The translations under genes and the position numbers were made by a program. From Photobacterium swingsii (lineage in GTDB: Bacteria; Pseudomonadota; Gammaproteobacteria; Enterobacterales; Vibrionaceae): a DNA stretch of 64,000 bases. The notes beneath the pieces are model-generated. The model had not been told where the DNA came from. It ran no database searches and saw only the letters and a program-made list of their open reading frames with translations. Below are positions 1 through 64,000 of this stretch, piece after piece; positions within the stretch are counted from its first letter, which is position 1, and every line of letters begins with the position of its first letter. Where the stretch lies: NCBI RefSeq assembly GCF_024346715.1, contig NZ_AP024853.1, forward strand, positions 868,001 to 932,000. Reading direction: 5' to 3'.

Positions 1-573
1 GGCATAACCTTTACCTGGCACGTTAATATTGAGGATATCTTTTACCAATTCACCCATGGCAAGATTAGAGGCTGCGACACCAACAATTTCACCTTGCTGA
101 AATACAGGATCAGCCAATGTCACCACCAAGGTTTGCATAGTATGACTAACATACGGCTTGGTCGTGATAGGTTGGCGAGCAGCATATGCTTCTTTGTACC
201 AACCGCGGGTACGAGGATCGTATCCAGCTTTATTCAAGGACGGATCATGACGGTGCATCACACCTTCACGGGTACCGTAGTAACTTAGGCCAAAATCACC
301 CGCCACTAGCGTTTGTTTTAAGTGAGAAACAATGTCTAAGTTTGGTTTGAGTTCAATCGCTTCTTTTAGTGCTTGAACTGCTTGCTGGCGGGCACCAAAC
401 CAATCACCGATCCCTTTGCTATAAGCCGCTGCAGTATTGTGACTTTCGCTACGAATTGCACTCCATGCTTGGTCCTTCATTGATTGATACGAAAACCAGC
501 TCAATACGACAATTGTCAAAAAAATTAATGAAAGGCTTGATAAAACCAATTTCATCTTTAAAGATAACCGCAT
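1..573 (-). CDS. Methyl-accepting chemotaxis protein, N-terminal part (cut by window edge)
   Basis: Reading leftward from ATG at 573, the frame stays open for 191 codons to the window edge, so only the sensory half is present. The first about 30 residues form a positively charged start and one membrane helix (LVLSSLSLIFLTIVVLSWF). The periplasmic part that follows has the signature of a double Cache (dCache_1) ligand-binding domain: DWFGARQQAVQALK early on, the DPRTRGWYKEA motif around residue 130, and VTLADPVFQ. This combination is typical of Vibrionaceae chemoreceptors for amino acids or other small ligands. HAMP and signalling domains would lie to the left, outside the window. The ligand cannot be told from sequence. 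Confidence 0.85.
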   Translation of the reverse strand, partial: MRLSLKMKLVLSSLSLIFLTIVVLSWFSYQSMKDQAWSAIRSESHNTAAAYSKGIGDWFGARQQAVQALKEAIELKPNLDIVSHLKQTLVAGDFGLSYYGTREGVMHRHDPSLNKAGYDPRTRGWYKEAYAARQPITTKPYVSHTMQTLVVTLADPVFQQGEIVGVAASNLAMGELVKDILNINVPGKGYA

Positions 574-709
574 AATATCCCTTATAATAATTAGCACGTC
601 TAAAACCATTTATATATAACGGATATTAATGCAAGCAGTAATTCGATCTGCGACACATATCAAACTAATTACAATGCACTCAATTGACAGGGTAGAATGA
701 GAGCAAAAT

Positions 710-743
710 GTTCACTTTGAGTTCACCTTGCATCACTTACAAT
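710..743 (+). promoter_or_regulatory. Direct-repeat operator and -10 before the PepSY/CarRS-like operon
   Basis: GTTCAC at 710-715 is repeated exactly at 721-726, an 11-bp period. That is the spacing at which OmpR/PhoP-family regulators bind two half-sites on one face of the helix. A -10-like TACAAT follows at 738-743, so the repeats cover the -35 position as expected for an activator. The first gene downstream starts at 781 and its operon encodes an OmpR-family regulator, so autoregulation is the simple inference. Confidence 0.5.
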
Positions 744-780
744 ACTCACCATGATAAATATTCACTGGTGGAAGGTACTT

Positions 781-1152
781 ATGAAGGTAAGCAAAATCAT
801 TAAGTCACTGACATTAAGCACGATTATTTGCTGGATTGCCCTGATGAGTGCAACAGCAACCGCTGCCCCCACACCACGATTAGAAATCGACGAAGATCAT
901 GATGATTTCATGGAAGCCGTTGAACAAGGACTGATCCAATCTTTTTCGGCATTACAAACGACCGTTGCGCGTCAATTACATGGTCGTATCATCAAAGTGG
1001 AATTAGAAGAAGATGATGATATCTGGATCTATGAGCTAAAATTGCTCGATCCAAACAATAATATCGTCAAAGTTGAATACGATGCCCGTACGCTTTCTAT
1101 TATCAAAATATCAGGGCGTCAGCTTGAGAATATTATCAAGGGAACAGAATGA
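781..1152 (+). CDS. Exported PepSY-domain protein
   Basis: A 123-residue protein with a cleavable-looking signal peptide (hydrophobic LTLSTIICWIALMSATATA then AAP). A PepSY-type fold follows: residues about 60-110 include ALQTTVARQLHGRIIKVELE and the end DARTLSIIKIS. PepSY proteins often sit in the periplasm beside sensor kinases and are thought to modulate signalling or proteases. I chose ATG 781 over the upstream in-frame ATG at 751 because a GGAAGG-like ribosome site precedes 781 at good spacing and the signal peptide starts there. Its stop overlaps the start of the response regulator gene by 4 bp (ATGA), so the two are translationally coupled. It is probably the accessory component of this two-component system. 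Confidence 0.8.
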   Translation: MKVSKIIKSLTLSTIICWIALMSATATAAPTPRLEIDEDHDDFMEAVEQGLIQSFSALQTTVARQLHGRIIKVELEEDDDIWIYELKLLDPNNNIVKVEYDARTLSIIKISGRQLENIIKGTE

Positions 1153-1814
1153 AAATCTTAGTTGTTGAAGACGAAGTTACGCTAGGCGGTCAAATTGTTG
1201 AAGGCCTAGAACAAAATGGCTGGGTTGCCGAATTATCATGTGATGGCATCGATGCATTATACCGCGCGACCTCAGAGCCTTGGGATGCCATTGTCCTTGA
1301 TCTGGGGCTACCTAAATTAGACGGGTTAACCGTACTTAAAGGTATTCGCGATGAAAACGTCAATACGCCCGTGGTTATTCTTAGTGCCCGAAATGAATTA
1401 ACTCAGCGTGTTGAAGGATTAAATGCAGGCGCCGATGACTACCTTACAAAACCCTTTCAAATGGTTGAATTAGTCGCTCGTTTACGTGCCCAACTTCGTC
1501 GAGCATCAGGCAGTGGCTCACCAGTGATTCAAGCAAGCGGCCTAAGCTTAGATACACGTACATCTAAAGTCATGTGGCAAGGCCAAGCTATCGACTTAAC
1601 AGCACTTGAATTTAAAGTGCTTGCTTACCTGATGCATAACACTGATAAAGTGATTTCTCGTACTGAACTGGTTGAGCATATCTATAAGCAAGATTTCGAC
1701 CGTGACTCCAACACCATTGAAGTCTTCATTGGTCGCATTCGCCGAAAAATTGGTGGTGATGTCATCAAAACTGTTCGAGGGCTAGGATACCGCATTAATG
1801 CCGATGCAAAATAA
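1149..1814 (+). CDS. OmpR-family response regulator (CarR/VprA-like)
   Basis: The 221-residue protein has a receiver domain (acidic VVEDE at the N-terminus, phospho-acceptor Asp in VLDLGLP, Lys in LTKPF) followed by a winged-helix DNA-binding domain ending IKTVRGLGYRIN. It resembles PhoP/QseB and, from memory, the Vibrio cholerae CarR (VprA) regulator of calcium response and polymyxin resistance, which is also paired with a PepSY gene. It overlaps the genes on both sides (4 bp upstream, 17 bp downstream), giving a tight three-gene operon. The 11-bp-phased GTTCAC repeats upstream of the operon are candidate binding sites. OmpR-family identity is sure; equivalence to CarR is probable but was not verified by alignment. 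Confidence 0.92.
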   Translation: MKILVVEDEVTLGGQIVEGLEQNGWVAELSCDGIDALYRATSEPWDAIVLDLGLPKLDGLTVLKGIRDENVNTPVVILSARNELTQRVEGLNAGADDYLTKPFQMVELVARLRAQLRRASGSGSPVIQASGLSLDTRTSKVMWQGQAIDLTALEFKVLAYLMHNTDKVISRTELVEHIYKQDFDRDSNTIEVFIGRIRRKIGGDVIKTVRGLGYRINADAK

Positions 1815-3141
1815 GGCCAACCGAACACCCGCAAGTCTTCGCAGCCGCTTACTTTTTGCGGCGGCTGCTTGGCTATTGCTGATCACCCTGAGTGCGGGTT
1901 ATCTCGTCCCTAACGTTATCCATCAATATTTAGTGGATCAAGAAAAGCAACAACTAGACCTGTACCTTGATGAAATAACTGCGCTGGCCGATACCGATGC
2001 CAATGGACGTATTACCATTACCGCGCCGATGGCTAACCCTCGATTTCAATCACCCTACAGCGGTTTATATTGGTCGCTCAGTACCGAACAATTCCAACTT
2101 CGCTCTCGCTCATTGTGGGATAGCCGTATTTCAGGCAACGAAGAGGAAGGCTTCACAGGGCCAAACGACCAAGCATTACTGACTGTCGAGCGTGACATCT
2201 ATCTACCTGACATTGATGATCCCGTCTCCTTAACTATCGCGATAGATAAAAGCCGTCTTAACGACACGCTGCACCAGCTCAACCAAGGTTTATGGATTTT
2301 ATTACTGATCATGGCCGTTGGTATGCTAATGCTCACTTGGCTCCAAGTAAGTTGGTCATTACTACCACTGAAAAAACTACAAGCCAATCTTAAGCAAGTA
2401 CGTGACGGTGATACAACTGAGCTCAAGGCAAATTACCCTAAAGAAGTGCAACCTGTTATTGATGACTTAAATGCACTGCTTTTCCACTACCAAGAGTTGC
2501 TAGAACGAGCGCGCAATCAATCGGGCAACCTTTCTCATGCGCTAAAAACGCCCATTGCAATTCTAAACAATGAAGTAACTGTGCTGCCAAAAGACGCGAG
2601 GGAGAAGTTAGCGCCTACTATCAATCAGTTACAGCAACATATCGACTATCATCTAGGTCGGGCTCGCATGGCTGGCGCAGCCAATATTCTTGCTGCTAAA
2701 ACCCAGCCTTCAGCCCGTATTGATGCAATATCTATGGCAATGGATAAAGTCTACGCCCAACGTGGTTTGGTATTAGTGAATGAAGTAGAAAGCGACATAG
2801 TGGTCGCCGTCGAGAAGCGCGATCTTGATGAAATCATTGGTAACCTTATTGAAAACAGTTACAAATGGGCTGATAACTTAATCCGCGTATATATTGAACC
2901 AAACACACAGCAAGCCGTTCACCTTGTTATTGAAGACGATGGTCCAGGGATCAGTGACGAGGGTTGTATTGAAGTGTTAAAACGCGGTGTGCGCCTTGAT
3001 GAATCCACCCCAGGCACTGGCCTTGGTTTGAACATAGCGAATGAATTAACCCATAGCTATCGTGGTGAATTAAAACTTTCTCGTGCCCATCTTGGTGGTT
3101 TGAGAGTGGATTTGCTGCTTCCTCTTCCACGAGGGGCTTAA
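1798..3141 (+). CDS. Sensor histidine kinase (CarS/VprB-like)
   Basis: This 447-residue membrane kinase has a TM helix at about 20-38 and a periplasmic region of roughly 130 residues with many acidic and aromatic positions. A second TM helix lies near 165-185 and is followed by a HAMP linker. The dimerisation/phospho-acceptor site reads NLSHALKTP (His about residue 250), and the ATPase domain has N-box NLIENSYKWA, DDGPGIS and GTGLGLN. The LSHALKTP form is that of PhoQ-type kinases. It would phosphorylate the regulator encoded just upstream, with which it overlaps by 17 bp. The input signal is unknown; divalent cation is plausible by analogy with PhoQ and CarS. Confidence 0.9.
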   Translation: MPMQNKANRTPASLRSRLLFAAAAWLLLITLSAGYLVPNVIHQYLVDQEKQQLDLYLDEITALADTDANGRITITAPMANPRFQSPYSGLYWSLSTEQFQLRSRSLWDSRISGNEEEGFTGPNDQALLTVERDIYLPDIDDPVSLTIAIDKSRLNDTLHQLNQGLWILLLIMAVGMLMLTWLQVSWSLLPLKKLQANLKQVRDGDTTELKANYPKEVQPVIDDLNALLFHYQELLERARNQSGNLSHALKTPIAILNNEVTVLPKDAREKLAPTINQLQQHIDYHLGRARMAGAANILAAKTQPSARIDAISMAMDKVYAQRGLVLVNEVESDIVVAVEKRDLDEIIGNLIENSYKWADNLIRVYIEPNTQQAVHLVIEDDGPGISDEGCIEVLKRGVRLDESTPGTGLGLNIANELTHSYRGELKLSRAHLGGLRVDLLLPLPRGA

Positions 3142-3149
3142 ACTTAATA

Positions 3150-3190
3150 GAGCCTATATTCCATCTAGACTAGAGACGAAATATAGGCTC
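3150..3190. terminator. Bidirectional hairpin between convergent genes
   Basis: Perfect 11-bp inverted repeat GAGCCTATATT / AATATAGGCTC with a 19-nt loop, directly after the kinase stop and before the end of the opposite-strand gene. The flanks are AT-rich, but neither side has a long U-run, so termination strength is uncertain. Confidence 0.6.
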
Positions 3191-3245
3191 CTTATATATG
3201 GCACGCATTCCGCGTTTTACTTACGTCATAACCTGCTACGTCATG

Positions 3246-3488
3246 CTAATAAGCAGGCCACACCGTCAAATTTACAATACGAACAACCACACCTAATACA
3301 AAGCTCGCCACGCCCATTCGATACCAGCGGTATTCAGCCACGTTCATCCCTACCCGCTTAAAAAACATGGTCGCCACACCCAACCAATTATGAGTTCGCT
3401 GGCCAAATTGCAGCATGCTTTTTGCAATCATTAACACGCCTAAGGTAATCAAAAGCATCTCTATGACTGACAGACTTGTTTGCAGCAT
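3246..3488 (-). CDS. Small two-helix membrane protein, unknown function
   Basis: This 80-residue hypothetical has two hydrophobic segments (SVIEMLLITLGVLMIAKS and GVASFVLGVVVRIVNLTVW) separated by a basic, aromatic loop (KRVGMNVAEYRWYRMG). I recognise no family. A GTG at 3494 is in frame, but ATG 3488 is preferred because AAGGGAA lies 6 nt before it and would abut the GTG. It is a stand-alone gene, convergent with the sensor kinase and divergent from the ABC ATPase. It is likely an inner-membrane protein; nothing in its surroundings suggests a role. Confidence 0.6.
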   Translation of the reverse strand: MLQTSLSVIEMLLITLGVLMIAKSMLQFGQRTHNWLGVATMFFKRVGMNVAEYRWYRMGVASFVLGVVVRIVNLTVWPAY

Positions 3489-3678
3489 GTTCACTTCCCT
3501 TTGATAGCACTTACTTCTATTCTCAGCATAAGCGAAAGGGGTAAATCAGCAATTAGACCTTAGTGGCAAGGGGATACACTTTATTTCAACGGATTACCAT
3601 AAAAGCCACATGCTTATTTAAGCGCTTTGGTGTAGTATCGCCTCCCCGAGAATGAACAACTACTGATATCGAGGCACT

Positions 3679-5325
3679 ATGCAACTTCTCGAAGCCAAAT
3701 TACAAAAAATCGATCGACACAATTACCGCAGCTATTCTAGCCTTCGTGGCGAATACAAATTCGTCGACTTCGACTTTTATATCGATATCACCCAAGCAGA
3801 CCCATACGCGCCAGCTTCTCGGGTTCGTGCGCACCGCGCATGGTCATTGACTGATCTTGCTTGGCTGAAAGACCAATCTGCAGATTACCAACGTGCAGCA
3901 CGTGATTTTATTGCGCGTGCATTCGCCGATCTTGCTCAGCAAGAGAATGGGATCCGAATTGACCGCCCAGGACAAACCGTTCTTGATCGTACTGCTGTTG
4001 TCTTCGACGACGAAGGTATTGAATTACGTTTTCGCGTAAATCTGCCGTCTGACGGTCGTACGATTATCGCCAAGAAAACGCTAAACCTACTGACCTTCAC
4101 CATGCCAAAAATCATTCGCCGTGCGACTATTGCACGCGAACTGGATATTGAAGCGATGAAACGTCACTGTGAAGCGGTTGAAGACCAAGTTGCACTTCGT
4201 GCTCAGCTAAAAGAACACAACTTATTAGCCTTTGTAGCTGATAACAGTATTTTGCCACGTCTAGCTGGTAATAATGATTCACCACTTGCTGATGCTGTTC
4301 CTTTCATCGCACCTGAATCGCTAGCGATTGAATTAGACGCACCACACCGTGGTAAAATTCGCGGCATGGGCGTACCAACGGGTATCACCATGATCGTTGG
4401 TGGTGGTTTCCACGGTAAATCTACCCTATTGAATGCAATTGAAAGCTCAGTGTTTGATCATCTACCAGGTGATGGCCGTGAGTACATCGTCTCTGACGAA
4501 ACAGCGGCTAAGATCCGTGCTGAAGATGGTCGCTGCGTTCATAATGTTGATCTATCTCCGTACATCTCTAACCTGCCAATGGGTAAAGATACGGCATCAT
4601 TTAGCTCGCAAAACGCATCAGGCTCAACCTCACAAGCGGCATGGTTGCAAGAGTCTATCGAAGCAGGTGCACGTGCACTCCTTATCGATGAAGATACCTC
4701 AGCCTCTAACTTCATGATCCGTGACGAGCGTATGCAAGCGCTTATCGCCAAAGATGATGAACCAATCACACCACTTGTTGACCGCGTTTCACTCCTACGT
4801 GACCAGCTAAATATTTCAGTATTACTGGTAATGGGTGGCTCTGGCGATTACCTAGATGTTGCTGATACTGTCATTCAAATGCATAACTACCAAGCCATTG
4901 ATGTAACAGCAAAAGCAAAAGAAGTGGTTGCGTCACACCCAACGCGCCGTGCACTAGAAGGTTCTGAATCATTACAGCGCCCTCGTACTCGCCCTATCAA
5001 TCGTGCCGCTCTAAAAGCATTGCTTGAAGATGGTAAGTTCCGCGTACAAGTAAAAGACAAAACAGCAATGCGTTTTGGCCGTGAATTAGTAGATTTGAAA
5101 GCACTTGAACAAGTCGCTGATTCAAGCCAACTTCACACTATTGGCTGGCTATGGTTCCAACTGGCTCAAGGCAAAGGATGGGAAAAAGTACCGAGTAAAG
5201 CCTTTGCGAACATGCTCAATGATGACTGGTTTAGCATGATGCCAAACTACGGTGATTTAGCTAAGCCGCGTGTTATTGAAGTGATGGCGGTACTTAACCG
5301 TATGCGTAAATCTGAATTCAAATAA
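3679..5325 (+). CDS. Predicted ATPase of the ABC class (COG3044 family)
   Basis: A soluble 548-residue protein of the stand-alone ABC-like ATPase family (Pfam ABC_ATPase, COG3044). The P-loop is GGGFHGKSTLL near residue 237, a signature-like stretch follows (FSSQNASGSTSQAA), and the Walker B region is ALLIDEDTSASNFM. There are no membrane segments and no permease partner nearby, so it is not a transporter. Family members have an unusual insertion-rich ATPase core, and I know of no settled function for them. GAGG precedes the ATG. It is monocistronic, with a strong terminator downstream at 5385. Confidence 0.85.
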   Translation: MQLLEAKLQKIDRHNYRSYSSLRGEYKFVDFDFYIDITQADPYAPASRVRAHRAWSLTDLAWLKDQSADYQRAARDFIARAFADLAQQENGIRIDRPGQTVLDRTAVVFDDEGIELRFRVNLPSDGRTIIAKKTLNLLTFTMPKIIRRATIARELDIEAMKRHCEAVEDQVALRAQLKEHNLLAFVADNSILPRLAGNNDSPLADAVPFIAPESLAIELDAPHRGKIRGMGVPTGITMIVGGGFHGKSTLLNAIESSVFDHLPGDGREYIVSDETAAKIRAEDGRCVHNVDLSPYISNLPMGKDTASFSSQNASGSTSQAAWLQESIEAGARALLIDEDTSASNFMIRDERMQALIAKDDEPITPLVDRVSLLRDQLNISVLLVMGGSGDYLDVADTVIQMHNYQAIDVTAKAKEVVASHPTRRALEGSESLQRPRTRPINRAALKALLEDGKFRVQVKDKTAMRFGRELVDLKALEQVADSSQLHTIGWLWFQLAQGKGWEKVPSKAFANMLNDDWFSMMPNYGDLAKPRVIEVMAVLNRMRKSEFK

Positions 5326-5384
5326 TAGCGAACAGTACATACTGAAAGATATTCAGTTGTGATATTACGCTAACGCTCAAATAG

Positions 5385-5418
5385 AAAAAGCGGCTCGGTT
5401 AATCCCGAGCCGCTTTTT
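5385..5418. terminator. Strong bidirectional rho-independent terminator
   Basis: AAAAAGCGGCTCGG and CCGAGCCGCTTTTT form a 14-bp stem around a short TTAATC loop, with a T-run on one side and an A-run on the other. It lies between the convergent ABC ATPase and GNAT genes and can serve both. Confidence 0.93.
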
Positions 5419-5447
5419 GTTATCTTCACCGTTATAGGCTAATCATT

Positions 5448-6104
5448 TCAGACTTGATCGATAACAATAAAAAACACCAGACCATCTTGGTGTTCGGCGT
5501 CACGGTGATGTTGCTTGGCAGAGTTAAAAGTCTTATGGATCTTAAAACCATACTTCTGATAAAACGAATAATCACAATCTACATCAGTCCATAGAAAAGC
5601 CGTTGCGATACCATAGGTTTTACAAAAATGTACGTAACGATCCATCAATTTACGACCTAGTCCTTTGCCTTTAAGCTCTGGACTGACAATGAAAAGATTT
5701 ATTTCGCTATCAAATAACTCAGCATCCTCTTCACCCAGTTTGTCATTCAAGGTCAACTTAGCAAACTCCCTCTTCGCCGCATCCAGTTCTCCAAATGTGC
5801 CTCGTTTAAGGTGCTCATTCTTCCACTTGTTGATTTTCCTATCTGTTCGCATAAAACTTAATTCTCGAATCAGTGAAGGATGTTCATTGCTACCAAATAA
5901 GATGCCTTTCACGTTATCGGCTTCATCAACAATAATGTCTAAATGTGCATTCCAGTTTAAGCAAGTTTTCAAGTAATAGGCATAAACCGCTTTATCATCC
6001 GGAATACCTTTAAAGCCAGCATGTAAATTCCAGGTAATTTGTATGAGGCGAATACAACTTTCAAAATACGAATCATCATATTGCTTAAATATTAAATTCT
6101 TCAC
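5448..6104 (-). CDS. GNAT-family N-acetyltransferase
   Basis: The 218-residue protein has the acetyl-CoA-binding motif of GNAT enzymes near residues 145-165 (SPELKGKGLGRKLMDRYV, the R/QxxGxG/A pattern). The C-terminal core follows: TAFLWTDVDCDYSFYQKYGFK, the usual 'YxKxGF' end. The acceptor is unknown. The start is GTG at 6104, preceded by AAGGG at 5 nt. It lies 54 bp downstream of the FAD oxidoreductase gene on the same strand and could be its last operon member, which would fit amine chemistry, but that is inference. Confidence 0.85.
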   Translation of the reverse strand: MKNLIFKQYDDSYFESCIRLIQITWNLHAGFKGIPDDKAVYAYYLKTCLNWNAHLDIIVDEADNVKGILFGSNEHPSLIRELSFMRTDRKINKWKNEHLKRGTFGELDAAKREFAKLTLNDKLGEEDAELFDSEINLFIVSPELKGKGLGRKLMDRYVHFCKTYGIATAFLWTDVDCDYSFYQKYGFKIHKTFNSAKQHHRDAEHQDGLVFFIVIDQV

Positions 6105-6158
6105 AGTAACCCTTACGTGCTAAATCTAGCAATGTGCAAATTAATATGGTGGAGGGGA

Positions 6159-7571
6159 TTAATCATTCATTGCTTGTTTTGCTGCTGAGTCACCAGAATT
6201 AAAGGCTGCTTCAATCGTCGGATATTTCATGTAATCCCCCGCAAGATACACCCCCTGAAAGCTCTTTTTTAACGTATTTAGTCGAGAATAAGCCCCAAGG
6301 CTCATTACAGGGTAAGCATACTTAAACCGCTTAATATCGTAGCCTGATACTTTACTTTGTATGTTAGGCACAATATTTGATAGCTCGTCATAAACTATCG
6401 TCATCAGCTGTGTATCACTCAGCGTCATTAATGATTTATCTGCAACACCTTTTGGCGCTAAATAAGCACTGGCGATATATTCTTTTGTATCTTTCAACTC
6501 CGGGTTATAAAAACGCTCCACCCAAGTAGAGTCGTATAAATCCGTCACCACTTCACCGTCTAAAATAGCAAGATCGAACGCCTTATCGAAAATCGGGGAG
6601 TCCGAAAATAACGCGACCGTCACGTATTGTGCGTACTCGACTTTTGACAATAATGTTTTCTGTTTAGCTGTGAGGACATCTTTTGCAATCCAAGCAGTGA
6701 CGGGGGCTGGCGTTGCTATTATCAGCTTATTAGCAAAGACAAATGACTCGCTTGTACCTTCAGAAAACGTCACTTTATATTTACCATCTAGCTTGATGAT
6801 ATTCGTCACTTCACTGTTATAACGAACGCGATCATCAAGATATTGCGCTATCGTATCTGTGATCAAGCTGATGCCTCGCTCTGTCGTCCAAGAGCCAGAC
6901 TCATCAGAAGGCTCCATCAAATCACTGTAAGACGAGGTACCAAGGTAATCAAATGCCACTTCAGGCAAAATACTCAACGCTGAGATATCATTTAAATTGG
7001 CACCAAATAGTCCTCGAGACATCACGTCGTAACGACGCTGAATAAACGGGTCAATATGATTATCATCAAACCACTGCTTGGCAGTGATTGTATCCAAGGC
7101 TAGTAAATCCTCTTTGGATGCAAGGGTTAACGTTTTCTTGAGTAACTGAAGAAAGTGCTTAAACTGCTTCTCTCCTGCCATATCGTTCGTGAGCTTTGCC
7201 ACCCTATCGCTGCCGATATGCATCTTACCTTGGTAGTAGCTTGCATCCATGGGTGTTGGGATCTCAACCATTGGAATGTTCAACTTATAAACGATATTCC
7301 TCAACGCCCCTTCCGGCTCACCAATATATTCCGTGCCTTTTGCATAATGGAACTGTCCTTTACGGCCATTTTCAGCAATACCACCTGCACGGTTATTTTT
7401 CTCTAAAATAATAAAGTTCTGATTCGCTTCGTTAAGTGTAAAGCCTGCAGAAAGGCCAGCAGCACCCGCCCCAACAATGACGTAATCATACTCAGTGGTT
7501 TTTGCGTGAACAGCTCCAGCAACTAACCATGCACTACTCATTACAGCAATTAGCTTTGTTATCATTTTCAT
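6159..7571 (-). CDS. Exported FAD-dependent amine-oxidase-like oxidoreductase
   Basis: A 470-residue flavoprotein of the amine oxidase/protoporphyrinogen oxidase superfamily with an N-terminal signal peptide (MITKLIAVMSSAWLVAGAVHA). The FAD dinucleotide fold follows immediately: VIVGAGAAGLSAGF and, about 20 residues later, the acidic FIILEKNNRAGG. The C-terminal FAD motif is VYLAGDYMKYPTIEAAFNSG. The start is ATG 7571, placed by GAGG at 5 nt and by the signal peptide; a longer in-frame extension to 7628 lacks support. Export makes it a periplasmic enzyme, unusual for the class. It lies 101 bp downstream of a two-component pair on the same strand, suggesting that the pair senses or controls its substrate. 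Substrate unknown. Confidence 0.8.
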   Translation of the reverse strand: MKMITKLIAVMSSAWLVAGAVHAKTTEYDYVIVGAGAAGLSAGFTLNEANQNFIILEKNNRAGGIAENGRKGQFHYAKGTEYIGEPEGALRNIVYKLNIPMVEIPTPMDASYYQGKMHIGSDRVAKLTNDMAGEKQFKHFLQLLKKTLTLASKEDLLALDTITAKQWFDDNHIDPFIQRRYDVMSRGLFGANLNDISALSILPEVAFDYLGTSSYSDLMEPSDESGSWTTERGISLITDTIAQYLDDRVRYNSEVTNIIKLDGKYKVTFSEGTSESFVFANKLIIATPAPVTAWIAKDVLTAKQKTLLSKVEYAQYVTVALFSDSPIFDKAFDLAILDGEVVTDLYDSTWVERFYNPELKDTKEYIASAYLAPKGVADKSLMTLSDTQLMTIVYDELSNIVPNIQSKVSGYDIKRFKYAYPVMSLGAYSRLNTLKKSFQGVYLAGDYMKYPTIEAAFNSGDSAAKQAMND

Positions 7572-7672
7572 TGCGACCTCGACTATCTCATCGTTATATT
7601 CAATACAAATCCCCGCAGTAACAGGCATCGTATGCAGGTCAATATAGTCAACAAGCGGTTACCAACCGGTTA

Positions 7673-9061
7673 TCAAGGTGAGAAATAGAGCCTTGCAGTC
7701 ACTTGGCTAGAATTGGTGTCCATTTCATAGCGGTATTGTTTTTTCAGGCAAATCTTCTCAACCAGATACAGACCAATTCCATGAGATTCATGATCTTGTG
7801 AAATATCACTATCATGCGTATTGTCATTATTTGCTGAACAAACAGAGCCATCATCAGGGCTATCAACAGGATTACTGATCATAAATAGGTTGGTACTGGC
7901 GGTGATGCGGATCGTGCCTTGATGTGAATACTGTATCGCGTTACGGATCAGGTTCTCTAACAATAAATGAATGACAGTGTCGTTCGCTGACACTTCAGCT
8001 TGGCGATCAATATTCTCATCATCAATATCAACATTTTTGTCTTGCAGTAAATATCGATTATCTTCAATAACTTTACTGATCACCGTCGCTAAATTAACGC
8101 GTGAAATAGGCAAAGGAGCTTCGTTCTTTCGTGAAAGCCATAGCAAGGTTTGTACTAACTTTTTCATATTAGTCACCGCATACAGAATGCGCCCCGTTGC
8201 CCTTTCTGCACCTTTAATCAGTTTAGTATTTTGGGACGAATGACTCTGTGCTAAGTCGCTTTCTGAGATTGATTTATATTCAGATCCACTTCGGGTTATC
8301 ACCCTTTCTAATAATTCAGCACTTGAAAGGATAATCGCAATGGGGGTTCTTAATTCATGGCTAAGCGTGCGCAAAAAGAACGCCTCGCGCTTGATAATGT
8401 CCTGCTCTCGCTGTCGATTGAGTTCGACGCTATCGACAATACTGTTCAGCTCGGTGTATTTGAGTTCTTTTGATGCAGGTTGAGGAGACTTACCTGGATG
8501 GGTGATCCAGTTAAACATTCTTTCAACGGGATGGAGTAAGCGCCAGTATAGAATTGATGTAAAAAGCACAATGGTGGTAATAATTAGAATCAGGCCAATT
8601 GCGATCAGAACCAGATTTCCTCTCTGGATTTTATAATCGTATTTTATTTGATTTTCTAGGTCGTCATAATAATTCAGAATAAGATAAACGGGCTTATCTA
8701 AGCGCTTAATTGAGTATTTCATTGCATAGATATAGCGTTTATTTTCCCCATCATCGTATACGTATTTTTCTATCATTTGACGATTTTTCATCTCAGTCCA
8801 AGCAAAGCTCTGGCGAAGATAATTTGGCATCGAGTTAAAGTCGTTATAAATACTGAGCATCCCACTATCAACAGCTGAAGGTAAAACGCCAGATTCATCA
8901 AGGGTACGCTCTAACAACGCCCCTTGGTAAATCATAGTATTGCGCGTATCTGTACTGATCCCATAATTAACGTTAATAAACATTAAAGAAGCAAACAGCA
9001 AAATAAGTAATACGACAAAAACACTTAGCAGCTTTATCACCTCTTGCTTGATACTCAGCAT
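7673..9061 (-). CDS. Sensor histidine kinase
   Basis: This 462-residue inner-membrane kinase has TM1 at about 10-30 and an extracytoplasmic domain of about 115 residues without a recognised fold (rich in Tyr and Asp). TM2 lies around 150-170 (LVLIAIGLILIITTIVLF), followed by a linker and the H-box TLSHELRTPIAIILSS. The catalytic domain ends with GIGLYLVEKICLK; the N-box is LLENLIRNAIQYSH. The expected DxGxG box is degenerate (NPVDSPDDGSVCS, then an Asn/Asp-rich insert), which may weaken ATP binding. Its start overlaps the response regulator stop by 7 bp, so the two are co-translated. Confidence 0.9.
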   Translation of the reverse strand: MLSIKQEVIKLLSVFVVLLILLFASLMFINVNYGISTDTRNTMIYQGALLERTLDESGVLPSAVDSGMLSIYNDFNSMPNYLRQSFAWTEMKNRQMIEKYVYDDGENKRYIYAMKYSIKRLDKPVYLILNYYDDLENQIKYDYKIQRGNLVLIAIGLILIITTIVLFTSILYWRLLHPVERMFNWITHPGKSPQPASKELKYTELNSIVDSVELNRQREQDIIKREAFFLRTLSHELRTPIAIILSSAELLERVITRSGSEYKSISESDLAQSHSSQNTKLIKGAERATGRILYAVTNMKKLVQTLLWLSRKNEAPLPISRVNLATVISKVIEDNRYLLQDKNVDIDDENIDRQAEVSANDTVIHLLLENLIRNAIQYSHQGTIRITASTNLFMISNPVDSPDDGSVCSANNDNTHDSDISQDHESHGIGLYLVEKICLKKQYRYEMDTNSSQVTARLYFSP

Positions 9062-9729
9062 GGGTGATTACCTCTTAGAACAAAGCCAACTTTAGGGACA
9101 GATTGAATCAACGCATTCGCAAAAGGTTTGTCGACCGACTGCCTGAGTTTGTGAATTTGGACTTTTAAATTGTTTGCACTGATTTCTTCCCCCCACACCT
9201 CTTGCTCCAAGGCTTCTTTAGTCACAATGGCAGGGCTATGTTGAGCAAGCACGAGCAGTAGTTTCCAACTTAATGGCGAGAGTGCGAGTGGAGTCTTCCC
9301 TCTGTAAGCTTGATGCTTATCTAGATCTAAAGTCAGATCTTCGATTTGCAACCGTGACGAAACCTGCCCCTTACTGCGCTTAACTAACGCGTTGAGCCTA
9401 GCGTACAACTCAGCCATCGCAAAAGGCTTTGTTATATAATCGTCCGTGCCAGCATCGAACCCTTCAAGCTTATCCTCTAACGTATCACGTGCTGTCATCA
9501 TCAAGATAGGGGTTGAAATCCCTCTTTCTCGTATTGTTTTACACACACTATAGCCACTCAGCTTAGGCAGCATAATATCCAGCAAGATCACATCATACGT
9601 ATTTTCTGTCGCCAGTTTTAAACCAGACTCGCCGTTATAGGCAAAGTCGAGTTCAATATCATCGAGTTCAAAATAATCACTCAATGCCGAGGCGAGTACC
9701 TTGTCATCTTCAATCATCAGAACAATCAT
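9055..9729 (-). CDS. OmpR-family response regulator
   Basis: A 224-residue regulator. The receiver domain carries MIEDD at the N-terminus, phospho-acceptor Asp in VILLDIMLP and Lys in YITKPF. A winged-helix output domain follows (about 130-220), with NNLKVQIHKLRQSVD in the recognition-helix region. It is the first gene of a probable minus-strand operon: regulator, kinase, exported FAD oxidoreductase, perhaps GNAT. Targets are unknown, but local control of the oxidoreductase gene is the simplest guess. Confidence 0.9.
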   Translation of the reverse strand: MIVLMIEDDKVLASALSDYFELDDIELDFAYNGESGLKLATENTYDVILLDIMLPKLSGYSVCKTIRERGISTPILMMTARDTLEDKLEGFDAGTDDYITKPFAMAELYARLNALVKRSKGQVSSRLQIEDLTLDLDKHQAYRGKTPLALSPLSWKLLLVLAQHSPAIVTKEALEQEVWGEEISANNLKVQIHKLRQSVDKPFANALIQSVPKVGFVLRGNHPC

Positions 9730-9841
9730 TTTTCTCTTAGCCTACTCATAATGTTCATTCCCCCCGCAAAGATAACATAAGCATAGTTATCGCTGGGTTA
9801 CCGTGGTTCACACTGACTCAATTTCACCTCCCTCAGATGCA

Positions 9842-9867
9842 AGAAAGGGGCGATAAAGCCCCTTTCT
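9842..9867 (-). terminator. Hairpin after the NmrA-type reductase
   Basis: AGAAAGGGGC and GCCCCTTTCT form a 10-bp stem with a six-base loop just past the stop at 9886 of the minus-strand gene. The T-rich end is part of the stem, so termination is likely but of moderate strength. Confidence 0.65.
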
Positions 9868-9885
9868 GTCAGTGTCACAATACCA

Positions 9886-10800
9886 TTACATATTCGCGAG
9901 CTTTTGTAGTTCCGCTTTATTCTCCTCAAGCCAAGATTCAAAGCTTTGCGGTTTCTTACCTGTTAGCGCTTCAAACACATCACTCGTACCATTGGACAAT
10001 CCCAAACGGTTATGATGATCCATGGTAGTACAGAGTGACACTATCGGTGCTGGCAAACCAAATGACTCAAGCTGCGCCTGATATTCTTCATCAGACAAAT
10101 GCACCATATTGATACTTGTACCTATCACGCTGTCGATGACTTTCGCCATCTCTGCATGAGTAAGTGCTTCTGCGCCATGCATAGGCAGTGTCACTTTACT
10201 CTGATGCAGACCCTTAGACTGATTACCTTTGACTACAGCAGTTGCCGCCGCATAAGCTAAATCTTTACGAGATAGCTGAGCGATACGTCCTTCCCCCGCG
10301 GCAGATAACCAATGACCCGTCTGTAGAATGCTAGCGTAGTAGTCAGGAAGGTTATCGAAATACCAGTTATTTTGCATAACCGTTGCGTTCGGAATAGCGC
10401 TATCAAGAATCGCTTGCTCAGTTGCCTCATGCTCATGAGCAAAGACTACTGGTGACTGTGTAGGTGCTAGCATTGAAGTATAGGCAATGTGTGTAACGCC
10501 CGCTTTTTCTGCTGCTGTTACCGCATTTAAATGCGCTTGAGTACGAGGTCCTGACGCATCTATGCTAATCAAAAGCATACTATGCGCGCCATGAAATGCT
10601 TGCTCTAACGCATCAGGGCTTGAAAAGTCCGCTTCACGTACATCAACGCCCTTATCCGCTAACTCAGCCAAACTTTCCACGTTACGAGTCGTCACTATCA
10701 ATTGATTCGGCTTCACATCAAAATCATTCAGTAAATAAGACACCACTTGCTGTCCGAGTTTGCCCGAAGCACCTGTTACTAAAATTTTACGATCTGACAT
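9886..10800 (-). CDS. NmrA-type NAD(P)-binding reductase (QorB-like quinone oxidoreductase)
   Basis: A 304-residue atypical short-chain dehydrogenase. The N-terminal Rossmann motif is VTGASGKLGQQVV, followed by VIVTTR-like strand 2. There is no YxxxK catalytic pair; the layout TSMLAPTQSP...HEATEQAILDSAIPNATVMQNNWYFDN is that of the NmrA/QorB branch, whose members reduce quinones or sense NADP(H). A GGAG ribosome site stands 8 nt before the ATG. It is transcribed divergently from the LysR gene at 10956, which probably regulates it, a common arrangement for such reductases under electrophile or quinone stress. Confidence 0.82.
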   Translation of the reverse strand: MSDRKILVTGASGKLGQQVVSYLLNDFDVKPNQLIVTTRNVESLAELADKGVDVREADFSSPDALEQAFHGAHSMLLISIDASGPRTQAHLNAVTAAEKAGVTHIAYTSMLAPTQSPVVFAHEHEATEQAILDSAIPNATVMQNNWYFDNLPDYYASILQTGHWLSAAGEGRIAQLSRKDLAYAAATAVVKGNQSKGLHQSKVTLPMHGAEALTHAEMAKVIDSVIGTSINMVHLSDEEYQAQLESFGLPAPIVSLCTTMDHHNRLGLSNGTSDVFEALTGKKPQSFESWLEENKAELQKLANM

Positions 10801-10925
10801 TTTTATTTCTCCATCTCTTTATTCTCTATAGAGCGAATCAAATCACTGAGTTAAGTGCTTGTCGCTGTTGATGGAGTCACTATATCGTTTATGTCTTGAT
10901 AGATAATTAGTGCTTGGATAAACTC

Positions 10926-10948
10926 ATTGTTAATTGCCACTAAACAAT
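10926..10948. promoter_or_regulatory. LysR-type operator, T-N11-A palindrome
   Basis: ATTGTT (10926-10931), 11 bases, then AACAAT (10943-10948): a perfect dyad with the 11-base spacing of LysR-type regulator sites. It ends 7 bp before the LysR start codon and lies between the divergent reductase and LysR genes, so binding could both repress the regulator and act on the reductase promoter. Confidence 0.65.
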
Positions 10949-10955
10949 AAAGTCA

Positions 10956-11840
10956 ATGATCTCACTCGATGACATGATGGTGTTCGCCAAAGTTGCGGAA
11001 AAACAGTCTTTTACTCAAGCTGCCGATGAATTAGGGATTGGTAAGGCGCGAGTTTCTCAAATTATCACCAAACTTGAAAAATCGCTCAACACCCGATTGT
11101 TGCATCGTACAACTCGTTCACTGTCTTTAACCGATGCAGGTGCCAGATATTACGAAAAGTGCCGAGCTATTAGCGAACTCGTAGCAGAAGCAAATAGCGA
11201 AATCCTCGAAGTGGATCAAGTACCGAGTGGCACTATTCGGATCTCAACACCGAGTACAGCAATGGTGAATATACTGAGTGAATTTCTTCATCAGTACCCT
11301 GAGATTAAACTGGATATTATTGAAAGTGATAGCTATAGCAATTTGATTGAGTCTCGGTGTGATATTGCCCTGCGCGCTTCCTCGGACCTGGAGGATTCCA
11401 GTTTATATGCCATTAAGCTAGGCTATTTTTGCGACATGTTATGCGCTTCGCCGACTTACCTTGCGAACCAACAAAAAATTGAAACCAGTGAAGATCTACT
11501 GCATCTTGATTGGATCAGCCATCATATTGTGCATGGCGACAAGCAACTAAGGCTAACCAACCACCGCGGTCAGGTCACTTTATTACCTCACTCGCCAAAA
11601 GTGCAAGTTCGTACTTCTGCATCAGTAAAAGAGTTTGTATTGAATGATCTGGGTTTTGCCATTATGCCAAGTTTTACGGTGAAAAAAGAACTCGCACAGG
11701 GCAAGCTTATTCGGATCTTACCTGACGTACATGATCTACAAATTCCAATTTACGCGGTATATCAAGAAAAGGCACTCATGCCCCTTCGAATAAGAACCTT
11801 AATCGATTTCTTGAAACAGCATGAAGAGGCTTTTGGATAA
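10956..11840 (+). CDS. LysR-family transcriptional regulator
   Basis: The 294-residue protein has an N-terminal winged helix-turn-helix (MMVFAKVAEKQSFTQAADELGIG then ARVSQIITKLEKSLNTRLLHRTTR) and a periplasmic-binding-like effector domain (SGTIRISTPS onward). It is of the CrgA/AaeR-like subgroup, with STP in place of the longer linker. No strong ribosome site is visible before ATG 10956; the dyad operator overlaps this space, consistent with autoregulation. It is divergent from the NmrA-type reductase, its likely target. The inducer is not predictable. Confidence 0.9.
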   Translation: MISLDDMMVFAKVAEKQSFTQAADELGIGKARVSQIITKLEKSLNTRLLHRTTRSLSLTDAGARYYEKCRAISELVAEANSEILEVDQVPSGTIRISTPSTAMVNILSEFLHQYPEIKLDIIESDSYSNLIESRCDIALRASSDLEDSSLYAIKLGYFCDMLCASPTYLANQQKIETSEDLLHLDWISHHIVHGDKQLRLTNHRGQVTLLPHSPKVQVRTSASVKEFVLNDLGFAIMPSFTVKKELAQGKLIRILPDVHDLQIPIYAVYQEKALMPLRIRTLIDFLKQHEEAFG

Positions 11841-11854
11841 AAAAATCAATAGAA

Positions 11855-11887
11855 CAAGGCCTAGCAACACGAAGATGCTAGGCCTTG
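11855..11887. terminator. Bidirectional terminator between LysR and amidase
   Basis: CAAGGCCTAGCA and TGCTAGGCCTTG make a 12-bp perfect stem with a 9-base loop, flanked by A-rich sequence on the left and ATTTATA on the right. It lies between two convergent genes and can act for both. Confidence 0.85.
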
Positions 11888-11912
11888 ATTTATACCAACC
11901 TAACGAAAATAG

Positions 11913-13439
11913 TTATTTAACACCTTTAGGTAGGTTGTCCCCTTTGTAGAAAGTCGGAGCCCCTTTACTGTATGCGCCAGCGACTTTTACAACAGTGGCA
12001 GTATCATCTGGCTTACCGATAATTTGCATACCAAATGGGACCCCATCAGGGCTTAAACCCGCAGGTACACTTGCTGCTGGTAACCAACCAAGTAAGTTAA
12101 ACGGCAGTGTATACATCATTCCAACAGCATTATCATAGGTGTGGCCATCTTCTTGGATGGGTGCATCTGTAATGAAGTTATAATCCGCAGGAACAGAGAC
12201 TGTCGGCATTGTTGGTGCGATAACTAAATCATACCCTTGTGCATAGACTTCAGATGATAATTTAGTCCACATGCGTTGTACTTCAGCTTCCGTTTTGGCT
12301 TGAGATTGTGGGCCATAGTGATGCTTCTTTGCTTTTGACAACAAAGCGCCAGTATAGGTTGTCATTTGGTCAGTATGATCACCGTATGCTTCAATCATTG
12401 GCGCTCCCATCGCGCCTGAAAATGCTAGGTTAGACACCCCTTCAAGAAGGCCCATTTTCATATCAAAGTCAAAATCGACAACATCTACCGTCGCACCTTG
12501 TTTACGCAACACTTTAATTGCATCCTCCATGCCATCAGCAACATAATCAGCCATTGGACTGGTTCCCATATCGCCAATATAGGCAATTTTCATCCCTTTT
12601 AAAGACTCAACGGCTTTACTGAGTTTTTCTTGTTTACCCACTGTTGGCACCGACCACTGAGCATCTGGTCCTGACATTACGTTATACATCATCACCATGT
12701 CTTCAAAACTACGTGCGATTGGACCGCTGCCAGAAAAATATGAATATAACGTCGCGTTAGGCACTGTAAATGCCGCAGGCTTTAGACCGTACAACCCATT
12801 AAATGATGCAGGAATACGGATAGAGCCTCCCATGTCAGAGCCCGTTGCAATAGTCGCGTAACCCGCGGCCAAAGCGGCACCTGAACCACCAGACGAACCA
12901 CCGACTGCAAAATCTGGATTCCAAGGATTACGAGATGTTCCCCATGCATCGGTGCTGGTTATCCAATTAAAGTAAAGTTCTGGTACTGTCGTTTGAATAA
13001 CAGGAATCGCCCCCACCGCTTTCAACTTCGACACCATAGGATCTGCATGTGTCATTGGCGCGTCATCCATATGTAGCTTTGAGCCAAATGTCACTTTCAT
13101 ACCAACATCATGATGCTCATCTTTCACCGCAAAAGTCACACCTTCCATCTCACGGTAAGTACCATCTTCGTATCGTTTAGCAGCTTGTTTTGCCGCAGTT
13201 AATGCTTTATCCCAGTGCGCATAAGTAACCGCATTAACAGTGTCATTCGTATTTTCGTATTGTGCTTTTTGCGCCTTCAACACATCGACTGGAGAAATCA
13301 TTCCACTTTTGAACAACTCAATTTGAGTGTTCGCTGGCATGTAAGCCAACTCTTTCTGTGAAAATTCTGCAGCGAAAGACTGCCCAGCAATCATCGCTAA
13401 TGCAATCGGGGTTAGTTTTAATGCCGTGGTAAGTTTCAT
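11913..13439 (-). CDS. Exported amidase (amidase-signature family)
   Basis: A 508-residue amidase-signature enzyme with a signal peptide (LTPIALAMIAGQSFA / AEF). The catalytic triad parts are visible: Lys in FAVKDEHHD, the glycine/serine-rich GGSSGGSGAALAAG, and the nucleophile region TGSDMGGSIRIPAS; FNGLYGLKP follows. These enzymes hydrolyse amides, from free amides to peptide C-terminal amides. Start: of two adjacent ATGs the second (13439) has the better spacing (GGAG, 6 nt). The presence of a signal peptide suggests a periplasmic or secreted amidase. The LysR gene divergent from it at 13592 is the probable regulator. Confidence 0.88.
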   Translation of the reverse strand: MKLTTALKLTPIALAMIAGQSFAAEFSQKELAYMPANTQIELFKSGMISPVDVLKAQKAQYENTNDTVNAVTYAHWDKALTAAKQAAKRYEDGTYREMEGVTFAVKDEHHDVGMKVTFGSKLHMDDAPMTHADPMVSKLKAVGAIPVIQTTVPELYFNWITSTDAWGTSRNPWNPDFAVGGSSGGSGAALAAGYATIATGSDMGGSIRIPASFNGLYGLKPAAFTVPNATLYSYFSGSGPIARSFEDMVMMYNVMSGPDAQWSVPTVGKQEKLSKAVESLKGMKIAYIGDMGTSPMADYVADGMEDAIKVLRKQGATVDVVDFDFDMKMGLLEGVSNLAFSGAMGAPMIEAYGDHTDQMTTYTGALLSKAKKHHYGPQSQAKTEAEVQRMWTKLSSEVYAQGYDLVIAPTMPTVSVPADYNFITDAPIQEDGHTYDNAVGMMYTLPFNLLGWLPAASVPAGLSPDGVPFGMQIIGKPDDTATVVKVAGAYSKGAPTFYKGDNLPKGVK

Positions 13440-13591
13440 CATATTCTCCAGTCTCAAACTTGTTAGCCGTAAGCCGTTTCAATGACGCTATCTTCTAGCA
13501 AAACATCTTTTGTTGCCACGCACCCAAGAATAGGTTTAACCTACCCTTATCACTCTAATTAAAGATTTCGAATCATAGTGAGACGTAATTA

Positions 13592-14470
13592 ATGGCGCGA
13601 TCATTTGAACAATTAGAAGCATTTGTCGAAAGTGTTGAAGCTGGTGGATTTAAAGCTGCAAGTCGAAGAATTGGCAAACACGCAGTCACAATCAGTGGCT
13701 TAGTCGCAAAACTAGAATCTGAACTTGGATTTGAACTCTTCACCCGTAAACCGAGATCGCTAGAGCTAACAGAAAAAGGCACTGAGTTATATAACTACGC
13801 AAAATCGGCAATGCACGAACTCGAATATTTCGACTCTAAAGCCGATAGCTTATTAAATGGTATCCCCAGTAGCTTAACCCTGGCAATTGATCCATCGCTG
13901 TATAACGCTGAACTTATCGATATTTATAATCAGCTTTTTAAGCGATTCCCTACTTTGGACATGAAGATTTTAAGTGGCGATCCCTTATTAATCCGAAACT
14001 GGGTATTAACAGGGCAAGCCGATGTGGGATTTAGCATGACCACATTAACTCAGCACCATGAGCTGTCTGTTGCTCACGCTTTTTCTTTTGCTATTACTAT
14101 GGTTGCCCACCCTCAGCTTGATATATCCCCTTCACAGGTTTCACAAAAAACATTGCGCCGACTGCCACAAGTCTCTTTAAATTACTTTCATGAATTGGGG
14201 CTCAAAGAGGTTCACGAAATCAGCCACCGCATCACCCACTGTACAAATATGCACGATATACTGGCGATAGTTAAAGGCATCCCTAGCTGGACGGCTGCAC
14301 CTAAATTCTTAGTTGATGACGATATCGAGAAAGGATTACTGAAGCCTTTCACTTTGGATGGCGGGCAATTTGCTGATTGGCATGCTGAAGTGTTATGGCG
14401 TTCCGAAAAGACAGTCAACGATGCCATGGCATTTTTCATTGATCGTGTCTTAGCAATGCCCAAACGATAA
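13592..14470 (+). CDS. LysR-family transcriptional regulator
   Basis: This 292-residue protein has the LysR helix-turn-helix at residues about 3-62 (FEQLEAFVESVEAGGFKAASRRIG, KHAVTISGLVAKLESELGFELFTRKP) and an effector domain of normal size. It is divergent from the exported amidase with 152 bp between the starts. I see no convincing T-N11-A palindrome there, only a short GATT/AATC dyad near 13564-13574. A hairpin at 14473-14497 follows the stop. Confidence 0.88.
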   Translation: MARSFEQLEAFVESVEAGGFKAASRRIGKHAVTISGLVAKLESELGFELFTRKPRSLELTEKGTELYNYAKSAMHELEYFDSKADSLLNGIPSSLTLAIDPSLYNAELIDIYNQLFKRFPTLDMKILSGDPLLIRNWVLTGQADVGFSMTTLTQHHELSVAHAFSFAITMVAHPQLDISPSQVSQKTLRRLPQVSLNYFHELGLKEVHEISHRITHCTNMHDILAIVKGIPSWTAAPKFLVDDDIEKGLLKPFTLDGGQFADWHAEVLWRSEKTVNDAMAFFIDRVLAMPKR

Positions 14471-14472
14471 AA

Positions 14473-14497
14473 CGTGCTGATTGATTAGCGCAGCACG
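14473..14497 (-). terminator. Terminator of the Lrp-like gene
   Basis: CGTGCTG and CAGCACG (7-bp stem, 11-base loop). Read on the minus strand, the hairpin is followed by TTTTAT, so it suits the Lrp-like gene ending at 14507 better than the LysR gene on the other strand. Confidence 0.7.
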
Positions 14498-14506
14498 CAT
14501 CAACGA

Positions 14507-14947
14507 TTAGCCCGCTTCTTTTGGGCTATCCATTACGACCATGGTGGTAATCGCATTCACTTGCGGGATCTCACCCAGCACATCCGCATGAAAACGTTTG
14601 TAAGCCGACAAATCTGCCGTTTCTATACGCAACAGGTACTCACTCACACCTGTAATGTTATGACACTCTTTCACTTCAATAGCATGTCTAACGCTCTCTT
14701 CGAATGCTAACTGAGCGTGCTTACTATGGCTTGATAACCCAATAGTGACGTAAGCGATAAAACCCATTCCCAATTTATTTCTATCCAATACTGCGCGGTA
14801 ACCTTTGATTACCCCACTACGTTCAAGCTCTTGCACCCGACGTAAGGTCGCAGACGTTGATAAACCAATTCTTTCTGCTAACTCGACATTTGTCAGCCGA
14901 CCATTGGATTCAAGTTCACGCAATATTCTATCGTCAAATCTATCCAT
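14507..14947 (-). CDS. Lrp/AsnC-family transcriptional regulator
   Basis: A 146-residue protein with the Lrp architecture. An N-terminal HTH spans about residues 1-55 (DDRILRELESNGRLTNVELAERIGLS, ATLRRVQELERSGVIKGY), and a C-terminal RAM/ACT-like ligand domain follows (ECHNITGVSEYLLRIETADLSAYKRFHADVL). Such small Lrp paralogues usually regulate one neighbouring gene in response to an amino acid. Here the neighbour is the divergent DUF2000 gene; the 158-bp gap holds an inverted repeat (15040-15069). Confidence 0.9.
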   Translation of the reverse strand: MDRFDDRILRELESNGRLTNVELAERIGLSTSATLRRVQELERSGVIKGYRAVLDRNKLGMGFIAYVTIGLSSHSKHAQLAFEESVRHAIEVKECHNITGVSEYLLRIETADLSAYKRFHADVLGEIPQVNAITTMVVMDSPKEAG

Positions 14948-15039
14948 ATATTAATTTCATTGTGAATTGAACAGCACATAAGCCAAATATAGCAATAAAA
15001 TTTACCTTATTGCGCATTAAAATATCAAACGTAACTTAC

Positions 15040-15069
15040 TTATGGTTATACACTTTTTGGTTACCATAA
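15040..15069. promoter_or_regulatory. Inverted repeat in the Lrp-like/DUF2000 divergon
   Basis: TTATGGT (15040-15046), 16 bases, ACCATAA (15063-15069). It sits in the divergent promoter region, 37 bp before the DUF2000 start, and is a candidate binding site for the Lrp-like protein. Evidence is symmetry and position only. Confidence 0.4.
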
Positions 15070-15105
15070 ATCGAATAGCACACAGCGGAAAGAGGAAATA
15101 ACACG

Positions 15106-15537
15106 ATGACATCGGTATCTAGTGAGAACGAAAAACGATTTGTCGCAGTATTAAACAAAAAAATAGAACTAGGCCGCTCTCTCAATGTGTTGGGGCACTT
15201 AAGTGTTGGACTGACTAACCAACTGGAAGTAAATGAAGCGCTGTTTGTTGATTACCAAGATGGCGACGGAGGCATTCACCCAAGCTTGTCCCACTACCCT
15301 TTTATTGTATTAAAAGCAGATAACTCAAACAAAATCAGAAAAGCACGTGAACTAGCTATCGAGCAAGGCATCAAATTTACCGACTTTACTCATACTATGA
15401 TTGAGGGGGGATCAACGGTTCAGCAACACACCACCAGCCAAACCAAAGAACAAGAACTCGAATACCTTGGCATCGCCTTTTTTGGCGATAGCGAAGCACT
15501 TAAAAACATTACCAAGAAATTCAGCTTGTATAAATAA
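15106..15537 (+). CDS. DUF2000-family protein
   Basis: A 143-residue cytosolic protein of the DUF2000 family, recognised from the opening KRFVAVLNKKIELGRSLNVLGHLSVGL and the middle PFIVLKADNSNKIRKARELAIEQGI. The family has a peptidyl-tRNA-hydrolase-2-like fold, but its biochemical role is unknown to me. An AGAGGAAA ribosome site precedes the ATG. DUF2000 genes are commonly paired with Lrp/AsnC regulators, as here, suggesting amino-acid-responsive expression. Confidence 0.75.
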   Translation: MTSVSSENEKRFVAVLNKKIELGRSLNVLGHLSVGLTNQLEVNEALFVDYQDGDGGIHPSLSHYPFIVLKADNSNKIRKARELAIEQGIKFTDFTHTMIEGGSTVQQHTTSQTKEQELEYLGIAFFGDSEALKNITKKFSLYK

Positions 15538-15553
15538 ATGCATTTATTGATGT

Positions 15554-15581
15554 AAATCAGGTACAAAAGCGTACCTGATTT
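15554..15581. terminator. Bidirectional terminator
   Basis: AAATCAGGTAC and GTACCTGATTT form an 11-bp stem with a 6-base loop, followed by ATTTTAGTTT. It separates the convergent DUF2000 and Fre-like genes. Confidence 0.85.
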
Positions 15582-15601
15582 ATTTTAGTTTCGATCAAAA
15601 T

Positions 15602-16300
15602 CTATGACAACGCATCGGAATAAAGCGTTAAACGGCCTTCATATTGGCGCTCTAAATAAAGAGACGCTGCTTGCACCATTTCATACCTTCCGCAGATATA
15701 CACATCGGGCAAAGCCCAAAAGTCAGCATCTTGATAAACGATGTCCAATAGCTTGCCTTGGCGAGTAACGCTATCGGCTGACGTAACTTCTGTCACTGGT
15801 ATGTAATGAAAGTTCGTATACTCTTTCGTCAATCCCATTAGATAATCATGCTCATACAGATCACTTTCACTGTATGCACCCCAATAAAGCGTGAGATGAC
15901 GCTCTGGGTCTTGGCGCAGTGCTGCCTGCAAGATGCTCCGCGCATACGTGTAACCTGAACCACCAGCGATCAAGATGACCTTAGCTTTAGTCTCTCGAAG
16001 CCAAGCATTACCTTTGGCTGTTTCAACCTTCACTACGTGCCCCCGCTCGAAGCACGACTGAAGATACTTCACCCCCGCAAGTAGAGAACTTTGCTCTGAA
16101 ATTCCACCTAAGTGCAATTCAAATCGAGAATCCCCCATCGGCATACTGGCTATTGAAAACGGCAGTTTGCCACTCTCGCCAAGATCAATCGAAACATATT
16201 GGCCGGCTTTAAACTCAAATTCTCTATCCGCTTGTAAACAAACCGCCAGTGTTTTTGTATTTAGGTAAGTTAAGCTCACAACCTTACAATGTATTGTCAT
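15602..16300 (-). CDS. NAD(P)H-flavin reductase-like protein (Fre/LuxG family)
   Basis: The 232-residue protein has the ferredoxin-reductase fold of Fre and LuxG. The N-terminal flavin domain holds FKAGQYVSIDL, and the NAD(P)H domain has LIAGGSGYTYARSILQAAL, TLYWGAYSESDLYE and VYICGRYEMV. In E. coli Fre the flavin motif is RPFS; here it reads LPFS, so the conserved Arg is absent while the Ser is kept. That may alter flavin or substrate handling. It is downstream of a cyclase gene (48-bp gap, GGAGG before ATG), not next to ubiD or lux genes, so it may be a specialised paralogue and not the housekeeping reductase. Confidence 0.85.
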   Translation of the reverse strand: MTIHCKVVSLTYLNTKTLAVCLQADREFEFKAGQYVSIDLGESGKLPFSIASMPMGDSRFELHLGGISEQSSLLAGVKYLQSCFERGHVVKVETAKGNAWLRETKAKVILIAGGSGYTYARSILQAALRQDPERHLTLYWGAYSESDLYEHDYLMGLTKEYTNFHYIPVTEVTSADSVTRQGKLLDIVYQDADFWALPDVYICGRYEMVQAASLYLERQYEGRLTLYSDALS

Positions 16301-16348
16301 CCTAACGCCTCCCTATCAATAATTTGCCATTTCACGAAACCTAAACAC

Positions 16349-16936
16349 TTACTTATCCAACTTGGTATGGCTTAACACAGTAACGTCGCAACGCTTACCC
16401 GTTGAAGCTGATGTCGGATCAAAACGAATGTCTAACGAAACAATGGAGCTAAGCATGGCTTGAGTGAGACAAACATTTTCAATCACAAAGCAATTGTGCT
16501 CTTCGCAGCGTTTATCAAACGAAATATGCTCGTCGCCATGGGCACCAATACCGTAGCTATCAATCACGATAAATTGCGGCGCTTGTTTCAATATCGCATC
16601 GAGCACATCGCTATCAAGCACTGTCGATTGCGCGCCATAATTTGGGTTGCCATAACCATTCTTCTCGAAGTTACCGGTATAAAGCACAAGTGACTTACCA
16701 TCTAGTTCCAGCCCTTCAATCTGATCAATCGTCGGCATCGCGTCTGAGCAGTCAAGAATATGAACATCTGTTTGGTAGTTTGTTGCAAGTGGTACCTTGG
16801 TATAGCAATCAATGTGAGTACCAATGTGACCCATAGCATTGACTGAATCTGCTTGAGCTTTAGCCCACTGATAAGCTGGATGCTCTTCGTTAATCTCAAG
16901 GCTGATGTTTTTTGAATGTAAATCGCTTCGAGTCAT
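16349..16936 (-). CDS. Cyclase-family metal-dependent hydrolase (kynurenine formamidase-like)
   Basis: A 195-residue protein of the Cyclase/KynB family. The metal-binding motif is GHIGTHIDCYTKVP (HxGTHxD) near residue 36, with IDSYGIGAHGDEHISFDKRCEEHNCFVIENVCL in the usual C-terminal position (SYGI... plus the E N of the last motif). Members hydrolyse formamides, cyclic amides or isatin. No kynurenine pathway genes are nearby, so the substrate is open. AGGAG precedes the ATG. It is the first gene of a two-gene unit with the Fre-like reductase. Confidence 0.8.
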   Translation of the reverse strand: MTRSDLHSKNISLEINEEHPAYQWAKAQADSVNAMGHIGTHIDCYTKVPLATNYQTDVHILDCSDAMPTIDQIEGLELDGKSLVLYTGNFEKNGYGNPNYGAQSTVLDSDVLDAILKQAPQFIVIDSYGIGAHGDEHISFDKRCEEHNCFVIENVCLTQAMLSSIVSLDIRFDPTSASTGKRCDVTVLSHTKLDK

Positions 16937-17234
16937 TGTTGTTCTCCTCTTTAGTTGATGGGGAGAATTCTAGCGATCAAACAAGAGCTCCATTACAAAC
17001 ATTAAGACAAAAAACATCAAAATAAGGACTTCTAGCCTATAGCGGTTTCGACAAGCATTCTGTGAGGGCAAAAGAATGGTTAATTTGGCTATACGGATTT
17101 ACCAAGTGATCTATTCTTAAAACTCGTTACGTACTGAAAAGAGCTAAATGCATTTATTCAAAGTAAGTCATGCAATAGCGCGCTTAGTGTCAATCTATTT
17201 ACGACAAAATCTGCGTACACCTAAAGGAGCTGTG

Positions 17235-17594
17235 ATGCGTTTTAATCAGTTCAAATGTCATTCGCTAGCCACACTTTCAATACTTGCTGTCACGGCGGCC
17301 TTTTCCCCAACACTGCTTGCCTCTGAAAATGAACAGTTCGAAATTGGTAAACAAAAAGCCAAAGTTTGCATGACATGCCATGGGGCGGACGGTATCTCCA
17401 CTCAAGATCCTTACCCTAACCTTCGCGGTCAAAAAATGGGGTATCTCATTTCTTCATTAAAAGATTATCAAACCCGTGAGCGTACAAGTGGACTCGCTGT
17501 GCTGATGCAGCAACAAGCAGATGCTCTGTCTGATCAAGACATTCGAGATATTGCCTATTTCTATTCTCAGCTCGGTAATGAATCACAACCTTAA
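17235..17594 (+). CDS. Exported class I cytochrome c (monohaem)
   Basis: A 119-residue periplasmic cytochrome: signal peptide LATLSILAVTAAFSPTLLA, single haem site CMTCH at about residue 46, and axial Met probably in the QQ/M-rich C-terminal part (SGLAVLMQQQADAL). PYPNLRGQKMGYLISSLKDY is typical of small c4/c5-like electron carriers. ATG 17235 is chosen over upstream in-frame starts because AAGGAG precedes it and the signal peptide begins there. It lies 15 bp before ccoN and is probably the soluble electron donor of this oxidase. The 298-bp gap upstream, shared with the divergent cyclase, shows no clear FNR box. Confidence 0.88.
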   Translation: MRFNQFKCHSLATLSILAVTAAFSPTLLASENEQFEIGKQKAKVCMTCHGADGISTQDPYPNLRGQKMGYLISSLKDYQTRERTSGLAVLMQQQADALSDQDIRDIAYFYSQLGNESQP

Positions 17595-17609
17595 GCAAAG
17601 AGGCTTGTT

Positions 17610-19019
17610 ATGGAACCGGTGACAACGCAGTACAGCATTAAAGTTGTGAAGTATTTCATCCTCGCGGCTTTAGTGTGGGCAATTGCAGGCATGACTATCG
17701 GTGTTATTTTGGCCGCGCAACTCTATTGGCCATCACTTAATTTCGACTCGCAATATTTTCAGTTTGGCCGACTCAGACCACTTCATACATCGGGTGTTAT
17801 TTATGGCTTTGTGGTCAACATTCTGATGGGAACGTCGCTTTATATCGCACAACGCACAGGCCGTTGCGAAATCTTCAATAAAAGCCTGTCGTGGATGGTC
17901 TTTTGGGGCTGGCAACTTGTACTGCTTCTTGCACTTATCTCTTTACCCGCAGGCTACACCACATCAAAAGAGTACGCAGAATTAGAATGGCCGATCGACC
18001 TCTTGATCGTATTGGTTTGGGTACTGTATGCCGTGTTATTTTTTGGCACCATCGCAAAGCGTAAGGTTGGTCATATCTTTGTGGCTAACTGGTTTTTTGC
18101 CGCTTTTATTATCGTCATCGCCATGATTTTCATCGTGAATAACCTTGCGATACCTGTCTCAGCCATGAAGTCTTATTCGGTGTTTGCAGGCGCACAAGAC
18201 GCCATTGTCCAATGGTGGTGGGGACATAATGCGGTGGGCTTTTTACTAACTGCAGGGGTAATTGGGATGAACTATTACTTCATTCCTAAAGCCGCTGAGC
18301 GGCCTATTTACTCATATCGCCTATCTGTCATCCACTTTTGGGGGTTAGTCGGTTTTTACACTTGGGCTGGCACCCACCATCTTATTTATTCTTCAGTACC
18401 GGTTTGGGTCCAAAACATCGGAATAGTGATGTCGCTGATCTTATGGCTTCCCTCTTGGGCTGGCGCTTTCAACAGTGCAATGACCTTGCTCCAAAACAAA
18501 GAGAAACTGAAATCTGACTATATTCTGCTGTTCTTTTTCTCTGCCATTCTTTACTACTGCCTTGCCACATTTGAGGGACCATTATTGGCGATCCGCTGGT
18601 TTAATATGGTGGCACACAACACTGAGTGGGTCATTGGTCACGTCCACTCTGGCGCCTTAGGTTGGGTCGCCATGTCAGGGATCGCGGTTTTCTATTACTT
18701 TATTCCTCGCTTGTGGAATAAAACCGAATTGTGGTCACAACGCTTGATTAAATGGCATTTCTGGCTAGCACATGCAGGCGTAGCCATTTACGCAATCGCG
18801 CTATGGGTAGCTGGCATAGGTGAAGGCTATATGTGGCTGGCTCAAAACGACAATGGTGAACTGGTATATAGCTTTATTGAGGCCATGGACTTCAAAGCAC
18901 CATGGCTATTTCTGCGCTTCTTCGGGGGAGCACTCTTTGTGCTTGGCTTACTACTAATGGCGGTGAACTTATACAAAACCGTCCGTATGCCTGCAGTATT
19001 TGTGGCAAAGGAGGCCTAA
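17610..19019 (+). CDS. ccoN: cbb3-type cytochrome c oxidase subunit I
   Basis: A 469-residue polytopic protein, the catalytic haem-copper subunit. Visible metal ligands are His in PLHTSGVIYGF (low-spin haem), WWWGHNAVGF and GTHHLIYSS (CuB histidines), and HVHSGALGWVAM (haem b3/b). The Tyr in GLVGFYTWAG is where cbb3 enzymes place the cross-linked tyrosine. About 12 TM helices are expected. AAGAGG stands before the ATG. It is the first structural gene of a CcoN-CcoO-CcoP-fusion unit that has no CcoQ and no ccoGHIS assembly genes nearby. That suggests a second, specialised oxidase which depends on assembly factors elsewhere. Confidence 0.93.
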   Translation: MEPVTTQYSIKVVKYFILAALVWAIAGMTIGVILAAQLYWPSLNFDSQYFQFGRLRPLHTSGVIYGFVVNILMGTSLYIAQRTGRCEIFNKSLSWMVFWGWQLVLLLALISLPAGYTTSKEYAELEWPIDLLIVLVWVLYAVLFFGTIAKRKVGHIFVANWFFAAFIIVIAMIFIVNNLAIPVSAMKSYSVFAGAQDAIVQWWWGHNAVGFLLTAGVIGMNYYFIPKAAERPIYSYRLSVIHFWGLVGFYTWAGTHHLIYSSVPVWVQNIGIVMSLILWLPSWAGAFNSAMTLLQNKEKLKSDYILLFFFSAILYYCLATFEGPLLAIRWFNMVAHNTEWVIGHVHSGALGWVAMSGIAVFYYFIPRLWNKTELWSQRLIKWHFWLAHAGVAIYAIALWVAGIGEGYMWLAQNDNGELVYSFIEAMDFKAPWLFLRFFGGALFVLGLLLMAVNLYKTVRMPAVFVAKEA

Positions 19020-19022
19020 ATC

Positions 19023-19634
19023 ATGAGTAAAGATTTCACCCACTCCCTTGTCATTTTGATCATAGTAACCCTTGTGGTGGCTTCGTTTTCATTAGTGGTT
19101 TGGGTTGTACCTAACATTGTTCGCGGTGATGATATTGCCAAAGGCAGCCTAGCCAAACCCTTTACCGCTATCGAACTCGCAGGCCGCGATATTTATATCA
19201 GCGAAGGTTGCCATGTGTGCCACACCCAGATGGTGCGTCCGCTTGATCCCGAAGTAAAACGCAATGGTCGCCCAAATCAAGAAAGCGATGATATCTATGA
19301 GTTCCCGAACTTATGGGGATCAAAGCGTACAGGGCCCGACCTGACCAACCTCGCACGCAAATACTCAGATCAATGGCATGTGCTTCATCTTGTCGACCCA
19401 AGGCAAGTTGTCCCAACCTCCATCATGCCTGCTTACCCTTGGCTATTCGAACAAATACTGTCTGGTGATGACATCAGTGCAAAAATGGAAACCCTCAGAA
19501 CACTCGGTGTGCCCTATACCGACGAAGAAATCGGTGATGCGAGGTTACAAGTAAGAGGAAAAACCAAAGGTGAAGCATTAATTCGGTACCTACAAAGCCT
19601 TGGTAAAGATACATCACAGGAGGTATCGCCATGA
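19023..19634 (+). CDS. ccoO: cbb3-type cytochrome c oxidase subunit II (monohaem)
   Basis: A 203-residue membrane-anchored cytochrome c. One N-terminal TM helix (HSLVILIIVTLVVASFSLVVWVV) is followed by haem site CHVCH near residue 59 in the canonical ISEGCHVCHTQMVRPL context, with GSKRTGPDLTNLARKYSD and a Met in SIMPAYPWL as sixth ligand. It carries electrons to CcoN. It lies 3 bp after ccoN with a very strong AAAGGAGG site and overlaps the next gene by 4 bp. Confidence 0.93.
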   Translation: MSKDFTHSLVILIIVTLVVASFSLVVWVVPNIVRGDDIAKGSLAKPFTAIELAGRDIYISEGCHVCHTQMVRPLDPEVKRNGRPNQESDDIYEFPNLWGSKRTGPDLTNLARKYSDQWHVLHLVDPRQVVPTSIMPAYPWLFEQILSGDDISAKMETLRTLGVPYTDEEIGDARLQVRGKTKGEALIRYLQSLGKDTSQEVSP

Positions 19635-21787
19635 GTAGTTTTTGGGCGCTATGGGCCGCTATTTTCACGCTCATTTTCTTTGTACTGATGATTTCTGTTA
19701 TTGTGAAATATTGGCGCAGTAACCATCAAGCGGATCAAAATCACACCATAGGTAGCTTCGATGGCATCGATGAAAAAGACGCACCACCGCCAAAAATATT
19801 GTTTATCAGTTACGCTATCGCATTCGTATTATCTGCTGGTTATCTTGTCTTGTATCCAGGCCTAGGAGAGTGGCAAGGGCTCATTGATTGGCAACAAAGT
19901 GATGATAGGCTGAGCTCACCCAATACCAGTTTGGATCAACAATTTGCACCACTCAATGGCGCCAGCTTAGCTAAGCTAGCTGAAAACCCAGAGATTATCA
20001 CAAGCGGACAAATTCTATTTCAAACCCACTGCGCCGCCTGCCACCGTAATAATGCACAAGGGCAAAAACATTTCCCTAACCTCATCGATCAAGTTTGGTT
20101 ATATGGCGGTACTGATGAAGCCATTCTTCATTCGATTGCGAAAGGTCGAAATGGCGCTATGCCTGGCTGGAGTGAAGTCCTTCGCCCCGATGAAGTCGCT
20201 AAGATATCGTATTACCTTGCCTCGTTAAATCAGCGTCATACCGACGTGCCCGAAGTCAAAGTCGAACTGGGTAAAACCTTATTTACTCAATACTGTGCAT
20301 CTTGTCATGCCGACGGCTCAGTCGCGAATCCACAGCTTGGTATACCCGATCTTTCAGACGATATTTGGCTACATGGCGGTAGTATTGAAGAGATCCAACA
20401 CACCATTAACTATGGCTTAAATAACCTCATGCCGGCATTCGAAAGCCAATTAACAAATAATGAAATACGTGCTTTAGGTGCTTATATTCGTCATGCCGAA
20501 TTTACACAGCAAGTGAAATTAGCAGAGCTGGAACAAAAACCTGTCGAACGAGGTAAATACCTCGCATACGCAGGTGACTGCGTGGCTTGTCACAGCGCTG
20601 AAGGTGGCGAACCATTTGCGGGTGGGTTGCCTTTTGTGACACCATTCGGCACCGTTTATTCTACCAATATCACACCGCATGCCAGCGAAGGGATTGGGGA
20701 GTATGACTTTGACGATTTCCGCGATGCGCTCGTTCGTGGTAAAGGCAAGAAGGGATACCTCTACCCAGCAATGCCTTACACCTCTTACCAATACCTCACC
20801 GAGCAAGACATGCTCGACTTGTGGGAATACATGCAATCGATCACTGCGGTTTCACGCCGTAACGATGACAACAGCATGATGTTTCCGTCGAACATTCGCT
20901 TAGGGTTACTAGGCTGGAATATCGTATTTATGGACACAGATCCAATCGACTATAGCGTACCCTCTGAGTTAATAGACCAAATTCAAGATGTTGAAAAATG
21001 GCAACAAGGCAAATATTGGGTGGCTGGGCTGGGCCATTGTTCGGAATGTCATACCCCAAGAAACATCGCGCAAGCCTTAATTGCTGAGCGCATTTTCCAA
21101 GGGAACCTCATAGATGGTTGGAATGCACCAGACATTACCGCCAATGAGCTATTTATCGATGGTTGGGATGAAGCGACATTGACTGATTTCTTACACACAG
21201 GTCATTCCGATAAAGGGACAGCCTTTGCAGGTATGGCCGATGTGGTCAAAAACAGCCTGAGCCTAATGACACGAGAAGATATTGAGTCTATGTCTTATTA
21301 CCTACTAAGTGGCGATACAAATAACGTGATCAGCAAAGGTGCAGTGCCACTACAACCCAAAGGGTTTGATGAAACAGCTTATCAAACACCTATCTACGCT
21401 ACCTACCGCCAAACCTGCGGTGCATGTCATGGTGACGATGGTAAAGGCCGCCCACCAATTGCACCAACACTGTTAAACAACGGTATTATCATGCACAGCG
21501 ATCCGTTCAATACTATTGCCGTCACTGTTCGCGGGTTACAACCAACCTATATCGACAAAGATCGTAATTTTATGCCCATGGCCAGTTTTGAGGATGTACT
21601 GTCTGATAAGAACCTCGCAGAACTGATCACTTTTGTCCGTTCCAATCTTGGTGACAGGCATGAGCCCGTCACCGCGGAACACGTCAAAGAAGTCAGGGAG
21701 ACCTTGGAAGCCGCAGGTTATGCTGGCGGGTTGCACACCACACCCGATATGTATGACCGACGTGACAATACGATTAATATTAAGTAG
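19631..21787 (+). CDS. CcoP-like subunit fused to a triheme dehydrogenase-type cytochrome c (five haem sites)
   Basis: A 718-residue protein, more than twice the usual CcoP length (about 300). Residues 1-290 are CcoP-like: TM helices near 5-25 and 57-75, then two cytochrome c domains with CAACH (134) and CASCH (222). From about 305 on it matches the triheme cytochrome subunit of membrane alcohol, gluconate or aldehyde dehydrogenases: CVACH (317) in GKYLAYAGDCVACHSAEGG with FVTPFGTVYSTNITP, CSECH (470) and CGACH (596). AGGAGG and a 4-bp overlap with ccoO secure the start, and the reading frame is continuous. The fusion suggests electrons entering directly from a periplasmic dehydrogenase into the oxidase, without diffusible carrier. 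No dehydrogenase gene is adjacent. Confidence 0.85.
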   Translation: MSSFWALWAAIFTLIFFVLMISVIVKYWRSNHQADQNHTIGSFDGIDEKDAPPPKILFISYAIAFVLSAGYLVLYPGLGEWQGLIDWQQSDDRLSSPNTSLDQQFAPLNGASLAKLAENPEIITSGQILFQTHCAACHRNNAQGQKHFPNLIDQVWLYGGTDEAILHSIAKGRNGAMPGWSEVLRPDEVAKISYYLASLNQRHTDVPEVKVELGKTLFTQYCASCHADGSVANPQLGIPDLSDDIWLHGGSIEEIQHTINYGLNNLMPAFESQLTNNEIRALGAYIRHAEFTQQVKLAELEQKPVERGKYLAYAGDCVACHSAEGGEPFAGGLPFVTPFGTVYSTNITPHASEGIGEYDFDDFRDALVRGKGKKGYLYPAMPYTSYQYLTEQDMLDLWEYMQSITAVSRRNDDNSMMFPSNIRLGLLGWNIVFMDTDPIDYSVPSELIDQIQDVEKWQQGKYWVAGLGHCSECHTPRNIAQALIAERIFQGNLIDGWNAPDITANELFIDGWDEATLTDFLHTGHSDKGTAFAGMADVVKNSLSLMTREDIESMSYYLLSGDTNNVISKGAVPLQPKGFDETAYQTPIYATYRQTCGACHGDDGKGRPPIAPTLLNNGIIMHSDPFNTIAVTVRGLQPTYIDKDRNFMPMASFEDVLSDKNLAELITFVRSNLGDRHEPVTAEHVKEVRETLEAAGYAGGLHTTPDMYDRRDNTINIK

Positions 21788-21914
21788 TCGGCATTCGAAA
21801 TCAAATGGTCATTTGACTCATTAAGCGCACAAGAAATAGGATATAAAAGCACTTAACAAGTATATTGTGTTATGTGCCGTATCCGCCCATTAGTCAGTAG
21901 TAAGAGCAATCCAA

Positions 21915-22301
21915 ATGTCGAATGTCGTTCAGTTCTCTATGTTCAGTGGAAGTAAGAAGACCAACACAGCCCCATCAGTCAAATCGCCAAGCCCTAAAGC
22001 GTTAAGGGAACAGGCTGCATTAAAGCAAAACAACCACTGCTACTTTTGTGGTGAACAAAAAGAAACAAAAGAGCTGAACTGGCTTAATAAGACAGGCTTT
22101 AAAGAGAAGGCTCATGTGATCTGCGGGACTTGTAGTTCAGCAGCTAAGTCACGCTCAATGGATGAACTACGAATAATCCTTGCGCTGAAAGCGATGGACT
22201 TCAGAACAGTTAAGCTCCAACAATACCTTGAGTTAAGAGAAAAGGGCGTGCAGATAGACGGTGTGCGTAAATACAAATTCTACTTTGAAACAAATGCGTG
22301 A
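21915..22301 (+). CDS. Small zinc-finger-like protein, unknown function
   Basis: A 128-residue basic protein with two cysteine pairs, CYFC (about 43-46) and CGTC (about 72-75), spaced like a treble-clef or HNH-type zinc site, but without the HNH histidines and asparagine. The N-terminus is Ser/Pro/Lys-rich and looks disordered; the C-terminal half is helical (MDELRIILALKAMDF). A nucleic-acid-binding role is possible but unproven. It lies 127 bp after the oxidase gene with no visible terminator between, so read-through is possible. Confidence 0.6.
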   Translation: MSNVVQFSMFSGSKKTNTAPSVKSPSPKALREQAALKQNNHCYFCGEQKETKELNWLNKTGFKEKAHVICGTCSSAAKSRSMDELRIILALKAMDFRTVKLQQYLELREKGVQIDGVRKYKFYFETNA

Positions 22302-22349
22302 TCATGAGTTAGAAAATGCTAATCCAACAAGCTGACAGGGCTAGAGAAT

Positions 22350-22375
22350 AAGGGCTAGCGGCCTAGCCCTTTTTA
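22350..22375. terminator. Bidirectional terminator
   Basis: AAGGGCTAG and CTAGCCCTT pair around CGGC, followed by TTTTTAT. It lies between the convergent zinc-finger-like and adenine deaminase genes. Confidence 0.85.
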
Positions 22376-22378
22376 TCA

Positions 22379-23383
22379 TCAATGGTTCGCTAAATAATTT
22401 TCCACCTGAGCGCGGTAATCCGCTTTAAGTGCATCGCTGATAAAGCTACCGTTGATCGCATTGATCGTAAATTGTGCCAACTCTTGCTTACTCATTGGGT
22501 GAGCATTGCTAACGGCTAAAAAGTTATCCGTCATGTAACCACCAAAGTAAGCGGGATCGTCAGAATTGATGGTCACCGCTACGCCTTTACGAAGAAGTTC
22601 AGCGATATTATGTTGTTCCATTTCATCAAATACCCGCAGTTTAATGTTAGAAAGCGGGCACACTGTTAACGGCATTTTGCTGTCTATTAACGCTTCGAGT
22701 AACAGCTCATCTTCTACACAACGTACACCGTGATCAACACGGCTAACACTTAGCATTTCGACTGCATCGACAATATTCTGTGCTGGGCCTTCTTCTCCTG
22801 CATGAGCCACCGTCAGTAAACCAGCCTCTTTAGCTTGTTGGAACACACGTTTGAACTTTGCTGGTGGATGCCCTTGCTCTGAAGAGTCCAGCCCTACCCC
22901 AATAATTTTATCTTTATGCTTCAAGATAGATTGCAGGGTTTCTATCGCATTTTGCTCCGGCAAATGGCGCAAGAAGCACGCGATGATTTGCGAACTAATA
23001 CCCAGTTGCTTATGACCATCTTGCATCGCGCGGTGAATGCCGTTGATAACGGTATCGAAAGGAATACCACGATCTGTATGCGTTTGCGGATCAAAGAAGA
23101 TTTCAGTATGGATAACGTTATCGGCTTTAGACTTTTCTAAGTATGCCCAAGTCAGATCGTAAAAATCTTGCTCGGTACGTAACGCGTTAGCACCTTGGTA
23201 GTAAATATCTAAAAAAGACTGTAAATCTTCAAACTCGTAAGCTTTGCGAAGGGCTTGTGGGGATTGATATGGAATATCGATGTCATTACGTTTAGCTAAT
23301 TCAAACAATAATTCTGGCTCTAGTGAACCTTCGATATGTAAGTGCAGCTCTACTTTAGGAAGACCCTGAATAAATGCGTTCAT
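22379..23383 (-). CDS. Adenine deaminase (adenosine deaminase-like, type 2)
   Basis: A 334-residue amidohydrolase. Metal and catalytic residues are visible: HxH in [15 protein letters not shown], His in VAHAGEEGP, His in VDHGVR, and Asp in [12 protein letters not shown]. The wording [15 protein letters not shown] and [14 protein letters not shown] is that of the bacterial group shown in Pseudomonas to act on adenine and not adenosine, so adenine to hypoxanthine plus ammonia is the likely reaction (purine salvage). The start may be the ATG at 23383 (used here) or the one at 23395; neither has a textbook ribosome site. Monocistronic. Confidence 0.88.
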
Positions 23384-23825
23384 ATTCTCATCCATCTTTT
23401 CTTATGATTATTGTGGATACAATTACTCTAAGAATAGGCACAGATTTGAAAAAAACGAACGCCATTACAAAGAGTAAGATCCACCGCGATCTCAACTCTT
23501 CGTAATCAGCACTTTGAGGGCGCTGGTAGAGACCCCCAAACCATATCATTGGGGTTATACGAAGCAAACGTCAGTAATTATACGCCAAAAGTGATGCTTG
23601 GCCAGAGCTTATGGATCTTCTGTGATTTAAAGCGTGTTACTTAGTATGTACTTTGGATGTCAATTAATGAATTAGAAAAGCGCACCTTTGGTCGCTTTAT
23701 ACCTATATAGTGAAATATTTTCGTCGAAAAACGGGTACATAGCGCATCATGAAAGATGCCCTCTTTCATCACAAATTCATTTAAGCTATTGTATTTAAAG
23801 TTATTTAAAATAAAAATCTCACCTT
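23384..23825. other. Intergenic region between adenine deaminase and the 1207-residue orphan
   Basis: 442 bp between divergent genes, with no reading frame worth calling. It holds two small hairpins: CCCCAA/TTGGGG at 23534-23554 and ATGAAAGA/TCTTTCAT at 23749-23769. The latter lies 56 bp before the orphan's start. No recognised operator. Confidence 0.4.
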
Positions 23826-26800
23826 ATGAATCAATTTGATAAAAACAAAATAATTACCCTCGATATTCAAGACCCAAAACAAATTAAAGCAGCGCTTATT
23901 CAATACCAAACGCTCCTCAATACTGACCAAGCTTTTAATAATCAAGAGTTTGATGTGGAGTTCACACATAGCAACTCTAATGAACAGCGCCGCTTACAAC
24001 CTAGTGATGCAGGGCAAAACCTTGGGCTATTAAAGTCCGCGCTAGATAAAGGTCAAGAAGGTGGTTCTCACTACTACGACCATGAGATCACCGATACCAC
24101 TGAAACCTATATCTCAGAGGTGATCGTATTTGCTGCCGCACTCCAATACCCTGAAATTAAAAGCACTATTGTCGATACCGCTAAAGCCATTGTTGCTTAT
24201 ACTCGCCGCATGAACGATACCAGTGAAATGTGGATTGATGACATGCGTGTATTTGGTGTCGAAGCGCTGTATATGCTGGCAAGCACCGATCTTCAATACA
24301 CCTACCTTCTGGGACAGTTTTTCATCCCCTATTGGGACGATGAGCACGCTACCCAATATGAAAGCTATCTTGCTTCATTATTAACAGAACACGGCTGGCA
24401 TCCCGCACTGATTAAAGCCTTTATTTGGTGTGACAACCCTACTTTTCGAACTGGGATGTTCATGGATGATCCCTATAGCAATGCCGTCACTTATCAGCCT
24501 TTAGGTGAGTACTTAAAAGAAAACCCAGATCAATACGACAGCTTTAAGCAGATGGTGATTGAACGTTTTCAGGCCAAACCCGTATTGTTGTGTCGCATAG
24601 ATACCACTGAAGAAGATGATGAAGATTTTAGCCACCATCACCCCGTGCTGTGGCTGTACCAAAGCCTCTTCTCACACTCTGATTTTTACGACGAAGATGA
24701 AAAACTAGATACCTTTATGCAGCAAGCATTCATGGCTAGCACGCTGGAAGATGAAGCTTACGATCTAGAAGCCCATATTCGAAGCCAAATAACAGATACC
24801 TTGGTGGAAGCCTCTGAGAATGCACTGAAAGAACGTGCAGAATACCTCGCCTATCTCGCCCGTGATGAGCGTCAATACGAGCTAAATTTTGGCACCCAGG
24901 TACTCAAACCGCTCATTCTAGCCATGCCACAAGGTGAACAGCTGTGGTGTTATATCGAAAACGGCGAAGACCGCAGTGCATTGGATGCCTTGGAGGAAAT
25001 TGAACTTATCCCGCTCGCCAAAGCGCATGCACCTGAAATGTCAGCTCAAATTGAAGATCACCTGTGCAGCTTTGAATATAACAACCAAGGTATTACCGAA
25101 GAGCTCAATAGTATTCTAGATTTAGTCCGTGGGGATCTGCTGACGGATCATTTTGGCGAAGAGTCGACCATTGAACATGAAAATGGCTTAATCACGACCT
25201 TAACTGTCACCGCAGACAGCGATAAAGGCCGACTGGAAGCACGTCGCCAACAATACCTGCGTGTCATTGATGTCTTTTATCACGCGCTCGGTAAACGTGA
25301 ACTTCGCAAATACATGATGGAATCACTCACAGAAGGTGATGAAGACGCCCTACTGTCACGTCAAGACTGCTACCGTCGCTATAGCCAACTGCCAGCACCT
25401 GAAACAACCCCATCAGATGCTGACAATGAACCTCTCGAACCTGCACTATCGCGTGATGTGCAGTCTATCTTCTGCAGCTTCACCGATAACGATGAGATGC
25501 TGTACAGCAAGCATTTTAAGCATGTCGATAAGGTACTGCGTACCTCTCGCGACCTCAGTCGTCCAACGCACTGGCCTGAACCTCACATGGGCTTTATGGC
25601 GCTGGCAAGTTACCAGCTTCACCGCGATTTCAATGAAAACCTAGGCGATGATGTTACCGAGGCACTATTTCACTACTTAAACGAACACAATGTATGGGAA
25701 ATGGCCGCCTCGCACATAGTAAAAGAAGCCTTCATTCAAGGGGCCTACTACTGTCCTGAAGACAAAGGGCTGAATGAAGCGGATGTTGCTCGCATCAAAG
25801 CCTATTTTATGACTGACAAACCAACTGAGAGTCAAGAAAGTCTATTGGCATTGCTTGAACCGCAATTATTCCGCGATGATTGCTGCCGCCGCAGTCATAT
25901 CTACCTGAATAAATACAGCGAACACCAATCAGGTTACAAGTTATTCCAAGACCACGATGAAGACTTCCAGCGCTTCACCTTGATTGCATTCTGGTTACGT
26001 CAGCTGCCACTGCCCTTACGTGCACAAGCCGATCGTCTATGGCAATTTATCATTACCCTCGCCCCTGTTCGTGCCGCACGGAACATCTTGCGCGCCTACT
26101 CAGATGATTCGTGGGATATTGAGTTTGAGAACATACTTGATGACATCAACATCCAAGAACAGCTCGAAAAAGCAGGGATTAATCAGGGAATACTCAGCGC
26201 CTATGAAATGGATCGTCAGTTCCATGATACCAAGCGTTATCAACATTGGATCGATGTGTATAGCGAAATAACTAGCACTGAAACCAGCATGTTCGGCAGC
26301 ATAGATCGTAAGAAAGCCGAAGCCATGCGCGACGGTTTACGCTACATCAACGAACACACAAAAATTGAGTTCTTGCACCATGCATCGCTCAAGTACCCTG
26401 AGATCCCACTCGATCTCAACCACGACTTCAAACGTGCGCTCAATATCATGGTGCAGCTGAATATTCAGTCTTGGGAACAAGCGTTAGCCTACGAGTTGGG
26501 TAAAAGCTGCTTATTCGTTGGTGACGGTGATAAGACACCAGCGAAACTACGCCTTCCTATCATCGCTGATGAAGATACGGTTCACGACCAGCCTTGCCAT
26601 ATGGATGGCATGAGTTGGATGGCGATCACCGTGGTGCAAAAACGCCGTAACGAACAAGGCGACGATCATCATGTCATTTTGATGGCTGACCATGAAGTTC
26701 CCCTTGAGGCCTACCATGAGTCGCTACCTCGCGGGCCATTACTGATTTTCGCAGAAGATGTCGATAGCCAAGCGCTACTTACCCGTATCGCTGAACTGCA

Positions 26801-27449
26801 GAATACCAAGGCGAGAATCGAACATATCGTCATGCAAACCTTGGAGTACCTCGAAGGAAAAACCGATTTCGACAGCATAACGTCACTTTATGCCGCGCAG
26901 CTGTCAGGCGAATACTTCAGTCCTAACGCTGAGGAATACACCATGTACGGTTTGAACCAGTTTATTTGGACCATGGATCAAGTGCGCCGTGATCGTTTCG
27001 CCAAGTTACTGCTCAACCATAACTACCGTGGCTTTAAAGCCATTGAAAGGAATTACGAAAAACCATGGTTGCACCATCAGCTCAGCCAAGGGGATATTGA
27101 CTTTGATATCTACCTTGAACGTATTCGTGAATATGACAACGAAGCAACAGAAACAGGACTGCGTTTCTTACTCAAATGGCTAGTAGAGCTGGAAATAAAC
27201 CCAGCCCACATTACGCTATTTTGTATTAAGCACTCTGACTTCGAAGCGTGTTGTGAATTTATTCATAACCATGCGCGAGGCAAGCATGGTAACTTCAAAA
27301 AAACCTTGGCCTATTTACATGCAGGTCGACGCGCACAACTGCCTGAGATTTTAAGCCAAGCAAGTGATGCTGCTATCTTGATGGAACCTCTCACTAAAGA
27401 TCGCTCTCGCACTGTAAAAGAAGCCGTGGCAAATTACAGCCCAGCATAA
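23826..27449 (+). CDS. Large cytosolic orphan protein, 1207 residues, unknown function
   Basis: I do not recognise a family. The protein has no signal peptide, no TM helix, no P-loop and no cysteine metal cluster. It is rich in Asp, Glu, Tyr and His and looks predominantly helical, with many tetratricopeptide- or HEAT-like stretches (for example QITDTLVEASENALKERAEYLAYLARDE) but no clear repeat unit. The C-terminal third contains YEKPWLHHQLSQGDIDFDIYLERI and a Lys/Arg-rich end. Ribosome binding before ATG 23826 is weak (AT-rich leader). The gene is intact and codon use looks like its neighbours, so it is not an obvious recent import. A strong terminator follows. Structure prediction would be the way in. 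Confidence 0.7.
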   Translation: MNQFDKNKIITLDIQDPKQIKAALIQYQTLLNTDQAFNNQEFDVEFTHSNSNEQRRLQPSDAGQNLGLLKSALDKGQEGGSHYYDHEITDTTETYISEVIVFAAALQYPEIKSTIVDTAKAIVAYTRRMNDTSEMWIDDMRVFGVEALYMLASTDLQYTYLLGQFFIPYWDDEHATQYESYLASLLTEHGWHPALIKAFIWCDNPTFRTGMFMDDPYSNAVTYQPLGEYLKENPDQYDSFKQMVIERFQAKPVLLCRIDTTEEDDEDFSHHHPVLWLYQSLFSHSDFYDEDEKLDTFMQQAFMASTLEDEAYDLEAHIRSQITDTLVEASENALKERAEYLAYLARDERQYELNFGTQVLKPLILAMPQGEQLWCYIENGEDRSALDALEEIELIPLAKAHAPEMSAQIEDHLCSFEYNNQGITEELNSILDLVRGDLLTDHFGEESTIEHENGLITTLTVTADSDKGRLEARRQQYLRVIDVFYHALGKRELRKYMMESLTEGDEDALLSRQDCYRRYSQLPAPETTPSDADNEPLEPALSRDVQSIFCSFTDNDEMLYSKHFKHVDKVLRTSRDLSRPTHWPEPHMGFMALASYQLHRDFNENLGDDVTEALFHYLNEHNVWEMAASHIVKEAFIQGAYYCPEDKGLNEADVARIKAYFMTDKPTESQESLLALLEPQLFRDDCCRRSHIYLNKYSEHQSGYKLFQDHDEDFQRFTLIAFWLRQLPLPLRAQADRLWQFIITLAPVRAARNILRAYSDDSWDIEFENILDDINIQEQLEKAGINQGILSAYEMDRQFHDTKRYQHWIDVYSEITSTETSMFGSIDRKKAEAMRDGLRYINEHTKIEFLHHASLKYPEIPLDLNHDFKRALNIMVQLNIQSWEQALAYELGKSCLFVGDGDKTPAKLRLPIIADEDTVHDQPCHMDGMSWMAITVVQKRRNEQGDDHHVILMADHEVPLEAYHESLPRGPLLIFAEDVDSQALLTRIAELQNTKARIEHIVMQTLEYLEGKTDFDSITSLYAAQLSGEYFSPNAEEYTMYGLNQFIWTMDQVRRDRFAKLLLNHNYRGFKAIERNYEKPWLHHQLSQGDIDFDIYLERIREYDNEATETGLRFLLKWLVELEINPAHITLFCIKHSDFEACCEFIHNHARGKHGNFKKTLAYLHAGRRAQLPEILSQASDAAILMEPLTKDRSRTVKEAVANYSPA

Positions 27450-27465
27450 TGCAATAGCTTCATTT

Positions 27466-27501
27466 AAAACGCCCTTGGCTTACCATAGCCAAGGGCGTTT
27501 T
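27466..27501. terminator. Strong bidirectional terminator
   Basis: AAAACGCCCTTGGCT and AGCCAAGGGCGTTTT: perfect 15-bp stem with a 6-base loop and A/T runs on both sides. It lies between the convergent orphan gene and the molybdopterin enzyme gene. Confidence 0.95.
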
Positions 27502-27540
27502 ATTTCTTCACGGTTTCTTAAAGACCAAGATAAGACGACG

Positions 27541-29709
27541 TTATCTCACCCACTCTTTACTCAGCCTCACCCTAATCCCGTTGATATTAAAACTACCCGC
27601 TTCGCCTAATCCGCGCCCATCGTCATCACCGTTGGTTAACACATTGTAGTTAGATTCAAAAACATCACCTAAACGGTTGTACCCAAGTTCCGGATACCAC
27701 CAGCTTAAATCCGCAACAACGACATTTAGTGCAAGATCTGGATCTAGCTTCAACTGCTGATAGATCGCTTGGCCACTCTCTGCCTCTATACGTACACTGT
27801 CACCCTCAATAAGCCCAAACGAAGAAGCTGTTTCAGGATGAAGCCGCACTAATGGATTAGGATGAGCATCACGCAACGCGGCTATTTGGCGACCATGCGA
27901 GAACATGTAATGTTTTGATTTGGCCGTAGTCAGTAGCAAAGGATAGCGTGAATTTTTAACCGCTTGCATAGGCTTAAACGCAGGCAATGGATCCGCACCT
28001 AACTGCACCAATCCCTTGCTATACAGCTCAACCTTACCACTAGGCGTTGGAAACCCATGATGCAAATATTTACGATACTGCTTAACAGGTGGTGTGGAAA
28101 CCAAGCGTTGTTTTGCTTTTAATGCAGTGAAATCCACACCACTTGGCTGCAAGAATAGGTTCCAATACGCTTCATCTTGAAAGTGCTTGAATGGGTCTTG
28201 CTCTAACAGCCTGTCATGCTTCGTTTCGAAGACACCCAAGGCCTCACCGATAGCTGCAATAATCTGATGATCGGGTTTCGCATCCCCCACTTGTCCCAAC
28301 TTAGGTTGATAACGAATCGCACCATCATTACCTTGAGTTAAACCTTCGTATTCCATAAAACTTGCCGCAGGAAAAACGATATCAGCCATCATCGCTGTTG
28401 GCGTCATAAATAACTCTGACACAGCAAGAAAGTCTAATGCTTTAAGCGCCTGATGCACTTTACGGGTATCTGGCCAACTTAATAATGGATTCGCACCAAC
28501 CACAAAGCCTGCTTTCACTGGGTTTTGCTCATTATGCAAAATAGCATCAGTGATCCCTTGATTCGTCGCCCTGAAATACTCAGGGATAACTGGCGTACCT
28601 GCACTTTGATCTCGCTCGACTTGTGACAAGGCATTGACTTCTTGATCATCGTAAGGCCAGCGACCTGTTATCAAAGAAGCCTCTTGATTATGAAATTGTC
28701 CGCCAGGGACATCGACGTTACCTGTAATCGCCATCAAGATGGCAATCACTCGATTCACTTGAAAACTGTCACTGTTATGATCGAGCGCATTACCACTTAC
28801 TATTACCGCAGGCTTAGCTTGCGCATAGGTTCGTGCTGCAGCCTGAATTTGGCTTATCTCTAATTGTGCATCTTGTGCCAAACGCTCAAATGAATAACAA
28901 CTAAGCTGCTGCTGAAGCCATTCAAAGCCTACACACCAATTGGCGACAAAATCATGATCATAAAGATCCTCTTCAATAATCACTTTAAGCATCGCCAGCC
29001 CTAGGGACAGGTCTGCTCCTGGTGCAACACGTAACCACAGATCGGCCTGCTGAGCATGCTTCGTTTTTTGTGGATCAATGCAGATTGAGCTAGAACCCGC
29101 TTTAAGGGCTCGTTTTAAGGTTTTGACCTCACTAAAACGCGTGTGATACTTGTTAACTCCCCAAAACATGATGCACTGGGTTTGTTCATTGATATCATGA
29201 CTTGGGCTATAACCTAATGTATATTCACGGCCCAGTTTTGTTGGAGCCCAGCAGACAGTTTCAGGGCCGACAATATTGGCTGTATTCATGCCATTGGCAA
29301 GTCGTAATAACTGGGTATTGATAAAGTCTTTCGAATGCCCATAAGCCAGAAAAACACTGTTATCGCCCCACTGTTGCTGAGTTTGCGCTAAACGCTCAGC
29401 CGTATAATTAATCGCCTCTTGCCAACTCACCGCTTGCCAATGCCCATCTCCTCGCTGACCAATTCGCATTAATGGCTGTGTTAGGCGATCGGGATGGTTC
29501 ATGATTGCTAATGCGTTACACCCTTTACGGCATAACTGACCTTGCGACACGGGATCATCACTATCCCCCATGATTTTCTGACTGCCATCAAAAGACTCGA
29601 TAACTTTTAACTGGCAACCGCCACCACAAAGCGCGCAGCTGGTTATTGTGACTTTTTTATCTTGCTGTCGATTAAGCGCGAGAGGCGCCGCTGCAAATAA
29701 GTTCAACAT
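27541..29709 (-). CDS. Molybdopterin-dependent oxidoreductase, catalytic subunit, substrate unknown
   Basis: A 722-residue enzyme of the DMSO reductase superfamily. The N-terminal [4Fe-4S] site is C25-x2-C28-x3-C32-x27-C60 (CALCGGGC ... GQLCRKGC). A Cys at about 153 (GPETVCWAP) is in the place of the molybdenum ligand. The mid-domain has ITGNVDVPGGQ and ADIVFPAASFMEYEG, and the C-terminal cofactor domain has HYMFSHGRQ and VRLHPETASSFG. There is no twin-arginine signal, so it is probably cytoplasmic. No iron-sulfur, membrane or chaperone partner is encoded nearby. ATG 29709 (GGGGG at 5 nt) is preferred over TTG 29721, which directly follows the stop of the upstream antiporter gene, with which it forms an operon. 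Formate, an oxyanion or an S/N-oxide substrate are all possible. Confidence 0.82.
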   Translation of the reverse strand: MLNLFAAAPLALNRQQDKKVTITSCALCGGGCQLKVIESFDGSQKIMGDSDDPVSQGQLCRKGCNALAIMNHPDRLTQPLMRIGQRGDGHWQAVSWQEAINYTAERLAQTQQQWGDNSVFLAYGHSKDFINTQLLRLANGMNTANIVGPETVCWAPTKLGREYTLGYSPSHDINEQTQCIMFWGVNKYHTRFSEVKTLKRALKAGSSSICIDPQKTKHAQQADLWLRVAPGADLSLGLAMLKVIIEEDLYDHDFVANWCVGFEWLQQQLSCYSFERLAQDAQLEISQIQAAARTYAQAKPAVIVSGNALDHNSDSFQVNRVIAILMAITGNVDVPGGQFHNQEASLITGRWPYDDQEVNALSQVERDQSAGTPVIPEYFRATNQGITDAILHNEQNPVKAGFVVGANPLLSWPDTRKVHQALKALDFLAVSELFMTPTAMMADIVFPAASFMEYEGLTQGNDGAIRYQPKLGQVGDAKPDHQIIAAIGEALGVFETKHDRLLEQDPFKHFQDEAYWNLFLQPSGVDFTALKAKQRLVSTPPVKQYRKYLHHGFPTPSGKVELYSKGLVQLGADPLPAFKPMQAVKNSRYPLLLTTAKSKHYMFSHGRQIAALRDAHPNPLVRLHPETASSFGLIEGDSVRIEAESGQAIYQQLKLDPDLALNVVVADLSWWYPELGYNRLGDVFESNYNVLTNGDDDGRGLGEAGSFNINGIRVRLSKEWVR

Positions 29710-29721
29710 GGTCGCCCCCAA

Positions 29722-31176
29722 TCAGTTTGTAATGTCTTTAGGCACACTGTAGCCTTGTGCGGGTTCGTACTTAATAAGCGTACGCCCCATGCCAACGAGC
29801 AACAGAGAGATAATAGGTGTAAGCCACACATACACAGCATAAGGCGCATAGACTAATGGGCTAACCCCTAGCGTCGCCGTCATAAATGCCCCTGCAGTTG
29901 TCCATGGTAATAACATACCTGATGTCATTGACCCTTCACTCAGCAAACGACTAAGCATTTCAGGCTTAAAACCACGTTGTGCATATACCTCTTTGTAAAG
30001 GGACCCGTTAAGGATCATCGATAGGTAGACTTCGCTGGTTGTAACGTTACCCAGTACACAGGTGCACAACGTGGTGAACACCAAACTGACGTTACTTTTA
30101 AGCTTGGGAAGGATCTTCTCAAGCATCACAGTAAGAAAATGTGCTTTCTCAAGTAAGCCGCCCATACAAAGAGCAATAAACGCCAACGAGAAAGTCCACA
30201 TCATGCTTTGAATACCGCCACGGACCAGCAAGGTATCAGCCAGTTCATGACCCGTAGTGTGAGTAAAGCCGTAGTTAAGCGCTGCAAAAATGTCATGTAG
30301 ACTATTACTTTGTACAACAGCAGCCACCAGACCGCCGGCGATAATGCCGCAAAACAAGGCTACTTGAGAGGGTATTTTGGCGAAAGTCATCGCCAAGGTG
30401 ATCACAATGGGTGCTAATACCAAAGGATTCATATCAAAGGTTTGGCTGAGGACATGTTGTAGCTCAACAATATGTTCAGTCCCACCCGTTTCTGAACCCG
30501 CATAATACGCGCCCATAAAATAATAAGCGGCAGCAGATAATACTAATACGATGCGGTTAACTTTACTGACCGCTTTTAAGTGATCACTCACTGTGGTTCC
30601 TGCTGTCGCCGACGATAAAATCGTGACATCAGAAAGTGGCGATAAATTAACACCAAACACACCGCCTGAAATGATCATGCCAGCAATCACAGGTAACGGC
30701 ACACCTAAGCTGATCCCCATGCCGATGAGCGCGACACCTATGGTAGAAGCTGCACCCCAGTTGGTCCCCGTGGCATAGGTGATGCCACAACAGACTAAAA
30801 AGCCAGCAGGTAAAAAGAGTGCGGGGGAAACAATATCTAGCCCGTAGTAGATCAAGGCTGGAATTGTACCAGCCAAAATCCAGACACCGATGATCATGCC
30901 GATAAGCAAAAAGGCAAACATAGCGCCCGTGGCATTTTTTAAACTATTACCCATGATCTCAATTTGCTGATCGAGGTTATAACCACAACGCCAGCAAAGT
31001 AACATGGTGAGAACCACTGCAATAATCAGCAAAATATGGACATCAAGATGAAAAACCATGATGCCAATAATCAAAGATATAGTGATGAATGAAAGTAGAA
31101 ACACGGCTTCGCCAAAAGACGGCAGGCGAATACCTTTTCTTTTATCGATAAGTGATGAACGGTTTTCCACGGTCAC
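29722..31176 (-). CDS. NhaC-family Na+/H+ antiporter
   Basis: A 484-residue membrane protein with about 11-12 helices. NhaC-family features are GTNWGAASTIGVALIGMG, GGVFGVNLSPLSDVTILSSATAGTTVSDH and SMTSGMLLPWTTAGAF. It probably exchanges Na+ (or an organic anion, as in the malate/lactate members) for protons. It is the first gene of a two-gene unit with the molybdopterin enzyme (12-nt gap). That pairing could mean transport of the enzyme's substrate or product and not simple sodium homeostasis; this is inference. Confidence 0.85.
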   Translation of the reverse strand: MTVENRSSLIDKRKGIRLPSFGEAVFLLSFITISLIIGIMVFHLDVHILLIIAVVLTMLLCWRCGYNLDQQIEIMGNSLKNATGAMFAFLLIGMIIGVWILAGTIPALIYYGLDIVSPALFLPAGFLVCCGITYATGTNWGAASTIGVALIGMGISLGVPLPVIAGMIISGGVFGVNLSPLSDVTILSSATAGTTVSDHLKAVSKVNRIVLVLSAAAYYFMGAYYAGSETGGTEHIVELQHVLSQTFDMNPLVLAPIVITLAMTFAKIPSQVALFCGIIAGGLVAAVVQSNSLHDIFAALNYGFTHTTGHELADTLLVRGGIQSMMWTFSLAFIALCMGGLLEKAHFLTVMLEKILPKLKSNVSLVFTTLCTCVLGNVTTSEVYLSMILNGSLYKEVYAQRGFKPEMLSRLLSEGSMTSGMLLPWTTAGAFMTATLGVSPLVYAPYAVYVWLTPIISLLLVGMGRTLIKYEPAQGYSVPKDITN

Positions 31177-31494
31177 TTCCTCTGAAGAAAAGTTGAAAGA
31201 GCAATTCTAAAGAGGAAACAGACAATATCTGTGACTTAACTGGTTGTTTTAGTAGACTTTATACTACAACCTTTATTTTGTTATACAAATCACTGTATAT
31301 CGTATAAAAAATCAATTTATTAACAATATAGCACCCTAAAACATCACACTAGATTAAAGAAACACCAACTTCGCCCTATCAGCCGCGTTTATTTCCCTTA
31401 GTTAAATCACAATTATTTATCGTGAAATTTATAAAGCCCAATCACAAACACCGCCATTAGAGGCGGTGTTTGATTCGTTTGCTTACACGATCAG
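31177..31494. other. Intergenic region upstream of nhaC-like gene
   Basis: 318 bp, AT-rich, with no gene. It contains an imperfect dyad at 31242-31271 (GGTTG, bulge, TAGTA / TACTA, CAACC) 65 bp upstream of the antiporter start, which could be an operator or hairpin, and the kefB terminator at 31445-31472. Confidence 0.4.
31445..31472 (-). terminator. Terminator of the kefG-kefB operon
   Basis: CAAACACCGCC and GGCGGTGTTTG: 11-bp stem with a 6-base loop, 22 bp past the antiporter stop. The T-run on the minus strand is short (GTTTGTGATT), so efficiency is uncertain. Confidence 0.75.
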
Positions 31495-33432
31495 TTAGTT
31501 CACTTGAGGCTGCTCGTCATCCTCTAAACCGTCGGCATAACCTTTTGGTGGCGGCGTCCAGCCACGTTCAGAACGAGCATGTTTATCACTACGGTCAACT
31601 TTCATTTCTTCTGCCATGACTTCTTCAAGGCGAATGAAGAGTTCACGATAGTGATTATCAAACCGTTCGCTTTCAGAGTCATCCTCCCATACAGCATAGA
31701 GCTTGTCGGATTTACGCTCTTCTACCCGCTTATAGGTGTTTTTTTGCTGCTCAACAAAGAAAGGATGCAGACCAAGTGTTTTCATGGCATGCCCGCCAAT
31801 TTCCAGTGCAGAGTGGTAGGTTTCTGATTCAATAATATCCGCCCCTGCCTGTCGTAGAAGGTAGCCATGTCCACGGTCGAAAGCGCGAGTTATAATTTTT
31901 ACTTTCGGGTAGGTATGTTTAACGTATTTCACCAACTCGACACTGTGCTCATGATCATCAATCGCTATAACCAAAGCCGCCGCATGCTCAATACCTGCCG
32001 TATGTAATAAGTCAGGACGAGTCGCATCACCATAAAAGGCTTTTGCGCCAAAAGAACGCACAACATCAATTTGATTGGCTTGATGATCCAACACTACCGT
32101 TTTCACACCATTAGAAATCAATAAACGATTTACGATCTGACCAAAACGCCCTATCCCTGCAATGATCACCGTACCTTGATCGTCTATCACATCCATTTCA
32201 CGATCATTCGAGGTCTTTTCAAAACGCGGTAAAATGACTTTATCGAATAGAATAAACAAGCCCGGTGTTAAGAACATAGATAGCGCAACCACCAACGATA
32301 GTGTTTGAGCAATATCAGCAGGGATAACATGATTTTGCAGCGAGAAACTCAATAGCACAAAACCAAATTCACCCGCTTGCGCAAGACTCAATGTAAATAG
32401 CCAGCGATCGCTACCTTTGATTTTGAAAATCAGTGCAAGGCTGTAAAGCACCAAGGCTTTCACAACCATGACAGCCAAGGTTAATGCGATGATAACGACA
32501 AAATCATTAAACAATACCGAGAAATTAATCCCAGCCCCGACCGTGATAAAGAACAGGCCAAGCAACAACCCTTTGAACGGATCAATATTAGACTCAAGTT
32601 CATGCCTAAATTCACTGTTGGCAAGCACAACCCCTGCAAGGAAGGTCCCCAACGCTGGCGATAGACCCACTAGGCTCATTAAGGCGGCAATACCAATCAC
32701 CAACATTAGCGCAGTCGCTGTAAAAATTTCCCGCAAGCCTGAGCTAGCAACAAAACGAAACAGTGGACGACTCAAATAGTGTCCACCAACCACCACTGCG
32801 ATAATAGAGCCTGTGATCACTAAGCCATACGCCCAACCAGGAAGGCCAGCAACTAAACTCAGTTCGTCATGGTGTTCAGCAGCTGTAGTTACGGCTGACT
32901 GTGCTTGCGCCACCAGATCCGGCATAGCCAACAGCGGAATAAACGCCAACATAGGAATAACGGCGATATCTTGAAAGAGTAATACCGAGAAGGCATTCTG
33001 GCCGCCCTCGGTTTTGCTTAATCCTTTTTCACTAAAGGTTTGCAGCACAATGGCTGTTGAAGACAGTGCGAAGATTAAACCTATCGTCAACGCTATCGTC
33101 CAAGGTTGCCCAAAGTACAGCGCAGCTCCCATCACAACTGCGGCCGTTCCTCCAACTTGTAAGCCACCTAATCCCATAAGGCGATTTCGCATCGCCCATA
33201 GCATTTTCGGTTCAAGTTCGAGGCCAACCAAAAACAACATCATGACCACACCAAACTCAGCAAAGTGCTGAATAGTTGTCGTCTCTTCACCGACTAAACC
33301 TATAATAGGGCCAATCACTACACCCGCGATCAGATAGCCCAATACCGAGCCTAACCCCAAGCGCTTAGCAACAGGCACTGCGATAACGGCTGCGGCGAGA
33401 TAGATGAAGGCTTGCAGAAAGATACTGGTCAT
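31495..33432 (-). CDS. kefB: Glutathione-regulated potassium-efflux antiporter, KefB/KefC type
   Basis: A 645-residue CPA2-family K+/H+ antiporter. The N-terminal two thirds hold about 12 helices with GLVGEETTTIQHFAEFGVVMMLFLVGLELEP and LGTFLAGVVLANSEF. The C-terminal TrkA-N (RCK) domain starts near residue 415 (VIIAGIGRFGQIV, then VVLDHQ and YGDATRPDLL) and would bind glutathione adducts and NADH. It protects against electrophiles by acidifying the cytoplasm. It overlaps by 4 bp with the KefG/KefF-like ancillary gene, the same pairing as E. coli kefG-kefB, which favours the KefB name over KefC. Confidence 0.88.
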   Translation of the reverse strand: MTSIFLQAFIYLAAAVIAVPVAKRLGLGSVLGYLIAGVVIGPIIGLVGEETTTIQHFAEFGVVMMLFLVGLELEPKMLWAMRNRLMGLGGLQVGGTAAVVMGAALYFGQPWTIALTIGLIFALSSTAIVLQTFSEKGLSKTEGGQNAFSVLLFQDIAVIPMLAFIPLLAMPDLVAQAQSAVTTAAEHHDELSLVAGLPGWAYGLVITGSIIAVVVGGHYLSRPLFRFVASSGLREIFTATALMLVIGIAALMSLVGLSPALGTFLAGVVLANSEFRHELESNIDPFKGLLLGLFFITVGAGINFSVLFNDFVVIIALTLAVMVVKALVLYSLALIFKIKGSDRWLFTLSLAQAGEFGFVLLSFSLQNHVIPADIAQTLSLVVALSMFLTPGLFILFDKVILPRFEKTSNDREMDVIDDQGTVIIAGIGRFGQIVNRLLISNGVKTVVLDHQANQIDVVRSFGAKAFYGDATRPDLLHTAGIEHAAALVIAIDDHEHSVELVKYVKHTYPKVKIITRAFDRGHGYLLRQAGADIIESETYHSALEIGGHAMKTLGLHPFFVEQQKNTYKRVEERKSDKLYAVWEDDSESERFDNHYRELFIRLEEVMAEEMKVDRSDKHARSERGWTPPPKGYADGLEDDEQPQVN

Positions 33433-34052
33433 TTCGCCACCTCCATCTTAAATTGATCATCACCTAGATAGTGATTGAGTTTCTCGAACTGGGCTGCGTG
33501 TTCACGATCAATATCACCTGCGACGCATAGCTGCAGTAGATTCCGCCATTCAGCAAGGTGCGCATCAATCCGTTTCTCCTCAAGCGCAGTACGCGAGCCA
33601 AACAAACAAAAGGGAGGAAGGTAATGCATCCCCGTTAGACTTGCCATTTGCTCAAGTGGATACAGTAATTGGCGAATTGTAAAATGGTTGTAGCCTTCGG
33701 CACGGTAAGCATCTACTTTTGCACCGGCAGTCAGCGAACAGAAAAATGTCTTGCCCACTAAAGCATCACCGCCAGTTCCATAAGCAAATGTGTATTCCAA
33801 CACTAAGTCTTGCCATTCTTTTAAAATTGCTGGTGTAGAGTACCAATAGAGTGGAAACTGAAAGATGATCACATCATGCTCGCGTAAACGCTTTTGTTCT
33901 CGATCTATATTGATATTGAACGTGGGATACTCAGCATATAAGTCGACAGTTGTTACACCATCCACCTGCTTTGCCACGTCAAAAAGGGGAAGATTAACCT
34001 CAGAACGATGCTGAGAAGGATGTGCAAAAAGCACCAATACCTTTTGGGTCAT
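33429..34052 (-). CDS. kefG: Kef ancillary NAD(P)H oxidoreductase (KefG/KefF type)
   Basis: A 207-residue flavodoxin-fold quinone reductase. LVLFAHPSQHRSEVN is the FMN-binding start, and IIFQFPLYWYSTPAILKEWQDLVL, TGGDALVGKTFFCSLTAGA and the PPFCLFGS region match MdaB/KefF/KefG proteins. These bind the soluble RCK domain of the Kef channel and are needed for full activity. It is upstream of and overlapping kefB. A long inverted repeat 65 bp before its start may be the control site of the operon. Confidence 0.85.
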   Translation of the reverse strand: MTQKVLVLFAHPSQHRSEVNLPLFDVAKQVDGVTTVDLYAEYPTFNINIDREQKRLREHDVIIFQFPLYWYSTPAILKEWQDLVLEYTFAYGTGGDALVGKTFFCSLTAGAKVDAYRAEGYNHFTIRQLLYPLEQMASLTGMHYLPPFCLFGSRTALEEKRIDAHLAEWRNLLQLCVAGDIDREHAAQFEKLNHYLGDDQFKMEVAK

Positions 34053-34113
34053 AATATCCCTTATTATGCTGCTGAAATATCTAGTAAATACTTGGCCGAA
34101 GCCTGGACATTGA

Positions 34114-34156
34114 GTTCTATAGTTATCACATATATGTTAACTGATAACTATAGGAC
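34114..34156. promoter_or_regulatory. Long inverted repeat upstream of kefG (candidate operator)
   Basis: CTATAGTTATC (34117-34127) and GATAACTATAG (34143-34153) are perfect 11-bp arms; two more bases pair outside one mismatch (34114-34156). The 15-base spacer itself begins with a palindrome, ACATATATGT (34128-34137). No terminator U-run follows, so an operator is more likely than a hairpin. Confidence 0.6.
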
Positions 34157-34200
34157 TTAATGGGAGATATTGAGTATTACGGCTAAATGGCGGTACAAAA

Positions 34201-34231
34201 TAAAAAGCCTCAGTGCAATAACACTGAGGCT
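34201..34231 (-). terminator. Terminator of the PAS chemoreceptor gene
   Basis: AGCCTCAGTG and CACTGAGGCT: 10-bp stem with a 6-base loop. On the minus strand the stem runs straight into TTTTTATTTT, a classic intrinsic terminator 28 bp after the stop. Confidence 0.92.
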
Positions 34232-34259
34232 CGTTAGTTGTATTCACGTAGCAAGAAAC

Positions 34260-35843
34260 TTAACGTTGGAACTGTTTCATCAAGCGGCTCAGCCCTTCTA
34301 ATCGCTCAACCAAGCGTTGGGTACTTTCAACAGCCCTATCACTCACAGAAGAAGTAGCAAAAGACAACTCGTTAATTTGCTCGACGTTACGCCCAATATC
34401 ATCTGACACACCCGCTTGCTCCTCTACTGCTGCAGCAATTTGATGGCTATTATCCGTCACACGATTGAGCATCTCATTAATTTGACTCAGTTGATCGCCC
34501 GTTTCTAGCGCTTGGGCACGACATTGTTCAGATAAATCACCACCACGCTCAACGGCAGTCACAGCCTGCTCTGCTGTTTGCTGCAAGTTAGTGATCATCG
34601 TTTGAATTTCTTCCGTCGATGTTTGTGTCTTTTGTGCCAGAGAACGGACTTCATCAGCAACAACCGCAAAACCGCGACCAGCTTCACCCGCACGCGCTGC
34701 TTCAATGGCCGCGTTAAGTGCAAGCAAATTAGTTTGATCAGCAATAGAACCAATCACATCCAGAATACTTTCAATTTGGCGACTACTATCGGATAGCGCA
34801 TTAATCACTTGCTTAGAATTATCCAATTCACTGTGTAGTGCTTGTACAGAATCAATGGTTTGCTGCACACGTTGCTGCCCATCTTCCGACATAGACTGTG
34901 CTTGTGAAGTAAGCTCCGAGGCTTGGGCTGCGCTCTCCGCAACTTCACGAATAGAAGTCGACATCTGTCCCATCGCGACACCAACATGTTCTGTGGCTTG
35001 TGTTTGACGTGCCAAATTGGTTTTTATTTCTTGTGAGTTAGCGCGTTCATCTTCAGCTGAAATCAGAATATCTGCCGAGGTTTCACTGGCACGGCCAACA
35101 ATGGCACGAAGCTCTGCTTGACGCATACGCAACGCTAATTCAACCGCAGAATAGTCATCTTTACGACCGGTATAAACAGCTTCCATCAATGGATTATCGT
35201 AAGCCTTAGCTGCAAGTTCATTGATTGCCGCTTGACGCTTGCCCATAATGCCTGATAAACCCAATGCTAGCGACGAGATTGCCATCATACCAACAGAAGC
35301 AAGACTATAATCAGAAGCAAACATTTGGTAAGCCGCCAGACCTAAAGTCGCAACCAACAAGCCATTTAACAAATGCCCTTGGCGTAAACGCGGACGTGTG
35401 GCAACACCTGCTTTTTGATCCTGTTTTAGTTTGCTGTAAATGTCAGACGCACGGTTAATCTCATCACGTAATGGGCGACTTCGAACCGATTGATACTCAA
35501 CAATCTGTCCTTTATCATCGGTAATTGGAGTTACAAATGCTGACACCCAGTAGTGATCACCATTTTTACAGCTGTTCTTTACCACCCCCATCCAGCTCTT
35601 ACCTGACTGAACGTATTGCCATAGCTGAGCGAAAGCAGCTTTAGGCATATCCGGGTGACGCACTAAGTTATGAGGTTCACCATACATCTCTTCAGCTTGG
35701 TAACCTGCTACATCGCAAAAATGCTGATTCGTGTACGTAATATGACTTTTCGGATCAGTTGTCGAAATAAGGTTAAGCGACGAGGAATACTCACGCTCTT
35801 TACCCTGAGGTCGGGTATCTTGAAGCGGCGTTGTTTGATGCAT
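34260..35843 (-). CDS. PAS-domain methyl-accepting chemotaxis protein (Aer-like)
   Basis: The 527-residue receptor has an N-terminal PAS domain (residues about 20-125: [52 protein letters not shown]), which is the layout of FAD-binding Aer energy-taxis sensors. A membrane hairpin follows near 155-195 ([18 protein letters not shown] and [17 protein letters not shown]), with no large periplasmic domain. The signalling domain has the conserved tip [19 protein letters not shown]. It likely reports redox or respiration state to the flagellar motor. There is no CheR-tethering pentapeptide at the C-terminus. Confidence 0.9.
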
Positions 35844-36175
35844 TACCAGCCCTTAAAGAATAAAGTTTATTACAAGCAGATCAGGCCTCTGCCATTCACA
35901 GCAGAGAAATAAAAAATAAGCAACAACCTGCACATAAAGGACGAAACTGTGACATTTGTCCAACTTTATATACTAAATGCGAGTAAAAACAAGTCACTAA
36001 TGGTGCAAAGTAAGTTTGAAATATTTAATTGATTTAATATCAACCATATTATTTTTAAATTAAAAAAACATGTGAAAAATCGTCGCATGCTCTCGCTAGT
36101 TTTGTATCTAACCGGTGATCGTTTATTAATAAAGATTAACGTCAAATACAATTAACTCACATCCAACTAAACCGC
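35844..36175. other. Intergenic region before the PAS chemoreceptor
   Basis: 332 bp, very AT-rich, no gene. It holds a dyad TTGAT-N5-ATCAA at 36029-36043. The spacing is one base too long for an FNR box, so I do not call it. No clear terminator for the patatin gene that ends at 36176. Confidence 0.4.
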
Positions 36176-37177
36176 CTATTTGTCTGTACCCTCAAACTTA
36201 TTTAACAACGCCTTTAGCTGAGGAATATGTGGCAGCATGGCTTGATAGCCAGCGGACATTGCGGCTTCACGGTCTTGTCTATTACCAAAATTAACCAAGC
36301 TGTCATCCCATGGCGTTGGTCTGACAACAATATCAGCACTATTCGTTTCTTTGCTTGAAGCATCACAACTTTGCAGCCAATACGTATTGGCTATTACAGT
36401 CGCAGCACTGTCTGTCAAGGGTGGAGGCTGACTACAAAATACATCAATCCCAATAACAATATCCGCTTTCATCTGGCGAGCGGCGTAAACAGGTACGGGG
36501 GACAATACACCACCATCAACCAAAATATCGTTATTATTTTGAACGGGAACAAACACACCAGGCACGCTCGATGACGTTTGTACAGCACGACCAATATCAC
36601 CATGCGTGAACATCACGGTGCGTTTAGTTGTTAGGTTGGTTGCTATGATGCCAGTAGGAATCGGAAGATCTTCAACATCCTCATAATCCACTTGTTTATT
36701 GAGCCACTTAGCTAACGCTCTACCTTTAATTAGGCCTTGTTTCGAAACATTAAAGTCCGCAATTTCATGTTCAGCAAAAGAATACATGATCTTTTCAATT
36801 TCATCGTAATCCTTGCTGCTATAAAGCACCGCAGCGATAGAACCAACGGACGTGCCCGTTACAAGATCTGCTTTTATCCCTGCTTCATCAAGCGCTTTCA
36901 TTACTCCAAGATGCATCATACCGCGAGCTGCACCACCTCCAAATGCAATCGCTAAGCGGGGACGCGTTGCTTTACCTTCGGTCACACCTATCTCACGGTG
37001 AGTCGCTTGGTTATCAGTTGGAGGCACTATGTCTTGCGTGGTAAGTGCATCGTAATAATTGGTCGTCCCACATCCCGCTAAGCCAGCGATCAGGCACACA
37101 GCCATTACCCACTTTTTGGTTGAGCTATTCAGTGGCTTAAATCGCATACCTAACGTATTTTGCTGGCTATTGGTCAT
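36176..37177 (-). CDS. Patatin-like phospholipase, lipoprotein
   Basis: A 333-residue protein of the bacterial patatin/RssA group with a lipoprotein signal (VMAVCLIAGLAGC, lipobox LAGC with Cys about residue 36). The lipase core is complete: oxyanion loop AFGGGAARGMMHLGV, nucleophile elbow GTSVGS (Ser-Asp dyad) and LVDGG for the Asp. It should be a membrane-attached acyl hydrolase facing the periplasm. It is the last gene of a four-gene operon and overlaps the stop of the preceding lipoprotein gene by 11 bp; AAGG at 7 nt supports ATG 37177. The linkage to an Omp85-like barrel recalls PlpD-type patatin secretion proteins, here as separate genes. Confidence 0.88.
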   Translation of the reverse strand: MTNSQQNTLGMRFKPLNSSTKKWVMAVCLIAGLAGCGTTNYYDALTTQDIVPPTDNQATHREIGVTEGKATRPRLAIAFGGGAARGMMHLGVMKALDEAGIKADLVTGTSVGSIAAVLYSSKDYDEIEKIMYSFAEHEIADFNVSKQGLIKGRALAKWLNKQVDYEDVEDLPIPTGIIATNLTTKRTVMFTHGDIGRAVQTSSSVPGVFVPVQNNNDILVDGGVLSPVPVYAARQMKADIVIGIDVFCSQPPPLTDSAATVIANTYWLQSCDASSKETNSADIVVRPTPWDDSLVNFGNRQDREAAMSAGYQAMLPHIPQLKALLNKFEGTDK

Positions 37178-38498
37178 TAGACTGCCTTAGTTGAAGTAAA
37201 TCTTGTTCATCTAGTTGCTGGGCATAATCAGCAATCTGTTGAAAATGAGTATGCTCGATGCGATGTTTCCACAATGCTGGCGGGACATGAGAAAACGTAT
37301 CGGCATAGTCTTCATCAACTTCCAGTACTAAGCGAGCAATATCATCTAACTGAATCCCTTCTACTTCACTGGCTAACGACAAGGCTGTCGGTTCAATGTG
37401 AGCAAGTAAAGCGTGTCGGTTTTGCTGCTCTTCACTGTTACCATTAGTGTCGGCATCAGCGACCATGTTTTTAAGCATATCGCCTGCCACTACATCCTTA
37501 TCGCCACCTTTCGTCCCTAACACATGGGGCACTTGATGATCACCCATGGTGTAATGGCGTTTTAATATCATATATTTGCTAGGAATCGATTCTGTCGAAT
37601 CCCACCACTGGCCATCAACAGCCGCTAACGCGAGCTGGGCCTGCTCGGTGCTGACAGCCCCAAGCTGCTTTAAGCTTGCGGCAATCCACAGTGTCAGATT
37701 CTGGTTATACTCGGTTTCATTCAACATCTTGTGTTGTTCAATCAACGCTAGTGACAACTTTGCCCCTAACATATTGGAGTACAAATCTTCGGGCGAATAG
37801 GCAGAAATCGTTTCAGGCCATTGAGAGAAACTACTGTAGCCATGCCATTGAGCAATTTCATGCGATTCCGCTTTGAAATAAGCAATACGCGCAGCCATAT
37901 TGGCCGCTATCAGCCACTTTTGAGAATCAGTAAACCCAGACACATCAAACGCTTTCATTTCAACATAACGCGGGCCAAGTTCTGCAGGTAGCTCGATCCG
38001 ATGCGTAGTGCCTAAATGGAGCAACATTTCAAAAAATAAACCCATAGTATCATCGGCGGTATCACGTACATGTGCTAAGTCGATGAAGCCACCTTGCGTG
38101 GTATAAAGCAGCCCATTATTTTCACTACCTGTAATACCAGATGCTGATGCTGAAGCCGGTGTATAGTGGTAGATTCCACTTGCAAACTTATGCGGACCAA
38201 CCTCATCGAGGCTAACAACATTGTTTAAGCGAAAAAATGGGAGCGGTACAGGGCCTAGCCTCACCTTCTGCATATCACCAAACGCACAACAAGGGCGTAC
38301 ATTGTCAGGTACAGACAAATCAGGCAATTGCGACGGCGTTATCAACCACTCTTCTTGGCGGATTTCTCCGCCAGACAGTATGGTTTGAACCTGTGATTCA
38401 GAAGGCGTTGCATGAATCTGCCACGCCTCAGTTGCACAACCACTGAGTACTGCACACAGTGCTAAGCTCAGCAGTGGCTTCAAACTAAAATTTATCAT
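37167..38498 (-). CDS. Lipoprotein of unknown function (possibly DUF4056 family)
   Basis: A 443-residue protein with lipobox LSGC (Cys about residue 21). NVRPCCAFGDMQKV near residue 66 is a vicinal cysteine motif that I associate with DUF4056 proteins, though I could not verify this. The middle has QGGFIDLAHVRDTADDTMG and ESHEIAQWHGYSSFSQWPE, with His and Glu residues in positions that could bind metal. It lies 6 bp downstream of the Omp85-like gene and overlaps the patatin gene, so it works in the same envelope operon. Confidence 0.7.
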   Translation of the reverse strand: MINFSLKPLLSLALCAVLSGCATEAWQIHATPSESQVQTILSGGEIRQEEWLITPSQLPDLSVPDNVRPCCAFGDMQKVRLGPVPLPFFRLNNVVSLDEVGPHKFASGIYHYTPASASASGITGSENNGLLYTTQGGFIDLAHVRDTADDTMGLFFEMLLHLGTTHRIELPAELGPRYVEMKAFDVSGFTDSQKWLIAANMAARIAYFKAESHEIAQWHGYSSFSQWPETISAYSPEDLYSNMLGAKLSLALIEQHKMLNETEYNQNLTLWIAASLKQLGAVSTEQAQLALAAVDGQWWDSTESIPSKYMILKRHYTMGDHQVPHVLGTKGGDKDVVAGDMLKNMVADADTNGNSEEQQNRHALLAHIEPTALSLASEVEGIQLDDIARLVLEVDEDYADTFSHVPPALWKHRIEHTHFQQIADYAQQLDEQDLLQLRQSNDQ

Positions 38499-38504
38499 TA
38501 CTGA

Positions 38505-39668
38505 TTAAAATGCTTCATTTATTGCAAAGTAAAAACCGCTTTCGCCGTTACCAAAGCCCATATCTAGCCGTAAATTGACCCGCTCTTTAATTTCAAAGCG
38601 GTAACCCACACCAACCGTTGTTAACCACTTTTCCTGTCCTAACTCATCAAGCTGGTTAGACAATGTGCCAGCCCCAACCCAATACACCATGCCATGTCGA
38701 CCACTCAGAGGTTGACGATACTCGACTTGCGACAGCAGCATATTTCGGTCACGGTAATGCCCTTGTTCATAGCCACGCAGTGCACTCGCGCCCCCAAGCA
38801 GAGCCATCTGGTCCCAACTCACGTCACCAAAGTTAGCTTCAAGCAATGCCTGCCATGCGATAACACCATCAAAAGATTGCGGCGAGTAATAATCACTGTA
38901 ATTCAGCGCAACACGATCGAACTCATGATCGGATCCCAATGCTTGGCTAAAGTGGGTGTAATCCAATTTAAGCAAATGTCCTTGCGAGGCATTTAAAGCA
39001 AAGTCACGCGAATCGTAAACTAAAGACATGGTCACACCTGCGCTGAATTGCTTATCAGGGAATTCAGCTAACGTATGCCCAATCCATGGCTTGTCGGGGT
39101 CATCAATTTCCGCCTTTGACGCTTCGTTTTTCGAAAACTCTACCCCTAAGCCCACATAAGTGTACGACATTACCTGTAACAGACCCTTAACGGACGCTGC
39201 ATAAGTTCTACGTGTGTAATCAACGCGGCCATTATTCAAGCCTGCGTCCATCCCTATACCGTAAAAGACGTCGGGAGAATCCATCAGTTCAGCATCAATA
39301 AATAAGCGGTATTTATCATGAGCAAGGTAGTTGGTGTTACTAAATGACAGGCCATAAGCACCATTAATAGAACCAAATCCATTTAACGTAACGGAACTAG
39401 GCTGCGTCACGGTATCGTCAAGATCCGGCTTATAGAGACCAACCGCTGATATCCCCACACCGAATTGTTTTTCAGGTGTGTAAAACGGCCCAGGCATCAC
39501 ACTCCAATCGACCCCTTTCTCAGGGTTAAATTGGCCGTCTGCGCCCAACTCAAGCAACATCTGATTCAACCAGGCTTGATAACGTTCGTAGGTTGTCGGT
39601 TCTTTATCTTCAGCGTATGTAGGTAATGAGCAGGTCGCTGCAAGCAATAATGCGAGTGTTTTTTTCAT
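38505..39668 (-). CDS. Omp85/BamA-like outer-membrane barrel without POTRA domains
   Basis: A 387-residue protein: signal peptide (TLALLLAATCSLPTYA) and then a beta-barrel of about 16 strands ending FYFAINEAF with C-terminal Phe. The Omp85 loop-6 motif is visible in GGASALRGYEQGHYRDRN. At this length, after about 60 residues of linker, there is no room for POTRA repeats, so it is a 'surface antigen' barrel like the one fused to patatin in PlpD. It is the second gene of the operon, 11 bp after the upstream barrel gene. Confidence 0.82.
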   Translation of the reverse strand: MKKTLALLLAATCSLPTYAEDKEPTTYERYQAWLNQMLLELGADGQFNPEKGVDWSVMPGPFYTPEKQFGVGISAVGLYKPDLDDTVTQPSSVTLNGFGSINGAYGLSFSNTNYLAHDKYRLFIDAELMDSPDVFYGIGMDAGLNNGRVDYTRRTYAASVKGLLQVMSYTYVGLGVEFSKNEASKAEIDDPDKPWIGHTLAEFPDKQFSAGVTMSLVYDSRDFALNASQGHLLKLDYTHFSQALGSDHEFDRVALNYSDYYSPQSFDGVIAWQALLEANFGDVSWDQMALLGGASALRGYEQGHYRDRNMLLSQVEYRQPLSGRHGMVYWVGAGTLSNQLDELGQEKWLTTVGVGYRFEIKERVNLRLDMGFGNGESGFYFAINEAF

Positions 39669-39679
39669 TGTTCACTCAC

Positions 39680-40591
39680 TTAAAATCGTCGGCCAAGGGC
39701 GATAAATAAAGATTCACGTGCACCAAAGCCAGCCTCGACTAATACATCCCAGTCGCGATTGAAGGCATATTGCATCCCAACCACATTATTCCAATTACTG
39801 TTGGCATGCTGGCTAACTTCGAACCCTGCACTGTCGTTACCCGCATCATTCGCAATCTTATCTGCAATGGCTACAACACTTGATGGCAACCCTAGGCTTG
39901 CTATATCGCCCGATAAAAACTGATCCACTTTTTGATACATAACACCGGTGAAAACTCGCAGTTCACGCCCCCCCTCGTACTCCCAGCGGTAACCGACACG
40001 TGGCGCAGCAACAAAAGTACGAATATCCCCTTCTATCGCTGAAATACTGGTGTAGGTGTAGTTCATATCAAGCAAACCGAACCAATTACCAACACCACCA
40101 GCCAGCGTTGTGCCGATACCGTATGTACCACCATCCATTTCTAGGTTAAACATGGTGTTTGCTGGCAGCTTATCACCAACAAGATTAATCACGCTGCAAA
40201 GTAAATTAGGACCGCCTAATTTGCTCGCATCGCAGCTTACTGAATTAATTTTGGCCTTACTCTCACCCTGAGTGTAACCAATGATGCCGTAAACATTCAT
40301 AAACGGAAAAACCCACACATCACCACGAACAGTAACGTTAGATCCTGTGAAAGTGGCATTTCTTGCGTCGACATCAATCGCATCAAGCATAGGCGCACCA
40401 GTTAACTTAATGCTTTCAACAGTGATCGGGTTACTCATATCCATGTAAGATACAGAAATACCGTAAGGCTTCGGTAATGTGTAACCCAATTTTTCAGCTT
40501 CATCGCCCCAAATAGGGAAATAAGATTGTTGTGCAAATGTTGTTGGCGCAAATAATGCGGCCAACAGCAAGACAGCAGCGGGTGTTTTCAA
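39680..40591 (-). CDS. Outer-membrane beta-barrel protein, unknown function
   Basis: The 303-residue protein has a signal peptide (AAVLLLAALFAPTTFA) and alternating amphipathic strands (VYGIIGYTQGESKAKI, FGLLDMNYTYTS, FVAAPRVGYRWEYEGG), ending VLVEAGFGARESLFIALGRRF with C-terminal Phe. Two cysteines (about 113 and 127) could form a loop disulfide. I know homologues only as hypothetical Vibrionaceae proteins. It is the first gene of the operon that continues with the Omp85-like barrel, the lipoprotein and the patatin. Confidence 0.72.
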   Translation of the reverse strand: MKTPAAVLLLAALFAPTTFAQQSYFPIWGDEAEKLGYTLPKPYGISVSYMDMSNPITVESIKLTGAPMLDAIDVDARNATFTGSNVTVRGDVWVFPFMNVYGIIGYTQGESKAKINSVSCDASKLGGPNLLCSVINLVGDKLPANTMFNLEMDGGTYGIGTTLAGGVGNWFGLLDMNYTYTSISAIEGDIRTFVAAPRVGYRWEYEGGRELRVFTGVMYQKVDQFLSGDIASLGLPSSVVAIADKIANDAGNDSAGFEVSQHANSNWNNVVGMQYAFNRDWDVLVEAGFGARESLFIALGRRF

Positions 40592-40977
40592 AATTTCATC
40601 TCGACAAAAATAACACTCACCTTCAGATACCGCATTGAAATCTGGTAGAAGATGTTGTTTTTAATAGTTTTTACTTACGTGAAAATTCCACTATTACTCA
40701 TAATATTACCAAGTAAAGTGCATTAATATTCAGCAGATTAATTAGTCAATATAGCCACGGTTAGTGAATTAGAGCTAGACACAGCAATAATTGAACACTA
40801 GTCGATTATAAGAGGACAATAAACCAAGGCATTCATGGTGCGAATAATACAATTACAATGAAGGTTTGACCAGTGAGTAAATATTTACTTTAAAAAAGAA
40901 GTATTGGGCAGGTTTATGATTAATAATAAAAAAGCTCGCAATAAGATTACGAGCTTGAATACTTTAATTGTTATGAT
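40592..40977. other. Promoter region of the envelope operon
   Basis: 386 bp, AT-rich, no gene. It contains a 14-bp perfect palindrome, AGTAAATATTTACT, at 40876-40889 and the glgB terminator near 40932-40956. The envelope operon promoter must lie here. Confidence 0.45.
40924..40956 (-). terminator. Terminator of malP-malQ-glgB
   Basis: AAGCTCG and CGAGCTT form a 7-bp stem with an 11-base loop; on the minus strand it is followed by TTTTTTATTATT. It lies 21 bp after the glgB stop. Confidence 0.82.
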
Positions 40978-43161
40978 TTATTTCTTGAATGATAAGAACA
41001 CAGTTGAAAGTGGCGGTAAATCAATAACAATGGAATTATCCAGTCCATGTGAACTCACAGCTTGCGTTGGGATCACTGAATTTACAGCAACGCCACTGCC
41101 CCAATATGCTTTACTATCTGTGTTGATCAGCAATTCATATTGCCCTGTTTGAGGAACACCTAAGGTGTAACCCAATCGTGGAACAGGGGTGAAGTTTGAT
41201 ATAACTAAGACTTTATCGCCATTTAATGCAAAACGCTCATGAGCAAGAATACTTTGCTCTGCATCATCCATTAAACGCCACTCAAAACCTTCTGGCGAAC
41301 AATCTTGCTCGTACAATGCAGGCACTGAGGTATACATCTTATTCAAATCACGCACTAGCGCTTGTGTGCCGCTATGGCGTGGATACTCTAACCAATGCCA
41401 CTCGAGTTGACCTTCATGTGCCCATTCAGCACTTTGAGCAATTTCCGCCCCCATGAAGTTCAGTTTTTTACCCGGCTGGCCATACATATAACCGAGATAT
41501 GCCCGTAAATTCGCCGTTTTCTGCCATTCATCGCCCGGCATTTTATCCAATAGTGAGCCTTTGCCATATACCACTTCATCGTGTGATAAAGATAATACAT
41601 AGTTTTCACTGAATGCATAAACCAGCGGGAAAGTAATAGTATCGTGATGATACTTACGATTAATAGGCTCTTCTTGCATGTACGATAAACTATCGTGCAT
41701 CCAACCCATGTTCCATTTGAATCCGAACCCTAAACCGCCCATATCTGTTGGTTTTGATACCCCAGGGAAGGCCGTAGATTCTTCAGCGATAGTCATTGCA
41801 TTTGGATAATGACGGTAAACTTCTTCATTCATCCAACGCAATAAGCTAATGGCATCGTAGTTCTCATTGCCACCATCATGGTTCGGGATCCACTGATCAT
41901 GCTCACGCGAGTAATCAAGGTACAGCATGGATGCAACAGCATCGACACGTAAACCATCAATGTGGTAATGCTCAAACCAGAATAAAGCATTAGAGACTAA
42001 GAAACGACGAACATGATCACGACCGTAATCGTAAATGTAGCTTTGCCAATCTTGGTGCCAACCACGACGAGGATCAGGATCGTTATACAGTGCTGTACCA
42101 TCAAAGTTAGCTAAACCGTGATCATCCGATGGGAAGTGCGCAGGCACCCAATCAAGAACGATCCCAATACCAGCTTGGTGGCATTGATCAACAAAGTATT
42201 TGAAATCATCTGGCGAACCAAAACGGCTGGTTGGTGAGAACAAACCAATCGGCTGGTAACCCCATGAACCATAGAATGGATGCTCTGATACTGGCATTAG
42301 CTCAATGTGGGTGTAACCCATATCGACAATATACGGGATCAGTGTTGCTGCCAATTCGCGGTAAGTTAAAAACTCACCCTGCTCATTACGACGCCAAGAA
42401 CCCGCATGCAGTTCATAAAAAGACAGCGCTTCTTGATGCTTTGCTGTTACAGGGCGTTGCTGCCACTGCTTATCTTGCCATTGGTAACGAGATTGATCGT
42501 AAACTTGTGATGAAAAAGACGGGTACTGCTCTGACGCATAGCCCCAAGGGTCTGCTTTGTGCGGTAAACCATTTCCTTGGCTGTCTTTTAATTCAAATTT
42601 ATACTGCGTGCCTTCTTTTAAATCTGGGATAAACAAACCCCACAAGCCATCATCCAGACGTTGAAGTGGATGACGACGGCCATCCCACGCATTAAACTCA
42701 CCCACCACACTCACAGCGGATGCATGCGGTGCAAATACCAAAAAGCGCACGCCAGCAACTGGCGTATTGCCTTGTTGCAAGGTAATTAGCTGAGCCCCCA
42801 TTTCGCAATGCATTTGCGATGGTGTAGTCAGTGCATCACCTGCAGGTAAAATAGAATGAAATTGGTAAGGGTCATGAATCGTTTGCTCACCTTTCGGCCA
42901 GCTGATGTGTAACTGATAATAAGCAGTGGTTAAATCCATGTCACCAGTCAAAATGAAGCCGCTATCGGCTTCACGGGTTAATGGATACTTCTGACCATTT
43001 TGTAGCTCTACGGTTACGCTTTCTGCACCTGGTATCCATACCCTTAAGGCAATACCGTTTGCATCATATTGTGGGCCGAGAAACGAAAACGGATCTGAGA
43101 ATGCAGCTCTTTCGAGCTGCAAATATTCCTTATCACTGCGGGTCACTTGGGTGGTGTCCAA
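40978..43161 (-). CDS. glgB: 1,4-alpha-glucan branching enzyme
   Basis: A 727-residue GH13 enzyme. Two N-terminal carbohydrate-binding/early-set domains (residues 1-220; [21 protein letters not shown] and [20 protein letters not shown]) are followed by the catalytic barrel. Catalytic residues: Asp nucleophile in [15 protein letters not shown], Glu in [10 protein letters not shown], Asp in [12 protein letters not shown]. It makes alpha-1,6 branches in glycogen. It is the third gene of malP-malQ-glgB, 4 bp after malQ; glgB in the mal operon and not in a glg cluster is typical of vibrios. Confidence 0.96.
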
Positions 43162-43165
43162 CGCA

Positions 43166-45358
43166 TTACTCCTGATTTTTGTTTGGACTAGCTTTTGCTC
43201 GTGTTTCTGTTAAACGACGAGTCAGGTCAATGATGTCCTGGCGGGTAAATAGATCGTCCAAAGTAGTAGAAAGCTTACGACGCCAATTTGGATATTCATT
43301 CACCGTTCCTGGAATATTGACTGGTTTATCCATTTCCAACCAGTCTTCCAGTTGTAGGCTTAACAATGCACTAGCGCTCGCAGCAAGGTGAAGTTGCATG
43401 CCTTCACTTAACGAACGGTCCATAGGTACATATGCAGCATTATGCCCAACACCTTGAGGAAGGTAACCGTGCCAGCTCAAACTATCAAGGATTTTTTGCT
43501 TACTTTCAGCTCGGCTGTCAAATAAACCACTGAGTTGCTCTGCGTCTGGGTATAAACCCAGCTCTTGACCCATTTTCAGGTCATCGCAATGCCAAAAACC
43601 GCGTAGGGTTGGCATATCGTGTGTACATAGTGTTGCCATCGATTGGCTCGGGTAATGGCTTGGTGAATAGTAGCCACCATCTTCCGCTGTTTCGAAGAAA
43701 AATACCTTGTACGAATGGATCCCAGCATCAGAAAGTTGATCAACAATCTCGTCTGGCACTGTTCCTAAATCTTCACCAATAACAGTACATTGGTAACGGT
43801 GTGATTCTAGAGCAAGGATCGACATCATATCTTCAACTGGGTAGTACATGTACGCCCCTTCCGTTGCCGATTCACCTTTTGGAATCCACCATAAGCGTAG
43901 CAAGCCCAATACGTGGTCAATACGTAATGCACCACAGTTACGCATATTGGCACGTAATAGCTGCACAAACGGTTCGTATGATAGTTCTTGTAGCACTTGC
44001 GGATTCAGTGGCGGTAAGCCCCAGTTTTGACCTAGAGGGCCTAAGATATCCGGTGGCGCACCAATGCTTACATCTTGGCAGAGTGCGCCATGGTCAGCCC
44101 ATGTCTCAGCACCTGAATCACAAACACCAACCGCTAAGTCACGGTAAAGCCCCATCACCATGCCTTTTTCTTCAGCCAGCTCATTCACTTCTGCTAATTG
44201 GCTATCAGCCAACCACTGAAGGTACATGAATAGCTGAACGTCTTTATTATGCTCTTTGATAAAGGCTTTAACGGCTGCATTATCAAAGTGACGATATTCT
44301 TCAGGGAAAACAGGCCAACCCCAAGTATTATCATCTTGCTTCTTCAAGTGTGCATGTAATGCATCAAAAGCTGCTTGGTGAAGTAAACTTTCACCGCCTT
44401 CTTCAACAAACTTCAAGAAGTTATCAGCACGCGCTGTTTTATTATTAATGTGGCGTTCAACAAAGGTATCGAACAACAGTGGAAGTACAGCCATCTTCAA
44501 GCAAGAGACTTCACTGTAGTTCACCCAATTGGTTTCACGCGCTTCCACTAAGCGTTGCTGAAACTCAGGGCTGCCAACAAGCTGCTGAGCTTCATTACAC
44601 TGCGCAAACTCAGCAACCGAGCTAACGTCAATGTACATTAGGTTTAACCAACGACGAGAAGATGGGCTATATGGACTCGCCCCTTCAGGGTTCGCAGGAA
44701 ACAATGAATGGATTGGGTTTAGGCCTACAAAATCACCACCACGCGCAGCAATGTCTGCCACTAATTGTTTCAGATCACCAAAGTCACCAATACCCCAGTT
44801 ATGGTTAGTGCGCACTGAGTATAGTTGAACGCTGGTACCCCAAAGTTTTTTCTCGTTAAGGAGATCTTCCTGCTTGTAGCAAGATTTTGGTGTCACAATC
44901 AAAGTCATTTCAAACGGTGATTTACGGCGTTTACGGAACAACTCTAGCTTGTGGTAACCCCATGCAAGATCATCAGGTAAGGCGAATGTTAGTTCCCCTC
45001 CATCTTCACGGTCGTCTTTCACTAGCTGAGACTGCAACCAGCCTTCCATCACCTCACCTTGCTCAGTAGTTAAGCGCCAGCTAAAGTCGCTAACACGTGC
45101 GCTAGCCCCCAACTGTAAAGCGATGTGCATTGCTTCACCGCTACGTACCACTTTTACAGGTGCAAGTACATCTGGGCGGTGTTTTTTGCGTGCCGATTCG
45201 AGCAATGCTTCGTCGTTCTTAGTGTCGTAGCCTAAAGCCATCAGTAAACGTCGAATGGTTTCGTCTTTTACTTTAGCTTCATCACCCCAAGCGCTGACGT
45301 AGCTGTCGGCAATTCCCACCATTTCAGCAACTTGTTTTAATGCTTGATTGTCTTTCAT
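43166..45358 (-). CDS. malQ: 4-alpha-glucanotransferase (amylomaltase)
   Basis: A 730-residue GH77 enzyme. [22 protein letters not shown], Asp nucleophile in [13 protein letters not shown], Glu in [10 protein letters not shown] and Asp in [12 protein letters not shown] are all present. It disproportionates maltodextrins, making longer chains for MalP. The start is ATG 45358 (GGAGAG just before); a longer frame to 45439 overlaps the intergenic space and lacks a ribosome site. It lies 94 bp after malP on the same strand. Confidence 0.95.
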
Positions 45359-45452
45359 CGTTCTCTCCGTTAGCGGCCCAAGAGCCGCTACGATGTTTAA
45401 TTTTTGCTGATAAAAAGGTTTGTTAACCCAGATTGTCAATCACTGAATATGA

Positions 45453-47912
45453 TTAACGCTTCACCGCTTTTAGTTTCCAGATGTTATTCACGTAGTCACG
45501 AATACTACGGTCAGAACTGAACTTACCTACGAGTGCTGTATTCAGAATCGCTTTACGTGCCCATGTAGCTTGGTCACGGTATTCAGCATCAATGCGAGCT
45601 TGCGCTTTTACGTAATCAGCAAAGTCAGCTAAGACAAGGTACTGATCGCCACCTTCAAGTAGGTTTTGACGAATCGCAGCCAGTTGACCTGGGTTACCCG
45701 GTGTGAATTCATCGGTTTCCAATACATCAAGTGCTGCACGTAACAGACTATCTGCATGGTAATAGCGGTAAGGGTCATACCCTTCTTGTTTTAGTTTCAA
45801 TACTTCGTCTACTAATAGACCGAAGATAAAGATGTTTTCATCGCCCACTTCTTCGCGGATCTCAACGTTTGCGCCGTCCATAGTACCAACCGTTAATGCA
45901 CCGTTTAGCGCCATCTTCATGTTACCTGTACCAGAAGCTTCTAGGCCGGCAGTCGAAATCTGCTCTGACACATCTGCCGCTGGAATGATAATTTCAGCTA
46001 GGCTTACGCGGTAATCAGGAATGAAGACCACCTTCAGTTTGCCGCCAAGGCGTGGGTCGTTATTTACTTTCTCTGCCACTTTGTTGATAGCAAAGATAAT
46101 GTCTTTCGCGAGTGCGTAACCCGGTGCTGCTTTTGCTGCAAAGATAAATACACGAGGGTGCATATCAAATGTCGGATCGTTCACTAAGCGATGGTATAAC
46201 GCTAAGATATGTAGCAGGTTCAAGTGCTGACGTTTGTACTCGTGCAGACGCTTGATTTGAACATCGAAGATAGCATTGGTATCAAGCTCGATATCCATGT
46301 TATCCAGAACCCAGTCAGCCAGACGTTGTTTATTATCTTTCTTCACTGCCATGTAGCGTTTTTGGAACGCTTTGTCTTCGGCAAATTTAGCCAGACCAGA
46401 CAGTTTTTCTAAGTTTGCAGGCCAATCTTTGCCTACTTTTTCGTTAACTAGTTCAGTCAGTCCTGGGTTACAGAATTTCAACCAACGACGTGGTGTTACG
46501 CCGTTAGTTACATTTTGTAAGCGACCAGGGAACAGTTCGTTGAACTCAGGGAACAGGTCACGCTTAACCAATTCAGAGTGAAGTGCCGCAACACCATTCA
46601 CAGCGTAAGTGCTCACTACACATAGGTTTGCCATGCGTACCATGCGGTGTGGACCTTCTTGAATGATAGAAAGCTTACGCTTCACTTCATTATTGCCCGG
46701 CCATTTTGCTTCAACTTCCAACATAAAGCGGTGGTTGATTTCAAAAATGATTTCCATGTGACGTGGCAGCATGTCAGCGATCAGTTTTTCGCTCCATGTT
46801 TCCAACGCTTCAGGTAGTAACGTGTGGTTAGTGTACGCAAAGACTTTTGAAGAAATTGCCCACGCAGCATCCCAACCTAATTGGTGCTCATCAATCAAGA
46901 CGCGCATAAGTTCAGGAATCGCAATCGTTGGGTGGGTATCGTTAAGTTGAATGGTTTCAAGCTTCGCAAGATCTTCAATGCTGTGACCCGCCGCTTCGTG
47001 GCGACGAAGAATATCACCAACCGAACATGCACAGTGGAAGTACTGTTGCATTAGGCGCAGCATTTTACCTTGGTCGTGATTGTCATTTGGGTAAAGTACT
47101 TTAGTCACGTTGCCGGCTTCTAGCTGACCGTACTGAGCACCTACGTAGTCACCATCGTTAAAACGCGCTAAATTGAATGGGGCTGGCGAACGACATTCCC
47201 ATAAACGCAGTGGGTAAACGCTTTTATTGTCGTAACCAACAATTGGTAGATCCCATGCCACACCGTCAAGGTTCATTGCAGGAACCCAGCGGCGGCATGA
47301 TTCACCTTGTTCGTTAATGAAGGTTTCAACATGGCCAAATAGACCCACTGATTGACCAAGCTCAGGACGAACAACTTCCCAAGGGTAACCTTCAATACCA
47401 CGCCAAGCGTCAGGCGCTTCTACTTGATGGCCATCTTCAAATGATTGACGGAATAAACCGTACTCGTAGTGCAGGCCATAGCCTACAGCTGGAAATTCTT
47501 GTGCTGCCAGTGAATCCATAAAACACGCAGCCAAGCGGCCAAGGCCACCATTACCGAGTGCTGGATCGCGTTCTTCTTCTAGCAGATCAGTTAAATTAAG
47601 GCCTAACTCTTCAACTGCGGCGCTGACTTCGTCGTACAGACCCATGCTGATTAAGTTGTTACCTGTTAGGCGACCAATTAGAAACTCTAAAGAAAGATAG
47701 TTAACGCTACGTACATTTTGCTCAGCAACGTGCTTTTCAGTCTCAAGTAGGCTACCTGTGCTGATTTCAGCTAGAGCCTTACCTACCGCTAAGTACCAAC
47801 TACGAGCATCTGCTGTCTCTTTGGTTTTCGCGTACGTCGTCAGTAAATGCTTCTCTACTGAAGCTTTAAATTGTGCTTTATCAAATTGTTGTGCTTGACC
47901 ACGTGTTGTCAT
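45453..47912 (-). CDS. malP: Maltodextrin phosphorylase
   Basis: An 819-residue glycogen/maltodextrin phosphorylase. The pyridoxal-phosphate lysine lies in [18 protein letters not shown], and substrate-site sequences include [22 protein letters not shown] and [12 protein letters not shown]. It releases glucose-1-phosphate from maltodextrins. It is the first gene of the mal operon; the 499-bp region to malT contains MalT boxes and a CRP site. Length matches MalP (about 800) more than GlgP, as does the company of malQ and malT. Confidence 0.95.
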
Positions 47913-47978
47913 GGTTCGTTCTCTCTCTAAGATTATCTCAACTGGAATCTATGCTGCCTGTTATCCCTAGCAAAAGCA

Positions 47979-48018
47979 TCCTCCTGAATTTTTGGACTAG
48001 AGGGAGGAGGAGGAGGGG
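47979..48018. promoter_or_regulatory. MalT-box cluster near malP
   Basis: The MalT core is GGA(T/G)GA. TCCTCC at 47979-47984 is a minus-strand GGAGGA, and 48002-48018 is a run of overlapping GGAGGA copies on the plus strand. These lie 70-105 bp upstream of the malP start. The complementary CCTCCT and AGGAGG blocks could also pair in the malP leader. Confidence 0.55.
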
Positions 48019-48141
48019 CGTAGGTTAGTTAAGCGCGTACTTTTTGTGACTCAAACCAAAGTTCAGGGGGGAGAGAACATCATCTAGTGAAAATTAATGC
48101 AACATGATTCACAATTTAACGGCTAATTTTCGCGTGCAGCT

Positions 48142-48204
48142 GGATGATGATTATTCTATTTGAATTCGTATATTTGTGATTTAGTTCATAAATCAAGGGA
48201 TGAG
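48142..48204. promoter_or_regulatory. MalT boxes with CRP site in the malP-malT divergon
   Basis: GGATGA at 48142-48147 and GGGATGAG at 48197-48204 fit the MalT core. Between them, TGTGA-N6-TCATA at 48175-48190 is one base away from the CRP consensus. This arrangement (CRP flanked by MalT boxes) is the logic of maltose promoters; CRP here may also control malT. Confidence 0.65.
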
Positions 48205-48411
48205 AAGGCGATGTTCTGGTTACATTGCCCTTTTGCTAGGTAAAGTATTGGGCAAGATCAAATGCCACCCTATTCATTTGAGGCATGATTTTAGTGCCTA
48301 ATGAGAATAAAAGATCAAGGAAGTGAAAGGTTGTTACATCACCTTCTCTCATAACAAAAATTATACTTTGGTCATATTCAGAGTTGAAACAACGGATTAG
48401 ACAAAAGAACT

Positions 48412-51120
48412 ATGTGGATACCATCGAAACTAACGCGCCCGGCACGTCTTCACAATGCCATTCTCCGTCCACGCTTGCTGGATCGTCTTAATCAAGCGCC
48501 ATTTTACCGTCTTGTACTTTTCCGCTCTCCAGCGGGTTACGGTAAAACCACTATGGCTGCTCAATGGCTAAACGATCATCCGCATACAGGCTGGTTGAAT
48601 ATTGATGAGAGCGATAACGATACGTTTCGCTTTGCCAATTACTTCTTGCAATCTATCAATAAAGCAACAAACGGGGCATGTTTAAAAACGCAATCTATGG
48701 CTGAAAGACGCCAATTTGCATGCTTATCCACCCTTTTTAGTGAGCTTTTCGGCGAAATTGCAGAATACCATGAACAAACCTATTTAGTGCTCGATGACTA
48801 TCATGTCATCAACAACGATGACATTCATGATGGTATGCGTTTTTTCCTTAAACACATGCCAGATTGCATTACTCTTGTGGTCACGAGCCGAACGCAACCG
48901 CCGCTTAGTACTGCAAACTTGCGCGTACGCGACTTATTAATTGAAGTCGACAATGAACATTTGGCATTTGACCAAGAAGAAACAGAACGCTTCTTCCAAA
49001 AACGGGTCAGTGAAGACATTGAGCTCACTGTGCTCAATTCACTGCGTGAGCAAGTTGAAGGTTGGCCATCTGCACTACAGCTTATCGCACTGCACGCCCA
49101 GCAAAAGCCCAACAACTTAGCTGAATCTGCCGAATCAATGGCGAGTTTCAACCGTAGCCACTTATGGGATTACCTAGCCGAGGAGGTCTTTGACCAACTC
49201 GATCGTGATACTCAGCAGTTCTTATTACAATGTTCAGTATTAGACATTTTCAATGCCCAGTTAGTGACGGACTTAACAGGGCGTAGTGATGCGTTATCTA
49301 TGCTGGAATCGTTAAATCGCTTCGGCTTATTCTTAAACACGTTAGAAAGTAACGATAACTGGTATCGCTTCCATAACTTATTTGCAGAATTCTTACGTCA
49401 CCAACGTTATTCCCAGATCCCACAGCAACGTACAGAGTTACACACACAGGCTGCTTACGCGTGGTTAAAACAAAAAAGCCCACAACAAGCATTAATCCAT
49501 GCCTTAAAAAGTGAAAACCAAGACCTGATTGTTGAGGTACTTACCGATTACGGCTGGAACATGTATCACCATGGTGAGCTGAAGTTACTTGAAGACTCCA
49601 TTGCCTCTCTAACCGCTGATAAATTGTTCTCCTCCCCCCGTCTTGCATTACTACGTGCATGGCTTGCTCAAAGTCAGCACCGTTATAATGATGTCGGTGA
49701 ACTGATCAATGAAACCAAGACACAATTAAGCAAGCACAGCATTGAGCTAGATGATGCGCTACAAGGTGAGTTTAACGCCTTACTGGCGCAGGTTGCGATC
49801 AACCAATCTAAACCCGAAGACGCTTTGCTATTATCAGAACAAGCGCTAGGTCAATTGCCTTCAACGACTTACCGCAGCCGAATTGTTGCAACATCGGTAG
49901 TCGGTGAGGTCCACCACTGCTTAGGTAACCTAAGCCGTGCATTACCTATGATGCAGCAGACAGAAAAAATGGCGCGCCAGTACCATGTTTATCACCAAGC
50001 ATTGTGGGCACTGCTGCAACAGAGTGAGATCTTAGTCGCTCAAGGCTACATTCAATCGGCTTACGAATTATTAGATCAAGCCTTTAAACTGGTAAAAGAG
50101 CAACACCTGCAACAAGTGCCGCTGCATGAGTTCTTACTCCGGTTACGCGCACAAATTCTATGGTGTTGGAACCGCTTAGAAGAAGCAGAAGAGTGCGCCC
50201 ACAAGAGCTTAGAAGTATTAGCACCCTTTGATGAAACCAAATCATTACACGCCTATTCGATGCTGGCACGTATTGCGATTACCCGCGGCGAATTAGACAA
50301 AGGCGCACGCTACCTTGAACTGTGTAACAGCTTAGTTGAACGTTCTGAGTATCACATCGACTGGCGTGCTAATGCTGATTTTGCCAATATTCTTTACTGG
50401 CAAGCTAAAGACGATACCCAAAGTTTAGCGAAATGGTTAAAGCAAGCAGAACGACCTGAGGGCGCTTGCAACCACTTCCAACAACTACAGTGGCGTAATA
50501 TTGCTCGCACTCACTTGACACTAGGTGAGTATGACCAAGCACATGAAATATTACTGTCTTTGCAAGAAGATGCGGAAAAGTACAATTTAGTCACAGACAA
50601 AAATCGAAACCTTGTGGTACAAGCGGTATTGAGCAAATACCAAAATGAGCGTGAGACTGCGCTAGCGTATCTAAAAGATGCATTAAAACTCACGAACAGC
50701 ACAGGCATGATTGGCAACTTCCTCTGTGAAGCCAATACCATTTGTGATTTGCTTAAAGAGTTAGTCGACACACGCCAGCTCAGCGAACTGGAACTTCACC
50801 GAGCACAACAATTACTGCGTGAAATGACGAGTAAAGAGCGCAATCGCTCTGTGCATTTTGATGAAAGCTTTGTCGACAAGTTACTGACTTTGCCTGATGT
50901 ACCTGAGTTAGTACGTACTAGCCCGTTAACCCAACGGGAATGGCAGGTATTAGGCTTAATCTACACAGGTTACAGCAATGAACAAATTGCATCTGAGCTA
51001 GATGTCGCATCGACAACCATCAAAACTCACATTCGCAATTTGTACCAAAAACTCAACATTGCCAATCGTCAGCAAGCGATTGAAACAGCAGAAAGTTTAC
51101 TTGGATTAATGGGGTTCTAG
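48412..51120 (+). CDS. malT: Maltose regulon transcriptional activator
   Basis: A 902-residue STAND-type activator. Walker [15 protein letters not shown] at about 40-53, Walker B region [11 protein letters not shown], and a long superhelical tetratricopeptide-like sensor middle. The C-terminal LuxR-type HTH covers about 836-895 ([30 protein letters not shown], then [14 protein letters not shown]). It binds maltotriose and ATP, then activates mal promoters. It is divergent from malP. The ribosome site is poor, as expected for a low-level regulator. Confidence 0.96.
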
Positions 51121-51158
51121 TACCCCTTTAGACCACAAATAAGGTTAAGGATGACCAC

Positions 51159-51857
51159 TTGATAGAATGGGCTAATGAGCGCCTTTGGTACCAAGATATG
51201 CCGCTCAATGTGAGCGGTATTCCTGTTGGTGCCCGTATGACCGTTATTCGACTGAAGGATCAGAAACTACTGATTCATTCCCCTATTCAACTCACAACCA
51301 AACTTCAACTGTCACTGAGTAAGTTAGGCAAAGTACACGCAATACTGACACCGAACCATAACCATCACCTGTTTCTTTCAGAATGGTGGCTCGCCTACCC
51401 CAATGCTTACTTTTTTGCACCGCCAGGATTACAGCAAAAACGGTCTGACTTAATATTTGATAATGCCCTAAGTGCCACAACCCCCTCGCTATGGCGCAAT
51501 CAGCTATTACAAACCCTGATTAGGGGCAGTGATAAAATGGAAGAAGTGGTATTTTGCGATCCGCAATCGCACACCTTAATAGTAGGTGATGCGCTGGCTT
51601 GGATGAAAGATAGCACTCACCCATTATCGATTGGCTTGGCTTTATTGAACGGCTGTTACTCTAAGCCAGCAATGCCGCTGTATTGGCGTTTATCCTTTCA
51701 CGATAAAACGCGTTTACGCCAATCACTACAAGAGATCTTAACTTGGCCATTCGACCGTATTATTTTGGCGCATGGTCAAGTGATCCCAGAAAATGGCAAA
51801 CAATATTTTGCCGATGCATTTGCATGGGCATTAAAGCCAGCGGCAGTAACCAGATAA
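51159..51857 (+). CDS. DUF4336 protein (metallo-beta-lactamase-like fold)
   Basis: A 232-residue protein of the DUF4336 family: LWYQDMPLNVSGIPVGARMTVIRL opens it, and NHNHHLFLSEWWLAYPNAYFFAPPGL carries the degenerate metal-site histidines. The end FDRIILAHGQVI is the last MBL motif. The function is unknown. The start is TTG at 51159 with AAGG 8 nt before; no ATG fits, since the nearby ATGs are out of frame or stop at once. It lies 38 bp after malT and is probably co-transcribed, but no link to maltose is known. Confidence 0.75.
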   Translation: MIEWANERLWYQDMPLNVSGIPVGARMTVIRLKDQKLLIHSPIQLTTKLQLSLSKLGKVHAILTPNHNHHLFLSEWWLAYPNAYFFAPPGLQQKRSDLIFDNALSATTPSLWRNQLLQTLIRGSDKMEEVVFCDPQSHTLIVGDALAWMKDSTHPLSIGLALLNGCYSKPAMPLYWRLSFHDKTRLRQSLQEILTWPFDRIILAHGQVIPENGKQYFADAFAWALKPAAVTR

Positions 51858-51940
51858 CCTTACAACGCCCTACCATCTGCCACTAGCTACTCAATATCGC
51901 CCCGAACAAAAGACTTGGCACGATTAATAAGCATAAAAAT

Positions 51941-51998
51941 AGCGGGCGAATATGCCCGCTACCCACTTCGCAATGCGAAGTTTCTCTCCCGAAGAGAA
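51941..51998 (-). terminator. Three tandem hairpins between convergent genes
   Basis: AGCGGGC/GCCCGCT (51941-51960), ACTTCGC/GCGAAGT (51965-51981) and TTCTCT/AGAGAA (51982-51998) stand side by side. On the minus strand the first ends in ATTTTTATG, so it should terminate the rhodanese gene. The other two have no U-run. Confidence 0.75.
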
Positions 51999-52023
51999 TG
52001 TGCTAATCCTATTAAAATCGCTA

Positions 52024-53304
52024 TTACGCAGGGCCAACTAAGGTTGGATTGGTTTTAATACCACTCCATTCATACCAACCGCCATCGTAAACGCTAATGT
52101 CTTTCCAGCCCATCACATAAGCATAGAAAAACGTTTCTGATGCCCGCCAACCTGTACCACAGTAGAAAGATACTTTCTGGTCACGATCGATTTCCCATTG
52201 ATGCCAAAAATGCTCAATCTCATCAGCACTTTTCATGGTGTCATCAGGGTTACGGAAATCCTCAAGACTATTGGCATCACTACCGCCATGCCCCCACTTC
52301 GCCCCCGGTATGCGCCCTTTCGGTTTGATGTAATGGTACCCACTGATCTTACCTAAGTACTCATCCCAACTACGGATACTCACCAACGAGTTATTTTGAG
52401 GAGCGCCATCGAGAATAGCTTTCGCTTCAGCCATATCAATAATCAGCTCTGGGTTGGCAGGAATATCACGGCCAAAATCCATCACTTTATCGGTTTTTTG
52501 CAGCATAGGTTCAGACGCAAAACCAGCGTTTACCCAAGATTTCCAGCCTCCGTTAAGTAAGCGGACATCTTCAACACCAGCGTACATCATTATGCTCGCT
52601 GCACGCGCCGCGGCCATATTATCGCGCCCATACAAGATCACTGTGGTGTCATAACGAATACCAAGATCTTGCATTAATGTCGTTAGTTTTTCATTGCTTA
52701 CACGATTCCAAAGCGGTTTAGTTTCAATGTTATTGGTATTCAAATACAAGGCTGTGGGTATGTGTGAAACTAGGTACTTAGTTGGTGGCCCCCATGCGAC
52801 CTCGACTAACTTATACCCTTTTTTAGGGGCGTAGAGTGGTTGCTGACCATCAATCACTTGTTTCACCCATTCAGGACTCACAAGCTGCTGGAATTGAGGT
52901 AAAGCTGTGAGTGAACCTGAATAATTTGAAAGTGGTTCTTCAATTGCTTTAACCGATCTAAACCCTTGACTTAACAGTGCCTTTTCCACTCTCTGGCTAT
53001 CTGCTTGAGCACAATATAGATAGGTTGGCTGATCGACCTTCAGTTGTTTATCCACCAACAACTGTTTAAACGCTGAGTCTTCAATCATCCCTAGCCATTG
53101 AGCATCTAAGTTAACAGCACCAGGATAATGTCCTCCTTGCTTAGCACCGATTTCAGGCCAACCGTTATAGTAATTACTCGATCGGCAATCAATCACTTGC
53201 GTTGATTCATCAAGGCTTTTAGATAACTGATCAAACGTCATTGCTTGAAGTCCAAAACTTGAAAAAACAATAACAGGTACCAGCACTTTCCTCATTGTAT
53301 TCAT
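52024..53304 (-). CDS. ynjE: Exported triple-rhodanese sulfurtransferase (YnjE-like)
   Basis: A 426-residue protein with a signal peptide (VLVPVIVFSSFGLQA) and three rhodanese-like domains. The first (about 25-130) has YLYCAQADSQR, the second (about 165-265) has VILYGRDNMAAA where the catalytic Cys is Gly, and the third (about 285-420) has the active loop FYCGTGWRAS with Cys 382. Length and domain order match E. coli YnjE, whose active Cys is also in CGTGWRAS. It transfers sulfur from thiosulfate or a similar donor. AAGG at 7 nt supports the start. It is monocistronic, next to the glycine reductase region. Confidence 0.87.
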   Translation of the reverse strand: MNTMRKVLVPVIVFSSFGLQAMTFDQLSKSLDESTQVIDCRSSNYYNGWPEIGAKQGGHYPGAVNLDAQWLGMIEDSAFKQLLVDKQLKVDQPTYLYCAQADSQRVEKALLSQGFRSVKAIEEPLSNYSGSLTALPQFQQLVSPEWVKQVIDGQQPLYAPKKGYKLVEVAWGPPTKYLVSHIPTALYLNTNNIETKPLWNRVSNEKLTTLMQDLGIRYDTTVILYGRDNMAAARAASIMMYAGVEDVRLLNGGWKSWVNAGFASEPMLQKTDKVMDFGRDIPANPELIIDMAEAKAILDGAPQNNSLVSIRSWDEYLGKISGYHYIKPKGRIPGAKWGHGGSDANSLEDFRNPDDTMKSADEIEHFWHQWEIDRDQKVSFYCGTGWRASETFFYAYVMGWKDISVYDGGWYEWSGIKTNPTLVGPA

Positions 53305-53623
53305 CAGCCAACCTTACTGTGCTTATCACCACTCAAACTGAGTGATATAAATTAAAAACTCTACTGATTATAATGAAACAAAGCACATATTATGGCGACT
53401 CGGCTCTCAACTTTGCCTTTGATGAAGTTTCACACTTAAAAATTAGAGATAAGCAAAATTAAATATCAAATCATGCATATAGGGGACGAAAGCAAAATAG
53501 GATAGTTCAATTAGGAAAGACACAATTCAAAAGAAAAAAGAAAAGATAAGAAGAGAGAACAGAAAGAAAAAGCACTACTCACCATGATGGTTTTCGTGCT
53601 CAATATTATCTTAAATCACAGCA
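53305..53623. other. Intergenic region upstream of ynjE
   Basis: 319 bp, AT-rich, no gene. It contains a short dyad CACTCA-AAC-TGAGTG (53330-53344) just upstream of the ynjE start, a purine-rich tract at about 53527-53570, and the grdD terminator at 53571-53600. Confidence 0.45.
53571..53600 (-). terminator. Putative terminator of the grd operon
   Basis: Outer arms AGCAC/GTGCT and inner arms ACCAT/ATGGT form an interrupted hairpin 23 bp after the grdD stop. On the minus strand it is followed by TTTTTCTTTC and a longer pyrimidine tract. Confidence 0.65.
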
Positions 53624-54787
53624 CTAGCCTAAGAACTCCGTTTCAACTAGGCGAGCTTTGGCAGCATCGATATCTTCCTTCGCAACTAAGATAATCGGGC
53701 CTGTACAGCCCATCCCAGTGCGAGCAAAGATATTTGCTTGCCACAATGATTGGCATGCATCTTCAATCTCTAAGATATCAATGCCACCGATCTCCGAGTC
53801 TGTCACCTTTTCAGGTGGTGCGACGACGGTTTCTTTGGTTTCTACTGGCGCTTTTGGCTGACAATATTTTGCCAGAGTACTGTTTAAGCCTGATAAGGTT
53901 GCTGCTTCCCACTCCTCGTCAACGCGCTTCATTACCTCTCCTTTTGCTGCGTCTGCACATAATCTCATGGCTCCTGCCACAACTGGTGCCCCTGACGCCC
54001 GAGAGATAATATTCACTAGCTTACCTGCCGTACCTTCACCTAAGCCCGGTCCATAACCAAAGCCCGAGGCTTCATAGCTACCACCTGTAGTGAACGAAGA
54101 GAACATTTTCATCAGCAAATTGCCGGTTAGGCTATCAGTCACCATGACATCTGGTGTACCTTGCAGCAAATCATTACCGCGCATGGCAATTCCGCCATCA
54201 GCTCGTCCTGATTCTGCAAAATGAATGTCATAACCCGCTTGTTGAAGGTCTCGTAGACCACGCTCACAGAGGGCTGCACCATCAATGTTTAGCACCCCAA
54301 CCGTTGGCTTTTCGATCCCCGTCGCTTTTGCTAGTGCAATCCCATACAAGGTGTTTTTGAGCATCGCCGCTTGACGATTGGTATCTGTGGTACCTGTGGT
54401 AGAGGCAATGATCATCTCACGCCCAGTACCCGGTGTTACCACTTTACCCATGGTGCTCACACCGAGAGGAAAGGCATAATGCAAAGTGACACAGCCGTCG
54501 ATTTGCTTTTGCTCAAACAAGCTTTCCATCACTTGGTGGCATTGGTTTAAATCCTCTGCAGGGTGGCATTCAAAACCACACTCAGGATCATTACAACCAA
54601 TGAGCACAGGTTCGATGTCGCTGTGTTGTCGTGCAACTAACTGAGCACCACGAAGCAGTTCTTGTGGGCCGTGTTCGCTGCCGATCAGCGTAAGCGCAAT
54701 TCGGGTTTTCTTACCAAATTGTCCACTTAACAGGCCATCCGCCATTGCTGAAAACGTGTCGGACAGTTGTTGATTGATATTAGCCAT
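53624..54787 (-). CDS. grdD: Glycine reductase complex component C, subunit alpha (GrdD)
   Basis: A 387-residue protein of the PlsX-like phosphate-acyltransferase fold, recognisable as GrdD from TRIALTLIGSEHGPQELLRGA, TVGVLNIDGAALCERGLRDL and DVMVTDSLTGNLLMKMFSSF. With GrdC it forms protein C, which takes the carboxymethyl-selenide from GrdA and releases acetyl phosphate. It is the last gene of the minus-strand grd unit, 12 bp after grdC with GGAGG before ATG. The C-terminal GIDILEIEDACQSLWQANIFARTGMGCTGPI region is typical of the family. Confidence 0.93.
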   Translation of the reverse strand: MANINQQLSDTFSAMADGLLSGQFGKKTRIALTLIGSEHGPQELLRGAQLVARQHSDIEPVLIGCNDPECGFECHPAEDLNQCHQVMESLFEQKQIDGCVTLHYAFPLGVSTMGKVVTPGTGREMIIASTTGTTDTNRQAAMLKNTLYGIALAKATGIEKPTVGVLNIDGAALCERGLRDLQQAGYDIHFAESGRADGGIAMRGNDLLQGTPDVMVTDSLTGNLLMKMFSSFTTGGSYEASGFGYGPGLGEGTAGKLVNIISRASGAPVVAGAMRLCADAAKGEVMKRVDEEWEAATLSGLNSTLAKYCQPKAPVETKETVVAPPEKVTDSEIGGIDILEIEDACQSLWQANIFARTGMGCTGPIILVAKEDIDAAKARLVETEFLG

Positions 54788-54799
54788 CGCAACCTCCGA

Positions 54800-56341
54800 T
54801 TACTTCTCGCTCTTCGCGTTGAGCAAGTTCTCAGCCACATCGCGCATTGCTTGCGCCACAACCTGTTTCACTTGATTCTCATCGAACACTTCATCTTGCT
54901 TGCCGCTGTTCTTTTGAACCACAAAGCTCAAACCATCAAACAAGTTAGTCATACGACCTAAGAACAAGCTGCCTTTACCTACCATCATGAAGTTTTTGAT
55001 TTCATCATTGAGGATCATGTCACGGCCAAAACCAAGGAAAGGAACGCCCGATGGAATATGCCCTTGCGTAGGTGCAAAGCCTGTCATGCCATGTTTCTCA
55101 ACGAATGCAGGTAATTGTGTACGCTCCATCTGCCCTTCTTTCACTGCTAGCGCTGCAATCATTTTGTAGTTTGATTCCGGCACATTCCCTGCACCTGCAG
55201 GCTTAGTGATTTCAGGGTTTTGCATTTCTACTGAGTACTTGTCGATGTCTGTCATCTTCATGCCAGCGGCTTTAAGCGGCGCGGCAATCAGAGCTGTCAT
55301 CACAGCTTGTGGTGATGAGCCAGTACCAATTTGATGACGACCAACGATGTCTGTATTAATCTCAGGGCTCACACCGTCATTTTCCGTTACCATGCACGCA
55401 AAACCAGCTAGGCAATCTTCCAGCACAGGCATATTTTGTTTCACATGGTCACGACCATTCATACCCAGTTTGGCAACAGCACCACCAGCAACAACCATGA
55501 CATTTTTGAAAATGCCAGATTTCACTAACGCAGCCGCTAATGTCATTGCGTGCGCAGGCGCCGCACAGAAACCACGAACATCAGAACCGGTTGCACTGTT
55601 ACAGCCGATCACTTCACCAATAGCTTTTGCGAAGTTACCGCCGCCACGTTGGTTGATGTCACCACACGCTTCTTCTGAACATTCGATCAAGTAGTCGACT
55701 TTATCTAATTCAATACCTTGCTGTTTCAAATGCATCGCAGCCATAACGCCTGATGCTTTCGTGCAAAGGTTTTCTAGCATGATATGCGCTGATAAGTTTT
55801 CGTCTTCATCGTGCGCGGCTTTCACACAACCTACCAACTCACCATTCATCATCAATACTTCAGCTTGGTGATGTTCTGTCAGTGCTAGAATTTCATCTTT
55901 AGTGATGATCTGATGACCCGCCAGTAAATCAACATCATCACCGTATAAAGGATGGTGCGCCACTTGCGCGTGGTATGTGTCGATAAACTCTTGAGTCAGT
56001 TGCACCAAATTGAACACGTCTACGTGGTTCAACATGGCATAAAATTGAGGCTGGTTGTAGATTTCACCGAACTGACCTTGCTGAGCTGTGTGCTCTTTAT
56101 TTTCAAACCAAGGTTGTGGGATATCTGCTAATTGCTGCGGGGTTAGGTTTCCGATGTAACACTGGTTAGCGGGGTAAGATACTACGTCTTCGAATGGGCG
56201 AAGGTGATCTTTTAGTTGCTTCAAGTACGGGTCTGAAGGATCTTTTGCCCTTGACTGTACTTGTACCGAACCGTGTTGAATTAATACATCTGGTGTATGG
56301 GCGAGCACGTAGCTCACACCTTTAATTACTGCGTATCCCAT
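54800..56341 (-). CDS. grdC: Glycine reductase complex component C, subunit beta (GrdC)
   Basis: A 513-residue protein with the thiolase/KAS III-like fold of GrdC: N-terminal GYAVIKGVSYVLAHTPDVL, ECSEEACGDINQRGGGNFAKAIGE, and SDVRGFCAAPAHAM, which may hold the active cysteine. It joins GrdD in component C to convert the Se-carboxymethyl group on GrdA to an acetyl thioester and then acetyl phosphate. GGAG stands 5 nt before ATG. It lies 78 nt after the second grdA; that gap holds a small inverted repeat at 56371-56404. Confidence 0.94.
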   Translation of the reverse strand: MGYAVIKGVSYVLAHTPDVLIQHGSVQVQSRAKDPSDPYLKQLKDHLRPFEDVVSYPANQCYIGNLTPQQLADIPQPWFENKEHTAQQGQFGEIYNQPQFYAMLNHVDVFNLVQLTQEFIDTYHAQVAHHPLYGDDVDLLAGHQIITKDEILALTEHHQAEVLMMNGELVGCVKAAHDEDENLSAHIMLENLCTKASGVMAAMHLKQQGIELDKVDYLIECSEEACGDINQRGGGNFAKAIGEVIGCNSATGSDVRGFCAAPAHAMTLAAALVKSGIFKNVMVVAGGAVAKLGMNGRDHVKQNMPVLEDCLAGFACMVTENDGVSPEINTDIVGRHQIGTGSSPQAVMTALIAAPLKAAGMKMTDIDKYSVEMQNPEITKPAGAGNVPESNYKMIAALAVKEGQMERTQLPAFVEKHGMTGFAPTQGHIPSGVPFLGFGRDMILNDEIKNFMMVGKGSLFLGRMTNLFDGLSFVVQKNSGKQDEVFDENQVKQVVAQAMRDVAENLLNAKSEK

Positions 56342-56370
56342 TGTTACTCCTGCATCCGAGCCGGATAAAA

Positions 56371-56404
56371 GGTTCGAACCCGCTTTAATAAACAGATCCG
56401 AACC
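56371..56404 (-). other. Intercistronic hairpin between grdA2 and grdC
   Basis: GGTTCG and CGAACC pair across 22 bases; on the minus strand TTTT follows. It could attenuate transcription or protect the upstream message, giving more GrdA than GrdC and GrdD. The stem is only 6 bp. Confidence 0.4.
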
Positions 56405-56419
56405 AGCATTGAGATATAC

Positions 56420-56884
56420 TTATGCTAATGCAGTTTCGCTGCGGTATTGTTGCATTTCCGCTTTGATAGCATCGACATCAAGTACCATTTCCATCATTCC
56501 AACTTGCTCTTCATAGACAGCTGGATCAACGGCATTTTTAACTTCGTCTTCCACCACGTGATAACAAGAAAGTCCTAACTGGACTCCCGCCAATGGTCCT
56601 GCAAAAGTCGGATCACCTGTGGTGACAGTTTCACATGCTAGGCCAGAAGCTTCTGCTTCTGCGCCGCCAAGAATCACAACAAGATTCTCTGCGCCTTTTT
56701 CCTCAGCAAGTGCTTTAATCCGCTTTTGATTTTCCAGATCCATTGCGCCAGCGCTTGTTCAGACGAAACATTCTGTAGTAGAGAAAGCAACGTGAGCACC
56801 TGTGGTCTTCATGCAAGTTTCAATTGCCTGACCAGGTACGCCATCGCGGTCTCCAAGAATGATCACTGTTTTATTAGCGAACAC
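56420..56884 (-). CDS. grdA: Glycine reductase selenoprotein A, second copy (contains Sec)
   Basis: A 154-residue selenoprotein. Translation from GTG 56884 (GGGAG at 7 nt) gives [20 protein letters not shown], then ECFV, then an in-frame TGA at 56759-56761 (residue 42), then [11 protein letters not shown]. The C-F-V-U motif is the invariant GrdA site, so the TGA encodes selenocysteine; a naive call would start at the internal Met 48 and lose the active site. GrdA carries the carboxymethyl group on Sec between GrdB and component C and is re-reduced by thioredoxin. It starts 14 bp after the other grdA copy. By eye the two proteins are about three quarters identical, diverging most at the C-terminus. 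Confidence 0.95.
56745..56761 (-). other. Selenocysteine UGA codon and possible SECIS hairpin, grdA copy 2
   Basis: TGA at 56761-56759. Four bases later GCG/CGC (56754-56752 with 56747-56745) can close a CTGG loop. A loop with paired Gs fits bacterial SECIS elements, but the stem shown is short and a full fold was not computed. The third-base changes relative to copy 1 keep the pairing. Confidence 0.6.
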
Positions 56885-56898
56885 AATCTTTCTCCCGA

Positions 56899-57366
56899 TT
56901 AAACATACTTTCCGAATTGCTCACGATACTCTTTGACCTCTGCCACTATGGCATCGACATCAAGTACCATTTCCATCATGCTTATCTGTTCGTCATAGAC
57001 GTCAGCATCCACATTGTCTTTAATTTCCGGCTCAACCACATGATAACAAGAGAGTCCTAACTGGACTCCGGCTAATGGACCGGCAAAAGTAGGATCGCCG
57101 TTTGTAACGGTTTCACACGCTAGGCCAGAAGCTTCTGCTTCCGCACCACCAAGTACGACTACCAGATTCTCTGGGCCGAACTCTTCAGCAAAACCTTTGA
57201 TCCTCTTCTGGTTTTCCAGATCCATAGCACCTGCGCTGGTTCAGACGAAACACTCAGTTGTAGAGAAAAGAACATGCGCACCAGCAGTTTTAATACAAGC
57301 TTCAATTGCTTGTCCTGGTACACCATCTCTGTCTCCCAAGATAATAACTTTCTTATCTTTGAGCAT
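56899..57366 (-). CDS. grdA: Glycine reductase selenoprotein A, first copy (contains Sec)
   Basis: A 155-residue selenoprotein read from ATG 57366 (GGAG about 7 nt before). The start [18 protein letters not shown] leads to ECFV and an in-frame TGA at 57241-57243 (residue 42), followed by [11 protein letters not shown]. It has the same role as the second copy. Other conserved parts are [20 protein letters not shown] and [23 protein letters not shown]. It lies 214 bp downstream of trxA, a gap that may hold its own promoter or processing site. A tandem duplication of grdA is unusual; both copies are intact and have diverged, suggesting they are old and both used. Confidence 0.95.
57226..57243 (-). 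other. Selenocysteine UGA codon and possible SECIS hairpin, grdA copy 1
   Basis: TGA at 57243-57241; AGCG (57237-57234) and TGCT (57229-57226) can pair around CAGG, starting 4 bases after the UGA. Copy 2 keeps this pairing with a compensating change (G-U here, G-C there). Confidence 0.6.
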
Positions 57367-57580
57367 TGTTCACTCCAAGGGTACAGATTACTACGATCAT
57401 GCTTATCAGCTTATGGAACACCACATACTGAGTTCACATGGATTTTATAAAGCACTTTTTTTCCTACCCTGCTTTCATCGAAAGCCATGTAGAGAAAGCG
57501 AGGCTTATATTTGCGCCAACAGGCCGTTGCCTATTAAATACAAATTCATTGGGTGTAAATCAGCTACACCTAGTTATACT
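57367..57580 (-). other. Leader region between trxA and grdA
   Basis: 214 bp without a gene. Read on the minus strand it has GGTGTA-N7-TACACC about 16 bp after the trxA stop, and a weaker GGCAAC/GTTGGC pairing. I looked for glycine-riboswitch motifs and saw none. Confidence 0.4.
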
Positions 57581-57907
57581 TTATGCTGTTTCCGCGATGT
57601 AGCTTTCTACTTTGCTTGCAACATCTTCCATTTCTAACTCTTCGCCAGAAAGGTGTTCAATTTTTTCACCGTTTTTGTAGAAAACGAAAGATGGTAGGCC
57701 CATTACTTTCTGCGCCATCGCTAAACGACGGTTACCCTGAATGTTCAGTTTGCAGAACTTAATTTCATTACCGTACTTCTCAGCCAATTCCATCACTTCT
57801 GGCATCAATTCAATGCAGCGACCACAACTTTCGCTCCAGAAATCTACCAGCACGATGCCATCGACTTTCACTTCAGCATCAAAGTTATCTTTATTTAGTT
57901 CGATCAT
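57581..57907 (-). CDS. trxA: Thioredoxin of the glycine reductase system
   Basis: A 108-residue thioredoxin. FWSESCGRCIELMPEV puts the redox pair at C28/C31 with CGRC instead of the housekeeping CGPC; cis-proline is in MGLPSFVFYKNGE. The altered dipeptide is in line with the dedicated thioredoxins of glycine reductase operons, which have atypical active sites. It should reduce GrdA's mixed selenide-sulfide after each turnover. It lies 10 bp after trxB with AAGGG before ATG. Confidence 0.92.
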   Translation of the reverse strand: MIELNKDNFDAEVKVDGIVLVDFWSESCGRCIELMPEVMELAEKYGNEIKFCKLNIQGNRRLAMAQKVMGLPSFVFYKNGEKIEHLSGEELEMEDVASKVESYIAETA

Positions 57908-57917
57908 TGCGTTTCCC

Positions 57918-59129
57918 TTAATACAGAGTATCTAACTCAGCAATATCCTTAACATCCACTCGCTTGGCTTCCTGCCCAGCGTCAAATCGGATCACAACCG
58001 GCACTTCAGAAACCGAGAAGCGGTTTGCAATATTTTGACTCTTGTAGGTATCAATGGTGACAACACGCTGATCAGGCTTATCTTTGCAATCTTGTTCTAG
58101 CTGGTTAATCACCGCTAAGCTTTCTTTGCTTAATGGGTTCCAGAACGCCACCATTGCCGTGCCACCAAATTCAGAGACAGACTTGCGCCAGTTTTCTTCT
58201 TCTTCGATATAACGGTCAGCTGCAACTGCTGCGACTGCACCATCGCCCGCAGCGGTAACCACTTGACGAAGGAATTTATCTGTTACATCACCAACAGCAA
58301 AAATACCAGGAACATTAGTTTCTTGTTTTTCGTTGGTAATCACATAGCCTTGTGGCGTTAGTGCCACTTGGCCTTTAATGAAGTCTGTTTTTGGCACGGT
58401 GCCAACAAACATAAAGACACCGTCAGTGGATAACTCAGAGATCTCACCTGTTTTAAGGTGCTTAAGTTTCACACCAGTAACAAGCTCATCGCCACAGATT
58501 TCTTCAACTACAGAGTTCCAAACAAATTCAATTTTATCGTTCGCAAATGCTTGTTCTTGCGCTGTACGATCCGCATCGAGAATGCCTTGATCATGCAGTA
58601 CGATCATGGTGACTTTGTTGACAAACTTGGTCAGGAATACAGATTCTTCAACCGCAGTGTTTCCAGACCCCACTACGACGACATCAAGCTCTTCGTAGAA
58701 ATCCGCATCACAAGTTGCACAGTATGAAACACCTTTACCACGGAACTCAGATTCGCCCGTAATACCTAGAATGCGAGGGGTAGCCCCTGTTGCAACTATG
58801 ATACTTTTGGTTTGGTACGTTTCACCTTTACTGGTTGTTAGCGTCTTAATAAAGCCATCATCAGCAATAGTGATATCAGACACGAGTCCACGAGCAAACT
58901 CCACACCAAACTTATTACAGTGTTCACGGAACATATCCATCAACTGCGGACCTGTTGCTTCCACAATACCTGGGTAGTTTTCCATTTCACTGGTTGTCGC
59001 GGCTTGACCGCCTGTGTTGCGCTTATCTTCAATGATTAGGGTTTTCATTTTGCCACGAGCGGCATAGACCCCAGCTGACATACCACCAGCACCGCCACCA
59101 ATTATGATGACATCGTATAGTTCAGACAT
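57918..59129 (-). CDS. trxB: Thioredoxin reductase with extra degenerate thioredoxin-like domain
   Basis: A 403-residue flavoenzyme; standard TrxB is about 310-320. Residues 1-310 are a normal TrxB: IIIGGGAGGMSAG for FAD, redox pair CATC (137-140), VVVGSGNTAVEE for NADPH, and IFAVGDVTDKFLRQV. Residues about 318-403 look like thioredoxin: MVAFWNPLSKES occupies the place of the usual FWAPWCGPC, so both cysteines are serine (334, 337), while the cis-Pro in SEVPVVIRF is kept. It reduces TrxA with NADPH. ATG 59129 is preferred (GGTGA at 5 nt) over GTG 59138. It is the first gene of the minus-strand grd unit. Confidence 0.92.
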   Translation of the reverse strand: MSELYDVIIIGGGAGGMSAGVYAARGKMKTLIIEDKRNTGGQAATTSEMENYPGIVEATGPQLMDMFREHCNKFGVEFARGLVSDITIADDGFIKTLTTSKGETYQTKSIIVATGATPRILGITGESEFRGKGVSYCATCDADFYEELDVVVVGSGNTAVEESVFLTKFVNKVTMIVLHDQGILDADRTAQEQAFANDKIEFVWNSVVEEICGDELVTGVKLKHLKTGEISELSTDGVFMFVGTVPKTDFIKGQVALTPQGYVITNEKQETNVPGIFAVGDVTDKFLRQVVTAAGDGAVAAVAADRYIEEEENWRKSVSEFGGTAMVAFWNPLSKESLAVINQLEQDCKDKPDQRVVTIDTYKSQNIANRFSVSEVPVVIRFDAGQEAKRVDVKDIAELDTLY

Positions 59130-60045
59130 ATAATTCACCGATTGCTATTTCACGACTACATGCCCTTTCATCCTGAAAGGAATAGTAAGGACATATCAAA
59201 ACAAATCAGTTTTGTGACAGCTTCTCTAATAAGGTGGCAAGTATTAATAACTGTGAACCAAATCACTTAGACTTTAATAAGCTGCTAATTGGAATCTGGA
59301 TAGCAAAATATAGCTATATACCACCCAAATATAATCTCTTCTGCTTTTAACTTGTAAGTGATTATAAATAGTAATGTTTATTTTTTTGTGAGCAAAGCCT
59401 AATTACAGTATAAAATTCTTCACGATCTAAAAATATGATACTTAAATCATAAACTAACCATACGATTAGTTATGTAACTCATCATGAAAAGAACAAAATT
59501 GAATATAAAGCACTATACTTTGACTATCATTGGAAATATTGACTCTTATAATCACCAAATTCTTTCTCCCTTAATATAAAATTAACAATACGTAAAGGAA
59601 GCAATACTACTTTTTTCACTTTGGGTTAAAAACGGGCAAAATATATTACATTAGGAAAAATAATGACTGGCTTTAAAATATCTATTCTATTGTTATTCCC
59701 TCTATTTTCACTCTAAGCAGAGTAACCTATTACTAGTGTTTTATTGCCTCGAATCAAATAAACCTTCCTACTTTGGTTAACTTTATTTATGCATCTATTT
59801 ATTAGAATCCCATTGATACCAGTCAGTTCTAATTACAAATATCATTAAATAATCACCTTACTGAACTTTTATTACCAATAAGCCAATTACACAACTGTTG
59901 GTTTATTAATTTACAAATGACTCAATAAAGCAGCGTTTAATTTTGATATTTTTATATCTATAAGAAGATCATCCTCACAAACGCTTGCATATGCAGAATG
60001 ATAACCTCCGACTCGAATCATCATTAATAAATGCGGAGTAAGGCA
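59130..60045. other. Long AT-rich divergent region between trxB and the aminopeptidase
   Basis: 916 bp, strongly AT-rich, the largest gene-free stretch here. It must hold the promoters of both grd-side units. Visible items: dyad AACTAA-N8-TTAGTT (59452-59471); a 17-codon frame at 59663-59716 with AGGA before ATG and a hydrophobic product; AGCGTTT/AAACGCT arms around 59932 and 59979. No glycine riboswitch, FNR or sigma-54 consensus was found by eye. Confidence 0.5.
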
Positions 60046-61443
60046 ATGGAAACGCTTAAGTTCACAAATGGTTGGCTCGATCTTGATAAAAAGAGAATTG
60101 ATGAAATAAACCTGTTTAATGAAGGCTACAAACACTTTTTAGACCAAGGAAAAACAGAAAGGCAGTGCGTGACTGTCTCAATTGCTCAAGCAGAACAACA
60201 CGGTTTCCGTCCTATTTCTGAATTTGAACAATTAGTTGCTGGTGATAAAGTGTACTTTATTAACCGCCATAAGAATGTTGTCCTCGCTATTATCGGGCAA
60301 CGTCCAATCAGCGAGGGAATTCGCTACGTCGTTTCTCACATTGACTCACCAAGATTAGACTTAAAACCATCACCAGTCTACGAGAAATGTGAACTCGCGC
60401 TGATGCGAACTCACTACTATGGTGGCATCAAAAAATACCAATGGGCCTCACGCCCTCTCGCACTGCACGGCATTGTCGTTACCAAGTCTGGCCGCAAAGT
60501 CGATATTGCGATTGGTGAAGATGATAGTGATCCAGTTTTCACTATCCCAGACCTACTTCCACACCTAGATCGCAAAGTACAGCGTGAGCGTAAAGCCGAT
60601 GAAGTACTAAAAGGCGAAGAGCTTCAAATCGTGGTTGGCTCTGTACCGATGACTTTTGATGATGAAAAAATCAAAGACACAGTCAAACACCACGTATTAA
60701 CTAAGCTGTTCGAAAAATACGAAATTAGTGAGCCTGATTTTATCTCTGCTGAGTTGATGTTAGTGCCTGCTGGTAAAGCACGCGATGTGGGTTTAGATCA
60801 CGGTATTATTGGTGCTTACGGCCAGGATGACCGTATCTGTGCTTACACCTCACTTGAAGCAATTTTCGATATCGATACACCAGAGCAAACTGCGGTGTGC
60901 TTCTTGGTCGATAAAGAAGAAATTGGCTCGACAGGTGCAACAGGCCTAGAGTCACGTTACCTCGAATTCTTTACGGGTGAATTACTGGTGCGTCAAGCTG
61001 GCGGCCAATACAACGACCAAATGCTGCGTCGCTGTTTATGGCAATCTTACGCCCTATCTTCTGATGTCAACGCTGGACTTAACCCACTGTTTGAATCTGT
61101 TCATGATGCACAAAATGCCTCAAAACTGGGTTACGGCTTAGTACTTACTAAGTACACAGGGCACGGTGGTAAAGTCGCCTCAAACGATGCTGATGCTGAA
61201 TATGTGGCTGCGTTGCGTCGTATTTTCGATGATACAGAAATTAAGTGGCAAACCGGTTTGCTTGGCAAAGTAGACGAAGGGGGCGGCGGTACAGTGGCGA
61301 AATACCTAGCACATTACGGTATTAACACAATTGATGCAGGGGCGGCGATCTTATCGATGCACTCACCGTTCGAGCTCTCTTCTAAGTTCGATGTGCATGA
61401 ACTTTACCGTGCTTACAAAGCTTTCTACATGCAGGCGCTATAA
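60046..61443 (+). CDS. M18-family metallo-aminopeptidase
   Basis: A 465-residue zinc aminopeptidase of family M18 (aspartyl aminopeptidase/Ape type). Metal and catalytic residues: His and Asp in VVSHIDSPRLDLKP, the glutamates of LVDKEEIGSTGATG, and His in LSMHSPFELSSKFDVHELYRAYKAFY. No signal peptide, so cytoplasmic. ATG 60046 with GGAG at 7 nt is chosen over 60031. It lies 24 bp before a peptide transporter gene and diverges from the grd operon, suggesting it trims imported peptides to free amino acids, including glycine. Confidence 0.9.
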   Translation: METLKFTNGWLDLDKKRIDEINLFNEGYKHFLDQGKTERQCVTVSIAQAEQHGFRPISEFEQLVAGDKVYFINRHKNVVLAIIGQRPISEGIRYVVSHIDSPRLDLKPSPVYEKCELALMRTHYYGGIKKYQWASRPLALHGIVVTKSGRKVDIAIGEDDSDPVFTIPDLLPHLDRKVQRERKADEVLKGEELQIVVGSVPMTFDDEKIKDTVKHHVLTKLFEKYEISEPDFISAELMLVPAGKARDVGLDHGIIGAYGQDDRICAYTSLEAIFDIDTPEQTAVCFLVDKEEIGSTGATGLESRYLEFFTGELLVRQAGGQYNDQMLRRCLWQSYALSSDVNAGLNPLFESVHDAQNASKLGYGLVLTKYTGHGGKVASNDADAEYVAALRRIFDDTEIKWQTGLLGKVDEGGGGTVAKYLAHYGINTIDAGAAILSMHSPFELSSKFDVHELYRAYKAFYMQAL

Positions 61444-61467
61444 CCTCAGCATCATGGAGATACGATC

Positions 61468-62949
61468 ATGAAAAAGCGTCATCCGTTAACCTTTTATATT
61501 CTTTGTTCATGCCAGTTCTGGTGGGCGTTATCTTTCTATAGCCTATGGGCTATTTTGCCTGTTTTCTTAGGCGATGAGCTGGGGATAGACCAAAAAACGT
61601 CGTTTGCTACTTTTGGTGCATTTGCTGCATTGGGTGCTGCGATGCTGTTTGTCGGTGGTTGGCTAGCCGATAAAATCTTAGGGGCAAAACGTACCTTAGT
61701 TTGGGGGTTCTTCTTCCAAGGTTTAGGGTATTTCATCATCGCTTACTCTGCGATCACTGCGCAACCACACTTCGTATTCATTGGTTTGGGTACTGTTGCT
61801 GTAGGTCGTGGTATCGGTAGTGTGGCGCCACCAACCATTATTGCGGCATCGTATGAGAAAAACGATCCACGCTTAGATGGTGCCTACACCCTGTTCTACA
61901 TGGTGAATAACATTGGTGCTTTCATTGCACAGTTAGGCGCACCTATCATGGCGTACAGCATTGGCTGGACTTCAGCCTTCATCTTGTCGGCCGTGGGCAT
62001 GACAGTCAACGTCGTCACCTACTTGTTATTCAATAAGAAAATCAAGGAAGCTACCGAAGCCGACCAACACGCTGTACCATTCAAAACGAACAGCTTGTTC
62101 TTGGCTGGGGTACTACTCACTATTGCGACTGCGAGTTACTTGCTAACTAACCTACCACTTGCACAAGCGGTACTGGGTATTGCCGCTATGGTTATTTTGT
62201 TCCTCATCATGAAAGAGATGAAGAAAGAAGAACCGACTAGCCGCAAACGCATGATTGTTGGTTTGGTCTTGATGGTGCAAGCGCTGGCATTCTTTGTACT
62301 TTACAATCAAATGCCAACATCACTTAATTTCTTTGCGATCAACAACGTAGAGCCTGAGATATTTGGTATACCTGTTAACCCTGTTTCTTACCAATCACTT
62401 AACCCTATGTGGGTTATCTTCCTTAGCCCTATTCTCGCCCATATCTATACAACCTTGGGAGAGAAAGGCAAAGACTTGTCAATGCCTGGTAAGTTCGCAC
62501 TCGGTATGCTGATTTGTGCTGCAGCCTTTGCTTGTGCTGGCTTCTCCCAATACTTTGGCGACGAGAATGGCATGCTCAATCCATTCTGGATTGCTGCACC
62601 ACACTTCTTGTTCGCAATTGGTGAGTTGTTGATTTCTGCCTTGGGTCTATCGGCTATTGCTAAACTATTCCCAAGTCGTATCCGTGGCTTTATTTACGGG
62701 GCGTGGAACATGACACTGGCTCTCGCCTCTGTAGCTGGAGCTTGGGTGGCAGGCTTGTCTTCAAGCGGTGAAGTAGAAATGACCCCAGTAGAAAGCTTGG
62801 CGTCTTACGGTAATTACTTCTACATGCTTGCGATTGCCTCTGCCGTTGTTGGTGTCGTGTGTGTATACCTAGCACCACGTCTTAACAAGTTGATTGAAAC
62901 CGATGTTGAAGGCGATATCGACCATAAAGATGCACAAACCGCATCCTAA
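61468..62949 (+). CDS. POT-family proton-dependent peptide transporter
   Basis: A 493-residue MFS protein of the POT/PTR family (DtpA-like), about 14 helices. Characteristic motifs are FVGGWLADKILGAKRTLVWG, the second POT signature around YTLFYMVNNIGAFIAQLGAPI, and FAIGELLISALGLSAIAKLFPSRIRGF. It imports di- and tripeptides with protons. GGAG precedes ATG, and it is co-transcribed with the M18 aminopeptidase. A bidirectional terminator follows. Confidence 0.93.
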   Translation: MKKRHPLTFYILCSCQFWWALSFYSLWAILPVFLGDELGIDQKTSFATFGAFAALGAAMLFVGGWLADKILGAKRTLVWGFFFQGLGYFIIAYSAITAQPHFVFIGLGTVAVGRGIGSVAPPTIIAASYEKNDPRLDGAYTLFYMVNNIGAFIAQLGAPIMAYSIGWTSAFILSAVGMTVNVVTYLLFNKKIKEATEADQHAVPFKTNSLFLAGVLLTIATASYLLTNLPLAQAVLGIAAMVILFLIMKEMKKEEPTSRKRMIVGLVLMVQALAFFVLYNQMPTSLNFFAINNVEPEIFGIPVNPVSYQSLNPMWVIFLSPILAHIYTTLGEKGKDLSMPGKFALGMLICAAAFACAGFSQYFGDENGMLNPFWIAAPHFLFAIGELLISALGLSAIAKLFPSRIRGFIYGAWNMTLALASVAGAWVAGLSSSGEVEMTPVESLASYGNYFYMLAIASAVVGVVCVYLAPRLNKLIETDVEGDIDHKDAQTAS

Positions 62950-63018
62950 TTAAAACTTGGGCTCAATGAAAATTGAGTCTAAGCCTTCAAAGGAAATATA
63001 ATAAAAACAGCAACATAA

Positions 63019-63045
63019 AAGCCGCATAGTGACCCTATGCGGCTT
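63019..63045. terminator. Bidirectional terminator
   Basis: AAGCCGCATAG and CTATGCGGCTT: 11-bp stem, 5-base loop, then ATTTG on one side and TTTTATG on the other. It lies between the convergent peptide transporter and DsrE genes. Confidence 0.85.
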
Positions 63046-63079
63046 ATTTGTATGTATTAAGTGGTTGATAAGCTATAAA

Positions 63080-63442
63080 TTAAAAGCAAACCACTTTGTC
63101 GGCCTGTAACGTCCACATCGACAAGTCATCCAGTGTACCAATTTCAGCACCCTCTATCAGTGGAAGCTCACTCATTCCTCTGGCATTGCAACACGTCTTG
63201 CATAGCTTCACTTTTGCACCTTGTGCAAGTAATATTTCTAGCATTTGTTGGACGTGATACCCCTCACCTGGCGTCTGCTTTGGTAAGGCACAACTCACCG
63301 CATCAGACATCAAAAAAACCATAATATTGGTCTTGATTTCTTGCTCATTAAGATTAATGGCCAGCCTTAAACCATTGAAAGAACGCTCCGAACCATACGG
63401 TGCATCATTTAATATAAACAGTAAAGTTTGTTCATTTCCCAT
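63080..63442 (-). CDS. ychN: DsrE/DsrF-like protein, YchN family
   Basis: A 120-residue cytosolic protein close to E. coli YchN throughout: NDAPYGSERSFNGLRLAI, VFLMSDAVSCALPKQTPGEGY and VKLCKTCCNARGM. Cysteines in CKTCC are candidates for persulfide or selenium handling, as in sulfur-relay DsrE proteins. The start is ATG 63442 (AAGGA about 10 nt before), which removes 19 residues of a longer frame. It stands between the peptide transporter and grdX; a role in selenium or sulfur supply is possible but only by position. Confidence 0.85.
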   Translation of the reverse strand: MGNEQTLLFILNDAPYGSERSFNGLRLAINLNEQEIKTNIMVFLMSDAVSCALPKQTPGEGYHVQQMLEILLAQGAKVKLCKTCCNARGMSELPLIEGAEIGTLDDLSMWTLQADKVVCF

Positions 63443-63750
63443 TATTTTAAAGTCCTTCTTGAATGCACATCTTGTTGAGATTAAATATCTAAAAAGCACT
63501 ACTACCCACTATTGTACCCGTATCGTGGGTAATGAAACCTGCATAGCATCAAAGGGATTAAAATAAACATTATAATGACAAAAAACGTCTTAACTCACTT
63601 TAATATGCGTGTTCATTTCTCCTCTACCCATCTATTTAACCAAGAGGTGTTTATCATTGTAAAATACGAGGTAAGCCATAAAAAATCAGCTTTATAAGGA
63701 TTATAATTAAGGTGTGATATTGCAAAGATTAAATATTATCAAGGAGCATC
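63443..63750. other. Divergent region between ychN and grdX
   Basis: 308 bp, AT-rich, no gene. It has an inverted repeat TACCCAC-N15-GTGGGTA at 63503-63531, 61-89 bp upstream of the ychN start, whose right arm also pairs with TACCC at 63516-63520. Otherwise I see nothing recognisable; the grdX promoter must be here. Confidence 0.45.
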
Positions 63751-64000
63751 ATGAGAGCTGATAGATTAGAGATCATCACTAACAACCCAAGTATTAACGT
63801 TGATAACAGTGCGATAACAATCATTCGAAAAAATACAGTTAATGATGTTTTGACGTTTACTCGAGATCAAGTTCACCTCGGGTATAAAGTTATTTCACAC
63901 CCTCTTGCTGGCAGTGTAAAACCACATGAAACACCTTATCGAAGTATTGTGATTTATCGTGATGACAGTTTAGACATGGATTCACTAAATACCATTGAGC
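63751..64000 (+). CDS. grdX: GrdX, 5' part (cut by window edge)
   Basis: Open from ATG 63751 (AAGGAG before it) to the window edge, 83 codons, so not seen as a closed frame. The text EIITNNPSINVDNSA, RDQVHLGYKVISHPLAGSVKPHETPY and DDSLDMDSLNTIE is that of GrdX, a small protein found at the head of glycine, sarcosine and betaine reductase operons. Its biochemical role is not established. In other operons it precedes grdE and grdB, so these probably follow to the right. Confidence 0.9.
   Translation, partial: MRADRLEIITNNPSINVDNSAITIIRKNTVNDVLTFTRDQVHLGYKVISHPLAGSVKPHETPYRSIVIYRDDSLDMDSLNTIE

Follow-up and report, generated by a model that had tools for sequence, protein, structure and literature searches.

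A glycine reductase and selenocysteine-decoding island in Photobacterium swingsii, with a conserved distal hairpin in grdA and a cysteine-coded second SelD

The window analysed here, a 64,000-nucleotide stretch of the Photobacterium swingsii genome, very probably ends in one half of a complete and intact glycine reductase and selenocysteine (Sec) decoding island, with glycine as the substrate predicted from sequence comparison. Two observations are new: a conserved hairpin located far downstream of the Sec codon in grdA, and a complementary distribution of a cysteine-coded selD2 and the ordinary selD-selU operon among Photobacterium genomes. An island of this kind is already known from Photobacterium profundum (PMC1273633, PMC1242214), and glycine reductase in Photobacterium per se repeats survey reports from 2005 on; a sequence-only reading of the window had stated that selenoprotein surveys list Photobacterium, which is right according to the text available from PMC1273633, PMC1242214 and PMC1794560. 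The features of the region are as follows.

53624..54787, minus strand: grdD, glycine reductase component C alpha (NF040747, 539.7 bits, cut-off 350)
54800..56341, minus strand: grdC, component C beta (NF040746, 772.4 bits, cut-off 450)
56420..56884, minus strand: grdA2, selenoprotein A, GTG start, in-frame UGA at 56759-56761 (NF040748, 259.7 bits, cut-off 130)
56570..56587, minus strand: distal grdA2 hairpin GGAGTCCAGTTAGGACTT, starting 174 nt past the U of the Sec codon (pattern match and conservation tests)
56899..57366, minus strand: grdA1, selenoprotein A, in-frame UGA at 57241-57243 (NF040748, 275.5 bits, cut-off 130)
57052..57069, minus strand: distal grdA1 hairpin GGAGTCCAGTTAGGACTC, starting 174 nt past the U of the Sec codon (pattern match and conservation tests)
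57581..57907, minus strand: trxA, clostridial-type thioredoxin of the complex, active site CGRC (NF047697, 148.2 bits, cut-off 140)
57918..59138, minus strand: trxB, thioredoxin reductase (TIGR01292, 347.3 bits, cut-off 343.45)
60031..61443, plus strand: M18 aminopeptidase, upstream of trxB (PF02127, 338.4 bits)
61468..62949, plus strand: POT-family oligopeptide transporter (PF00854, 202 bits)
63080..63499, minus strand: DsrE-family protein, which this lineage has between its two grd blocks (PF02635, 69.5 bits)
63751..64000, plus strand: 5' part of grdX, which runs past the window and has 138 aa in all (NF038093, 101.3 bits, cut-off 40)
Beyond the window edge, past grdX, minus strand: grdB, grdE and selD1 (sequence past the edge)
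Beyond the window edge, past grdX, plus strand: tRNA-Sec, selA, selB and selD2 (sequence past the edge)

The trxB-trxA-grdA-grdA-grdC-grdD series on the minus strand and the start of grdX on the plus strand were thus confirmed as first read, and the NCBIfam family matches together with the full Sec machinery next to them support the claim of a glycine reductase in a Vibrionaceae-type genome. The same reading had named a lack of grdB, grdE and Sec machinery as speaking against it; all were found within 10 kb past position 64000. The island sits on the smaller of two contigs of this genome, a close relation of P. sanguinicancri. Each grdA has a single in-frame UGA within CFVUTSAGA, giving the CxxU motif of selenoprotein A as CFVU in both genes, with NF040748 scores well over the cut-off, while the UGA of grdB is codon 348 and lies in the motif STUGTCTRCG (UxxCxxC). 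GrdE (PF09338, 668.6 bits) retains an Asn-Cys pair at Cys244, which we take to be the predicted pyruvoyl processing site. Component C (GrdC/GrdD) and the dedicated TrxA/TrxB all scored over the cut-offs of their four NCBIfam models, and TrxB extends at its C-terminus by some 90 residues that lack a Pfam match; a sequence search for solved structures of GrdB and GrdE found none. The M18 aminopeptidase adjoins trxB also in loci L024 and L046-L048, and the oligopeptide transporter is near trxB in L024 as well.

In Photobacterium GrdB was found in 18/52 genomes, and in 19/329 genomes of the family. The proposed split of the grd genes into at least two transcription units is indeed seen in P. swingsii, but it is a derived rearrangement, because 13 of the 18 grd-bearing Photobacterium genomes have one contiguous run (the short contig of a fourteenth is compatible with this). 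P. profundum likewise has two GrdA, one GrdB and a Sec-containing SelD as selenoproteins, with selA and selB on chromosome II, and its cluster is reported as horizontally acquired in the available text of PMC1273633, PMC1242214 (citing Vezzi 2005) and PMC3505737; its operon is contiguous and it has the ordinary selD with selU, whereas in P. swingsii the operon is split and a Cys-coded relative of the island selD lies beside selB. The clostridial operon of Acetoanaerobium noterae (L023) contains the same genes (GrdB 60% and GrdE 62% identical), but in the order grdX-trxB-trxA-grdE-grdA-grdB-grdC-grdD with one grdA, which lacks the distal hairpin; its TrxB match stops at residue 314, and its 41 kb of analysed sequence contain no sel gene. 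Shewanella sp. MTB7, also a gammaproteobacterium with grd and sel genes, is reported to be over 70% identical to Photobacterium in these genes, which its authors read as horizontal transfer; its description names one grdA (PMC10059138).

The patchy presence of the island could suggest a decaying foreign remnant without use to its host, as could genome G061, which lacks GrdB and in the 20 kb read retains only selD1, tRNA-Sec, selA, selB, grdX and a small fragment of grdD. For P. swingsii we consider this highly improbable, as no island gene is broken, dN/dS against the genome G075 is at most 0.065 in 14 of 16 island genes, and the P. profundum cluster is reported as transcribed and pressure-regulated (PMC3505737, available text). 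Across 19 loci (L026-L044) the UGA is kept in 33/33 grdA, 19/19 grdB and 19/19 selD1 genes. The dN/dS values of grdA1 (0.139) and grdA2 (0.302) come with few synonymous changes in both genes: in codon-aligned pairs, to which this comparison was restricted, only 2/72 and 2/79 four-fold sites differ from G075, compared with 68/205 in grdB, 65/193 in grdE, 93/208 in grdC and 42/688 in rpoB. Codon adaptation is disfavoured as the cause, with codon adaptation indices of 0.434 and 0.486 for grdA1 and grdA2 versus a mean of 0.445 for 24 ORFs of the window (rpoB, itself part of the reference set, has 0.726). Conversion between the two copies is also disfavoured, since the grdA2 rows group together at 99/95 with no grdA1 row inside.

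The working of glycine reductases is established from the biochemistry of the family. By analogy, the P. swingsii TrxB and TrxA would hand electrons to GrdA, the pyruvoyl-bearing GrdE/GrdB component would bind glycine, the carboxymethyl group would pass through the Sec residue of GrdB on to that of GrdA, and GrdC/GrdD would release acetyl phosphate, making acetyl phosphate from glycine the expected activity. For Sec, the cell would draw on the tRNA-Sec, SelA, SelB and selenoprotein SelD that the island itself encodes, with the cysteine SelD2 as backup.

The sequences favour glycine over sarcosine as substrate, and less clearly over betaine. In the trees proposed in the earlier reading, gammaproteobacterial GrdB and GrdE (9 rows) form one clade with 100/100 support; the AU test rejects joining them to the sarcosine GrdF/GrdG (p 0.014), and for grouping with the betaine GrdH it gives a p of 0.22, which, GrdH being a long outgroup, mainly leaves the root undecided. 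In the columns which separate 64 clostridial rows from GrdF/GrdG, GrdB is glycine-like in 13/18 and sarcosine-like in one, and GrdE in 20/27 and three, respectively, in a comparison set (the 80 best matches to P. swingsii GrdB) whose choice favours the glycine reading. NCBIfam scores by themselves were rejected for calling the substrate, since a Peptoclostridium acidaminophilum GrdF passes the glycine model (665.2 bits), as do three further scored rows (624.8, 608.1 and 677.3), while the GrdB of P. profundum (600.3) and of an Aliivibrio MAG (582.9) miss the cut-off of 602.2. Reduction of betaine or sarcosine instead of glycine would suit a marine bacterium meeting these osmolytes; P. swingsii GrdB clears the glycine model by only 1.3 bits (603.5), the AU test does not reject the clade with GrdH, and most relatives share the order trxB-trxA-grdA-grdC-grdD-E-B with the betaine cluster of Enterococcus gilvus. 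We nevertheless hold this to be improbable: P. swingsii GrdB scores 493.4 bits on the GrdH model (775 needed) and 606.1 on the GrdF model (800 needed), it is 60% identical to A. noterae GrdB compared with 56% to P. acidaminophilum GrdF and 45% to E. gilvus GrdH, sarcosine is opposed by the rejected GrdF clade, and the part of the neighbourhood searched with Pfam encodes a peptidase and a peptide transporter and no betaine carrier.

The genes selA, selB, selC and selD that define the Sec-decoding trait are all present at the island, with a match to tRNA-Sec (RF01852, 63.1 bits) and a SECIS element detected in grdB (RF01990). The selD1 gene is itself Sec-coded, with a UGA at codon 7, while selD2 beside selB is Cys-coded; the ordinary selD and selU were not found in the P. 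swingsii genome. The ordinary selD-selU operon is missing in four of the 18 GrdB-bearing Photobacterium genomes, and the same four are the only ones with a Cys-coded selD2 beside selB. The rpoB tree groups these four genomes at 80/81; their selD2 genes do not form a clade, constrained monophyly has an AU p of 0.052, and the GrdB tree places one of them (G056) with G063 and G087, unlike rpoB. A selenoprotein SelD needs selenophosphate for its own synthesis, and the island bears on this circular dependency: in the Photobacterium genomes that have the island and lack the ordinary selD, the cysteine copy is located inside the island, and SelD2 may prime Sec synthesis.

The exact hairpin pattern has two matches in the 5.65-Mb genome, one in each grdA gene, and in the three other genomes with two matches each all six are inside grdA genes. 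The grdA of P. acidaminophilum carries the hairpin as GGAGTCCAGTTGGGACTA. In sets of genes sampled with the relatedness among them left in, it is formed in 82/92 grdA genes (5 expected from synonymous resampling) and in 101/117 genes of a second set (7 expected). The second set was drawn from 121 of 129 matches, after seven short fragments and the gene of the centre genome itself had been set aside, and some of the 121 hold a second stop in the matched stretch and were kept as DNA. The distance from the U of the UGA to the hairpin start is 174 nt in 111/117 genes (171 or 177 nt in the other six), its stem is 5-7 bp, and in most genes the loop is (A/C)GUU(A/G). The consensus fold over 157 hairpin-bearing genes is the hairpin, and sliding it lowers mean pairing from 0.937 to 0.13-0.52. 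Frequent U.G wobbles at both inner C-G pairs (13 and 11 of 92 genes; in the second set, 15 and 32 of 117) speak against a DNA palindrome. Double changes do not stand out on sliding (12 at the hairpin, 3-33 elsewhere), and in a blind scan of stems of at least four pairs a covariation-like score places six of the 36 candidates above the hairpin, which ranks 7th, so that the case for it rests on pairing relative to synonymous resampling and not on covariation counts. The higher-ranked stems were set aside as pairings which any Y-G or U-R column yields, several of them using the hairpin's own bases; in 42-nt windows an upstream GGUCC paired with the 3' arm of the hairpin scores about equally. Rfam at a relaxed threshold had no match at the grdA genes. 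No earlier description of the hairpin appeared in the literature covered on grdA, glycine reductase, SECIS or selD duplication (work on Eubacterium acidaminophilum lies outside that coverage).

Like the elements of the bacterial SECIS model (PMC13188914, available text), the grdA hairpin has a short stem and a loop with G followed by U, and lies in coding sequence downstream of a Sec UGA; it has the SECIS shape (4-16 bp stem, 3-9 nt loop, G in the first two positions), but not the 16-37 nt spacing from UGA to apical loop. One possible, if rather doubtful, interpretation gives it the role of the grdA SECIS: among the grdA genes sampled from Bacillota and Gammaproteobacteria, most would use it as a candidate SelB binding site that loads SelB at a distance, and lineages gaining a canonical UGA-adjacent SECIS would have lost the hairpin. 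Archaea and eukaryotes load their Sec machinery at a distance, from the 3' UTR. We give about even chances to a real RNA element unrelated to Sec, for instance an mRNA stability or processing site, to which the spacing of 174 nt points. Against this stand the restriction of the matches to grdA genes in P. swingsii and in the three other genomes with two matches, and a loop that fits the bacterial SECIS pattern N1-G-[G/U]-N-N2 and equals the GUU loop of the hairpin taken as the putative selD1 SECIS. A canonical UGA-adjacent SECIS is also commoner in grdA genes without the hairpin (13/24) than in those with it (4/157), an exclusion that is weaker but still stands at looser thresholds (15/24 vs 13/157; 15 vs 12; 17 vs 23); with two usable pairs on supported branches, it is not separable from descent, a point for the non-Sec explanation. 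The UGA-adjacent region of grdA forms a canonical SECIS, by the criterion used, about as often as shuffled sequence. The same criterion recovers only 4/21 selD genes (5 when relaxed) and thus gives false negatives, so its failure in grdA is no proof that a proximal SECIS is absent, and alignment folding shows small helices adjoining the UGA, both of which again favour an element unrelated to Sec. Free-fold energies near the UGA differ slightly (median −7.2 with and −9.5 without the hairpin, p 0.011). Cys-coded grdA homologues have been reported (PMC12013277, available text); all 122 non-fragment matches searched for such genes have TGA, as do five of six plasmid records (the sixth, H27, is unread), and the viral contigs searched yielded none.

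Few bacterial selenoproteins are more common than GrdA, which is fourth in the table of PMC5029168 (available text). The decoding of grdA may be directed by its conserved, SECIS-shaped distal hairpin, and, if true, a long-range SECIS in this gene would change the rule that the bacterial SECIS lies next to its codon, and would mean that it need not adjoin the decoding ribosome.

The genome holding the window comprises 5.65 Mb in two contigs; the window lies on contig C2 (1.83 Mb), at positions 868001-932000. The sequence-only reading had proposed a near-complete glycine reductase set, which without grdB, grdE and selenocysteine (Sec) machinery would be non-functional; grdB, grdE, tRNA-Sec, selA and selB were all found past the window edge, and the proposal stands.

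Gene content of the grd island
Window, minus strand: trxB, trxA, two grdA, grdC and grdD, each above the NCBIfam cut-off
Starting at 63751, plus strand: grdX
Between the two grd blocks, plus strand: M18 aminopeptidase and POT peptide transporter
Between the two grd blocks, minus strand: DsrE-family gene
Past the window edge (locus L002), minus strand: grdB, grdE and the UGA-containing selD1
Beyond grdB, grdE and selD1 (L002), plus strand: tRNA-Sec, selA, selB and the Cys-coded selD2

Both grdA genes, grdB and selD1 have a single in-frame UGA at the Sec position of the family. Across 19 loci (L026-L044, from 18 Photobacterium genomes, two of which are represented by short contigs, plus one Aliivibrio MAG) every grdA (33/33), grdB (19/19) and selD1 (19/19) retains the UGA, which is absent from the three selD2 genes present. 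Compared with genome G075, dN/dS was at most 0.065 in 14 of 16 genes, with dS values of 0.08 for grdA1 and 0.03 for grdA2. TrxB (57918-59138, minus strand) has an extra C-terminal stretch of approximately 90 residues without a Pfam domain. A full or almost full-length match to this stretch exists in each of L044 and L050-L052 (the Aliivibrio, Oceanospirillales, Wohlfahrtiimonas and Halothermothrix loci), and none in the Acetoanaerobium or Paraclostridium loci. Adjoining grdD on the same strand is a protein with three rhodanese stretches (52024-53304, minus), the N-terminus of which looks to us like an export signal, while elsewhere in the window a purine riboswitch (RF00167, 23483-23582, minus, 73.7 bits) lies directly upstream of a minus-strand ORF (22379-23395) that in our reading resembles adenosine deaminase.

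Distribution and REARRANGEMENT: among 329 genomes of the family, 19 have GrdB; they belong to two of its 13 genera, and 18 of them are among the 52 Photobacterium genomes. Thirteen of the 18 have the genes in a single contiguous run trxB-trxA-grdA-grdA-grdC-grdD-selD1-grdE-grdB (trxB being cut by the end of the stretch in several); grdX lies downstream on the opposite strand in 12 of the 13 and was not seen in the other, and a fourteenth genome, on a short contig, is consistent with this layout. Three genomes (that of the window, G056 and G075) have an interrupted run, in which selD1-grdE-grdB and grdX lie beyond the POT and M18 genes, and the fragment from G074 (98% rpoB DNA identity to the window genome) is consistent with the interrupted layout, which would be the expected remnant of a tandem block duplication followed by loss of the outer halves. 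Where the grdA block could be read in Photobacterium (16 genomes), it always has two grdA genes; a single grdA appears in the sequence examined from the Aliivibrio MAG, an Oceanospirillales bacterium and Wohlfahrtiimonas populi. Genome G061 lacks GrdB, and a 20 kb stretch read from it (L230, G061:C1:357001-377000) holds a relic island that retains selD1, tRNA-Sec, selA, selB and grdX, with no reductase genes found in this stretch except a scrap of grdD; selD1 still has its UGA, and its product may be the only selenoprotein left in this island. One 2.14-Mb record of Photobacterium sp. DA100 (NZ_CP119424.1) is filed in the plasmid collection, which makes its grd cluster appear plasmid-borne, and is likely the second chromosome. 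The literature already describes the P. profundum cluster with its two GrdA, Sec-SelD and horizontal origin, as well as a Shewanella glycine reductase.

NCBIfam models alone do not decide the substrate. In a GrdB+GrdE tree the nine gammaproteobacterial rows form one clade (100/100), with a Halothermothrix MAG as nearest neighbour (98/93), within a group (92/87) containing the A. noterae glycine enzyme. Forcing a grouping with the two P. acidaminophilum GrdF/GrdG (sarcosine) pairs cost 42 log units (AU p 0.014), and with two GrdH (betaine) 5.4 log units (AU p 0.22). At columns separating 64 clostridial rows from GrdF/GrdG, 20 gammaproteobacterial rows were of clostridial type at 13/18 positions in GrdB (one sarcosine type, four neither) and 20/27 in GrdE (three sarcosine type, four neither), a test which leans towards glycine since the clostridial rows were chosen by likeness to the window's GrdB.

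Silent sites are highly conserved in both grdA genes, with 29/61 and 30/70 four-fold columns invariant in 16 Photobacterium loci, whereas the highest share in ten other island genes was 19/124 (selD1); codon bias does not account for the pattern. Besides the UGA neighbourhood, grdA has a second conserved block at codons ~92-112, containing GGAGTC-CAGTTA-GGACTY, which folds as AGUCC-A-GUU-A-GGACU. Bacillota grdA genes have the same element in different codons with pairing preserved: the loop is closed by C-G in variant CCG..TTG, TCG..TTG gives U.G and C-G, and GTT..GAA has U-A in place of C-G with a Gly-to-Glu change. In a first set, all five core pairs were present in 82 of 92 full-length grdA, versus 4.9 expected from random synonymous codons drawn from the same loci, and the same geometry elsewhere in grdA reached at most 41%. 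A second set of 117 grdA was taken from 398 evenly sampled Bacillota genomes (129 matches, of which 121 were used, minus four near-duplicates), and none of its members lay closer than 3% to the first set; it gave 101 hairpins versus 6.8 expected, and in 111/117 the hairpin starts 174 nt after the U of the UGA. In 181 merged grdA, the ten 10-codon windows with the lowest codon entropy all begin at codons 92-101. The pattern occurs twice in the window genome, once in each grdA, and 19 times in 16 of 24 further genomes or records. The element is very probably a conserved sense-strand RNA hairpin, and a literature search by name found no earlier report.

Its stem and loop agree with a published bacterial SECIS model (stem 4-16 bp; loop 3-9 nt with G in the first two places, mostly N1-G-[G/U]-N-N2), but its distance from the UGA falls outside the 16-37 nt of that model (PMC13188914). 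The GUU loop is shared with the hairpin following the selD1 UGA (GCAG-GUU-CUGC). With a canonical proximal criterion (stem ≥5 with ≤1 G.U, a G in the loop, spacing 16-37 nt, energy at most -5 kcal), the sequence next to the UGA was positive in 77/99 grdB (98 relaxed) and in only 4/21 selD (5 relaxed), so the criterion overlooks real SECIS elements; grdA, at 3/94 (6 relaxed) versus 33/905 shuffled sequences, is at about chance level. A canonical proximal hairpin was found in 4/157 grdA with the distal hairpin versus 13/24 without (Fisher p 2e-10, relatedness not removed), the other 11/24 having neither, and a tree-based test of this exclusion had too few usable pairs to inform (2 on supported branches, 11 on all). 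From these sequence comparisons the hairpin could tentatively be a long-range SECIS, while a grdA-specific RNA element with another role has about an even chance of being correct.

Some grd-bearing Photobacterium, including P. profundum, have a second selA-selB-tRNA-Sec set (L231, L232 and L233, in G068, G055 and G063) with SelB 38-39% identical, which in L231 adjoins genes read from their ORFs as formate-hydrogenlyase-like; two Sec-decoding sets may run in parallel. A tandem pair of tRNA-Sec genes lies inside the grd island of each of two genomes, at G063:C6:635253-635577 and G087:C1:51961-52303.

P. profundum is reported to have two selD genes, a Sec-coded one next to selAB and a Cys-coded one next to ybbB (selU) (PMC1273633, 2005). 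This pattern is found in 14 of the 18 grd-bearing genomes, which have SelU above cut-off and a second SelD 40-41% identical to SelD2 without in-frame UGA. Neither this ordinary SelD nor SelU was found in the other four (the window genome, G056, G074 and G075), to which the Cys-coded selD2 adjoining selB is confined; identity to the window's copy among the four is 68-84% for selD2 and 70-74% for selD1. SelU above cut-off is missing from 13/52 genomes of the genus, nine of them without grd, hence its loss alone is not peculiar to the four. These group in an rpoB tree (80/81), and their selD2 genes are not grouped in the SelD tree (AU p 0.052); replacement of selD-selU by selD2 may have been a single event. 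Literature searches, neither subject being searched by name, met no report of this swap or of the permuted operon. Bacteria with Sec-SelD alone are known, and the need for a Cys SelD is therefore not absolute, but the coincidence of selD2 with missing selD-selU suggests that a Cys SelD has been retained to prime the circuit in which Sec-SelD requires its own product.
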